From the NCBI RefSeq assembly GCF_000482245.1, contig NZ_AWNH01000073.1, forward strand, positions 1 through 44,102: 44,102 nucleotides of DNA, read 5' to 3'. The translations under genes and the position numbers were made by a program. Below, piece by piece: positions 1 through 44,102 of this stretch. The notes under the pieces are model-generated. The model was given only the letters and a program-made list of their open reading frames with translations, was not told where the DNA came from and did not search any database. The stretch comes from Leptolyngbya sp. Heron Island J. GTDB taxonomy: Bacteria; Cyanobacteriota; Cyanobacteriia; Phormidesmidales; Phormidesmidaceae. Position 1 is the first letter of the stretch; each line of letters begins with the position of its first letter.

Positions 1-36
1 GGAGGGAGGAGGGAGGAGGGAGGAGGGAAGAGGGGG
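1..36. repeat. G-rich 7-bp tandem repeat with G-quadruplex pattern
   Basis: Units of GGAGGGA repeat about four times and run into GGGAAGAGGGGG. At least four runs of three G separated by short loops are present on the + strand, which is the template strand of the leftward nif genes. The tract lies about 75 bp past the nifK stop codon. The repeat is seen directly; quadruplex folding is inferred from the pattern only. Confidence 0.7.
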
Positions 37-109
37 TAGCGGGTTAGGGGTTGTGGGCTCACCCATCGACTCATCCACTCCTTCTGTCTTCCCATCCACC
101 CATTCGCCT

Positions 110-1681
110 TTAACGAATCAGATCAAAGGAGATATCCGTCTTGGCGGGCACATTGGTCTTGTGGTCCAGGTCATCTAGAACCGTGTTGATGATCCAGTTG
201 AACTGGTTGATGGCACCCTGGTAGCCAAGGGTGGCATAGCGGTGCATGTGGTGACGATCAAAGATAGGATAGCCGATGCGTACTAGGGGAGTGCCGGTGT
301 CGCGCCACAGGTACTTGCCGTAGGAGTTGCCGATCAGTAGGTCAACAGGCTCGGTGAACATTAGCGATCGCAAATGCCACAGATCCTTCTTACCCCACAC
401 CGTCGCCTCTTGACCATAGGGACTGTTGGTCAGCACTTCACGCAGTTCAGCCTCAAAATCATTGTTGGAGTTAGTAACAACGATATGTACCGGCTCCGCA
501 CCCATTTCCAACAGAAACTGGGTAATGCCAAACACATGGTCCGGATCGCCGTAGAGAGCGATGCGCTTACCGTGAATCCAGGCTTGAGAGTCGGTTAGAG
601 CATCCACAGCCCGACCCCTCTCCTGCTGGAGTTCTAGGGGAATGGCTTTGCCCGTAATTGCAGAGAGCGCCATCAGGAATTCATCAGTCCCTTTGATGCC
701 AAAAGGCCGGAAATTATAGGTCTTTTGATCCCATTCCTTGACAAGGTACTCCTGGGTCTTGGGAGTGGTGTACTTCTGGAAGAAGAATGTACCCTCAGCA
801 TTAACCGAGTCCGCCGTCTCTTCTAATGTGGTCAACCCGTTATACATCTTAAACTCGCCTGTATTGGGAGAATCAAAGGTGTCCGAGTTATCCGAGAGAA
901 TGGTGTAGTCGATGCCAAACAGTCCCAATATCCGCTTCAGCTCACGGATATTGCCAATATAAGGGTCAAAGCCCAGATTAAAGTTGAACTTACCGTTTGT
1001 GGCCTCTGTCTTCTCCTTATTAGCGGTTAAGGTGTCCAATATGCCCTTGAGCATATTGTCATAGCCGGTGATATGAGAGCCCACAAAGCTAGGAGTGTGA
1101 GCGTAGGGCACTGGCAGGTCCTCTGGAATATGCCCTTCTTGCTTCGAGGTGGTGATAAACGCCCCCAAGTCATCGCCGATTACTTCTGCCATACAGGTAG
1201 TACAGAGGGCAATCATTTTGGGCTTATAGAGTTCGAAGGAATTCTCCAGACCCTGCTTCAAGTTGTTCAGTCCCCCAAATACCGCTGCATCCTCAGTCAT
1301 AGAAGACGACACGGCCTGGAAGGGCTCTTTATAATTACGGGTAAGATGGGTGCGGAAGTAGGCCACACAACCTTGGGACCCGTGGCTATAGGGCAAGGTG
1401 CCTTCAAATCCAGACGCCACGAATAGTGCGCCTAAGGGCTGACAAGCTTTAGCCGGATTAATGGTCAGGGCTGTGCGCTCAAAGTTCTTTTCGCGATAGT
1501 CCCAGGACTTGGTCCATTCAGCTACCTCAGCCACTTTTTCACGGCTGTGGGCACCTTCAAACTGACGCTTGTATTCGAATATATCCTGGTAGGTATCTTC
1601 TTGAAATAGATCAAAGTGATCTTTTATCTTGCCGGGGTCTGGAGCGGTTTCCGGCACTTGGGGAGCATTGTTCTCAGTCAT
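110..1681 (-). CDS. nifK: Nitrogenase molybdenum-iron protein beta chain NifK
   Basis: Beta subunit of dinitrogenase (523 aa), which with NifD forms the alpha2-beta2 MoFe protein that reduces N2 in the cytoplasm. Cysteines at about residues 80 (PAKACQPLGA), 105 (GSQGCVAYF) and 163 (CTTCMAEV) match the three beta-side P-cluster ligands at the expected spacing, and the length is normal. I chose the ATG at 1681, preceded by GGAG at good spacing. The open frame extends upstream to 1768, but that part is translated low-complexity spacer (proline/phenylalanine-rich) and not conserved protein. It is the last nif gene visible in the leftward operon. NifE and NifN would be expected further left. Confidence 0.98.
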   Translation of the reverse strand: MTENNAPQVPETAPDPGKIKDHFDLFQEDTYQDIFEYKRQFEGAHSREKVAEVAEWTKSWDYREKNFERTALTINPAKACQPLGALFVASGFEGTLPYSHGSQGCVAYFRTHLTRNYKEPFQAVSSSMTEDAAVFGGLNNLKQGLENSFELYKPKMIALCTTCMAEVIGDDLGAFITTSKQEGHIPEDLPVPYAHTPSFVGSHITGYDNMLKGILDTLTANKEKTEATNGKFNFNLGFDPYIGNIRELKRILGLFGIDYTILSDNSDTFDSPNTGEFKMYNGLTTLEETADSVNAEGTFFFQKYTTPKTQEYLVKEWDQKTYNFRPFGIKGTDEFLMALSAITGKAIPLELQQERGRAVDALTDSQAWIHGKRIALYGDPDHVFGITQFLLEMGAEPVHIVVTNSNNDFEAELREVLTNSPYGQEATVWGKKDLWHLRSLMFTEPVDLLIGNSYGKYLWRDTGTPLVRIGYPIFDRHHMHRYATLGYQGAINQFNWIINTVLDDLDHKTNVPAKTDISFDLIR

Positions 1682-1696
1682 GGTGGTCTCCTTGAT

Positions 1697-1800
1697 TGCG
1701 GGAGGGGGGTGCGGGGGAAAGGGAGAAGGGAAAAAAGGCGGAGGGCGGAGGGCGAAATTTAGACTCATCCCTCATCCTTCATCCCTCATCCTCCCCTATG
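1697..1800. repeat. Low-complexity nifD-nifK spacer with G-quadruplex pattern
   Basis: The + strand has GGGAGGGGGG, GGGGG, GGG and GGG runs with loops of 1-4 bases, then GGCGGAGGGCGGAGGGCG. Next to this are repeated CATCCCT/CATCCT words (about 1766-1796). In the nif mRNA this becomes a C/U-rich leader just before the nifK ribosome binding site. A similar G-rich tract lies past the nifK stop. Confidence 0.6.
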
Positions 1801-1813
1801 GTCTTCTGGATTG

Positions 1814-3262
1814 TTATGCTGTTTGCCAGGGTGCATTAATCAGCCCCCAGGTAGGATTGTTAATGGCCAAATCCATGTCGCGGGCAAAGACTTCAAAGCC
1901 TTCATAGCCGTGGTAAGGACCGGAATAATCCCAGGAGTGCATCTGCCGGAAAGGTAGCGCCATCTTCTGGAAGACATACTTCTCTTTAATACCAGCCGCA
2001 ATTAAGTCTGGCTGTAGCTGTTTGGCCAGTTCTTCAAACTCGTAGCCGCTGACGTCGTCATAGATGACTGTGCCTTCTTTCACATAGTCGGCGGTGCGCT
2101 TGTAGTCATCACCATGACCAAACTCATAGCCAGTACCGATCACGTTCATACCCAGGTCTTCAAAAGCAGGGATCACGTGACGGGGACGTAAACCACCCAC
2201 CATCATCATCACTGTCTTGCCTTCTAACCGGGGGCGATACTTGGCAACAATGGCATCCATGCGTTCCTGATGCTCGGCAATCACCGCTTCAGCTTTGGTC
2301 TGAATGGTCTCATCAAACTGTTCTGCAATCTTACGCAGAGACTTGGCAATCTGGGTGGGACCAAAGAAATTGTATTCCATCCAGCCAATACCATACTTCT
2401 CTTCCATAAACCGGCAGATGTAGTTCATCGACCGATAGCAGTGGATCAGATTCATCTTGGCTAGGGGCGTCATCACCACTTCGTTAAAGGTGCCATCCCC
2501 TGAGAATTGGCAAATAACACGGAGGCCAATCGCCTCTAGCAAGCGGCGGCTAGGCCAGGCATCTCCACCAATGTTATAGTCACCAATGATGTTGACATCA
2601 TAGGCACCGGGCTCATAACCTTCGGGGAGCTTGCGATACTCGTCGGCCTTGGGCAGTACCCAGTCGCGTACGGTATCGTTAGCAATGTGGTGACCTAAGG
2701 ATTGGGAAACTCCTCGGAATCCTTCACAGCGGACAGGAACAACGGGTTTGCCAGTCTCTTTAGCCTTCTGTCTGGCAACAGCTTCAATATCATCTCCAAT
2801 CAACCCTACAGGACATTCCGATTCAATTGTGGTGCCCTGACTCAGGGGAAACAGTTCTTCTAGTTCATCGACGATTTTGGCCAGTTTTTTATCACCGCCA
2901 AAGACAATATCCCGCTCTTGGAAATCGGAAGTGAACTGCATGGTGCCAAAGGTGTCCACACCAGTGGTGCCCACATAGTAGTTACGGCGGCCAGACCAGG
3001 AATAGTAGCCACAGCCCACTGGCCCATGACTCAGGTGAATCATATCTTTGACAGGTCCCCAGACCACCCCTTTGGCCCCTGCATAGGCGCAGCCACGAGT
3101 TGTCATGACGCCGGGAACAGATTTTTTGTTAGATTTAACGCCGCAGTCAGAAGCGCCTTCTTCTTTGACATTCAGGTGCTTGGAACGTCTCTTTTGGGCT
3201 TTCTCAGGATAGGCATTCAGTACCTCCTGGATCAGCTCTTTTCGATCTTCTACGGTGGCCAT
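1814..3262 (-). CDS. nifD: Nitrogenase molybdenum-iron protein alpha chain NifD
   Basis: Alpha subunit of the MoFe protein (482 aa), holding the FeMo cofactor. Visible ligands are Cys58 (TTRGCAYAG), Cys84 (GPVGCGYYS) and Cys150 (ESECPVG) for the P-cluster, and Cys275 (LIHCYRS) and His442 ([10 protein letters not shown]) for FeMo-co. The order and spacing match the family closely. The start at 3262 is preceded by an AGAGGA Shine-Dalgarno sequence. The gene is complete and shows no nifD excision element of the kind that interrupts nifD in some heterocyst-formers. It sits between nifH (108 bp spacer) and nifK (132 bp spacer, G-rich on the + strand). Confidence 0.98.
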
Positions 3263-3370
3263 GGTGTCCTCTCATTTAGCTTGGAGAATAAGGTGAAGCG
3301 AGTGGGCAACGCCGGGGGTGAAGATCTCGTCAGTGTTTAAGGACTAGAAGTTCACCCACCAGCGAGCTTG

Positions 3371-4249
<879 letters not shown>

Positions 4250-4315
4250 TTAGATTCTCCTTAAATTGTTAGCAAACGCTGGATATAGACTTGGTGATCC
4301 AGAGCAGTTCAGGCT

Positions 4316-4372
4316 GTCGAGGGTCGGTCAGAGGCTCTGATCGCTGATTGCTGACGGTGGGGAACGCTCGAC
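4316..4372. promoter_or_regulatory. Nested inverted repeat in the nifU-nifH spacer
   Basis: Outer arms GTCGAG (4316-4321) and CTCGAC (4367-4372) enclose inner arms GTCAG (4327-4331) and CTGAC (4351-4355). In the leftward transcript this would be a stem 70-130 nt upstream of the nifH start. Processed nifH transcripts with 5' stem-loops are known in cyanobacteria; that this repeat serves that purpose is inference. Confidence 0.4.
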
Positions 4373-4428
4373 TACTGGCGTGTGGTGATAGAATCTCATA
4401 GGATTAAAGAGAGAAAATTACAGATGGC

Positions 4429-5301
4429 TTATACAGCGACAACGGTTAATTCAGGTGAAACCTGGGCCTGTAACCGAGTTTCAATTGCACCTTTGAGGGT
4501 GGCAGTACTGCTATCACAAGAACCACAGGCACCCTTGAGCTGCACTTGCACCACATCGCCGCTGACATCGTAAAGTTCAACATCACCGCCGTCAGCCATG
4601 AGCATGGGGCGCACTTCTTCGGTCAGGACTTGTTGAATCCGATTGATCTTTTGCATGGGGGTGAGGAGTATAGCAGAGACTTCTGCTTCTACTCTGGCGG
4701 CTGTCGATGTTCTATCCCGCTGAACCTCGATTAAGATATCTTCAATACCGGCTAGGCAAGAGCCACAGCCGCCGCCAGCTTTGACATAGTTGGTGACTTG
4801 TTCAACGGTAGTCAGATCGTTTTCGATAATCACACGTCGGACGCGAGGCTCGGTGATACCAAAGCAGGAACAGATTAATGTGCCGTCATCATCGTCGTGG
4901 TGCTCTACTTCAATACCGCGATATTTGTAGATGGCCGCTTCCATAGCTTCTTGCCCCATCACAGAACAGTGCATTTTGGCTTCGGGTAAACCACCCAGAA
5001 AGTCAGCAATATCTTTATTGGTGATCTTCAGGGCCTGATCAAGGGTCTTGCCTTTGATAATTTCAGTGAGAGCAGAGGAGGATGCGATCGCACTGGTACA
5101 GCCAAATGTCTGAAACTGTGAATCCAGAATGGTCTCTGTTGATTCCTGGATCTTCAGGTGTAGTCTCAGAGCATCACCGCAGGCAATGCTACCCACTTCA
5201 CCATAGACAACAGCCACATCGGGTTCGTTTGCATCTGCGATCGCACCCTGATTAATCGGGTTATAAAACAGTTCAAGTACCTTTTCGGAATAGTCCCACA
5301 T
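4429..5301 (-). CDS. nifU: Iron-sulfur cluster scaffold NifU
   Basis: Full-length three-domain NifU (290 aa) that builds Fe-S clusters, using sulfur from NifS, for nitrogenase proteins. The N-terminal IscU-like domain carries cluster-site cysteines in ACGDALRL, FGCTSAI and MHCSVMG. The central Bfd-like permanent [2Fe-2S] domain has LICSCFG and GGCGSCLAG. The C-terminal Nfu-like domain has GACGSC. All expected cysteines are present. The gene lies 60 bp past nifS in the same orientation, which fits their joint role. The ribosome binding site before the ATG at 5301 is weak. Confidence 0.98.
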   Translation of the reverse strand: MWDYSEKVLELFYNPINQGAIADANEPDVAVVYGEVGSIACGDALRLHLKIQESTETILDSQFQTFGCTSAIASSSALTEIIKGKTLDQALKITNKDIADFLGGLPEAKMHCSVMGQEAMEAAIYKYRGIEVEHHDDDDGTLICSCFGITEPRVRRVIIENDLTTVEQVTNYVKAGGGCGSCLAGIEDILIEVQRDRTSTAARVEAEVSAILLTPMQKINRIQQVLTEEVRPMLMADGGDVELYDVSGDVVQVQLKGACGSCDSSTATLKGAIETRLQAQVSPELTVVAV

Positions 5302-5361
5302 GGTAGTTTCTGGAGGTAAAGGAGCAAGAAGAGAGAGGTAGGGGCTGGTCTTGTACCGGCC

Positions 5362-6555
5362 CTATGCGCTATGGACCAAATCGCGGCCCTGTAACCAATC
5401 CGCCTCGTCGTTGTTAAAGGGTGAAATCGCCCGCAATTTTTCCACAATGCCAGGCATGACATTGACAACCTGTTGGATATCTTCTGCAGTGGTGAATCGC
5501 GATAAGCTAAAGCGAATTGAGCCGTGGAGAATAGTGTAGGGGAGTCCCATGGCGGTGAGAACATGGGAGGGGTCCAGAGAACCGGAGGTGCAGGCAGACC
5601 CCGAGGAAGCGCAGATACTATGCTGATTCAGCATAAACAGAATGGCTTCGCCTTCAATATATTTGAAACCAATGTTGGTGGTGTTAGGCAGACGTGGGGT
5701 GCCGCCGCCATTCACTTCGCAATCGGGGATTAACTCCAGCAGTTGGGTTTCTAGCTGGTCCCGTAGCTGACGCTCCCGCTCGACAGCAGCGAGATGTTCA
5801 CGGGCCACTGCGGCGGCTTTACCCAGGGCAATAATACCAGGCACATTGTGGGTGCCAGCCCGCCGTCCGCGCTCTTGGTGTCCACCCAACAAGAAAGGAC
5901 GGAAGCGGAAACCACGACGAACATATAAAGCGCCCACTCCTTTAGGGGCATGGAGCTTGTGTCCAGAGAGGGTGAGCAGGTCAATGGTGCTGTTTTTTAG
6001 ATCAATGGGTAATTTGCCGACGGCCTGGACGGCATCCACGTGGAAAGTGGCACCGCATTCTTTTGCGATCGCGCCAATCTGTTCTATCGGAAAAATCACA
6101 CCAGTCTCATTGTTGGCATACATGGTGGTGACCAGTGCCGTGCCGCCAGTCATGGCGGCTTCCACTTCCATTAGATCAAGCTGACCGCGTCGGTCCACTG
6201 ATAAATAGGTAACGGTATAGCCTTTTTTCTCCAGATGCTTACATACATTGAGAATGGCCGGATGTTCGACAGCAGTAGTGACAATATGACGTTTCTCGGG
6301 TTGGGCCGCCAGGGCCGCATGGATGGCCGTATTGTTGCCTTCACTGCCGCAGCTAGTAAAGATAATCTCAGTATCTTCTGCTCCTAGTAGCTCAGCCACC
6401 CGCACTCTAGCATCCTGAATGGCAGCACCAACCTGTCCTCCAAAGCTATGCATTGATGATGGATTACCGTAGAGGTCGCTCAAATAGGGCAGCATTGCAT
6501 CCAGAACATCGGGATCAACCCGCGTGGTCGCATTGTTATCTAAATAAATGACCAT
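5362..6555 (-). CDS. nifS: Cysteine desulfurase NifS
   Basis: PLP-dependent class V aminotransferase fold (397 aa) that takes sulfur from cysteine and passes it to NifU. The PLP lysine is Lys200 in LSGHKLHAPKG, and the persulfide cysteine is Cys322 in SSGSACTSG. The histidine of VEHPAI and aspartate of FHVDAVQ are also present. I placed the start at the ATG at 6555 (MVIYLDNNATT), which has GGAG about 8 bases upstream. A nine-residue upstream extension to 6582 is possible but not conserved in the family. Confidence 0.98.
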   Translation of the reverse strand: MVIYLDNNATTRVDPDVLDAMLPYLSDLYGNPSSMHSFGGQVGAAIQDARVRVAELLGAEDTEIIFTSCGSEGNNTAIHAALAAQPEKRHIVTTAVEHPAILNVCKHLEKKGYTVTYLSVDRRGQLDLMEVEAAMTGGTALVTTMYANNETGVIFPIEQIGAIAKECGATFHVDAVQAVGKLPIDLKNSTIDLLTLSGHKLHAPKGVGALYVRRGFRFRPFLLGGHQERGRRAGTHNVPGIIALGKAAAVAREHLAAVERERQLRDQLETQLLELIPDCEVNGGGTPRLPNTTNIGFKYIEGEAILFMLNQHSICASSGSACTSGSLDPSHVLTAMGLPYTILHGSIRFSLSRFTTAEDIQQVVNVMPGIVEKLRAISPFNNDEADWLQGRDLVHSA

Positions 6556-6613
6556 TACCTCATCTCCGCGATCAATAAACAATAAAGGACAATAAAAAGA
6601 ATCAGGGCGGACA

Positions 6614-7006
6614 CTACGGCATTAACGGTACATTTGTGTCAGCCTGGGCTCTCAAGCTTTGTAAGGATTGGGAATACCGATCAAACCACTGCCGCCAGTA
6701 TCTAGGCTGCTGTGAGGCTTTAAGCCGCGCGATCATGTGGCTATAGTTGGTAAACCAAACATGCCAGTAATCTGTTGTTGTCTCAGCATTCAGAGCGACA
6801 GCTGTGGTTGCGGTGGATAAAGGCACACAGCCTTCATTCGTTGGGCACACAGACCAGCATTGAGCGACGCCATGAGAGCCTTGACACTGGTTACAGCGAT
6901 TCACATCTATCCAGAATGTGGACCCATCGGTCTCAATAGCATTGGTTGGGCAGCTAGAGAGACAGCGCTGACAGGAGATACAGTCATTAGTGATGGTGTA
7001 AGTCAT
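6614..7006 (-). CDS. fdxN: FdxN-type 2[4Fe-4S] ferredoxin
   Basis: Bacterial-type ferredoxin (130 aa) found between nifB and nifS in cyanobacterial nif operons. It is thought to serve NifB or electron supply to nitrogenase. Cluster-binding motifs are CISCQRCLSSCP (Cx2Cx2Cx3C, near the N-terminus) and CNQC...CWSVCP (Cx2Cx8Cx3C). The C-terminal half is Trp/Tyr-rich (YWHVWF, RYWRQWFDRY) without cysteines. It shares the N-terminal YTI-D-CI-C-C pattern with CnfR in this window, so regulator and ferredoxin use a related domain. Confidence 0.93.
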   Translation of the reverse strand: MTYTITNDCISCQRCLSSCPTNAIETDGSTFWIDVNRCNQCQGSHGVAQCWSVCPTNEGCVPLSTATTAVALNAETTTDYWHVWFTNYSHMIARLKASQQPRYWRQWFDRYSQSLQSLRAQADTNVPLMP

Positions 7007-7110
7007 GGTATGGGCCTCGCTGTTAGGGTTAGGACAGAGAGAGCAAAGGAGAGAGGAGAGTTAGAGGAAAAAAATGACAAATCTCCCTCTTTTCTATATC
7101 TCCATTTCTT
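7007..7110. other. Purine/pyrimidine-biased nifB-fdxN spacer
   Basis: In the leftward transcript the first half is purine-rich (GAGAGATAGAAG and GAAAAGAGGGAGA) and the second half is pyrimidine-rich (CTCTAACTCTCCTCTCTCC). The halves could pair partly as a stem between nifB and fdxN. There is no U-tract typical of a terminator. Function is unknown. Confidence 0.4.
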
Positions 7111-8583
7111 CTATCTCTCTAAAACATGTTCGTCATAAAAACGTCGTGCAACAGTTTCAATCACGTCATAGGCTTCAATGACGGTCAGCCCGGCTTTTTG
7201 TAAGGCCTTTTGAGGGCAGGGACCGACTTTGGCGGTCAGTAGAGCCTTACAGTCGATAATCGTATTGATGATGCCTTCTAGGGCTGCCTCTTCGCCGTAG
7301 CCACCCTGGCAATAATCGGCAACTTTACGATGACCAACAAACTTGGCTTCCGTGGCGTCGACTTCATAAATCATGAATTCTTTGGCATGGCCAAAGTGTT
7401 GATTGACGAGTCCTCCACCCTTAGTCGCAACCGCAACCAGGACTTTAGGAGACTCAGTTCGACGCTTATTGACAGATGCCTGTTTTTTCTCCGCTACAGC
7501 GGCTTTGGTTTGCTCAATGCCCAGATGAACTGCCTGACGTTTTTCCAAACTGTAGTCCGCCGACATATCCATAAACTTCTCTTTAGTGAATTCCTGACTA
7601 CGGTCTTCACCCAGCAGACCGACAGCATCGGCCCGGCACTGACGGCAGTGGCGCATCATTTTCATGTTGCCGGAACACTTATCTTGAACAGTCTTAAGTT
7701 CTTTAGGATTTGGACCCCGCTGACCGTTGAGCCCAAAGTAAGTGCCATGCTCTGGGGCAGAAATCAGGGGCATAATGTTATGGAGAAACGCGCCGCGATC
7801 GCGAATTGCCTTATTCACCTCTGGCAGGTGCTCATCGTTGATACCAGGAATCAGCACCGAGTTTACCTTACAGAGGATATCGGCTTCCTGCAGCGCCTGT
7901 AGACCTTCCATCTGACGCTCGTGCAGGATCTTCACACCCTCAATGCCACGATAGCGACGACGACGGTAGTGAACCCAGGGATATATTTTCTCCCCTACTT
8001 TCGGGTCCACCATATTAATAGTGATCGTGACATGATCCACATTCAGCTGCTTAATCCGATCAACATGATCAGGCAGCATCAGACCATTGGTGGAAAGACA
8101 AAGTTTAATATCGGGTGCTTTGTCAGCAATCAGCTCAAAAGTGCGGAAGGTTTTTTCTGGATTAGCTAAGGGATCGCCAGGTCCAGCAATGCCCAAAACT
8201 GTCATTTGGGGAATCTTACCGGCCACTACTAACACTTTGTGGGCTGCTTCTTCGGGGGTGAGCAGCTCGCTCACAACACCGGGACGACTTTCGTTAGCAC
8301 AGTCATATTTACGGTTACAGTAGTTGCACTGGATATTGCAGGCTGGAGCCACCGCAACGTGCATACGGGCATAGTGGTGGTGAGCTTCTTCGCTGTAGCA
8401 AGGATGTTTTTCAATGCGAGCCTTTAAAGACTCACTCATAGCGCTAGGGGCATCATTTTTAGTGCTACAGCCACAGCCGCCGCCAGACTTCTTGACCATA
8501 GTTTTGGTTTTGGTTAGAGTTATGTCCAGCTCGGGCGTCGTCGTGGGCGCAGAGGCAAGGGCAGTAGGAGGCGGAGGCGTCAT
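7111..8583 (-). CDS. nifB: FeMo-cofactor biosynthesis radical SAM protein NifB
   Basis: Radical SAM enzyme (490 aa) that fuses [4Fe-4S] units and inserts carbide to give NifB-co, the FeMo-co precursor. The radical SAM motif ACNIQCNYC is at residues 81-89 (Cys82, 86, 89). A C-terminal NifX-like domain begins near residue 380 ([12 protein letters not shown]...[10 protein letters not shown]). The first 40 residues include a poly-Pro/Thr stretch and a GGGCGCS motif. The start at 8583 has no clear Shine-Dalgarno sequence, and the internal Met29 (8499) is an alternative. NifB is the first gene of the operon, and its long upstream region contains repeated operator-like motifs. Confidence 0.97.
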
Positions 8584-8640
8584 TGGTTTAATAGGGGTTA
8601 AGGAGTATGGTTCTGAGGGCGTTATGAAATAAAAAAGAGT

Positions 8641-8725
8641 GGTGCTGCATTAGCTGGGTCATATAGAATGTTGTTCCACGCGATTAAATCGGAGAAGCAA
8701 AGTATAGACTCGCTAATGCAGTACC
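8641..8725. promoter_or_regulatory. 14-bp inverted repeat upstream of nifB
   Basis: The arms GGTGCTGCATTAGC (8641-8654) and GCTAATGCAGTACC (8712-8725) pair at 13 of 14 positions around a 57-bp loop. The repeat lies 58-142 bp upstream of the nifB start. It may be a leader hairpin or a spaced operator; the ends of a tiny mobile element are also possible. Seen directly; function not known. Confidence 0.5.
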
Positions 8726-9105
8726 AGAGAGTGTGCGAGCGCCGAGGAACTCAGTCTTTTAAGCAATCAGCTATTTCCAGGGTGCATGGGTGGAGGTGTG
8801 CTCGTTTGTCTGTGTGAGATCACGAGGACGTCTCAATACGGGTGAATACCCCTGAAATCAGTCTGGTCGCAGCTGGCTAAACTATCGAAATCTAAAAACA
8901 AAGCACCGACAAGATCAATAGATTCTTACTGGGTTTGTTTTATTGACTTCACCAAGTCAGCCAAGTAATTGGGTGTTCGGCGATGAAAGAGTTATATCAA
9001 TGGCTCTAGCGACGGCTTTGAGCATCACCCCGATAGGATTTATTGGATGATTATCACTACACTCACTGGCTGTAACCCTTGAAAATCTAGGGAAAAATCT
9101 TTTTT

Positions 9106-9149
9106 CTAGATCGGGGTACTAGTATTTCTCAATGGGCGGACTAGTATTT
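9106..9149 (-). promoter_or_regulatory. Two 22-bp-phased motif copies facing nifB
   Basis: On the minus strand AAATACTAGTCCGCCC (from 9149) and AAATACTAGTACCCCG (from 9127) start exactly 22 bp apart, about two helical turns. They match the three motif copies facing nifP. The array lies about 520 bp upstream of the nifB start codon. Candidate sites for the nif activator; the binding is inferred. Confidence 0.65.
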
Positions 9150-9685
9150 TTCCACCCCCGTTCGATGATTACTGTACTCAGTTATAATCCTCTACTAGCA
9201 AGGGATGCAGGCTATTTTGAGTGCTTCTGAGTAGCGGTTTGTTCGAGCACTCAAATTCGGAGCTTTTGCTACATTAGATACAAAAATGAAGGAATCATTA
9301 AGTTGGTAAAAAATGTGTCTGTATCGTTGTTTTCAGTTTTAACCTATTCTTGGTAACACAGTTTACCATTTCATATTAAATAATGTGAAAATCAATAGGA
9401 GAGTTTAGGGTAGCTAGCTGCCGTTTTAGAAATTGTGGGGTGAGTATAGGGCAGCATCAAGCTTAGAAGTTTGAATGGGGAAAATCTATAAAGAGGGAAG
9501 AGTAAAAAGCAAATTAGGATCGAAACCAATAGCTATATGAAAGATAGAACTTCGCAGTCAGCTTGTCCCTTGCAGTTAATATCGTTCTCTTGACAGTTGT
9601 TAAGGATTGCTGAATTTAATCGAGAGAGTTCTGCATCGTTTGTTACAGTTTCAATTATGGAACTATGTGTTGAAAGGTCAAAGAT

Positions 9686-9700
9686 TGTACTTTGAGTACA
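9686..9700. promoter_or_regulatory. Dyad TGTACTTTGAGTACA
   Basis: Perfect 6-bp arms TGTACT and AGTACA are separated by TTG. Its right half, TTGAGTACA, recurs at 9765-9773 directly before the nifP-side motif array. This could be a second regulator site. Seen directly; function inferred. Confidence 0.4.
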
Positions 9701-9773
9701 TAGAGCGCCATTTTTTATCTTCTCTATATATAGAGCTCCAAGCACTGCAAATCAAGGCTTACCCTTGAGTACA

Positions 9774-9839
9774 AAATACTTGTACCTGCGTTCAGAAATA
9801 CCTAGCCCTGCTTACCAAAATACCTATACCCTGCACCCA
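9774..9839 (+). promoter_or_regulatory. Three tandem 22-bp motif copies upstream of nifP
   Basis: Copies start at 9774 (AAATACTTGTACCTGC), 9796 (AAATACCTAGCCCTGC) and 9818 (AAATACCTATACCCTGC), each 22 bp apart. A weaker fourth copy (AATTCTAAACCCCTG) follows at about 9844. The six bases AAATAC are invariant here and in the two copies facing nifB. The array ends 144 bp before the nifP start, a usual place for an activator array. Direct observation; identity of the binding protein is inference, CnfR being the first candidate. Confidence 0.7.
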
Positions 9840-9983
9840 AGAGAATTCTAAACCCCTGATTCATCATAGGTTTAGCACTTGAGTGTAAAGGTAATAGTTC
9901 TAGTAAATCTGGATTGGGCTGTTGCGATCACATCCCTGAAGACGCAACTGCTATAAGCAAACAAACAAAGCCCTACCAGAGCC

Positions 9984-10712
9984 ATGCCACCATCCTTGCA
10001 GCACTTCTCCCTTCAGCGTCTGTTCTCCTGGGCCACACTACACCAGTCCCTGCCATGTTATGCAGACTTTGCCATTATTTTTGAGCGAGACCCAGCTGCC
10101 CGCAATTGGTTAGAGGTACTGTGCTGCTATCCGGGGCTACATGCTATTACCGCCCATCGTTTAGCTCACTGGCTACAACAGCACCACATCCCGTTTTTTC
10201 CGCGCTTTATTTCTCACCTGGCCCGCTTTTTTACAGGCATCGAAATTCACCCAGGAGCCACCTTAGGCAAGGGTGTCTTTATTGATCATGGCATGGGGGT
10301 TGTGATTGGCGAAACGGCCACTGTGGGCGACTACACCTTGATTTATCAAGGGGTTACTCTGGGGGGCACCGGTAAAGAAACTGGCAAACGTCATCCCACC
10401 GTCGGTAGCCGGGTCGTGATTGGCAGTGGTGCTAAGGTGCTGGGTAGCATTACGATTGGTGACCATGCCCGCATCGGGGCAGGCTCGGTTGTATTGCGCA
10501 GTGTACCTACCGACTGCACCGCTGTGGGAATTCCCAGTCGCAACGTTTGTGAATGTAATACAACAGCAGCCCCCCTGGAACATGGCCAGCTACCTGATGT
10601 TGAAGCTGCCACCGTACGACACCTGATAGCTCGTATTGAAGCGTTAGAAACCCAGTTAAAAGATCTCACCTATCAACCCCTATCAACCCTGGAGTATCAA
10701 TCCTATGGATAA
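9984..10712 (+). CDS. nifP: Serine O-acetyltransferase NifP (CysE-like)
   Basis: Makes O-acetylserine from serine and acetyl-CoA, raising cysteine supply for Fe-S cluster synthesis by NifS/NifU (242 aa). The C-terminal part is a left-handed beta-helix with hexapeptide repeats ([62 protein letters not shown]), typical of CysE; the catalytic His-Asp region is in [12 protein letters not shown]. It is the first gene of the rightward set. Its stop overlaps the next start by 8 bases (ATGGATAA), suggesting translational coupling. No strong ribosome binding site is visible before the ATG. Confidence 0.94.
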
Positions 10713-10974
10713 ACCTGAACCCACTGTCTCCACCTGGGGACAGGTTGTTATCGTACCCCGTGGCGAACGCTGGTCGATCAATCGCCGCTTGCAAGAACTC
10801 CATATTGCTTGTGCTTGTCCAGCTGATGGCACCCTACGAGTCCATGTTAACCATGCCTTAGAGTTAATGCTGGTCCACAGCGTCGTCAGACGATTCACAC
10901 TGTCTCGTCAGGTCAACATTGGCTGGCTAGAGCGTTGTTGGCAAACCCAAGTCATCTGCACTGCCAAGCATTAA
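10705..10974 (+). CDS. Conserved small nif-cluster protein (Asr1405-like)
   Basis: An 89-aa soluble protein that resembles, from memory, the small protein encoded after nifP in Anabaena-type nif clusters (Asr1405). Features are [10 protein letters not shown] near residue 25, CACPADG near 37 and a C-terminal WLERCW. The two cysteines in CAC are the only obvious reactive residues. Function is unknown. It overlaps nifP by 8 bases and so is probably translated with it. Confidence 0.8.
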
Positions 10975-11047
10975 CGTTCCCTTCTCCTGTTGATCTCACT
11001 GTGTATGTCTAATTCTGTCCATCTACAATTTTGTTTGGAGAAACTAT

Positions 11048-11587
11048 ATGACTACTCAAACCCTGGTCCGTGCCTTTGGTGAAGTCGGCGATAACCCCGT
11101 CGGTCTTGAAAAGGAGGTTACCCTGACCGTCTGCGAAGGTTTGAATCTGGTTTATGCCAGTTTTCAAGCCCTTTATATGCAATATCAAAAACACCACTTT
11201 GTCATTGAAGGCGCAGAGTTCTATTCTGTTCACGAGTATTTTCAAGAAAGCTATGAGGCTACTCAAGAAGAAGCCCACGATGTTGCTGAGCGTCTCAATG
11301 GGTTAGGAGGCATCCCAGCCGGTACTTTGACCACCTTGGCCGAACTCTGCTGTTTTACACCAGAATCCGAAGGTGCCTATAACTGCCGACAGATGATTGC
11401 CAATGATCTGTCGGCTGAGCAGGCAATCATCGCCCTGCTGCGCCGATTGGCAACCCAGGCAGAAAGTATAGGCGATCGGGCCACACGCTATCTTTATGAA
11501 CAGATTCTGCTTAAGACAGAAGAACGTGCCTTTCACCTAGAACACTTTTTAACTGACGACAGTCTGACGTTTGCTTTTTTGAAATAG
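11048..11587 (+). CDS. dps: Dps-family ferritin-like iron storage protein
   Basis: Four-helix ferritin-like protein of the Dps family (179 aa). It binds and oxidises Fe2+ with H2O2, protecting against oxidative damage and storing iron. The pattern KHHFVIEGAEFYSVHEYF followed by ESYE and DVAERLNGLGG corresponds to the Dps inter-subunit ferroxidase centre (His, His, Asp/Glu). The C-terminal helix is ATRYLYEQILLKTEERAFHL. Its place in the nif gene set suggests iron supply or protection of oxygen- and peroxide-sensitive Fe-S proteins (inference). A GGAG-type ribosome binding site precedes the ATG. Confidence 0.9.
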   Translation: MTTQTLVRAFGEVGDNPVGLEKEVTLTVCEGLNLVYASFQALYMQYQKHHFVIEGAEFYSVHEYFQESYEATQEEAHDVAERLNGLGGIPAGTLTTLAELCCFTPESEGAYNCRQMIANDLSAEQAIIALLRRLATQAESIGDRATRYLYEQILLKTEERAFHLEHFLTDDSLTFAFLK

Positions 11588-11626
11588 AGTCTGATTTCTG
11601 AGGTTTTATTTAAGGAGAATTCTCTT

Positions 11627-11770
11627 ATGTTGACGACACTGATGATGGTTGGCCCATTTATTCTCTTTGCCTGGGGGTTACAATATTGTCTTAATCAGAT
11701 CATTGCAGAAGATCGTAAAAACTTTAACAGCAATCGATCTCAGTCAATGGATGATGCGTCATTAACCTGA
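11627..11770 (+). CDS. 47-aa membrane peptide in the nif gene set
   Basis: A short frame starts MLTTLMMVGPFILFAWGLQY and ends SMDDASLT. Its start has an excellent ribosome binding site (AAGGAG nine bases before the ATG). Residues 2-26 are hydrophobic and can span the membrane; the remainder is charged and polar. It lies 39 bp after the Dps gene and 133 bp before nifV, in the same direction. I do not recognise a family. The ribosome binding site and position make a real gene likely. Confidence 0.6.
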   Translation: MLTTLMMVGPFILFAWGLQYCLNQIIAEDRKNFNSNRSQSMDDASLT

Positions 11771-11903
11771 CAAACCCTCTAACCAGATAGTCTCTAATCC
11801 AAGCAGGTCAAGTCTGAGGGTGAGATCGCAACACGGCCCTCTCTCACCCTCTTCCCTCTTCCTTCTTCCCTCTTCCCTCTTGAATAATCACGGAGGTGCT
11901 ACC

Positions 11904-13046
11904 ATGACAACTCCACCCCAGATATTGATCAACGATACGACCCTCAGAGATGGTGAACAAGCTGCAGGTGTCGCCTTTGGTTTAGAAGAGAAAGTTGCGA
12001 TCGCAACTTTTCTCGACATCATTGGCGTACAAGAACTGGAAGTTGGCATCCCCGCCATGGGGAGAGATGAAGCCCAATCGATTCGTGCGATCGCCAATCT
12101 AGGTCTCAACGCTCAGCTACTGGGCTGGAATCGAGCCATACTATCCGATATCCAAGCCTCCATCCACTGCGGTCTCAAACGTATTCACATTTCCATTCCT
12201 GTTTCAGATATACAGATTCAAGTCAAATTCCAAGGCCAGTGGGCCAAAATGTTTGAACAGCTGCGGGATGCCATTAACTTTGCCCACGACCACGGTCTGG
12301 AGGTAAGCGTCGGTGGAGAAGACAGCTCCCGTGCTGACGAGACCTTTTTGCTCGATGCCGCCCAGTTTGCCCAGGAATGGGGCGCATTTCGCTTTCGCTT
12401 TTGCGACACGGTCGGTATTCTCGACCCATTTACCACCTTCGACAAAGTCCAAAAGCTAGTCACAGCCCTGGATATCCCCGTCGAAATGCACACCCACAAC
12501 GACCTGGGTTTAGCAACCGCCAATGCCCTGGCTGGCATTAGAGCCGGAGCCAGCTCGATCAATACGACCGTTAACGGTCTGGGCGAAAGAGCCGGCAATG
12601 CCGCCCTGGAAGAAGTCGTCATGGCCCTCCGGCAAATTTACGGCATCAAAACCAAAATTCAAACCGAACGCCTGTTAGAACTGTCGCGCCTTGTCGCTAA
12701 AACCGTCAATTGTCCAGTGCCTCCCTGGAAAGCGATCGTTGGGGCCAACACCTTTGCCCACGAGTCCGGCATTCACGCCCATGGTGTGCTACACAACCCC
12801 AGCACCTATGAACCCTTTGACCCCAAAGATGTGGGCAAACAGCGGCAATTTGTGATCGGCAAACACTCCGGTCGTCACCTGCTGAGCCAGATCTTACGGG
12901 ACTATGGCCTACAGCTCGACGCCAATAACAGCCAGAGCTTACTCAACGCCGTCCGCGATCTCTCAACTCAGCTAAAACGGAGTCTCACCGTTGATGAACT
13001 ACTCACCCTGGCATCTCAGGAAAACATCGGCATAGCCATTACGTAA
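11904..13046 (+). CDS. nifV: Homocitrate synthase NifV
   Basis: Condenses acetyl-CoA and 2-oxoglutarate to homocitrate, the organic ligand of FeMo-co (380 aa). The N-terminal LeuA/HMGL-type TIM barrel has NDTTLRDGEQAAGVAF near residue 10 (metal-binding and catalytic Arg/Asp), EMHTHNDLGLA near 195 and NGLGERAGNA near 225, all conserved in homocitrate/isopropylmalate synthases. GIHAHG is near residue 292. I chose the ATG at 11904, with GGAGG seven bases upstream. The longer open frame from 11820 is a pyrimidine-rich spacer. It lacks the C-terminal regulatory domain of LeuA, as expected for NifV. Confidence 0.96.
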   Translation: MTTPPQILINDTTLRDGEQAAGVAFGLEEKVAIATFLDIIGVQELEVGIPAMGRDEAQSIRAIANLGLNAQLLGWNRAILSDIQASIHCGLKRIHISIPVSDIQIQVKFQGQWAKMFEQLRDAINFAHDHGLEVSVGGEDSSRADETFLLDAAQFAQEWGAFRFRFCDTVGILDPFTTFDKVQKLVTALDIPVEMHTHNDLGLATANALAGIRAGASSINTTVNGLGERAGNAALEEVVMALRQIYGIKTKIQTERLLELSRLVAKTVNCPVPPWKAIVGANTFAHESGIHAHGVLHNPSTYEPFDPKDVGKQRQFVIGKHSGRHLLSQILRDYGLQLDANNSQSLLNAVRDLSTQLKRSLTVDELLTLASQENIGIAIT

Positions 13047-13089
13047 TCATTCTGCACCCAGCAGACACAAGGCTAGCTCCTACAGTCAC

Positions 13090-13110
13090 GGGCTGGCATC
13101 AGACCAGCCC
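13090..13110. terminator. Hairpin between nifV and nifT
   Basis: Perfect arms GGGCTGG and CCAGCCC flank a 7-base loop, 44 bp after the nifV stop. It is followed by TTACCTC and not by a clear T-tract, so it may be a processing or weak termination site. Confidence 0.35.
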
Positions 13111-13159
13111 TTACCTCTACGCCTTCCGTCTTCCACCTCCCTTACCCTCAAGCCCCATC

Positions 13160-13363
13160 ATGAAAGTTATGCTTCACACCGACCGTGCCGGGAAACTCAT
13201 GGTCTATGTCGCCAAAAAAGACCTGGAAGAAGCAGTGGTCAAACAAACTACTGTTGACGATGCCCAAGTTTTCACCCTGGCCAACGGCTGGGAATTGGCG
13301 ATCACCGGACTAGACAATCCCATCAAAACTCCACAAACAGTGAGAGCAAAACGCATCAATTAA
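13160..13363 (+). CDS. nifT: NifT/FixU family protein
   Basis: Small protein (67 aa) of the NifT/FixU family, a common nif-cluster member without a settled function. It begins MKVMLHTDRAGKLMVYVAKK and carries the LANGWELAI motif typical of the family. It usually follows nifZ; here it follows nifV directly with a 113-bp spacer that cannot hold nifZ. Confidence 0.9.
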   Translation: MKVMLHTDRAGKLMVYVAKKDLEEAVVKQTTVDDAQVFTLANGWELAITGLDNPIKTPQTVRAKRIN

Positions 13364-13486
13364 GTTTGGCGTTGCTGTTCCAAACTAGGGTGACAAAATG
13401 TCGCTGCATGGGTTTTTCATCAACCGACTGAGACAGCCCAGAACAGCAATAGCTTTAGTTTTATCAATTTACCAGGAGGTTGACCC

Positions 13487-14113
13487 ATGGTTAAACAACT
13501 ACCCCCTCACATGTTTATCCTGGAGGGAATCTTTTTAGGATATCTCAGTAAAAAAAAGAAAAAAGTAAAAGCCATTGTCCTTGAAGTCGAGCAAGAGCAG
13601 TTAGTCATTAAGCTGCCTAAAGAAGTACGAGGGACCATCCAAGACTATCAGTTCCAGCCAGGTGACCAAATCCGCTGCATTGGTCGTAGCCAGGTTAACT
13701 TTACAACAGGAGTGATTAAGCTGAGAGCTTATCAGGTGTTTCCCCTGCTCCCTCCCAAGGACGATAGACCGGCAGCAGCTCCACCAATCATACCAATCCC
13801 GACCGCAGCAACTGCTCATCCTACAGCTGCTAAACAACATGCTAAGGTCCTTATTTGTCATAAGTCAGGTTGCCAAAAACGAGGTGGTCGTCAACTCATT
13901 TCAACCTTAGAGACAATTTTGCAAGAATATCAGCTTCAGGATCAAGTCGAGATTCAATACACTGGCTGTCAAAAGCGCTGTTCAAAAGCCCCTACGCTAA
14001 CAATTATGCCAGGCAAACACCGCTACGATCGGCTAAATCTCCAAAGTCTACCTACCCTAGTCGAGCAGCATTTTTGTCACTCTGAGCAGATTTCAATATC
14101 AGATGAATTATGA
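13487..14113 (+). CDS. Thioredoxin-like [2Fe-2S] ferredoxin-domain protein
   Basis: Two-part protein (208 aa). Residues 1-85 look like a small beta-rich (OB-like) domain with a lysine-rich stretch (LSKKKKKVKAIV). A Pro/Ala linker (about 88-115) leads to a thioredoxin-like [2Fe-2S] domain with CHKSGCQKRGG and YTGCQKRCSKAPTL. These carry the four cysteines in the order of the (2Fe-2S) ferredoxin family. AGGAGG lies seven bases before the ATG. It overlaps the next small gene by ATGA. A role as an electron carrier or Fe-S sensor for nitrogenase is inference from position. Confidence 0.85.
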   Translation: MVKQLPPHMFILEGIFLGYLSKKKKKVKAIVLEVEQEQLVIKLPKEVRGTIQDYQFQPGDQIRCIGRSQVNFTTGVIKLRAYQVFPLLPPKDDRPAAAPPIIPIPTAATAHPTAAKQHAKVLICHKSGCQKRGGRQLISTLETILQEYQLQDQVEIQYTGCQKRCSKAPTLTIMPGKHRYDRLNLQSLPTLVEQHFCHSEQISISDEL

Positions 14114-14268
14114 AAATAAAGTACCGTCAACTGCTAATAAAGCTATTGACCTGGTTTGTGGCTGAGGTTGTCCTTAGCTATGTGGGATTAGATAACCTGG
14201 CCGACTATAGCGAATACCTGAAAGAACAAAGTACCGTTTCAATCGCTGTTGGTTATTGTCAGACTTAA
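14110..14268 (+). CDS. 52-aa peptide coupled to the [2Fe-2S] protein gene
   Basis: The frame starts within the stop of the previous gene (ATGA overlap, 14110-14113), a standard sign of translational coupling. The product begins MKIKYRQLLIKLLTWFVAEV and contains LDNLADYSEYLKEQ. The first 30 residues are amphipathic to hydrophobic with a basic N-terminus. I recall similar short proteins in cyanobacterial nif regions but cannot name a family. It ends just before the convergent gene at 14315. Confidence 0.6.
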   Translation: MKIKYRQLLIKLLTWFVAEVVLSYVGLDNLADYSEYLKEQSTVSIAVGYCQT

Positions 14269-14314
14269 ATGCAGACTTAAATTTAGACTGAATTAATTAA
14301 CTATAGTAGTATCC

Positions 14315-14662
14315 TTAGACTGAGCGTTCATCCACACGCATATCAAAGGGTGTTTCCATATCCGATGGTGGATGTACTCTGATTTTGGCTTGAGAACTAA
14401 ACTGAGATAAATATTCGGCCAGTATGGCCATACGATTTAAAACGCGCCAGTTTTTTTCTTGATCAGAACAATAAATATGTAAAGTTACGACGTCAGCCAT
14501 CTTCACCGTCCACCGGCAGGCCATCAACAGAGATTGAGTCGAGCCATCACACGCTTCAAAAAAATGCTGACAGATAGATCCTTCTAGCTGTCTTTTTAGC
14601 TCTGCATCCAGGTCTGTGATAGTCGCTGGTGGCAAGTCTTCAGATGAAAGAAAATGAGACAT
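14315..14662 (-). CDS. Unknown small protein, nif island
   Basis: Soluble acidic protein of 115 aa starting MSHFLSSEDLPPATITDLDA. The ATG at 14662 has GAGGAG five bases upstream, better than the GTG at 14668. Two cysteines appear early (SICQHFFEACDG) and one later (IYCSDQ). No motif I recognise. Last of four leftward genes ending convergently with the 52-aa peptide gene. Confidence 0.75.
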   Translation of the reverse strand: MSHFLSSEDLPPATITDLDAELKRQLEGSICQHFFEACDGSTQSLLMACRWTVKMADVVTLHIYCSDQEKNWRVLNRMAILAEYLSQFSSQAKIRVHPPSDMETPFDMRVDERSV

Positions 14663-14701
14663 TATCACTCCTCAATGTTAGTCATTAAACTATGGAATAT
14701 C

Positions 14702-15019
14702 TTAAGTTTCATTGCTAGCGCGCTCCATTGTGATTACTTTAGCGATATGTTCGGGAAATTCTTCTAAGTCAGCATCTTCTCCTTTGGGCATGGGAGACGT
14801 AAAGGTATAACAGGGATCGCACTGACCTGTATCAAAAACCTGCAACACCCATTTGTCAGGCAGTCCCTCGACGCCAATTTCGACAACGTACCAGTCACTA
14901 CCGGTCTCACGGGTTGCAAGAATAGAGAAAAAATCTTGATCTACCTCCGGAATTTCTAAATCATTCATCAAAAAATCCATCGCCGATATATTAGCATCGG
15001 CCACTGATAAATCTATCAT
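14702..15019 (-). CDS. Unknown small acidic protein, nif island
   Basis: About 105 aa, rich in Asp/Glu, with DWYVVEIGVEGLPDKWVLQV in the middle and a DTGQCDPCYTF segment holding a CxxC pair. AAGGAG lies upstream; the ATG at 15019 and the GTG at 15025 are both possible starts. The CxxC suggests metal or redox chemistry but I recognise no family. It lies 24 bp after the ArsC-like gene and is very likely co-transcribed with it. Confidence 0.72.
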   Translation of the reverse strand: MIDLSVADANISAMDFLMNDLEIPEVDQDFFSILATRETGSDWYVVEIGVEGLPDKWVLQVFDTGQCDPCYTFTSPMPKGEDADLEEFPEHIAKVITMERASNET

Positions 15020-15043
15020 TGTCACAGATCTCCTTTATATTCA

Positions 15044-15445
15044 TCAAAGGTTACTTGGACAAGTCTCAACATCCTGGGTGAGATCGCTGCTGGGGGCTAG
15101 TCCAATCCAGGCATCTACTGCAGACAGATCAAATCCCACTGCGTAACAATCCTTTACTCGCAGCAGCGGACGTCGAATTAGAATAGGTTGCTTCACCATC
15201 AATGCCAGCGCCTGATCAACACTGACTTGCTCAGGATGAACCGCACCGGCCTTAATGGGTGGGGCAGTAGGGTTAAACCATTGACTTACGGGTAACGTGC
15301 CAAAGAAGGGGCGTAGTTGCTCCGGGGTCCAGGCCTCTGTTAGTAAATTATGCGTCCGCACAATGTGACCGGCTGTTTGTAGTAAGGCTTTTTGCTTAGC
15401 ATTACCGATACAGCCTGGTTTCTCATAAAAGTCGACGGTTGCCAT
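15044..15445 (-). CDS. Nitrogenase-associated ArsC/Spx-like protein
   Basis: Thioredoxin-fold protein of the ArsC/Spx family, nitrogenase-associated branch (133 aa). It starts MATVDFYEKPGCIGNAKQKA, with one Cys at the position of the ArsC CX5 motif, followed by LLTEAWTPEQLRPFFG and VKQPILIRRPLL as in ArsC-like proteins. Such genes recur in cyanobacterial and proteobacterial nif clusters without a settled role. It follows the 158-aa gene by 3 bp, so the two form one operon. Confidence 0.85.
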   Translation of the reverse strand: MATVDFYEKPGCIGNAKQKALLQTAGHIVRTHNLLTEAWTPEQLRPFFGTLPVSQWFNPTAPPIKAGAVHPEQVSVDQALALMVKQPILIRRPLLRVKDCYAVGFDLSAVDAWIGLAPSSDLTQDVETCPSNL

Positions 15446-15448
15446 GGC

Positions 15449-15925
15449 TTAATCGTCCTCAGCTGGTGCATTGAGAATATTGAGCAGTAGTTCTCCTGCA
15501 AATTCTTTAGGGTCAATTTGCTTAACGTGATCGGCAATTGTCTGGGCACGTTCCAGGTCACCTAGACGAGCTAGCAGCAATCCGGCAGCACCATAGGCAC
15601 TGAGATAAAGTCTAACCATTTCATGATCAAGCTGGTCTGCAAGCAGCGGTTTGAGACTTGCCCAGTCGGTTGGCCATTGTTCGTTTTTTTGGATGAGATC
15701 GCATACCGTCAACGCCATCTCCAATGCCAGGACATTGTTATTTTTGTAAAAGTAATAACGATAGGCACTTACCAAAACATCCAGACCAATGTCTGGTTGA
15801 GCCAGGGCCTGTTGCATATACTGCTCAGAAACGTCAGTATCCTCCCAGGTCTGGGCCGCTGCCACCAGCCATGTCCTAGCAGAGCCAGAGACGGAGAGCC
15901 ACGGTGGGTCTGTTGTTGTCATCAT
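15449..15925 (-). CDS. Helical repeat protein, nif island
   Basis: A 158-aa mostly helical protein with TPR-like pieces (QYMQQALAQPDIGLDVLVSA, AAGLLLARLGDLERAQTIAD). I cannot name the family; a scaffolding role with the ArsC-like partner encoded 3 bp downstream is inference. The start at 15925 (MMTTTDPPW) has no clear ribosome binding site; the second Met at 15922 is as likely. It is the first gene of the leftward set and is divergent from cnfR. Confidence 0.75.
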   Translation of the reverse strand: MMTTTDPPWLSVSGSARTWLVAAAQTWEDTDVSEQYMQQALAQPDIGLDVLVSAYRYYFYKNNNVLALEMALTVCDLIQKNEQWPTDWASLKPLLADQLDHEMVRLYLSAYGAAGLLLARLGDLERAQTIADHVKQIDPKEFAGELLLNILNAPAEDD

Positions 15926-16475
15926 TCTGTTGAATGTGCATACATCTATTCACAGGATCAGTGCACTACTCCGAAGGGTGCTTGAGACTGACACCGACCC
16001 CTAAATTAAATTTGGACATTGCTGCTCCTCGGGATGGATTTGACTGTTCAGGACTGTCAACTAGCAATGGTTACAGCTCGGCTCATCCCATAAATCAGCG
16101 ATCGCAAATTTGAACTCAAAACTGAGATTACACACTCTCTTCTTTCTATTAGTAGAGATTTACAGCCAACATTCAGTATCGTTCAACACTAAATATGAAA
16201 AAGTCACAATAATTGGAAAACCCCACTATATAACAGAATATAAACGAAGATAGACTTTTACATCGTTAGCAACAACATCGCAACAATTTAATCAACTGCC
16301 TATATTCCTCTGAGAAAACCGTGATGATAACAACATAATCTTGGGCCAGATCGTCCATGCTGAACATAATCTTTGTCATTTCTTGAAGAAAATATTAAAC
16401 CGTATCAGGAGACATAGAATACAAGAATCTGAGTTGTTATTACTAAGAAACATTAATAAACATTTTTTACGAGGC

Positions 16476-16522
16476 ACAGATGTTTCTCACCAACCTATCT
16501 TCTAAACTATGGAAACATCTGT
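16476..16522. promoter_or_regulatory. Inverted repeat upstream of cnfR
   Basis: ACAGATGTTTC (16476-16486) and GAAACATCTGT (16512-16522) are perfect 11-bp arms around 25 bases. They lie 110-156 bp before the cnfR start. This is a leader hairpin or a paired operator; no T-tract follows. Confidence 0.55.
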
Positions 16523-16549
16523 TCACTTAGCCTATTTATCTGATTGAGA

Positions 16550-16565
16550 AACGGTTTAAACCGTT
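16550..16565. promoter_or_regulatory. Perfect 16-bp palindrome before cnfR
   Basis: AACGGTTTAAACCGTT is fully self-complementary. Flanks TGATTGAGA to the left and TCTCATCA to the right extend the symmetry imperfectly. It lies 66 bp before the cnfR ATG, where an operator for a dimeric regulator would sit. Direct observation; the regulator is not known. Confidence 0.6.
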
Positions 16566-16631
16566 AAGTCTCATCACCAAAGTCGTTGAAATTCTTCTAA
16601 CCATCAAGCTGTTGATGGGTCCACTGTGCTT

Positions 16632-18227
16632 ATGGCTTACACTATCAAAGACGGTTGTATCATTTGCGATAGCTGTCGGCCCCAATGCCCGACCGGGGCG
16701 ATAAAACCCCTAGTTGGCTCAGAAGGCTATTGGGTTGATCCGACACTCTGTAACAATTGCGAAGGGTTAGACGTTCCTCTCTGCTCAAAAGCCTGTGATG
16801 TTGGAGCCCTATCTCCCCTAGTCCCCAAAAAAGGTCGCTACAAAAGCAGCCTGCTGCCAGCCGCCATCTCAGATATCTTTCTCAGCGGTAAAACCACCCC
16901 CTTCGCCTCTTCTATGGTGATTTGGGAAGCCTGCAACATCTTAGCCCAACGACATCACCTATCCTGGCAAACTGATACCGACGGTCAACATTACTACCGT
17001 CGTCCTGTACATCGCGGTCGCGGAGAGATGCGATTTCGGCTAGCCGCCGATCCAGAAAGCGAGACATTGATGCCAATGTCAGCACATCAGGCTCAAAAAG
17101 CTATCGCCCAGTTTGATATTCGTGCCACCTGTCTCCACCTAATTTTTGCAGCCTATGCTGTCACCCTGAGCGGCCCTTGGGAAGACTCTTTTGTCCTCAA
17201 CGATCAGCACATTGAACAATACCTGGGTCTAGATAAGCGCAAAGACTTAACAAAACTAGAGAAACTAACCCTGATTAAAAACTTGGTGTACCAATCTTGT
17301 CAGCTGTTAGTTACCCTCGACTGGCCCCGTCAGGGAAAAGTCAAATCCTTTAGCCTCGACGAACACCCCATCTGGCATCTACTCAACACCGAGTATTACT
17401 TTGAAACCGATGCCCAGGGAGATCGCCATCTCATTGGCTTAGGGTTTACCTTACGTGCCGGTATCTGGGCAAAGCACTTTCTCAATAAGCGCGATTATCG
17501 TAACCAAACGGCATTTTATCAGTATGGCACCTTACCCCAGTCTCTGCTGAGTGAAGTGATGAGCAATTGGCAACAGCATGAGGGAGCCGTACGGATGCTG
17601 CTATGGCTGTTGTTCAAACTACGGTTAGGCGGAGATCATCGACTCACCGTGCGCACATTACTACGCATTGCCTATGGGGAAGAACGATTGGTGGAGGCTA
17701 CCACGGTGCGGGGAGCCCATAAGCGGTTGCTCAGAACATTTGAGAGTGATTTAGAAACAATTTATTACTACGGTCTCAAACCCTTATTTGATCCAGAAAC
17801 CTATCCGGCTGAGATTCAACCACTCTGGTCCAAAGTGATCGATATTCCCAACGATGTGGACGAAGCTCTGGAGTTTTGGGTCAATGATGCCCATCAAAGC
17901 CGGAGTTTGACTGATACAGCCCCGCGAGATAAATGGCAACGACTGATCAATGCTCGGCTGTCAGGCTTTGAACTCTCTGAAGAATGGCAGCAAACCGTCC
18001 GACGTCGTGCTCCTAGACGACGGCGAAAACAGTCTCAGCCAGCTGAGGTAGTCACCCTTTCTGGGAGTGCTATCAAGGCAGCTCGCAAACGTCAGAACGT
18101 GACCCAGCGTGACCTGGCCAAACATCTCGGTAAAAGTCAGAGTTGGGTCCGTGATGTTGAAAAGGGACGGTTTAATATTAGCGCCGCAGATCACGCTCGC
18201 TTACAACAAACTCTCAATATCGGCTAG
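16632..18227 (+). CDS. cnfR: nif transcriptional activator CnfR (PatB-type)
   Basis: Regulator (531 aa) with an N-terminal 2[4Fe-4S] ferredoxin-like domain and a C-terminal helix-turn-helix. Cysteines 9, 12, 15, 19 (CIICDSCRPQC) and 40, 43, 51, 55 (CNNCEGLDVPLCSKAC) form the two clusters. The HTH near residues 478-527 is XRE-like (ARKRQNVTQRDLAKHLGKSQ), after a basic RRRAPRRRRKQ stretch. CnfR is the established activator of nif genes under low oxygen in non-heterocystous cyanobacteria; the clusters are thought to sense oxygen. I chose the ATG at 16632 over the GTG at 16626 because MAYTIKDGC matches the ferredoxin start. Confidence 0.95.
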   Translation: MAYTIKDGCIICDSCRPQCPTGAIKPLVGSEGYWVDPTLCNNCEGLDVPLCSKACDVGALSPLVPKKGRYKSSLLPAAISDIFLSGKTTPFASSMVIWEACNILAQRHHLSWQTDTDGQHYYRRPVHRGRGEMRFRLAADPESETLMPMSAHQAQKAIAQFDIRATCLHLIFAAYAVTLSGPWEDSFVLNDQHIEQYLGLDKRKDLTKLEKLTLIKNLVYQSCQLLVTLDWPRQGKVKSFSLDEHPIWHLLNTEYYFETDAQGDRHLIGLGFTLRAGIWAKHFLNKRDYRNQTAFYQYGTLPQSLLSEVMSNWQQHEGAVRMLLWLLFKLRLGGDHRLTVRTLLRIAYGEERLVEATTVRGAHKRLLRTFESDLETIYYYGLKPLFDPETYPAEIQPLWSKVIDIPNDVDEALEFWVNDAHQSRSLTDTAPRDKWQRLINARLSGFELSEEWQQTVRRRAPRRRRKQSQPAEVVTLSGSAIKAARKRQNVTQRDLAKHLGKSQSWVRDVEKGRFNISAADHARLQQTLNIG

Positions 18228-18914
18228 ACAAAACTTAATCATTCGGTATAATACGATATTAAACAACAACAGGTTTTGTATTAATTGATACAGAATGTTT
18301 GTCGTAAATCTCGCCTAATTGATTGTAGAGAGTGTGTACATTTCAGGCTGATAAAAAATAGGGTGTTGTTGATCCTTAGGATGATCTCATCTTCCAAATT
18401 CGGACGGTTGGCGAGTTTTACCGACTGGTTCATCTCCTAAATCAGCAACAGCAGAATAAGAAGTCTGCTTGACTTTCTGTTGGGCGAACAGACACGTTAG
18501 TATGAGCTGGTCGCCACATCCCTCACACCTGAATCATTTCATAGCTTTATAGCAATCAGGGTTTTCTGCCACCCTTGTTAGACAAGCTACCGTGTATACA
18601 TAAGTCGGAGAATAGCTCTAGAGTTCAAGCCCACTCTGCGAGAAGAGCAAAGCTCTACATCCCCCACCTCCTTCTCCGTGGGAGAAGGGGAGTCAGATCA
18701 AAGTCCCTCTCCCTGCGGGAGAGGGGTTTGGGGTGAGGGCCAACTCAAGGTATGAAGCACCTTTCAAAGCACAATCTTCTAGATATGTATACATAGTAGG
18801 TGAGACAAGGGGGGTAGCTCTATCCACATCCAGACCTGCAGGTTTTCTGTACAGAAAACACACGGTTTTGAGTTGTCTATCCCTAGCTAGCACACCACCA
18901 TTCCCATTAGGCTC
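18228..18914. other. Intergenic region with small mobile element
   Basis: 687 bp between cnfR and gapN with no credible gene. The first 350 bp are AT-rich, with a small dyad TGTATTAATTGATACA near 18279. The rest is mostly the repeat element at 18587-18799 and its flanking duplication. The stretch 18811-18914 may hold the gapN promoter; I see no clear -35/-10 pair. Confidence 0.5.
18587..18799. mobile_element. MITE-like element, copy 1
   Basis: A 213-bp non-coding element starting CTACCGTGTATACATAAG and ending ATGTATACATAGTAG; the ends are imperfect inverted repeats. Flanks GTTAGACAAG (18577-18586) and GTGAGACAAG (18800-18809) match at 9 of 10 positions, as expected of a target-site duplication. 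Inside are palindromes such as CTTCTCCGTGGGAGAAG and CCCTCTCCCTGCGGGAGAGG. A second copy lies at 31272-31461 and a decayed third surrounds it. No transposase is encoded, so movement would need one in trans. Confidence 0.8.
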
Positions 18915-20585
18915 ATGATTAGCACCATCCCTCTGCCAACAATTACTCCGAATACTACGGAAAAGAAACAAAATACGTTTAAATCAATTTTTCCAACTGC
19001 CGAGAATATTCCTCAGCAATTTCAGCTGCCAACACCGATAAATCAGCGTGAGTATTTAATTAATGGAGAGCTCCGTCACTGGGACGGTGAGGTTGAAACT
19101 GTTTTGTCTCCAGTGCATATCCAAACAGAGGATGGGCTGGTACCCGCCACGGTGGGGCATTTTCCATTGCTGACTGAAGAGGAATCTTTAGCAGCGCTAA
19201 ACGCAGCAGTAGCCGCCTATGATCGAGGTCGGGGTGCATGGCCGACCATGTCTGTGGCTCAGCGGATTGAGCACATGCAAGATTTTGCCTATCGCATGAA
19301 GGAAAAGCGAGACGAGGTGGTTAAGCTCCTGATGTGGGAAATTGGCAAGTCCTGTAAAGACTCACAAAAAGAGTTTGACCGCACTGTCAGCTATATCGAA
19401 GATACGATCGATGCCCTGAAAAATTTAGATCGAATATCGTCTCGTTTTGAAATTTCTGAAGGGGTGATTGGGCAGATTCGTCGGGCACCGTTGGGCGTTG
19501 TTCTATGTATGGGCCCTTCCAATTATCCACTCAACGAAACCTTTGCGCTGTTGATCCCAGCCTTAATCATGGGCAATACCGTAATTATGAAATTACCCCG
19601 TCCGGGTGTGTTATTTTGCAACCCACTGCTAGAGGCTTTTCAGGAGTCTTTTCCTGCTGGGGTTGTGAACACGGTGTATGGCAGCGGACGAGTAGTCACA
19701 CCCCCTTTAATGACATCCGGTAAGGTGAGCGCGTTTGCCTTTATTGGCTCAAGTCGGGCGGCTAACAAGTTAAAAAAACAGCATCCTAAGCTCAACCGTC
19801 TGCGGACTATTTATGGATTAGAGGCTAAAAATCCAGGCATTGTCCTACCCAATGCTGATCTAGATCTCACAGTCAAAGAATGTATTCTAGGAACACTTTC
19901 CTACAATGGTCAGCGATGTACAGCCTTAAAAATTCTCTTTGTCCATCGGCAAATTGTTGATACCTTTCTAGAAAAATTTGCCGCCGCTGTTTCTCAACTA
20001 GTCGTGGGGATGCCTTGGGATGAGGATGTCACAATTACACCACTGCCCGATGCGCAAAAACCTGAGTATTTTAGCGATCTGGTCAATGATGCCGCTCACC
20101 ACGGTGCGCGTGTCATAAATCCAGGGGGTGGCACGGTCGATGGGTCCATCTTTTATCCTGCCGTGCTGTATCCGGTCACTCCAGCCATGCGACTTTACTC
20201 AGAAGAACAGTTTGGTCCGGTGATCCCCGTTGTTCCCTACGACGATATCGAAACCCCGATCGACTACATTGTTAATTCTGACCATGGGCAACAGGTTAGC
20301 ATCTTTGGCCAGGATACGGATGCGATCGCAGATCTGATCGATCCCCTCGTCAGCCAGGTCTGTCGAGTGAACCTCAACAGCCAGTGTCAGCGCGGTCCAG
20401 ACACATTCCCCTTCACCGGGCGCAAAGACTCCGCCGTAGGCACCCTATCCGTATCGGATGCCCTGCGCTCATTTTCCATTCGCACCCTGGTGGCGGCTAA
20501 AGATCAGCCGTTAAACAAAGCGATCATCACCGAAATCGTCAGAGAACGAAAATCGAATTTCCTATCCACCGATTTCATTTTGTGA
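18915..20585 (+). CDS. gapN: NADP-dependent glyceraldehyde-3-phosphate dehydrogenase, non-phosphorylating
   Basis: Aldehyde dehydrogenase superfamily member (556 aa) resembling GapN, which oxidises glyceraldehyde-3-phosphate to 3-phosphoglycerate and yields NADPH without ATP. The nucleotide-binding segment is APLGVVLCMGPSNYPLNET, the catalytic Glu lies in YGLEAKNPGIV and the catalytic Cys in YNGQRCTALK. FIGSSRAAN is the usual turn near the Rossmann fold. About 45 N-terminal residues precede the family core. Its place between cnfR and a cofactor-carrier gene suggests supply of reductant for nitrogenase (inference). Substrate is assigned by resemblance only; another aldehyde is possible. Confidence 0.83.
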   Translation: MISTIPLPTITPNTTEKKQNTFKSIFPTAENIPQQFQLPTPINQREYLINGELRHWDGEVETVLSPVHIQTEDGLVPATVGHFPLLTEEESLAALNAAVAAYDRGRGAWPTMSVAQRIEHMQDFAYRMKEKRDEVVKLLMWEIGKSCKDSQKEFDRTVSYIEDTIDALKNLDRISSRFEISEGVIGQIRRAPLGVVLCMGPSNYPLNETFALLIPALIMGNTVIMKLPRPGVLFCNPLLEAFQESFPAGVVNTVYGSGRVVTPPLMTSGKVSAFAFIGSSRAANKLKKQHPKLNRLRTIYGLEAKNPGIVLPNADLDLTVKECILGTLSYNGQRCTALKILFVHRQIVDTFLEKFAAAVSQLVVGMPWDEDVTITPLPDAQKPEYFSDLVNDAAHHGARVINPGGGTVDGSIFYPAVLYPVTPAMRLYSEEQFGPVIPVVPYDDIETPIDYIVNSDHGQQVSIFGQDTDAIADLIDPLVSQVCRVNLNSQCQRGPDTFPFTGRKDSAVGTLSVSDALRSFSIRTLVAAKDQPLNKAIITEIVRERKSNFLSTDFIL

Positions 20586-20586
20586 T

Positions 20587-20626
20587 GAATCTATCGGGGC
20601 GTTGCATGCAACGCCCCGATAGATTC
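20587..20626. terminator. Perfect 40-bp palindrome after gapN
   Basis: The left arm GAATCTATCGGGGCGTTGCA is followed at once by its exact reverse complement, giving 20 bp arms without a spacer. It starts 2 bases past the gapN stop and ends 29 bp before the next start. It has no T-tract. It could act as a bidirectional terminator, an mRNA-stabilising stem or a cruciform site. Confidence 0.7.
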
Positions 20627-20655
20627 CTAGTTCATTTAGCCCATAGGAAAACACC

Positions 20656-21384
20656 ATGACCGATCAACCCATTTCCAATGAAGTTGCCTTAAGAATTGCC
20701 CTAGCCGCCAGAGCGCTACCGGATGTGTCGGTGCCAGAGTTAATCGGTGCGCTACAAACCAATCTCGACGATAACATTTCAGAAGAATCGCTAAGTACAC
20801 TGACAGTCACCCAGCTAAAGCGCTCCTTTGGCAACATTTACGCCGTTGATGAAGGTGAGTGGGAAGGTGAAGATGCCAACAACCAGGACATCGCGGCCTT
20901 TAAAGCAGCCATTCGGATTCTGTGGGGAGAACAGGAAGAGTGTGAGCATCCCTTACCGATTGAACCATACCAGGAGGGAGACATGCCCAACTCCATCAGG
21001 GTAGCAGTGGCATCCAATACCGCAGAACAACTCGACGGGCACTTTGGTTCCTGCCATCGCTACTTGATTTATCAACTCTCAGCCGATGACCTCAAACTGA
21101 TTGATGTGCGCTCTGCTCTCGAAGCCGACCTTAGCGACAACAAAAATCAATTCCGCGTCAATTTAATTAAAGATTGTCCGGTTCTCTATGTTGTTTCCAT
21201 TGGCGGACCTGCAGCCGCTCAAGTGATCCAGGCCAATATTTATCCGATGAAGATAGAAACTGGCGGTGAGATTAGACCGATCCTGGCAGATCTGCAAACA
21301 GCGATCGCAAACTCTCCGCCACCGTGGTTAGCCAAAATTTTAGGGATTGCCGCAGACAAACGGGTAAAAAATTACCATGCTTGA
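20656..21384 (+). CDS. NafY/NifX-like FeMo-cofactor carrier protein
   Basis: Two-domain protein of 242 aa. The first ~95 residues resemble the NafY N-terminal helical domain (VSVPELIGALQTNL, TLTVTQLKRSFGNIYAVDEG). From about residue 112 a NifX/NafY/NifB-C domain follows, with AVASNTAEQLDGHFGSCHRY carrying the HFG-C-H pattern linked to cofactor binding, and VSIGGPAAAQVIQANIYPMK near the end. Members bind NifB-co or FeMo-co and pass it to apo-dinitrogenase (established for NafY/NifX). AGGA precedes the ATG. It may be part of a short operon with the 114-aa gene. Confidence 0.88.
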   Translation: MTDQPISNEVALRIALAARALPDVSVPELIGALQTNLDDNISEESLSTLTVTQLKRSFGNIYAVDEGEWEGEDANNQDIAAFKAAIRILWGEQEECEHPLPIEPYQEGDMPNSIRVAVASNTAEQLDGHFGSCHRYLIYQLSADDLKLIDVRSALEADLSDNKNQFRVNLIKDCPVLYVVSIGGPAAAQVIQANIYPMKIETGGEIRPILADLQTAIANSPPPWLAKILGIAADKRVKNYHA

Positions 21385-21426
21385 GCAACCACCACAACGA
21401 CAGATGACCCAAGCCGAGCCCCGACC

Positions 21427-21771
21427 ATGAGTATCCAACAAAATAAAGAACGCATTCAAGAAATTCAACAGATTACCGGCTTACGCTCCACCCACTTTGC
21501 CGATCTGATTCGAGTCGCCCAGCTGATCTACGATCCTAGGGGCGGTGTGGCCAGTCGAGTTGTCAAGGTCAACTGGCTAGAGTTTGGGATTCCCCCGGCG
21601 GTGGTCGAGACGTTGCGATCGCTCGGCAAAAAATACCAGTATGAGTCCCCCCATATTAACCTCGACCAGGTTTGGGACGAGTTGCCCCCCGAAACCCGCA
21701 GCTGGTTTATGGCTAATCGCAGCCTCCTATGGGAAATTGAAGAATCTTTTCCGGCCCTGGATGAAGATTGA
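21427..21771 (+). CDS. Unknown protein downstream of the NafY-like gene
   Basis: Soluble 114-aa protein starting MSIQQNKERIQEIQQITGLR, with IYDPRGGVASRVVKVNWLEF in the middle and an acidic C-terminus (WEIEESFPALDED). No cysteines and no family I recognise. It lies 42 bp after the NafY-like gene in the same direction, so a link to cofactor handling is plausible but unproven. Confidence 0.75.
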   Translation: MSIQQNKERIQEIQQITGLRSTHFADLIRVAQLIYDPRGGVASRVVKVNWLEFGIPPAVVETLRSLGKKYQYESPHINLDQVWDELPPETRSWFMANRSLLWEIEESFPALDED

Positions 21772-21772
21772 T

Positions 21773-21786
21773 CCTGCCGCGGCAGG
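21773..21786. terminator. Palindrome after the 114-aa gene
   Basis: CCTGCCGCGGCAGG is a perfect 14-bp palindrome one base past the stop. With a T-poor flank it is only a weak terminator candidate, but its position fits the right end of the nif island. Confidence 0.35.
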
Positions 21787-21900
21787 GTGGAGTAACGGTT
21801 AATGGGCAGCCCCAGCAGTGGGACCAGGCAGATAGTTCTGTTGGAAACTTAAAAAACCTTTACACTAACAGAACTCACACCTGGCCACGACATTTCCGTT

Positions 21901-23652
21901 ATGCAACGCTTCAACTTTCAGATTTTCCGCCGCTTTTGGACCATTGCCAAAACCTACTGGTTTAGTGACGAAAAATGGAAAGCCCGTGGCCTGTTGCTGC
22001 TCATTGTTGGTCTACTGCTGGCCTACACGGGGCTGAGCGTTGTTCTCAACAATCAGCGCGGTGAGCTAATCTCAGCCCTATCAGCTAAGAGCGAAGACCG
22101 CTTTTGGCAAACCGTAGTTATTTTTATTGGCGTGCTGGTGGTATATGCACCGCTGCTGGCCGGTTACACCTATCTACGTGACCGGCTAGGGCTGGCCTGG
22201 CGGCGCTGGCTCACCACCCATTTTGTCGAACGCTACTTTGCGGATCGAGCGTTTTATCAGATTAATCAGTTCAACCCCGATATCGACAACCCTGACCAGC
22301 GGATTGCTGAGGATGTCAAGAACTTTACCCAAGAATCCTTAACCTTGGTGTTGGTGATAGTGGGCTCGTTGCTGGAAGTCATTGCCTTTAGCGGTGTGCT
22401 CTGGGGCATTTCCCGCGAACTCGTCCTCTTTCTGCTGGCCTATGCCATTGTCGGTACCCTGGCCACGGTGGGTGTTTTTGGCCAGCCCCTGGTGCGTCTA
22501 AACTTTGAACAGCTGAAGCGAGAAGCCAATTTCCGCTTTGGTCTGGTGCGGGTGCGGGAGAATGCTGAAGCGATTGCTTTTTATCAAGGGGAAGCCCAGG
22601 AATCGGCCCAGGTGAATCACCGCTTTATGGCCGCATTTGATAACTACAAGCGGTTGCTAGGCTGGGAGCTGGGGTTGAATGGTCTCACCAATGCCTACGA
22701 GTTTATTCCCTTTATCTTGCCCGCCCTGGTGGTTGCCCCCGGCATTTTTAGTGGCGATATAGAAGTCGGCAAAGTCAGCGAAGCCCAGGGAGCATTTATC
22801 CGGGTTTTCTTTTCCCTCAATTTGATTGTTGCCCGGTTTCAGTCTTTAACCGCCTTTGGTGCTGGCATTGACCGTCTTTATGACTTTGCCACCTCTCTGG
22901 GCCAAATAGAAAAACCGGAGGAAACAGAGGAAACAGAAGAACCCGAGCAGTCAGAGCCAGACGCTACGGCCGTTGAGAGCCCCGTTATCGACTGTGAAAT
23001 TACCCCAGCATTAAGTCTTCAAAACCTGACGCTGCAAACGCCCAACTACCAGCGTACCCTGATCGAAAATTTATCCCTGGAGTTAGATGGCCATAGCTCC
23101 TTGCTGGTGGTGGGTCCCAGCGGCTGTGGTAAGAGTTCGTTGATGCGTGCGATCGCAGGTCTTTGGAATTCTGGCACCGGCACCATTCAGCGTCCCGACC
23201 TCAAACAGCTACTGTTTTTACCGCAGAAACCCTACATGATTTTAGGTAGCCTGCGCGAACAGCTACTCTACCCTTACCCCGATATTGAGCTGCATGATAC
23301 CCAGCTAAAACATGCCCTAGAACAGGTGAACCTGGCCGACCTAGACGAACGCTTTGGTGGCTTCGACGCCACAGAAGAATGGAGCGATGTCTTATCCCTG
23401 GGAGAACAACAGCGTCTTAGCTTTGCCCGCGTGCTACTGCACCAGCCTCAATACACCATCCTGGATGAAGCCACCAGCGCCCTTGACCAGGACAATGAAA
23501 AACAGCTTTATAGCCATCTAGCCGTAACCAAAACTGCCTACCTGAGCGTGGGGCATCGTCAGTCCTTAGAGGCTTATCATCAGTCGATCCTACGCCTGGC
23601 CGAAGACCATACATGGCAGTTAAAAACACTAACCGCTACTCTCGGCGAGTAA
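21901..23652 (+). CDS. ABC transporter, SbmA/YddA type (fused membrane and ATPase)
   Basis: Half-transporter of 583 aa with an N-terminal ABC_membrane_2-type region (membrane segments near residues 28-50, 75-100, 155-200, 275-320) and a C-terminal ATPase. The family marker FNPDIDNPDQRIAEDVKNFT is near residue 124. The ATPase has Walker A GPSGCGKSSL, signature LSLGEQQRLSFA and Walker B YTILDEATSALD. A Glu/Thr-rich linker (EKPEETEETEEPEQSEP) joins the two. The family includes vitamin B12, peptide and peroxisomal fatty-acyl transporters; the substrate cannot be read here. Its 3' end overlaps the convergent tetR gene by 17 bp. Confidence 0.9.
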   Translation: MQRFNFQIFRRFWTIAKTYWFSDEKWKARGLLLLIVGLLLAYTGLSVVLNNQRGELISALSAKSEDRFWQTVVIFIGVLVVYAPLLAGYTYLRDRLGLAWRRWLTTHFVERYFADRAFYQINQFNPDIDNPDQRIAEDVKNFTQESLTLVLVIVGSLLEVIAFSGVLWGISRELVLFLLAYAIVGTLATVGVFGQPLVRLNFEQLKREANFRFGLVRVRENAEAIAFYQGEAQESAQVNHRFMAAFDNYKRLLGWELGLNGLTNAYEFIPFILPALVVAPGIFSGDIEVGKVSEAQGAFIRVFFSLNLIVARFQSLTAFGAGIDRLYDFATSLGQIEKPEETEETEEPEQSEPDATAVESPVIDCEITPALSLQNLTLQTPNYQRTLIENLSLELDGHSSLLVVGPSGCGKSSLMRAIAGLWNSGTGTIQRPDLKQLLFLPQKPYMILGSLREQLLYPYPDIELHDTQLKHALEQVNLADLDERFGGFDATEEWSDVLSLGEQQRLSFARVLLHQPQYTILDEATSALDQDNEKQLYSHLAVTKTAYLSVGHRQSLEAYHQSILRLAEDHTWQLKTLTATLGE

Positions 23653-24190
23653 GAATCTGATGCTGTAGGCGAATTTCGGCTAGGCGCTCCGCCTGATTGG
23701 CACGAGTGCCTAGAGTGAACTCCCCGATCAGGGCATAGTAAACCATGCGGGCACGGACCATGGCGTCCGCTGATGTAAAACCAGCCGCTAAAAAGAGATC
23801 CCGAGTATAGGTCAAACGCCGATGATCAACCCGGTCTAACACCTCAACTACTCTGACATCACTAGTAGCCCAGGCTCGAATAGCATTCTCTACTTTGCCA
23901 TCATCCTGTACGGCCAGCTCAAACAGATATAGCAGCTTAGCCAAGGCATCTCCTCCAGCCGCTTCCACCTGTTCAATAATATTGTCCGTCTGCAGTGTCA
24001 CCCAGGTTTGCAGAATTTCCGTTAGCAGAGCCTGTCGATTTTTAAAGTGCCAGTAGAAACTGCCCTTAGTGACATTGAGACGTTTAGCCAGAGGCTCAAC
24101 CCGTACAGCAGCCACACCCCCTTCAGCCAATACCTTGAAACCCATCTCTATCCAATCTTGCTGACTCAGCTTTGAATTCTTGCTTACCAT
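23636..24190 (-). CDS. TetR-family repressor
   Basis: 184-aa regulator. The N-terminal HTH is VRVEPLAKRLNVTKGSFYWH, followed by FKNRQALLTEIL, the classic TetR start. The C-terminal ligand domain is not recognisable to a subgroup. It is divergent from the SnoaL-like gene, and its start codon lies inside one of two matching dyads, so it probably represses itself and its neighbour. Confidence 0.93.
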   Translation of the reverse strand: MVSKNSKLSQQDWIEMGFKVLAEGGVAAVRVEPLAKRLNVTKGSFYWHFKNRQALLTEILQTWVTLQTDNIIEQVEAAGGDALAKLLYLFELAVQDDGKVENAIRAWATSDVRVVEVLDRVDHRRLTYTRDLFLAAGFTSADAMVRARMVYYALIGEFTLGTRANQAERLAEIRLQHQILTRRE

Positions 24191-24252
24191 ACGGTGGCGT
24201 ATTGACGTTCACATATGCAGAGCATACCCTAAATCCATACGCTACCGTATGG
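24187..24252. promoter_or_regulatory. Two TetR operator dyads between tetR and the SnoaL-like gene
   Basis: CCATACGGTGGCGTAT (24187-24202) and its inverted match ATACGCTACCGTATGG (24237-24252) agree at 15 of 16 positions. Each half is itself a dyad, ATACG-N4-CGTAT. The first overlaps the tetR start codon and the second abuts the ribosome binding site of the SnoaL-like gene. This is the arrangement of an autoregulated TetR switch. Confidence 0.8.
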
Positions 24253-24263
24253 AGACAAGAGCG

Positions 24264-24842
24264 ATGGGTATTGCAAACAAGTTCAAGAGTATATTTATCG
24301 GTAGCTGGGCCGAGCTTTTTACTCAGATTGCCAAAGTTGTCAGTATTGGGCTAGCAGTGTTGATCATGTTGGCAGGCACCAACATGGCGAAGGCAGAAAC
24401 ACTGGCAGGTCAACTGGCAACTCCAGCCGATCACCGTGCAATTGCCCTCACCTTTGCCAAAGATGGCTGGGGGACCCAACCCAACTGGGAAACCATCTGG
24501 AATCAGCTGATGACCAATGATGTGGTCTATCACTTCAACAGTGCTCCCACACCTGTAGTAGGTCTAGATGCTAACAAGGCATTTAATGCGGATCTGTTTA
24601 AGGGGTTTCCCACCCTGCAACAGACGATTACAGATGTAGCCATTGACGGGGACCAGGTCGTTTATCGAGCGACTCTGGAAGGTAAAAACACTGGAGAGTT
24701 TTTAGGTATAGCCCCTACTGGAAAACCCGTAAAAATCAGCGGTGTCACCCGGTTGCGTATGACCGATAACAAAATTTCAGAGTGGTGGTATGACTGTAAT
24801 TTATTGGAGGTCATGCAACAGCTGGGCGTGGTGCAGGATTAA
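24264..24842 (+). CDS. Secreted SnoaL-like (NTF2-fold) protein
   Basis: 192-aa protein with a Sec-type signal peptide: a hydrophobic stretch near residues 22-40 (VVSIGLAVLIMLAGTN) and a likely cut after AKA. The mature part has the SnoaL/ester-cyclase pattern, with DVVYHFNSAPTPVVGLDANK, TITDVAIDGDQVVYRATLEG and a C-terminal RLRMTDNKISEWWYDCN. The NTF2 fold is shared by isomerases, dehydratases and binding proteins, so the activity is open. I chose the ATG at 24264 because GGAG lies nine bases upstream; the ATG at 24249 is inside the operator. Probably controlled by the divergent TetR. Confidence 0.82.
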   Translation: MGIANKFKSIFIGSWAELFTQIAKVVSIGLAVLIMLAGTNMAKAETLAGQLATPADHRAIALTFAKDGWGTQPNWETIWNQLMTNDVVYHFNSAPTPVVGLDANKAFNADLFKGFPTLQQTITDVAIDGDQVVYRATLEGKNTGEFLGIAPTGKPVKISGVTRLRMTDNKISEWWYDCNLLEVMQQLGVVQD

Positions 24843-24917
24843 GATTTGCTGATGGTTTTTTCATGTTCTTAATCTAGAGGGCATGATCTAGACATAGCCC
24901 CATCTCAGCAAACTACT

Positions 24918-25457
24918 ATGGCATACGTATGTGAGATCAGCCCTGGCCACCAAGTCTATCTAGACAACCAGGGCAACCAAACCATTGTGACCACATCAAT
25001 GGGACAGCCGGGGCAACAGCAACAGGCCAGTAATAGTATGACCACCGGACCCTGGACAGCACCGCCAGCAGCCTATCAAAGTGCAGGTGGTGCTGTCTTC
25101 AAACTGTTTACGGCCCAGGGTGATGTCTGCATTTATGTGCAGGGTAACAGCGTTAGCATGACGGGGAGTGTACCCTCTGTTGCCGGTGCGCAACAAATGT
25201 CAATGCAGCAAACGACAGCTGTACCGGCTACGCCTCCGATGCAACCCATGCAGCCCATGCAGCCCATGCAGCCCATGACCATGGGAAATATGTCCATGAC
25301 CATGGAGCCCATGGAAATGCGCATGGGGAATATGGAACTTAAGATGGAAGCCCCAACTCCCCAGCCCACTGCAACCCGACAGTTTTGTAGTCAGTGCGGC
25401 ACCAAAGTCGCCCCTGAAGATCGTTTTTGCTCTAGCTGTGGTCATGCCTTAAGCTAG
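24918..25457 (+). CDS. Met/Pro-rich zinc-ribbon protein
   Basis: 179-aa protein. The N-terminal ~100 residues look like a small beta domain (MAYVCEISPGHQVYLDNQGN, AVFKLFTAQGDVCIYVQGNS). The middle is a Met-rich tract (MQPMQPMQPMQPMTM, then MSMTMEPMEMRMGNMELKM), and the C-terminus is a zinc ribbon (FCSQCGTKVAPEDRFCSSCG). Met-rich tracts can bind copper, but they also arise by repeat slippage; here four 9-bp units encode part of it. No clear ribosome binding site precedes the ATG. The function is unknown. Confidence 0.75.
   Translation: MAYVCEISPGHQVYLDNQGNQTIVTTSMGQPGQQQQASNSMTTGPWTAPPAAYQSAGGAVFKLFTAQGDVCIYVQGNSVSMTGSVPSVAGAQQMSMQQTTAVPATPPMQPMQPMQPMQPMTMGNMSMTMEPMEMRMGNMELKMEAPTPQPTATRQFCSQCGTKVAPEDRFCSSCGHALS
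25239..25274 (+). repeat. Four 9-bp tandem repeats in the zinc-ribbon gene
   Basis: The unit ATGCAGCCC repeats four times (first copy ATGCAACCC) and encodes Met-Gln-Pro. The repeat keeps the frame, so copy number can change without breaking the gene. Confidence 0.85.
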
Positions 25458-25886
25458 GGCATATTTTTCTGCATCTTAACCAATCCGTCTACCTCGAAAC
25501 AGCGCTGGAGCTAGTCATCGGATGGCTAAAAGATTTGTTGTCCATGGCAGGCGGCAAGCTGTTGCCTATAGCCCCATGCCCACAAATTCAGACTATCCCA
25601 TCATCCTTGATTTACGGCGTTTAGAGCTGACAATGACTGTAGTAAAAGACTCTCTAATCGTTCAGCCCAAACTTTGAGCGATCCGACAGCGGTAGTGAGT
25701 TATTGAAATGGTGTAATTGTATACAGACCTTTGAGGACTATCATTAGTCGTTGAACTTTTACGCAACCCCCCAGCTTTCCAGGCAGTGAGCGGCTCTTGT
25801 TCCAATTGTTGACGGGTTAACCTGGTATTAAATTTTCGTCAGATGTATGCACTTTTACAATTTGCGGTACCAATAGCCGTTAATCA
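25458..25886. other. Intergenic stretch without a recognised gene
   Basis: 429 bp between the zinc-ribbon gene and the ATP-grasp gene. I see a small hairpin GGCAAGCTGTTGCC near 25553 and no coding frame, RNA gene or repeat that I can support. The promoter of the ATP-grasp operon is presumably in the right part. Confidence 0.4.
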
Positions 25887-27353
25887 GTGGAACATGCACT
25901 TTGGGGATGCCTTTCTGTGTTTAACTCCTACGATCCGGGTGATTTCTATGATGAGCTGTTTATCAGTCGTGGGGTTCCTCGTCCAGAAGCAGAGCTACTG
26001 GTCAAGCGGATTAGTAATCTTTCCATTAATGACCTGATGCTGCGTCAGCAAACGGCTCAGAATATGTTGTTTAAGCTGGGAGTCACGTTTAACGTCTACA
26101 GCGACAATCAGGGAACAGAACGGATTTTTCCGTTTGATGTTGTCCCACGGGTGGTGCCTAGCCATGAATGGCAGTGGTTAGAGCGGGGGTTAAAGCAAAG
26201 AATTCAAGCGCTAAACTGTTTTTTAGATGATATCTATAATGATCAAAACATTCTCGAAGACGGTCTGATTCCCCGCGAGGTAATTGAATCGGCTCCCGGC
26301 TTTTTGCCACCTTGTATCGGTTTAAAGCCTCCTAAAGGGATTTGGTGTCATATCACTGGTACGGATTTAGTTCGCGATCGCAACGGCAACTGGTACGTTT
26401 TAGAAGACAATCTTCGCTGTCCTTCGGGAGTCTCCTACGTCTTAGAAAACAGACGGGTGATGAAAGGTGCATTTCCGGCCTTGTTTGAGGCCCTCAACAT
26501 TAATCCAGTGGATGCCTATCCCAGTGAGCTGCTGGCTTCGCTGATCCACTTAGCCCCCGACGGTGTCCCCGATCCTCAGGTAGTATTACTCTCCCCCGGC
26601 ATCTACAATTCCGCCTATTTTGAACATTCCTTTTTAGCCCAGCAGATGGGCATTGAGCTGGTGGAAGGTCGCGACCTGGTGATAGCTGACGGTTATTTGC
26701 AAATGCAGACCACCAAGGGACTCCAGCGGGTAGATGTGATTTATCGTCGGATTGATGATGACTTTCTCGATCCGCAGACTTTTAGACCCGATTCACTACT
26801 GGGGGTGCCAGGGCTGATGGAGGTATATCGCCAGGGGCGAGTTGCGATCGCCAATGCTCCCGGTACTGGTGTTGCTGATGACAAGATGATCTATAGCTAT
26901 GTCCCTGACATGGTGCGCTACTACCTCAACGAAGAGCAGATCATTCCCAACGTCCCTACCTATCTGTGCGAAAATTCACAGCAGCAGGACTATGTGCTGC
27001 ATCACCTGGATCAGCTAGTCGTCAAAGCCACCAATGCCTCCGGCGGCTACGGTATGTTAGTAGGCCCCCACGCTAGCGACCCAGAACGCCATGCCTTTGC
27101 CGATCAGATTAAAGCCAATCCTAGGGGGTATATTGCCCAGCCCACCCTCTGTCTCTCACGGGTGCCGGCTTTAGTTAACAGTAAATTTCAAGGCTGTCAT
27201 GTGGACCTGCGCCCCTTTATCTTGAACGGTGAAGATATTTATGTGAATCCGGGGGGGCTAACGCGAGTTGCGTTGAAAAAGGGCTCCCTGGTTGTGAATT
27301 CGTCCCAGGGTGGTGGTAGTAAAGATACCTGGGTGGTGGCATCGACCAATTGA
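25887..27353 (+). CDS. Circularly permuted ATP-grasp protein
   Basis: 488-aa member of the circularly permuted ATP-grasp type 2 family. Marker segments are SYDPGDFYDELF, RIFPFDVVPRVV, WYVLEDNLRCPSGVSYVLEN, ANAPGTGVADDK and VKATNASGGYGMLVGP. The family is predicted to form amide bonds in a peptide-type product and is usually encoded with alpha-E and transglutaminase genes, as here. The start is uncertain: GTG at 25887, or GTG at 25917 just before FNSYDP with GGGGA upstream. No ATG start fits. Confidence 0.88.
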   Translation: MEHALWGCLSVFNSYDPGDFYDELFISRGVPRPEAELLVKRISNLSINDLMLRQQTAQNMLFKLGVTFNVYSDNQGTERIFPFDVVPRVVPSHEWQWLERGLKQRIQALNCFLDDIYNDQNILEDGLIPREVIESAPGFLPPCIGLKPPKGIWCHITGTDLVRDRNGNWYVLEDNLRCPSGVSYVLENRRVMKGAFPALFEALNINPVDAYPSELLASLIHLAPDGVPDPQVVLLSPGIYNSAYFEHSFLAQQMGIELVEGRDLVIADGYLQMQTTKGLQRVDVIYRRIDDDFLDPQTFRPDSLLGVPGLMEVYRQGRVAIANAPGTGVADDKMIYSYVPDMVRYYLNEEQIIPNVPTYLCENSQQQDYVLHHLDQLVVKATNASGGYGMLVGPHASDPERHAFADQIKANPRGYIAQPTLCLSRVPALVNSKFQGCHVDLRPFILNGEDIYVNPGGLTRVALKKGSLVVNSSQGGGSKDTWVVASTN

Positions 27354-27406
27354 TAACTATCTAGATTTTCTGCAATCTTTTTTTCTGTTTTCTTTTGTGT
27401 ATTTTC

Positions 27407-27485
27407 TGGGTTCGGTGGGCGTTGCCCACCCTACTCCATTCCTGCTCCACTGGGTTTGGTGGGCGTTGCCCACTCTACTCCTTCC
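27407..27485. repeat. Two copies of a palindromic spacer repeat
   Basis: TGGGTTCGGTGGGCGTTGCC and TGGGTTTGGTGGGCGTTGCC begin 44 bp apart (27407 and 27451), each continuing into CAC-CTACTCC. Each contains the hairpin GTGGGCGTTGCCCAC. It sits between the ATP-grasp and alpha-E genes. Short repeats of this type are scattered in cyanobacterial genomes. Confidence 0.7.
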
Positions 27486-27503
27486 CAACTACCTAAACCA
27501 ACT

Positions 27504-28454
27504 ATGCTTAGCCGTGTTGCCGATTCTATCTACTGGATTAACCGCTATGTTGAACGGGCGGAAAATGTCTCTCGTTTTGTTGATGTTAATCTCAATTTGT
27601 TGCTCGATACTCCCATGGGTACGATGCAACAGTGGGAGCCGCTGGTGGTTACTACGGGGGATCAGGATATCTTTAAGGAGCGCTATGGAGAGGCTACTGC
27701 CGAGAATGTGCTGAAATTTCTCACTTTTGATTCTGAGTATCCCAACTCGATTCGTTCCTGTGTTAAAGCGGCGCGGGAAAATGCTCGGTCGGTGCGGGAG
27801 ATTATTTCATCGGAAATGTGGGAACAGCTGAATGAGTTTTACCTGATGGTGGAAGAGGCTGCCAGGTCTGAAGAAGTGGCTGAACTCTATGCATTTTATC
27901 CTGAGGTCAAAATTGCTAGCCATTTGTTTGCTGGGGTGATGGAGGCCACCATGTCCCATAATGAGGGGTGGCATTTTGGGCGCTTGGGTCGCTTTTTGGA
28001 ACGGGCCGACAAAACCGCTCGTATTTTGGATGTTAAGTACTTTATTTTGCTGCCCTCGGTGGCGGCAGTGGGGAGTCCTTTGGATAATCTGCAGTGGATT
28101 GCCTTGCTGCGTTCGGCCAGTGCCTATGAGATGTATCGCAAGTGTCAGCACTTGATTAACCCCAGTGGTGTGGTTGACTTTCTGGTGCTGCATCCTGAGT
28201 TTCCTCGGTCGATTCGTTGCTGCATTCTCCAGGCTGAGCAGTCTTTGAATAAAATTTCAGGCTCACCCATAGGTACCTGGCGGTTGAGTAGTGAGCGCCG
28301 GTTGGGCAAGCTGCGATCGCATCTCGAATACATCACCCTGGAAGAAATTTTTCAAATCGGTCTCCATGAATTTTTAGATAACCTCCAGGATGACCTCAAC
28401 AATGTCGGCAGTGCCATTACCGAAAACTTCTTTGGCCTATCGGTACCCGCTTAA
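27504..28454 (+). CDS. Alpha-E domain protein
   Basis: 316-aa protein of the alpha-E family (former DUF403), all-helical, with MLSRVADSIYWINRYVERAE at the start and FLERADKTARILDVKYF in the middle. Its partners are the ATP-grasp gene upstream and the transglutaminase downstream, an arrangement that recurs in many bacteria and is predicted to act in peptide tagging or modification. I chose the ATG at 27504, where family similarity starts; the longer frame reads through the palindromic repeats. Confidence 0.9.
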   Translation: MLSRVADSIYWINRYVERAENVSRFVDVNLNLLLDTPMGTMQQWEPLVVTTGDQDIFKERYGEATAENVLKFLTFDSEYPNSIRSCVKAARENARSVREIISSEMWEQLNEFYLMVEEAARSEEVAELYAFYPEVKIASHLFAGVMEATMSHNEGWHFGRLGRFLERADKTARILDVKYFILLPSVAAVGSPLDNLQWIALLRSASAYEMYRKCQHLINPSGVVDFLVLHPEFPRSIRCCILQAEQSLNKISGSPIGTWRLSSERRLGKLRSHLEYITLEEIFQIGLHEFLDNLQDDLNNVGSAITENFFGLSVPA

Positions 28455-28513
28455 TATGTTGGGGGCATAGAACCTGCCCGCTGCCCATTACCCACTGCCC
28501 ACTGCCTTTGCCC

Positions 28514-29374
28514 ATGGCCCGCTATCGCATTGTTCACCACACCCGATATCACTACGCTGAGCCCGTACAATTAGGCACCCACATCCTCCGGCTCCAGCCT
28601 CGGGTAGACGGCAGTCAGAATCTGCACTATTTCACCTGTGAAATTGCCCCCACCCCCAGCAAATCCATCGACTGGCTCGACTTAAACGGTAACGTCTGCC
28701 GCCAGCTCTGGTTTACCAACACTGATATCACCACGTTAAGCATTGCCACCCAAAGCGACGTCGAAACCCTGCGGTCTAATCCATTTGACTATTTTGCCCC
28801 AGACTGGGCGATCACAGCCCCCCTGGACTATCCCCAATCCCTACAGCGGCAGATTGCTCCCTATCTGACCGCTGCCTATGGCGATAGCCCCGCTGTGATT
28901 GACTGGGCGCACCAGCTACTGCACCAGGTAGACAACAATGTCAGTTTGTTTTTAACCCACCTGACCCAGGTCATTTACCAAACTTGCACCTACGAAACCC
29001 GACACCACGGTCCGCCCTGGCCCCCTGGGATTGTCCTGGCCAACCAACAAGGCACCTGTCGCGATTTTACCGTGCTCTTTATGGCGGCCTGTCGCGCCGT
29101 GGGTCTGGCCGCCAGATTTGTCAGCGGCTATCAGCGCGGCGATGCTGACCAGGAGGTTCATGATTTACACGCCTGGCCAGAGGTGTATGTGCCCGGTGGC
29201 GGCTGGCGGGGTTTTGACCCCACCCTGGGCCTGGCCGTTGCCGATGGCCATATTGCCCTGGCCGCCGCCGCCGACCCGACCCAGACTGCCGTAGTCACTG
29301 GTAAGTTGCAGACCGGCTATTTTAGCCAGAGTAGTCTAGACACCACTATCCAGCTCAAAGTGTTAGCGGAATAA
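28514..29374 (+). CDS. Transglutaminase-like protein, third gene of the ATP-grasp/alpha-E trio
   Basis: 286-aa protein. The N-terminal beta domain (MARYRIVHHTRYHYAEPVQL) is typical of the bacterial transglutaminase-like family. The papain-like triad is Cys in QGTCRDFTVLF, His in LHAWPEVYV and Asp in RGFDPTLG. Such proteins are more often peptidases than cross-linkers. ATG at 28514 follows a CCCACTGCC-type repeated spacer. Together with the two genes before it, it completes the known trio predicted to make and trim a peptide-like product. Confidence 0.9.
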   Translation: MARYRIVHHTRYHYAEPVQLGTHILRLQPRVDGSQNLHYFTCEIAPTPSKSIDWLDLNGNVCRQLWFTNTDITTLSIATQSDVETLRSNPFDYFAPDWAITAPLDYPQSLQRQIAPYLTAAYGDSPAVIDWAHQLLHQVDNNVSLFLTHLTQVIYQTCTYETRHHGPPWPPGIVLANQQGTCRDFTVLFMAACRAVGLAARFVSGYQRGDADQEVHDLHAWPEVYVPGGGWRGFDPTLGLAVADGHIALAAAADPTQTAVVTGKLQTGYFSQSSLDTTIQLKVLAE

Positions 29375-29408
29375 CCCTTGGCTGATGTGTAGAGTGCGTT
29401 GAGCAGAC

Positions 29409-31007
29409 CTATGCTTGAAACAACTGTTTCACCTGCCGCAGCCAATTAGCCAACAGTGCTGTCGGAGACCAGCTAGCCCCAGACTGGCTATCGGCTATCG
29501 GCATTTCTGTGGTGTTAGTCCCTGCCCTCAGCTCTGCCCCATCTACCAAAAATTCATCATTCACCCCCACCCTAAAGGAGAGCGGTTCTAGTAGCCCCTG
29601 TGGCGCTCCCGTATTAGGGTTCTCAAAATCATTCACATCCGCAATATTGATTAAGTCATTATTCTTAATCACAGCGCGGTAGCTGGCCGGATTACGCATC
29701 AGGGGCCGAGCAGTGCCATTCACCCGAATCAGGTTATCCCGAATCTCAATGGTGCTGAAATCTGTTTTTGGATTAAACCCAAACAACCCGTCTGTTCTAG
29801 GCGTTTTTGTGGGATTGGCAATGACTTCATTATTATAAAATGAAAAATTGTTATACACCCCCTCATGCCAGACCAAACCTCTGCCAGGATTCAGAATCAG
29901 ATTGTTATAAAACTTGGTAGGCCCTTGGGCCGGTTCAGTACCAAAATTTGAGATTAAGTTGCCATGGTCTCTGTCAGTATCAAAGACAAACACATTATGA
30001 TTCACCTCAGCTCCGTTACGGGCCCATTCCAGAGAGTAGGACTGAGTGAAATAGTTATGGTGAATATGAAAGCTCAACCCATCCTCAGGCGTATCACCCC
30101 CACCAAACTTGGGTATTGAAATCGCCCCATTCAGATAGTTGTGATCAATCTCCACAAAGTGATCGTTTTCAAACGGTAGCTCAATGGCAAAATTAGTCTT
30201 GATTGTGTTGTTATAGATGCGAGTATTTCTAAACTCTCTTCCCTTGATGCCATAGACATTGCCTTCATGCTCTGGGCTTTTTGAAATCCTGTTATTATAG
30301 ATTTCAGAATCCTTGAGATAGGTGGCAAAGATGGAACCCCCGGTAACACCGCTATCGCCATCGGCCTGTCCACCGGCATCCACAAAGATATTGTCGTGAA
30401 TCCTGGCATCCCTGACCTCAAACAGCCGCACAGCACTCCACAGAAAGTCATTAAACTCCAGGTTTTTCAACAACAGCCCCTGATTACGACCGCTAAAAAC
30501 AGCCCCATGAATAGCTGGGCCGGTTAAGGTCATGTTGCTCAAAGTAACCTGATTAGCGTTGGGCTCCAGGGTGAACAAATAGGCCTCTTGATTGACCGAG
30601 TCAAATACTGTTTCGCCGTCTGGCAAGCCCCTAGTGCCCACCTTAAACCCATTGCTATGTTGCAAAACCGTGCGCCCGGTCCCGGCCCCTTTAATCGTAA
30701 TGTTGGCCCGATCAACTGTCAGAGTCTCTGCTAGATCAAATACTCCCTCAGGGATATAGATGGTTACGTTCGTCGGTTGATTGGCGACCCAGTTCAGAAC
30801 TGCCTGGATAGTGTCCGCATCGTCTCGATTATCATTGGGAACAGCATCGTCTAGCCCTGGATAGGCAACAAAAACCGCCTGGGGAAGCTTCGTGATATCG
30901 ATGGTGGTGGGGACGTTATTAGCGACACGCTGGTTGTCGCGAGCAACAACAGTAGCAATGGGAGCAATCCCTGGGAAATCTACAACAGGTATATCAAAAA
31001 AGAACAT
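29409..31007 (-). CDS. Right-handed beta-helix protein (pectate-lyase-like)
   Basis: 532-aa protein. An N-terminal segment (DADTIQAVLNWVANQPTNVT, IYIPEGVFDL) is typical of pectate-lyase-superfamily solenoids, followed by many Asn-rich coils (KDSEIYNNRISKS, NTRIYNNTIKTN, FVEIDHNYLNG, FYNNLILNPG). These mark right-handed parallel beta-helix rungs with asparagine ladders. It starts MFFFDIPVVDFPG and lacks a classical signal peptide, so location is unclear. Substrate is not readable; a polysaccharide lyase or epimerase role is possible. It is the only leftward gene in this part. Confidence 0.85.
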   Translation of the reverse strand: MFFFDIPVVDFPGIAPIATVVARDNQRVANNVPTTIDITKLPQAVFVAYPGLDDAVPNDNRDDADTIQAVLNWVANQPTNVTIYIPEGVFDLAETLTVDRANITIKGAGTGRTVLQHSNGFKVGTRGLPDGETVFDSVNQEAYLFTLEPNANQVTLSNMTLTGPAIHGAVFSGRNQGLLLKNLEFNDFLWSAVRLFEVRDARIHDNIFVDAGGQADGDSGVTGGSIFATYLKDSEIYNNRISKSPEHEGNVYGIKGREFRNTRIYNNTIKTNFAIELPFENDHFVEIDHNYLNGAISIPKFGGGDTPEDGLSFHIHHNYFTQSYSLEWARNGAEVNHNVFVFDTDRDHGNLISNFGTEPAQGPTKFYNNLILNPGRGLVWHEGVYNNFSFYNNEVIANPTKTPRTDGLFGFNPKTDFSTIEIRDNLIRVNGTARPLMRNPASYRAVIKNNDLINIADVNDFENPNTGAPQGLLEPLSFRVGVNDEFLVDGAELRAGTNTTEMPIADSQSGASWSPTALLANWLRQVKQLFQA

Positions 31008-31140
31008 AGGCTAGTCCCTAGATAATCTTCAACAGGCTTACCGGCAACGTAATTTTGGCGCTGCTGATCCTCGGTGGTCTGGTCTGGGCTAATTGCACTG
31101 CTTTCAAACTGGTTTATCCTCGAAATCAGCCACGGCTAAT
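31008..31140 (+). pseudogene. Possible remnant of a membrane protein
   Basis: From about 31029 a + frame reads NRLTGNVILALLILGGLVWA followed by NCTAFKLVYP, a plausible membrane helix, but has no start with a ribosome binding site and soon enters repeat sequence. It may be the tail of a lost gene. I cannot name a family. Confidence 0.3.
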
Positions 31141-31149
31141 TTTTCCCGT

Positions 31150-31510
31150 AGGCATCAGAATTTACTTATGTCTAGCTTTTGGCCCATTCTGCGAGCAGCC
31201 GCTCAGGCGTCTACAGCCTAAATCCTTCGAAGGAGAAGGATTCTGAATCTGGCTCCCTCTCCCAGCGGGAGCTACGGTGTACACATAAGTCGGAAAATAG
31301 CTCTAGAGTTTGAGCCCTCATCCCCCACCCCCTTCTCCCGCGGGGAGAAGGGGAGCTAGTCTCAAAGTTCTTCTCCCTGGGGGAGAAGGATTTAGGATGA
31401 GGGCTAATGCAGAGCATGGAGCTGATTTCCAGTAGATCTCCTAGATGTGTGTACACAGTAGCCCAGCGGGAGAGGGCTGGGGTGAGGGCGATCCGAACAT
31501 ACATAAAGTC
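31150..31510. mobile_element. Decayed repeat-element copy 3, split by copy 2
   Basis: Outside copy 2 the flanks together resemble the inside of copy 1. CCCATTCTGCGAGCAG (near 31183) matches CCCACTCTGCGAGAAG, and the joined flanks CCCTCTCCC-AGC-GGGAGAGGG plus GGGGTGAGGG match CCCTCTCCC-TGC-GGGAGAGGG and its tail. The copy thus looks older, and copy 2 jumped into its central palindrome. The outer borders are approximate. Confidence 0.5.
31272..31461. mobile_element. MITE-like element, copy 2, with 11-bp target duplication
   Basis: A 190-bp element from CTACGGTGTACACATAAG to GTGTACACAGTAG. It is flanked by an exact 11-bp repeat CCCAGCGGGAG (31261-31271 and 31462-31472). Inside it aligns with copy 1 throughout, lacking about 23 bp near its left part. 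Both ends carry TGTACAC where copy 1 carries TGTATAC, so the two ends changed together. No coding capacity. Confidence 0.85.
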
Positions 31511-31511
31511 G

Positions 31512-31861
31512 AAACGGTTTGATCCTCATTCTGTAGTTAACTCTGTCGGGCTATTTAAGCAATCCGAGCAGCAGCAGGGTATATCAGCAGAGAATGATAC
31601 TTTCTCTGCTATTAGCGCAACTAAAAGGCGTTGCCAGATGGAGGAATCAGGCGTTTATACAATCCAAAATCATGTTTGCAGAGGTGTTTCACCTCTCGGG
31701 TAATGCCCCTGAACCTTGGTCTTTAATGGCTTAATCTCTTCCTGATGTCTGCTTTACACAACTAAAGACCCGTTTCACAGCCATTATAGTCATGAATCAA
31801 AAAGTTGTTGTGATTGAGGCACCACGGCTAGATCGGTTTTTAAATATTAGACTGGCTCACC
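31512..31861. other. Intergenic stretch with hairpins
   Basis: I see no gene here. AGCAGAGAA and TTCTCTGCT (31588-31612) form a 9-bp stem, and GAGGTGTTTCACCTC a second one near 31680. These may be control elements left from the transporter operon whose remnant follows. Confidence 0.35.
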
Positions 31862-32182
31862 GTGTGCTCTGAGGTGCCCTATGGACTGGCGATTGCCCCC
31901 CTTAATTATGACTTTATGCGTCAGGTGCTCCTGTCTAGTGTGCTAATTGGGATTCTGTGCCCGGTGCAGCTACTTGATTGTGCAGCAGATGGCGCTGTTG
32001 GGGGATGTGGTGGCCCATGCAGTTTTTGCTATTTTTTGTCAAATGCTAGAGGTTAAAAACCTATCCGTTAGCTATCGAGGCGTCTCAGCATTGGCAGCAG
32101 TTTCCCTGAGTTTGCTGCCGGGAGAACTGGTGGGCTTAATCGATCCCAATGGTGCGGGCAAAAGTACGACGTCGTCCCGGTA
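31862..32182 (+). pseudogene. Fused remnant of a metal ABC transporter (permease start plus ATPase start)
   Basis: One frame reads PLNYDFMRQVLLSSVLIGIL up to about 31968; after a frameshift the next frame reads SYLIVQQMALLGDVVAHAV, together the start of a Mn/Zn-type (ZnuB/MntB) permease. It then runs directly into MLEVKNLSVSYRGVSALAAV and PNGAGKSTT, the start of the partner ATPase, and stops after GKSTTSSR. Walker A has Asp where Gly is usual (LIDPNGAGKST). Most of both genes is deleted and their order is abnormal, so it is non-functional. Confidence 0.8.
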
Positions 32183-32231
32183 ATGAGGTCAAACGTTAGC
32201 TCTGGGGAGCGACTGGTATCCATACAAAGGC

Positions 32232-32927
32232 TTGATGGATGCTTTCAAACTGTCTGACCTTATTCAACAGCCAGACCCTTTACAATCCAGACATGCGCTG
32301 GAGGTCACCATGGCTGACGACTCAACCCCAATGGTCGCCTATTTACAGGCTACCGACATCATTGACTGGCCACATCCAGCCATTTTAGACCTGGCTCAGG
32401 AACTGGCTGCAGACCATAGCAACCCCACCGCCATTGCTCAAGCCTGTTTCGAATGGGTGCGCGATCGCATTCGCCACAGTGTTGACTATCAGCTCAACCC
32501 AGTCACCTGTCGCGCCTCTGAGGTCTTGCACTATCGCACAGGCTATTGCTATGCCAAAAGTCATTTGCTCGCTGCTCTACTGCGGGCCAACCAGATCCCA
32601 GCCGGGTTCTGCTATCAGCGGCTGAGTGTTGACGACCAGGGGGCTCCCTACTGTCTCCATGGATTGAACGCTGTTTATCTGCCAGATATTGGCTGGTACC
32701 GGGTTGATGCTAGAGGCAATCGTGAGGGAGTTGATGCCCAATTTACGCCGCCCTATGAGCGACTTGCTTTTGAGCTAACGCTGGTTGAGGAGAAAGATTT
32801 TCCTGGCGTTCTTCCAGAACCGTTAGAGATTGTTGTTGATGTTTTACAGCGTTGTAGTACGTGGGACGGCTGTCTGCAAAATTTACCGGATGTTTCTCCG
32901 GAGGCCGCTTTGAGGTTGGCGGGTTAA
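32232..32927 (+). CDS. Transglutaminase-like cysteine peptidase-fold protein
   Basis: 231-aa protein with a transglutaminase core: Cys in RTGYCYAKSHLLAALLRANQ, His in YCLHGLNAVYL and Asp in WYRVDARGN. It is a different branch from the trio member at 28514, without that protein's N-terminal beta domain. The exact start is unsure; MMDAF (32232) and MADDS (32310) are both possible. Substrate unknown. It is complete and follows a degraded transporter remnant. Confidence 0.82.
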   Translation: MMDAFKLSDLIQQPDPLQSRHALEVTMADDSTPMVAYLQATDIIDWPHPAILDLAQELAADHSNPTAIAQACFEWVRDRIRHSVDYQLNPVTCRASEVLHYRTGYCYAKSHLLAALLRANQIPAGFCYQRLSVDDQGAPYCLHGLNAVYLPDIGWYRVDARGNREGVDAQFTPPYERLAFELTLVEEKDFPGVLPEPLEIVVDVLQRCSTWDGCLQNLPDVSPEAALRLAG

Positions 32928-33092
32928 GCAGGTTGGCAGATTAAGAGGGAAATGGGCATATGTTTGTAAACTTTGACAACTTAATTGCAACGAATCCAAT
33001 TTCCCAACGAAATTCCTTGATAGGACGCTGTAGCTACCGGAGGAAGCTCCACCCATTTTGGAGCTGGCCCAGCTCAGGACTTAATAGCCACA

Positions 33093-36000
33093 ATGCGCAC
33101 TGCTACTACAACTCCGACTCAGCAGACCGCTGCCCAGCAAGGAGATCCAAAAGCGATCGCATCTATCCTACAAACCCGACTGCACGCCTATGCCATCACC
33201 CCCAAGGTGGGGCTGCGCCAGCAGGATAACTTGCTATACATCGCCTTAGAAGCTGCCCAGTCCACCGATCCCAAGATGGTGTTGCCACTGGTCAAAGCCA
33301 CCTTAATGTCCCTGGAACTATCCTGGCTCAACCTGGCCCAGGTCAGTGGTCGGCTAGCCGGGCAGGCCACCCCCCTATGGCAGCAAGAGCTGATACTACG
33401 TCCGGCGGTGAATCTACAACCCACCGTGCCCCCATTGGCTTCATTCATGGGGTCCCCAGTCCAGGTGGAGGTGGGTGGTGACTTTAGTGGACAGCTAATC
33501 GTTGGCAATAACAACAACCAAAACTTTTATAGCTATGCCTATAATGTCGAACATGGCGGTGTTCTCAACGTGGCCGCTCCACCCCAGATCAGTGCCCGTC
33601 CCACTCCCATTAATCTGAGACCCCAGCCCTTTAATAGCCTGTTAGATCGCCGAGACATTTTGCCCCAGCTCGTGCAGGCACTCCAGACAGCCCAGCCGAT
33701 TGAACTTTACGCCGCCGATGGATTTGGTAAGACCGCCCTGGTGCGGCACCTGATGTACGATGCCCAGGCCACCACCCGTTTTAGTGATGGTGTGGTGTAT
33801 ACCCCAGCCCATCGATTGTTGCCCGCCGATTTACTCCAGGCCCTCCACGATGCCTTTTATGAGAGTAATGTCCCCTACAAACCCAGCTATACCCAGGTGC
33901 AGCATGCGCTACAAAACAAACAGGCCTTAATTGTTTTAGACGACCTGGGCCTGGAGAAACCAGACCTGGACAGACTGGTGCCGGTGGTTCCCCATGGTAC
34001 CTTTGTGCTGACCTCAACTGAGCGCACCTATTGGGGTGAAGGGGTAGCCATCGATCTGCCCGGCTTACCCCTAGAGGACAGTTTTAAGCTGATTGAACGC
34101 GAACTCGGGCGAGCCCTGACCACAGCGGAAGAGACAGTGGTCCGTACCCTATGGCAAACCCTGAAAGGGCATCCCCTGCAGCTACGGCGCATAGCAGCCC
34201 ATGTCAAGCAGACTAAACAGCCTCTGACCGCGTTTATTGTGCCTAAAGCGGGAGCTCCCCACACTGGTTTCTCACCCATACCGGCTGAAACAGTCTTCTA
34301 TACGATTTTGGACAAATTGCCAACATCCCATCACCCGGTGCTGGCACTGTTGGGAGCCCTGGGAGGGCTAGCGCTTACCCCCGAACAGGCCTTAGCCATT
34401 GCTCAAGTAGCTAATGCCGAGACTATCCTCAGCGAACTCCATGGCCTGCATCTAGTCAGCATGGGAGCAAATGGCTATCACCTCTGTCCTGATCTAGTAG
34501 GTGTCTGTCAGCAAACCTGGCCGATTGAAACCTGGTTGACCAGCGCAGTTGAGTACTTTACCTCAGGTCAGGCTGCCGTTGGCGAGTCCACTGATGTGCT
34601 CCATTATCTGGCCGATTGGTCAGCCCAGAGCGGTCACTGGTATGACTGTTTAGAATTAAGCCGGAGCTTAGACGGTGTCCTATCATTACAAGGCCGCTGG
34701 GGACAGTGGCAACAGGTCTTAGAACAAAGTTTGCAGGCCGCTCAACAGACCGGCAACCAGGCAGCCGAGGCCTGGTCTTTACATCAGCTGGGCACCCAGG
34801 CCCTGGCCGAGGGCAATACGGCCCAGGCAGAAACGGCCCTAACCCAGGCCCTACAGCTGCGCAAAGCCTTAGGTGATCAGGCCGGGGCCGCGATTACTCG
34901 CCATAACCTGAGTCTACTGGTGCCGCCTTTGGTCGCCCCCGAAGCCAGCTCGACCGCAGGTGGTGCAGGTGCCATGACGGGCCTCTCAACTAAAACAGTC
35001 TTGTTGGCCGCCGCTGGCGGAGTGGCTGCCCTGGTCACAACTGCAGTATTGCTTTGGCCGTTAGACACATCCAGTCCGTCAGCCAGCTTTACCCTCAGTG
35101 CCGAGGCGATGGAGTTTGGTGAACGACAGCTCAATACTGCTAGCGATCCTCAAGCGCTGACCCTGAGTAATACCGGCAATAGTCTGGTGTCAATTGACCG
35201 CATGGTACTCAGGGGAAATCGTGATTTTCGGGTTGATGAGGACAGCTGCACCCCCACCCTGATGCTGGCACCTGGTGAAACCTGTGAAATTACAGTTATT
35301 TTTACCCCCAATAGTTTGGGCGCTCGTGCCGCCACCATGGAGCTGCAGCTGGACGGCAAAACCCAGGTAATTCCCCTCACCGGAGCCGGTACCGCCGTAT
35401 CTGTTCCCGGCATCAGCATTGTGCCGGCTAGCGTCACCTTTAATGAAGTGCAGCTGGAAGATATTGCTCGGAATACAGTCACCATTAATAATGACGGCAC
35501 CGCCCCGTTAACGATTCAGGCGTTGGCGATTACCGGTGAGCAGGCATCAGATTTTGCCATTGCCAACACCTGTGCCGAAACCACCCTGGCCCCAGACACC
35601 AGCTGCACCGTAGAACTCACCTTTAGCCCCAGCGCAACCGGAGAACGTCGGGCCACCCTAACCATTGAGAACAACGCTAGCGCTGTTGCGGTAGCGTTGA
35701 ACGGCATCGGCACCCGCCGACCAACACCTCCCAAAGCAGAGGACGACAGCATCACTACCCAAGCAGATACGCCTGTCACCATCGATGTGTTGAGTAACGA
35801 CGACCCGGTTGACGGCGAGTTGACCATTGTTAACGTGACGGCTCCCCAGGCCGGTCAGGTTGTCGTCAATGCCGACAATACCCTCACCTATCGCCCCGAT
35901 GGTGAAGCCAACCTCGACCGCTTTACCTATCAGGTACGTAATGGCCAAAATAGAACCGCCCAGGCCACCGTCACCGTCACAATCGAACCCGTCAAGCCGG

Positions 36001-36932
36001 ACCCGGTGCCAGCCCCGACCGCTAGTGCTGACCGGGCCGAAACTGAGGCCGGTCAGCCAGTTACCATTCCCGTCCTCAATAATGACAGCGGTGAAGCCCT
36101 AACCGTGGCTAGCTTTGACTCACCCAGTCAGTTTGGCGGTACTGTCGTGCAAAATAACGACGGCACCCTAACCTATCGCCCAGCCGCTGACTTTAGCGGT
36201 GTGGATCGGTTTGGGTATACGGTTCGCGATCGCAACGGCACCGTCTCAGACCCCGCTAATGTAGAAGTCTTGGTCAATGCTGCGCCTCCACCTATGCCCC
36301 AGGACGATCAGGTCACTACCGATCAAGACATCCCCGTCACCATATCGGTGCTGGCTAATGATCAGGGCGATGGTCTCAGGATTGCTGATGTGCAAACCCA
36401 AACCGCAGCCGGTGGCGTTGTGCAGGACAATGGTAATCAGGCGCTGGTATACACACCACCAGCAGGCTTTTTTGGCGAAGACCGATTTAGCTATACGGTT
36501 CGCGATCGCAACGGCCTCACCTCAGAACGCGCCATTGTCACCGTCCAAGTAAACCGCATCAACCAGCCCCCCGTCGCCACTGACGACTATGACGAATACG
36601 ACGTATCGGCCTACAGCGAACCCACCGAAGTCTCATTAGACGTACTAACCAACGATCGCGACCCCGATGGCGACAACACCGACCTCAGAATTGAATCCGT
36701 CACATCAGGAGAATTTATCAAGGCCAGAATTTCAAACGACGGACGCAGTATCCTATACACCCAGGTCTTTCCACCCGAATCATTCTTTGACGGCAACATC
36801 GCTTACGATAGCCTGACTTACACCATCCAAGATGCCGACGGAGCCATCAGTCAGACAGCCACAGTTGAAATCGAAGTGTACTATGAGTCCCCCGTTCAGG
36901 AGTTTCCCACCCACTCACGCCCAAGATTTTAA
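33093..36932 (+). CDS. STAND-like NTPase with transmembrane helix and large extracytoplasmic part
   Basis: 1279 aa. Residues 15-100 form a domain I recall from many cyanobacterial proteins (GDPKAIASILQTRLHAYAI, ALEAAQSTD, SGRLAGQATPLWQQEL). Residues 122-145 carry a Gly/Asn motif (VGGDFSGQLIVGNNNNQ). An NB-ARC-like NTPase follows, with Walker A ADGFGKTAL (209-216) and Walker B ALIVLDDLG (278-285). TPR-like helices (about 555-605) and one membrane helix (635-656) come next. Then two choice-of-anchor-D units (about 663-770, 773-872) and four tandem-95/cadherin-like units (880-1263). The topology suggests a cytoplasmic NTPase and an outer sensor or adhesin. The neighbour at 37003 shares the Gly/Asn motif. 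Confidence 0.85.
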   Translation: MRTATTTPTQQTAAQQGDPKAIASILQTRLHAYAITPKVGLRQQDNLLYIALEAAQSTDPKMVLPLVKATLMSLELSWLNLAQVSGRLAGQATPLWQQELILRPAVNLQPTVPPLASFMGSPVQVEVGGDFSGQLIVGNNNNQNFYSYAYNVEHGGVLNVAAPPQISARPTPINLRPQPFNSLLDRRDILPQLVQALQTAQPIELYAADGFGKTALVRHLMYDAQATTRFSDGVVYTPAHRLLPADLLQALHDAFYESNVPYKPSYTQVQHALQNKQALIVLDDLGLEKPDLDRLVPVVPHGTFVLTSTERTYWGEGVAIDLPGLPLEDSFKLIERELGRALTTAEETVVRTLWQTLKGHPLQLRRIAAHVKQTKQPLTAFIVPKAGAPHTGFSPIPAETVFYTILDKLPTSHHPVLALLGALGGLALTPEQALAIAQVANAETILSELHGLHLVSMGANGYHLCPDLVGVCQQTWPIETWLTSAVEYFTSGQAAVGESTDVLHYLADWSAQSGHWYDCLELSRSLDGVLSLQGRWGQWQQVLEQSLQAAQQTGNQAAEAWSLHQLGTQALAEGNTAQAETALTQALQLRKALGDQAGAAITRHNLSLLVPPLVAPEASSTAGGAGAMTGLSTKTVLLAAAGGVAALVTTAVLLWPLDTSSPSASFTLSAEAMEFGERQLNTASDPQALTLSNTGNSLVSIDRMVLRGNRDFRVDEDSCTPTLMLAPGETCEITVIFTPNSLGARAATMELQLDGKTQVIPLTGAGTAVSVPGISIVPASVTFNEVQLEDIARNTVTINNDGTAPLTIQALAITGEQASDFAIANTCAETTLAPDTSCTVELTFSPSATGERRATLTIENNASAVAVALNGIGTRRPTPPKAEDDSITTQADTPVTIDVLSNDDPVDGELTIVNVTAPQAGQVVVNADNTLTYRPDGEANLDRFTYQVRNGQNRTAQATVTVTIEPVKPDPVPAPTASADRAETEAGQPVTIPVLNNDSGEALTVASFDSPSQFGGTVVQNNDGTLTYRPAADFSGVDRFGYTVRDRNGTVSDPANVEVLVNAAPPPMPQDDQVTTDQDIPVTISVLANDQGDGLRIADVQTQTAAGGVVQDNGNQALVYTPPAGFFGEDRFSYTVRDRNGLTSERAIVTVQVNRINQPPVATDDYDEYDVSAYSEPTEVSLDVLTNDRDPDGDNTDLRIESVTSGEFIKARISNDGRSILYTQVFPPESFFDGNIAYDSLTYTIQDADGAISQTATVEIEVYYESPVQEFPTHSRPRF

Positions 36933-37002
36933 TCCCAACTACTCTCATCCAGTGACCTAACCCCTCCATTCTCTCTCCTCCGTCCTCCGTTCTTCTCCCA
37001 CC

Positions 37003-37425
37003 ATGACCTCCCCCCAACCCAACATCAAAATCAACATCGGCGGCGACAACAGCGGCCAGCTCGCCATCGGCGACAACAACTCCCAGGAATACACTAATCT
37101 CGTCAACTCCCAGAACACAGCCCCAGCCCCAGCCGACCTGGCCACCCTGCGACAAATGTCTGCCACCCTGAAAACCCAGGTAGCTGAGGCCGCCCCTGCC
37201 GACAAAAAAGCCTCAGCTCTAGAGCGCATCGACGAACTCGAAGCAGCCATCACCGCCGAGGAACCAGACCTCACCACCATGGACTACATCAAACGCTGGT
37301 TTGTCAAAAATCTTCCCACCCTATCAGGAGCCGTAACCAGCGTTGTTATTCACCCCATTGTCGGCAAACTGGTAGAAGCCGCAGGCACCATGGCCGCTGA
37401 CGAATTCCAAGAACGGTTTAGCTAG
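37003..37425 (+). CDS. Small protein with RHIM-like Gly/Asn motif, possible STAND effector
   Basis: 140-aa protein encoded 70 bp after the STAND-like gene. Residues 8-30 read NIKINIGGDNSGQLAIGDNN and continue SQEY, closely matching residues 122-145 of the upstream protein. A helical, charged segment follows (about 44-85, LERIDELEAAIT), then DYIKRWFVKNLPTL and a Gly/Val/Ala-rich segment SGAVTSVVIHPIVGKLVEAA (108-127) that could insert in or pack on a membrane. A motif shared between an NTPase and a small downstream protein is how amyloid-type signalling pairs are built (established in bacteria and fungi). The effector role is inference. Confidence 0.75.
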   Translation: MTSPQPNIKINIGGDNSGQLAIGDNNSQEYTNLVNSQNTAPAPADLATLRQMSATLKTQVAEAAPADKKASALERIDELEAAITAEEPDLTTMDYIKRWFVKNLPTLSGAVTSVVIHPIVGKLVEAAGTMAADEFQERFS

Positions 37426-37562
37426 CCTCATAATTTCTTCATTTTTTAGCCTTACATTAGTATTATGGGAAAAACTATCAGTACTGTGCGGCTATCCGCT
37501 TAAACCGATAGGCGTATGGGTTGTAGTTTTTACTGCCGAGCATAAGGGTGAGGCTAAGTGCA

Positions 37563-38612
37563 ATGGTAAGTCTAACCAATCCAGAAGATCAGCATATGAC
37601 AGCTGCCTGTTTACGATCTACGGTTCCTAACCAAGTGTTACAGGAGACCGTTGCCGATTTACGCTCCGTCAACTTTTGGACAGGGTTTGGCCGGTTTGTC
37701 CTACTAGGAGTTGTCGTGGTAGGCTGCATCACTCTGGCCTGGACAACAAACGCTGGGATTAGCTTTTGGGTTTGGACTGCTGTAGCAGGAGTCTTTTACG
37801 CATTCTGGCTAATCTGTACCCATGATGCGATTCATCATACCCTGCTGGGTTGGCCCATATTAGAAGAGACCTTAGCACGAATCATCTCCTGGCCAATGCT
37901 CTGGCCCGTGGGAGTTTATTCAGAACTCCATCATTTGCACCATGGGTGGAATGGCTTAGATTTACGCGATCCAGAACGGATTCAATGGACCGAGCAAGAG
38001 TATCAGCAAGCCTCGCCGTTGGTGCAATGGTATATGCGACATCAGTGGCTAGTGGATATTTTTGTCCTGGGGGGATTGGGGATAATTGTTAAAACCCTGA
38101 TGGGTGGTCGTCGGTTTCAAGAACTACTGCCACGGCTGAAGTTTCAGCTATTGGCCGATCTGTTGGGGATGGGCATTGTCCAAGCTTGTTTGCTTACAGC
38201 GATTATTCTCTCCCAGACCAGTATTTTACGGTATTTGTTGTTCTGGCTGTGTTTAGAGCGAGCGGTTGGAGTAATTGTCCAGACCCGCGCCCATTTGGAA
38301 CACTATGGTCTATGGCGTCGGGTAGGTGGCCATCAGCTCACCCAGCTATATTCGTCTCGCAACTTACAGGCCAGCCGTTGGTTTAGCTGGCTGGTTGGCG
38401 GGTTGAATTATCATGCAGTCCACCATGCATTTCCAAGCATTCCGTTTGATCAGCTACCGGTTGCCCATGAACGGATTGAGACCGTCTTAGCGGACCATGG
38501 CATGCCAGCCCTAGAACTGGAGGCAGGATATGCAAGTGGGATTCGGCGGTTGATTAATCGGTTTACGTTGATTCCTGATGATGGGGTGGTCTTGGCTGAG
38601 AATAAGATCTAG
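37563..38612 (+). CDS. Membrane fatty acid desaturase-family protein
   Basis: 349-aa integral membrane di-iron protein. Histidine boxes are THDAIHHTLLGW, SELHHLHHGWNG and NYHAVHHAFPSIPF, the third with the usual VHHxFPSIP ending. Hydrophobic segments lie before and between the boxes. Substrates in the family are fatty acyl lipids or carotenoids; I cannot tell which. I chose the ATG at 37563, with GAGG nine bases upstream; the GTG at 37548 and the ATG at 37596 are alternatives. It lies between two STAND genes in the same direction; a functional tie is unproven. Confidence 0.85.
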   Translation: MVSLTNPEDQHMTAACLRSTVPNQVLQETVADLRSVNFWTGFGRFVLLGVVVVGCITLAWTTNAGISFWVWTAVAGVFYAFWLICTHDAIHHTLLGWPILEETLARIISWPMLWPVGVYSELHHLHHGWNGLDLRDPERIQWTEQEYQQASPLVQWYMRHQWLVDIFVLGGLGIIVKTLMGGRRFQELLPRLKFQLLADLLGMGIVQACLLTAIILSQTSILRYLLFWLCLERAVGVIVQTRAHLEHYGLWRRVGGHQLTQLYSSRNLQASRWFSWLVGGLNYHAVHHAFPSIPFDQLPVAHERIETVLADHGMPALELEAGYASGIRRLINRFTLIPDDGVVLAENKI

Positions 38613-38667
38613 GAAATCAGAATCAAACAATCAGTCAGTGTATAAGCACTCTCATCTTCGCATCTGG

Positions 38668-38688
38668 TGCCCAGCCTCTGGCTGGGCA
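38668..38688. terminator. Hairpin after the desaturase gene
   Basis: TGCCCAGCC and GGCTGGGCA are perfect 9-bp arms around TCT, 55 bp past the stop. No T-tract follows. It may separate the desaturase gene from the NACHT gene. Confidence 0.5.
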
Positions 38689-38775
38689 TATCTCCTGAGG
38701 CTCTAGCCACCTGCTAGTGGAAATTTTGATTCCTTTAGCAGAAGTTGGGTTTTACTAGAGAGAAGTCTCTGGAGA

Positions 38776-41700
38776 TTGCCTGTGTTTGGCCTGGATAATT
38801 TGATCGATATGCTCTTTGATACGGCAATGGAGAGCATTAACCGTAATGAGCGCATCATCCAACTGCTCAAACGCCTCAACCTCGATCCCGATCATCCGCC
38901 TGTAGACTTTACGGGAGTCTATCAGTATGCGCTGGTAGAATATGGCGTGGGCAAACCGCGTCCAGTGTTGGAAATCTTTCGCCAGGCCAAGATTCAAGCC
39001 CTCTTTCGCACAGCCCTAGAACGCAACACTCCTTCGATCTTGCTCAAAAATGGGGAAGACTTTCTAGCCAAGCATCCACTTCAGGACGAGCTTCAAGCTA
39101 ATCATATTGATGTCCGGCGGGAGTTTTATGCTTTTGCTGCTGTCTTTATTGAAGTTGCCAAACGTACCCGCACTCCAGCAGAAATTTTGGCTGAGCAAAA
39201 GCTGGAATCACTACATCGACAGATCTGCAATCTGCAAGAGCGGTTGAATCGCCTGCCCACCATTGAAGGGATGCGGACTGAAATGGCCCGTCTGGCAGCA
39301 CAGGACTATGGGGCCTTACCCGGAGTTGCGATCGCTGAAACCTTTAGTGCAGAGCGTTGCAAAGCCTTTGCCCTGGCCCAGCAGATGCGCGGTTGGTTTG
39401 AAACCCTAGGTTACCGTTTTGAAACCCATGAGGTGTGGGAAGCCGACTATTTTGAATGGATTATCAACGTCTCGGTTTGGCGGAGTCGCTATATTCGGAT
39501 TATAGTGCGCGGTGTGGATGGCGAAGTAGGCTTGGCAGACGTAAGCGCCCTAAGTCAGTCGGTCGAGACCCACAAAACCGATGAAGGCTGGCTCGTCACT
39601 GCCCGCCGCATTGCCCGCGCGGCTCGGGATGACGTTGCCAAATCGGAAAATGAGCATTTAGGCTGCTACACCCTAGATGAACTCTTGGATCAAGATGCTG
39701 ATTTTAGCCGCTATCTGAGCTGGCTGGAACAGGAAATTCAGCAGCGGGGCATCGATCAAAAATATGTGCCCCTAGCCTGTATCAAGGAAGAAGTCGATCC
39801 AGCGACCCGCCAGCGGATTGGGATGAGTCGCTATGGCGATCGCGACGGCTGGATTGATGGCTACATCGATCTCTGGCTGGATGACCCGGCAAAAGAACAC
39901 ATCTCAGTACTGGGTGAGTTTGGTACCGGCAAAACCTGGTTTGTGTTTCACTATGCCTGGAAAGCCTTACAGCGTTATCGCAAAGCGCAACGGAGAGGGC
40001 TGGAGCGTCCCCGGCTACCGCTAGTGGTGCCCTTACGAGACTATGCCAAAGCCGTTAGCGTCGAATCGTTATTTTCAGAGTTCTTCTTCCGTAAGCACGA
40101 GATTCCTATCCCTGGCTACTCAGCCTTTGAGCAGCTAAACCGCATGGGTAAGTTGTTACTGATTTTCGACGGCTTTGATGAAATGGCCGCCCGTGTGGAT
40201 CGCCAACAGATGATCAACAACTTCTGGGAACTGGCGAAGGTAGTTGTACCCGGCGCTAAGGTTATCCTCACCTGTCGCACAGAGCATTTCCCCGAAGCCA
40301 AAGAAGGACGAGCCCTGCTCAATGCAGAACTGCAAGCCTCCACTAAGGACTTGACTGGAGAAACGCCACAGTTTGAAGTGCTGGAGTTAGAAAAGTTTAA
40401 CGATGCCCAGATTCGTGAAGTGCTCTCTTATCAGGCCCAACCGGCCACAGTGGAGCAGATCATGGGGAATTCTGAACTGTTAGATCTGGCGCGTCGTCCC
40501 GTGCTAACAGAACTGATTTTGGAGGCGTTGCCCGATATTGAGGCGGGTAAACCTGTGGATATGTCGCGGGTGTATCTCTATGCCGTACGCCACAAGATGG
40601 AACGGGATATTAAGGCGGAGCGCACGTTTACGTCAATGGCGGACAAGCTCTATTTTATGTGTGAGCTGTCGTGGGAAATGCTGTCAACCGATCGCATGAG
40701 TATTAACTATCGAGAGTTTCCAGACCGCATTCGCAAACTGTTTGGTCCTGCAGTTGAGGAGCAAAAAGACCTGGACCATTGGCATTACGACATGATGGGC
40801 CAAACCATGTTAATTCGAAACGCTGAGGGGGATTATACGCCTGCTCATCGTTCTCTCTTAGAGTTTTTCGTCGCTTACAAATTTGCTGCTGAACTAGGTG
40901 CTCTATCAGATGATTTTCTTCAGATAGCGCAGATGCAGAAAAATGTGAATGAACATCTACAACCACAACTATATACTTGGTCAGATTACTTTCAGGCAAC
41001 TAAAAATGCCCAAAAAAGTGGCAGTTTAGTTCCTCCTTTACTCCAGTTTAGTGAAGAAAGGATAGATAATCTTATCGTTACGGTAGGTCAAGCGCCATTG
41101 GCACAAGCAATAATCGATTTGATATTGCCTATGCTCCGTGCTTTTCTAAAACCAAATTCCACTAATACTCTACTGAAAACACTACAGCTTACAAAAACGC
41201 AATCATTAGAGTCTGTTGCATATCTAGGGGGCAATATAGCAACCTTGATGGTCAAACCCAATAAAAGTGCCTTGTCTAATCAAGATTTGTCGAAGGCAAA
41301 AATCCGAGGGGCCGATTTTGTCAATGCGATTCTGCATGACACAAATTTTGAAAATGCAACCATTACCGATTCTTCTTTACCTCATGTATTTGGCTCATTT
41401 TTTACCCTCGCGTATGATCCTAATGGGAAATTACTCGCTACAGGGGGCGTTAACCGCTCAGTAGATGTTTGGGATATTACCAACAATCATTTTGTTATTC
41501 GCCTCAAAGGACATACCAATTGGGTTCGTTCTCTAGTATTTAGCCCAAATGGGAAACACATCATCAGTGGAGCCTTCGACTATACAGTTAAAGTTTGGAA
41601 TCTTGAAAGTAGAGAATGTGTGAAAACTCTTAAGGGGCATGACAGCCGGATTAATGCAGTCTCGCTCACTTCTGATTCAAAATATATAGTTAGCGCCAGT

Positions 41701-43266
41701 GATGATGAGACTATCAGGATATGGGATTTCAATTCTGGCAATTGCATCAAGATTTTAGAGGGACACGTAGCAGCTGTAGAATCAGTAGTCATCGATAATC
41801 AATCCAGACTAATAATTAGTGGCTCTTCCGATCAGACTATAAAAATATGGAATCTGGATTCAGGCAGAATTGTTGGTGAATTAAAAGGACATACTGGAAA
41901 AGTACGTTCTCTCGCTTTGAGTCAAGATGGGAAACTTTTGGCTAGTGGTGCTCGCGATCAAACAATTAGACTATGGAATTGGAAGAAAAAAGAATGTCTC
42001 GGAGTTCTAAAGGGACATTCTGACAGAAGAATTTCAACAATTGCTTTTAGCCATGATGGAAAATTGCTTGCTAGTGGTTGCTACGACACCAACATCAAAA
42101 TTTGGGATATAAAACAACAGAAGTGCTTGAAGACACTTTCTGGGCATGATGGTTGGGTTCGAATGATTGCTTTTCAAGCAACATCTAATATTCTGACTAG
42201 TGTTAGTGATGACCAAACCATTAGAAACTGGGATATCGAAACTGGTAAATGCGTGGATCTGCTTCAAGGATATACCGGCGAAATACGTTCAATATCACTT
42301 TCATACGATGATCACTTTCTGATAGCTGGCTGTGAAGACAAATCTTTACAAGTCTGGGAGCTTATAGATTTAGAAACCTCACTAAAATGTAAATCCTACA
42401 CGGCATTAGAAGCCCACCAGGCTCGAATTAATGCGGTTCGAATGAGTCCAACTCAGAAAATTTTTGCAACCGCTAGCTTTGATCACTCAATAAAACTGTG
42501 GAATTTAGAGACGAGTGCTTGCATAAAAACATTGAGAGGTCACGATAAATGTGTTAATGCAATTGCTTTTACTCCCGACGGCCAAAAGCTAGTAACAACT
42601 AGTGCTGATTGTACAGTACGAGTATGGGAGATTGTGACTGGAGAATGCATCAAAATTTTGGAAGGTCATGAAAATTGGTTGTGGACTGTTGAGACTAGTC
42701 CCGATGGTTTACTGATCGCTAGTGCTGGAGATGATCAAACCATCAGATTTTGGGATCTGGAAACTGGTAAATGTCTCGCCAATCTAAAAAAACATCAAGG
42801 GGGAGTTAACTCTATTGTTTTTACTCCTGATGGGAAATTCTTGTTAAGTGGAGGGGCAGATAAAAATATTAGAATCTGGCATACTCATACCAAGAAGCAT
42901 TTGAAGTCTTGGCAAGCTCATGAGCATGCCATTGTTTCTATAGCTATTTCTCCAAACGGCCAATATATCTTTAGTTCTAGTGATAAAGGTAATATTAAAA
43001 TCTGGAATTTAAAGACGCAAGAATGCTTAAGGTCTCTACAAGGGCATACGGATAAAGTAGGAGACTTATGTATAACTTCAGATGGCTCAAAATTAGTCAG
43101 TGGAAGTTTTGATCAAACAATCCGAATTTGGGACGTTGATAGCGGTCAGTGTTTACAATCAATACAACCTCTAAGACCGTTTGAAGGCACGAATATTTCT
43201 GGAGTGCAGGGACTCACAAAGCTTGAGAAAGAGACTCTGATGGTTTTAGGAGCTACTGAATTTTAA
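38776..43266 (+). CDS. NACHT NTPase with 14 WD40 repeats and a REase-like domain
   Basis: 1496-aa STAND protein. Residues 1-130 are helical; 140-165 look coiled-coil (EQKLESLHRQICNLQERLNR). Residues 195-305 resemble an Mrr-like restriction fold (RGWFETLGYRFETHEV, DEGWLVTARRIARAA, CYTLDELLD), but the expected catalytic (E/Q)xK appears as IIVR. NACHT has Walker A GEFGTGKTW (380-388), Walker B LLIFDGFDEMA and TCRTEHF. A short pentapeptide-like stretch (LSKAKIRGADFVNA) precedes WD40 repeats; 14 WD/WN/WE-ended units fit two seven-blade propellers. Start: TTG at 38776, GTG at 38782 (GGAG seven bases upstream) or ATG at 38809. The gene becomes AT-richer from about 40860. Confidence 0.92.
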   Translation: MPVFGLDNLIDMLFDTAMESINRNERIIQLLKRLNLDPDHPPVDFTGVYQYALVEYGVGKPRPVLEIFRQAKIQALFRTALERNTPSILLKNGEDFLAKHPLQDELQANHIDVRREFYAFAAVFIEVAKRTRTPAEILAEQKLESLHRQICNLQERLNRLPTIEGMRTEMARLAAQDYGALPGVAIAETFSAERCKAFALAQQMRGWFETLGYRFETHEVWEADYFEWIINVSVWRSRYIRIIVRGVDGEVGLADVSALSQSVETHKTDEGWLVTARRIARAARDDVAKSENEHLGCYTLDELLDQDADFSRYLSWLEQEIQQRGIDQKYVPLACIKEEVDPATRQRIGMSRYGDRDGWIDGYIDLWLDDPAKEHISVLGEFGTGKTWFVFHYAWKALQRYRKAQRRGLERPRLPLVVPLRDYAKAVSVESLFSEFFFRKHEIPIPGYSAFEQLNRMGKLLLIFDGFDEMAARVDRQQMINNFWELAKVVVPGAKVILTCRTEHFPEAKEGRALLNAELQASTKDLTGETPQFEVLELEKFNDAQIREVLSYQAQPATVEQIMGNSELLDLARRPVLTELILEALPDIEAGKPVDMSRVYLYAVRHKMERDIKAERTFTSMADKLYFMCELSWEMLSTDRMSINYREFPDRIRKLFGPAVEEQKDLDHWHYDMMGQTMLIRNAEGDYTPAHRSLLEFFVAYKFAAELGALSDDFLQIAQMQKNVNEHLQPQLYTWSDYFQATKNAQKSGSLVPPLLQFSEERIDNLIVTVGQAPLAQAIIDLILPMLRAFLKPNSTNTLLKTLQLTKTQSLESVAYLGGNIATLMVKPNKSALSNQDLSKAKIRGADFVNAILHDTNFENATITDSSLPHVFGSFFTLAYDPNGKLLATGGVNRSVDVWDITNNHFVIRLKGHTNWVRSLVFSPNGKHIISGAFDYTVKVWNLESRECVKTLKGHDSRINAVSLTSDSKYIVSASDDETIRIWDFNSGNCIKILEGHVAAVESVVIDNQSRLIISGSSDQTIKIWNLDSGRIVGELKGHTGKVRSLALSQDGKLLASGARDQTIRLWNWKKKECLGVLKGHSDRRISTIAFSHDGKLLASGCYDTNIKIWDIKQQKCLKTLSGHDGWVRMIAFQATSNILTSVSDDQTIRNWDIETGKCVDLLQGYTGEIRSISLSYDDHFLIAGCEDKSLQVWELIDLETSLKCKSYTALEAHQARINAVRMSPTQKIFATASFDHSIKLWNLETSACIKTLRGHDKCVNAIAFTPDGQKLVTTSADCTVRVWEIVTGECIKILEGHENWLWTVETSPDGLLIASAGDDQTIRFWDLETGKCLANLKKHQGGVNSIVFTPDGKFLLSGGADKNIRIWHTHTKKHLKSWQAHEHAIVSIAISPNGQYIFSSSDKGNIKIWNLKTQECLRSLQGHTDKVGDLCITSDGSKLVSGSFDQTIRIWDVDSGQCLQSIQPLRPFEGTNISGVQGLTKLEKETLMVLGATEF

Positions 43267-43452
43267 ATTTTAGAAATCCGTGCTGATTGCTTGAGTCACA
43301 TATGCACCAGAGTCGACATCTACGATATTCAACAACACTTTCCTGACAAATACAGCACAAATGTATAACTCCAAGCAACCTTTGCTCAAAGCAACCACCC
43401 CAGATTTATGGACAGCACTTCTGCTCAAACGACGCCTCAACAACTCACTTCT

Positions 43453-43899
43453 TCAATGGGATTTATGTTGAAAATAGGCATAAAAACTTAATGCGATCGC
43501 TATAGCTGAAATGATCGTCATCACGGTACCAGGTACGAATTTGTTGTAGCCACCCAGGTCGATAAAAATGAAATACCCAACATCGAGTAGCCCCCCAACC
43601 AAGGCCGAGACAAATATAGCCGCAACACTTTTGCGCCAGATTAAGCCACCGCCGATAATGGTCACGATACCGCCCCAAAGCAGGTTAAAGCCATGTTGAT
43701 TGATGATGGCACCCACAGCGTCAGGATAATCCATCGCCAATAAAGCAGGGTCTACAGCATCGGCAATTCCTGCAGCCGCCGCCGCTGTATCACCAGAGAT
43801 GGTAAGGATTCCAGCTAGGGCATGAACAAGTCCCCAAATCACCCAAAGGATGGCAGAGATGTTCAAAAGGGTAGAGGACTTCTGTCGACTTAATTCCAT
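43453..43899 (-). CDS. Unknown four-helix membrane protein
   Basis: 148 aa with four hydrophobic segments: about residues 12-33 (NISAILWVIWGLVHALAGIL), 68-86 (FNLLWGGIVTIIGGGLIW), 90-112 and 122-143. A short polar loop with DPALLAMDYPDAVG separates the first two. No family I can name. No ribosome binding site is evident before the ATG at 43899. It converges with the NACHT gene across a 186-bp spacer in which I see nothing specific. Confidence 0.7.
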   Translation of the reverse strand: MELSRQKSSTLLNISAILWVIWGLVHALAGILTISGDTAAAAAGIADAVDPALLAMDYPDAVGAIINQHGFNLLWGGIVTIIGGGLIWRKSVAAIFVSALVGGLLDVGYFIFIDLGGYNKFVPGTVMTIISAIAIALSFYAYFQHKSH

Positions 43900-44023
43900 A
43901 GTATTGATTGGTATAGATACCTGCTGGTGTCAAGCTCAGTCGGTTGAATCATGTGAACTTGGGTTCACACAATCTTTGAAAGCGTACAAATTAACCATCG
44001 TTTCGCTCTTCAATTTTGGTTTC

Positions 44024-44059
44024 GCATCATCTTAGACAGTTCACCATCTAAGATGATGC
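44024..44059. terminator. 13-bp stem near the right edge
   Basis: GCATCATCTTAGA and TCTAAGATGATGC are perfect arms around a 10-base loop. There is no long T-tract. It may terminate a gene entering from outside the window. Confidence 0.5.
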
Positions 44060-44102
44060 CTTCAATCTCTATAGCAAAGCAATGAATTGATTACTAAAGT
44101 GT

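Follow-up and report, generated by a model that had tools for sequence, protein, structure and literature searches.

Conserved 22-bp repeat arrays and their promoter modules between nifB and nifP of Leptolyngbya sp. Heron Island J as probable CnfR-responsive elements

Results

Organization of the nifB-nifP region

The window analysed here is a 44,102 bp stretch of Leptolyngbya sp. Heron Island J (contig NZ_AWNH01000073.1, positions 1 to 44,102). It contains nifB (7111..8583, minus strand; TIGR01290, 671 bits), the divergently oriented nifP, coding for a CysE-type serine acetyltransferase (9984..10712, plus strand; TIGR01172), and, 6.6 kb from the nifP start, cnfR (16626..18227, plus strand). 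The 533-residue CnfR has a ferredoxin-like N-terminus, a middle domain without a Pfam name, and a C-terminal XRE helix-turn-helix. An Rfam search of the nifB-nifP intergenic region gives no match, and no tRNA genes were found in the window. An NtcA-like GTAN8TAC sequence lies in the middle of the intergenic region (9353-9366), although such sequences occur in the window at chance level (6 seen, 4.9 expected).

Two arrays of direct repeats lie between the two genes, and each is oriented to its own gene as originally predicted, the minus-strand array to nifB and the plus-strand array to nifP. The prediction described five copies of a 12-bp motif, and there are five exact matches to AAATACYWRKMC in the window, two on the minus strand at 9116-9127 and 9138-9149 (starting at 9127 and 9149) and three on the plus strand starting at 9774, 9796 and 9818. 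The repeat itself stands, but its length does not, as the unit is 22 bp rather than 12 bp and reads approximately AAATACTMGTACCCCTACCCAA. The nifB-side array is likewise genuine, but has three slots rather than two copies, the first of them degenerate. In the direction of transcription it consists of this degenerate unit-1 slot (9150..9171, minus strand; TAATCATCGAACGGGGGTGGAA), which occupies the conserved first 22-bp position with a low unit score, followed by unit 2 (9128..9149; AAATACTAGTCCGCCCATTGAG) and unit 3 (9106..9127; AAATACTAGTACCCCGATCTAG) on the same strand; the degenerate slot is located between unit 2 and a copy of a second sequence, TGAGTACA, that stands at a conserved offset. 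The nifP array consists of units 1 (9774..9795; AAATACTTGTACCTGCGTTCAG), 2 (9796..9817; AAATACCTAGCCCTGCTTACCA) and 3 (9818..9839; AAATACCTATACCCTGCACCCA) on the plus strand, and all units other than the degenerate slot are exact motif matches.

The motif by itself is unremarkable, since with one mismatch it is seen 9 times in the window against 4.2 expected. The predicted 22-bp steps are exact: the window has 23 copies of AAATAC, with three same-strand pairs 22 bp apart, and in 1000 dinucleotide shuffles of the window such pairs have a mean of 0.002 and a maximum of 1.

The TGAGTACA boxes and a predicted promoter module

The arrays are part of a larger element with three 22-bp slots and three TGAGTACA places. 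In the nifB element the TGAGTACA copies are at 9246..9253 (TGAGTGCT, 6/8 matching positions), 9173..9180 (8/8) and 9058..9065 (TGAGTGTA, 6/8) on the minus strand, with offsets from the last unit of -125, -52 and +63 respectively; in the nifP element they are at 9693..9700 (8/8), 9766..9773 (8/8, abutting unit 1) and 9880..9887 (TGAGTGTA, 6/8) on the plus strand, with offsets of -124, -51 and +63. Among 67 arrays, the window's two included, TGAGTACA with at least 7/8 matches is present near -124 of the last unit in 54, near -52 (8 bp before the first slot) also in 54, and downstream of the array in 58 (16 positions scanned); the chance rate in a random 9-position window is 1.3%. The downstream copies in the window itself are poor (6/8 each).

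The distance from the last unit to the downstream TGAGTACA was determined for 99 arrays, again with both window arrays among them, 94 of which have such a copy with at least 7/9 matches. It is 62-65 bp in 49 arrays and 72-76 bp in 43, with one further array at 40 and one at 87, and the two settings differ by ~10 bp, or one DNA turn. These array counts omit pair scores below 18 or 20 (L007, L025, L055, L056 and others), and two loci, L006 (with 10 bp of upstream DNA) and L065, stand outside the offset and distance counts.

The downstream TGAGTACA opens a conserved module, TTGAGTACAnnnnTAATnAnTCCAATAAATTCTATCC, in which, judged by the spacing, TGAGTACA would serve as the -35 and TTCTAT as the -10 of a promoter. 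The third TGAGTACA copies of the two window elements are thus the predicted -35 boxes, and alignment to the module places a putative -10 hexamer of the nifB promoter, TCCTAT, at 9033..9038 on the minus strand. At the 63-bp spacing the last unit ends ~80 bp upstream of the predicted start, which in 10 of the 15 Nostocales loci inspected would lie 300-370 bp ahead of a possible nifB start codon; for the other five the distance is 384 bp in one, near 200 bp in two and 372-483 bp in one, and one has no in-frame start codon.

A promoter model (R2) was built from 52 promoters, leaving out the window. Its best two matches in the window's genome are the promoters of the two arrays, at 9030-9065 on the minus strand (nifB, E 0.018) and 9878-9911 on the plus strand (nifP, E 0.031), although both are weak and the third match follows at 0.087. 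In 33 genomes chosen by hand R2 gives 54 matches at E<=1e-3, 51 of which are preceded on their own strand, at a distance of 120 bp or less, by a match to the array model R1 (see below; E<=1e-3). Seventeen of the 54 are R2 training promoters, picked for their position behind an array, and among the non-training matches 34 of 37 are paired with R1; 10 of 63 R1 matches are without R2 at E<=1e-3. From these counts it follows that the array and the promoter module largely travel together. In one genome, G085, nifB has a TGAGTACA promoter (R2 E 7.8e-5) with no clear array, and its CnfR relative is without ferredoxin cysteines.

Conservation across the cyanobacteria

The 22-bp steps that the original prediction expected in relatives are found across the phylum, both as AAATAC pairs and as matches to an array model. 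Eighty nifB loci, 55 cyanobacterial and 25 proteobacterial, were collected from named genomes. In the 56 cyanobacterial nifB upstream regions (the window included, and three of them shorter than 300 bp), same-strand AAATAC pairs less than 80 bp apart number 51 at 22 bp and 11 at 44 bp, and every other distance is represented by at most two pairs per strand. With the hexamer reversed, the nifB strand has 3 pairs at 22 bp, and the 25 proteobacterial upstream regions contain no AAATAC pairs.

The unit consensus given above derives from 87 units in 35 loci, leaving out the window's arrays, and its most constant positions include C12 (84/87), C11 (78/87) and G8 (73/87). When three chained slots are scored with one locus left out at a time, 44 of 53 named cyanobacterial loci exceed 20 on the nifB strand, and the best score among the 25 proteobacterial loci is -18.7. 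Scores below 20 are found in L004, L005, L007, L008, L025, L042 (272 bp only), L054, L055 and L056; L004, L005 and L007 are closely related to the window, and the nifB-side array is thus weak in the window's own neighbourhood.

A 72-bp array model (R1) was derived from 59 arrays of other genomes, with the window left out. In the window's genome (8,063,028 bases, 119 contigs) its matches at E<=0.01 are the two window arrays alone (4e-9 and 1.5e-6), followed by one with an E-value of 0.27. Among 386 genomes of the phylum, R1 at E<=5e-4 is present in 65 of 68 nifB-positive genomes and in none of 318 nifB-negative ones (Fisher p 9e-71, ignoring the shared ancestry of the genomes), as for a CnfR cis-element found in diazotrophs and absent elsewhere. 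The rate in nifB-positive genomes is partly by construction, as some of the 386 genomes also contributed training loci (contig C52 of G101, for instance, matches the contig of locus L015 in length), whereas the zero rate in nifB-negative genomes is not. The three nifB-positive genomes missed are G286 (E 0.0033), G054, where a degenerate array is visible by eye, and G085. At E<=0.01 there are weak matches in fifteen nifB-negative genomes (8e-4 to 9e-3), which we take to be chance.

Other genes preceded by an array

To see what else the arrays precede, 33 further arrays were picked by hand from the R1 matches and their downstream genes inspected. A nifV homologue is downstream of 16 of them, with a nifP homologue in 14 of these nifV-type arrays or their neighbours; other nif-cluster genes follow two arrays (L138, L139), and three (L135-L137) are unclassified. 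The remaining 12 precede a conserved operon, five proteins of which have no Pfam match at E<=0.1; this array is within 20 kb of cnfR in 7 of the 12 genomes, further off in three, and on another contig in two. The targets inspected fit a nif-centred regulon. Homologues of two genes of the conserved operon are present in the window at 14315-14668 and 14702-15025 on the minus strand, and R1 finds no array before these copies.

CnfR and its occurrence

CnfR-like matches were found in 76 of the 386 genomes, including all 68 that are nifB-positive (partial in G129 and G085), and the recognition-helix motif [KR]SQSW[IV]RD[ILV]E is present in 16 of 16 aligned CnfR proteins. Relatives without ferredoxin cysteines occur in G085 (L164), G116 (L163) and G002 (L165), L165 being without the helix-turn-helix as well; nifB is not found in G116 or G002. 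No CnfR relatives were found in viral contigs.

A Rep_3-type fold was considered for the CnfR middle domain but gains no support. Rep_3 and Rep3_N are not among the 14 Pfam families matched by the window's CnfR at E<=10, there is no Rep_3 among the 25 families listed of the 34 matched by 16 CnfR members at this threshold, and an hhalign comparison of CnfR with one Rep_3 protein of the same genome gives a probability of 0.5%. A PDB sequence search with the middle domain yields no matches at E<=10, and a single-sequence AlphaFold2 model of the window's CnfR is poor (mean pLDDT 40.9), with only the helix-turn-helix good. The window's genome does encode a Rep_3-type plasmid initiator (G000:C41:57930-58358, L173), the sole match among 59 genomes searched.

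Plasmid-borne relatives of CnfR

A tblastn search (E<=1) with the CnfR middle domain (residues 85-456) finds matches on 42 of 72,556 plasmid records, and the 30 of these 42 that were listed are all cyanobacterial. Twenty-two of the 42 loci were examined, one of which (L195, plasmid ABRG53d of Pseudanabaena sp. ABRG5-3) carries a true CnfR gene as well as nifZ and nifT and was set aside, leaving 21; L195 demonstrates that nif genes and their activator can reside on a plasmid.

The twelve plasmid proteins aligned have the middle domain and the C-terminal XRE domain in common with CnfR, and the ferredoxin part is absent; of 10 compared with Pfam, 9 have a recognized helix-turn-helix and none a ferredoxin domain. 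Aligned by hhalign, the profiles of 16 CnfR and of 10 plasmid proteins match with a probability of 100% (E 7e-85, 430 columns, 36% identity), and the kinship of CnfR with this plasmid protein family is firm at the sequence level. The nearest plasmid relatives are L174, L175 and L176, with 40-43% identity, and in a tree of 41 proteins CnfR adjoins these three, apart from the remaining 17 plasmid proteins (support 100/100). The CnfR branch includes the offshoots without ferredoxin cysteines, and the tree program warned of long branches, L185 and L194 among them.

A replication-type gene lies downstream of the CnfR relative in 8 of the 21 plasmid loci, belonging to the CyRepA1 family in L175 (by annotation), L186 and L188 (by NCBIfam), with PriCT-2 in L177, L180 and L193, DUF3854 in L189 and DUF3987 in L176. 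That the DUF3987 and DUF3854 proteins are replication-type is our reading; DUF3854 is reported in CyRepA2 according to part of PMC10079941. In L184 a CyRepA1 gene is on the other side and divergent, and in L178 the downstream gene codes for a reverse transcriptase on the other strand. The downstream proteins of L174, L181, L185, L191 and L194 have no Pfam match, the Pfam search did not extend to those of L183, L187 and L192, and no downstream neighbour could be read in L179 and L182 (record end) or L190 (unannotated).

Repeats beside the plasmid genes

The gap beside the CnfR relative has a 21-23-bp periodicity in 15 of the 21 loci, at a level reached by 0 of 200 shuffles, and in L178, L179, L184, L185, L190 and L191 it is not significant; 8 of the 15 periodic loci precede a replication-type gene. 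The gap lies upstream of the gene in L184, runs to the record end in L179 and L182, and is a guessed stretch in L190. L181, L186 and L189 each have three exact 22-bp copies, and the Acaryochloris plasmid of L183 has, besides its 22-bp repeats, four 78-bp tandem repeats (4548-4860) beside the CnfR relative.

In the three nearest relatives the repeats contain the word CTAGAACCCC, found in the gaps of L174 (1 copy), L175 (6) and L176 (4) and nowhere else in the 21 loci. In L176 CTCTAGAACCCCACCCCCAAA recurs at 23-bp steps, and related words recur in L174 at steps of 22-24 bp; the CTAGAACCCC copies of L175 have irregular spacings of 33 to 111 bp, and the 21-bp periodicity counted there comes from copies of another sequence, TGATTACA. 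The plasmid word resembles AAATACTAGAACCCCTACCCGA, a sequence found in several nifB arrays. Some copies of the word in L174 and L175 follow a TGATTACA box by a few bases (6 occurrences of the box, all within gaps), a placement like that of TGAGTACA in the nif elements, with different letters. Clusters of TGATTACA occupy 4288-5109 in L174 (11 copies) and 4312-5019 in L175 (8 copies), and the CTAGAACCCC cluster of L176 extends over 4294-4953; these repeat clusters are candidate origins or copy-control regions.

Searched with R1, the first 12 loci (78 kb) give 12 matches at E<=10, all in the gaps of L174-L176, and in all 21 loci 11 of 11 matches at E<=5 are in these gaps; the sole plasmid match below 0.01 is in L176 (E 1.6e-4). 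The word CTAG[AT]A[CT]CCC was chosen after the repeats had been seen; of its 30 matches 25 fall within gaps, which amount to 12.4% of the DNA, with 8 of 21 loci represented, and its reverse has none. These matches are non-independent, as tandem copies and sister plasmids (L177/L180/L187, L178/L182, L179/L183, L185/L194) are counted. The best match to positions 4-16 of the CnfR unit matrix is in the repeat gap in 2 of 21 loci (2.6 expected), and R2 gives four plasmid matches (E 0.014-0.016), three on the other strand and none convincing.

Discussion

Relationship to the published CnfR element

CnfR-recognized elements are located upstream of nifB and nifP according to work cited in two papers (PMC8510180, PMC5943405), and the divergent nifB and nifP promoters are activated by CnfR in L. 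boryana and Synechocystis (PMC5943405). The nifB upstream region has three conserved elements regarded as likely CnfR sites, and their loss lowers nifB1 transcription (PMC8510180). That source, as far as consulted, places the element 300-600 bp upstream of transcription starts, in contrast to the ~80-160 bp predicted here, and it may mean the start codon. In the figure legends of a study of A. variabilis (PMC4284476, Figs. 11, 12), nifB1 and nifB2 have three conserved TGAGTATA motifs and a separate conserved motif, and the nifB1 start is mapped at -328 with a putative extended -10. The window resembles these promoters in its three TGAGTATA-like copies, extra motif and putative extended -10, and the mapped 328 bp is near the 300-370 bp predicted here. 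Two promoters are compared in the consulted parts of PMC4284476 with the repeat pitch unstated, and the 22-bp pitch comes from our analysis.

As with the known element, the window element lies upstream of both nifB and nifP in divergent orientation, and the genome encodes a CnfR with a ferredoxin-type N-terminus and an XRE helix-turn-helix. Since the anatomy fits the published CnfR cis-element, the window holds a further example of it, and our finding amounts to that element met again and mapped more finely than in the texts consulted.

The L. boryana element described in 2016 by Tsujimoto and colleagues is reportedly conserved in diazotrophic cyanobacteria, and is said to have nine motifs 76 bp upstream of the start. 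It shares with the window the same two divergent genes and an activator gene in the same cluster, and its identity with the window's motifs is presumed from second-hand reports. The present analysis is the source of the 22-bp pitch, of the fixed positions of the three TGAGTACA copies and of the two spacings one turn apart.

A putative CnfR operator-promoter and its alternatives

The original proposal that the arrays are a candidate binding site for CnfR gains support from their conservation, their co-occurrence with nifB and CnfR, the presence of cnfR in the window and the published elements, and CnfR binding is best described as putative. We consider it very probable that the two arrays are the core of two CnfR-responsive operator-promoters, one for nifB and one for nifP. 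Each has three consecutive 22-bp slots, directly preceded by one TGAGTACA box, with a second box ~72 bp upstream of that one; a third stands at the -35 position of a predicted promoter with a -10 of approximately TTCTAT. When oxygen is low, CnfR, with its ferredoxin-like and XRE domains, may bind side by side along the array and contact RNA polymerase at the TGAGTACA/-35 box. The array is ~64 or ~74 bp from the predicted -35 box, and because these distances differ by one helical turn the two probably have to face the same side of the DNA.

The assignment of the 22-bp units to CnfR could nonetheless be misplaced, since TGAGTACA is about as conserved as the array and CnfR could contact it too or instead, and since a different nif-linked regulator could show the same co-occurrence with nifB. 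The units might be bound by a nucleoid protein or by an additional nif regulator, with CnfR binding only TGAGTACA, an arrangement that would account for TGAGTACA standing three times at fixed places and for a genome (G085) that keeps a TGAGTACA promoter at nifB with no recognizable array. The literature can be read in this way as well, as PMC4284476, in the parts consulted, marks three TGAGTATA motifs apart from another conserved motif, and PMC8510180, likewise, names three conserved elements as the likely CnfR sites. We nevertheless judge this arrangement unlikely: array and TGAGTACA promoter are nearly always together, and plasmid relatives of CnfR adjoin repeats of similar pitch, the nearest of which match the word of the CnfR unit, which ties the unit to the CnfR protein family.

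Tandem repeats also invite explanations that do not involve transcription. Iterons of theta-replicating plasmids (F, P1, R6K, RK2) are direct repeats arranged head to tail, with a pitch of about two helical turns, and the window arrays are alike in both respects; moreover, the nearest non-nif relatives of CnfR adjoin plasmid replication-type genes in several records. That the arrays are true iterons of a replication origin rather than operators is still highly improbable. Iteron origins lie next to a replication gene, whereas these arrays lie between nifB and nifP, before metabolic genes and each with a promoter module ~63 bp downstream. No replication gene was recognized by inspection among the window ORFs listed (at least 80 residues from 4000 to 16000, at least 100 beyond), and the CnfR middle domain has no Rep_3 match in the tests made. 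Published reporter work, as far as consulted, also identifies the nifB and nifP promoters of a relative as CnfR-dependent (PMC5943405). Scarcely credible is the notion that the arrays arose by chance or are relics without regulatory function, which could appeal to the abundance of one-mismatch motifs and the decayed unit-1 slot on the nifB side, but is hard to reconcile with the distribution of R1 between nifB-positive and nifB-negative genomes, the fixed 22-bp pitch and the two preferred distances to the promoter module.

A possible plasmid ancestry

Plasmid systems of the pGLO7428.02 and pSYN7502.01 type resemble the nif arrays in combining a CnfR family protein with a 21-23-bp periodicity, but their proteins are without the ferredoxin part and they have no convincing R2-type promoter. 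These likenesses suggest a common ancestry of protein and DNA site, the kinship of the DNA sites being suggestive for L174-L176 and limited to architecture in the other loci. We give even chances to a scenario in which a cyanobacterial plasmid was the common source of CnfR and its operator, an iteron-reading helix-turn-helix protein having gained a ferredoxin domain and its repeats having become an oxygen-controlled nif switch. The DNA word (A-rich at its start, with CTAG[AT]A[CT]CCC, and a TGA[GT]TACA box ahead of it) would have been kept, while the output would have changed from plasmid control to nitrogen fixation. We infer the direction from plasmid to nif, the tree being rooted at its midpoint. 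In loci with a following rep-type gene, the repeats are upstream of that gene, and the plasmid protein could either start replication or activate it. Among the open-access papers searched, none deals with both CnfR and plasmid replication, and the consulted parts of the CyRepA1/CyRepX papers (PMC10899382, PMC10079941, PMC9978351) mention no helix-turn-helix partner or iterons.

Implications

A map of the element at the level of letters and positions makes the action of CnfR testable, in particular which of the two boxes it contacts, the reason for the 22-bp pitch, and the reason for the shift of about one turn in the spacing between array and promoter. The transfer of nif clusters to new hosts depends on the CnfR switch. 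The array model is also a search tool for CnfR targets, and in heterocyst formers it points to an uncharacterized operon that has an array of its own. Should the plasmid link be true, the plasmid proteins could be simpler models of CnfR, and a master switch of nitrogen fixation would have been built from plasmid parts.
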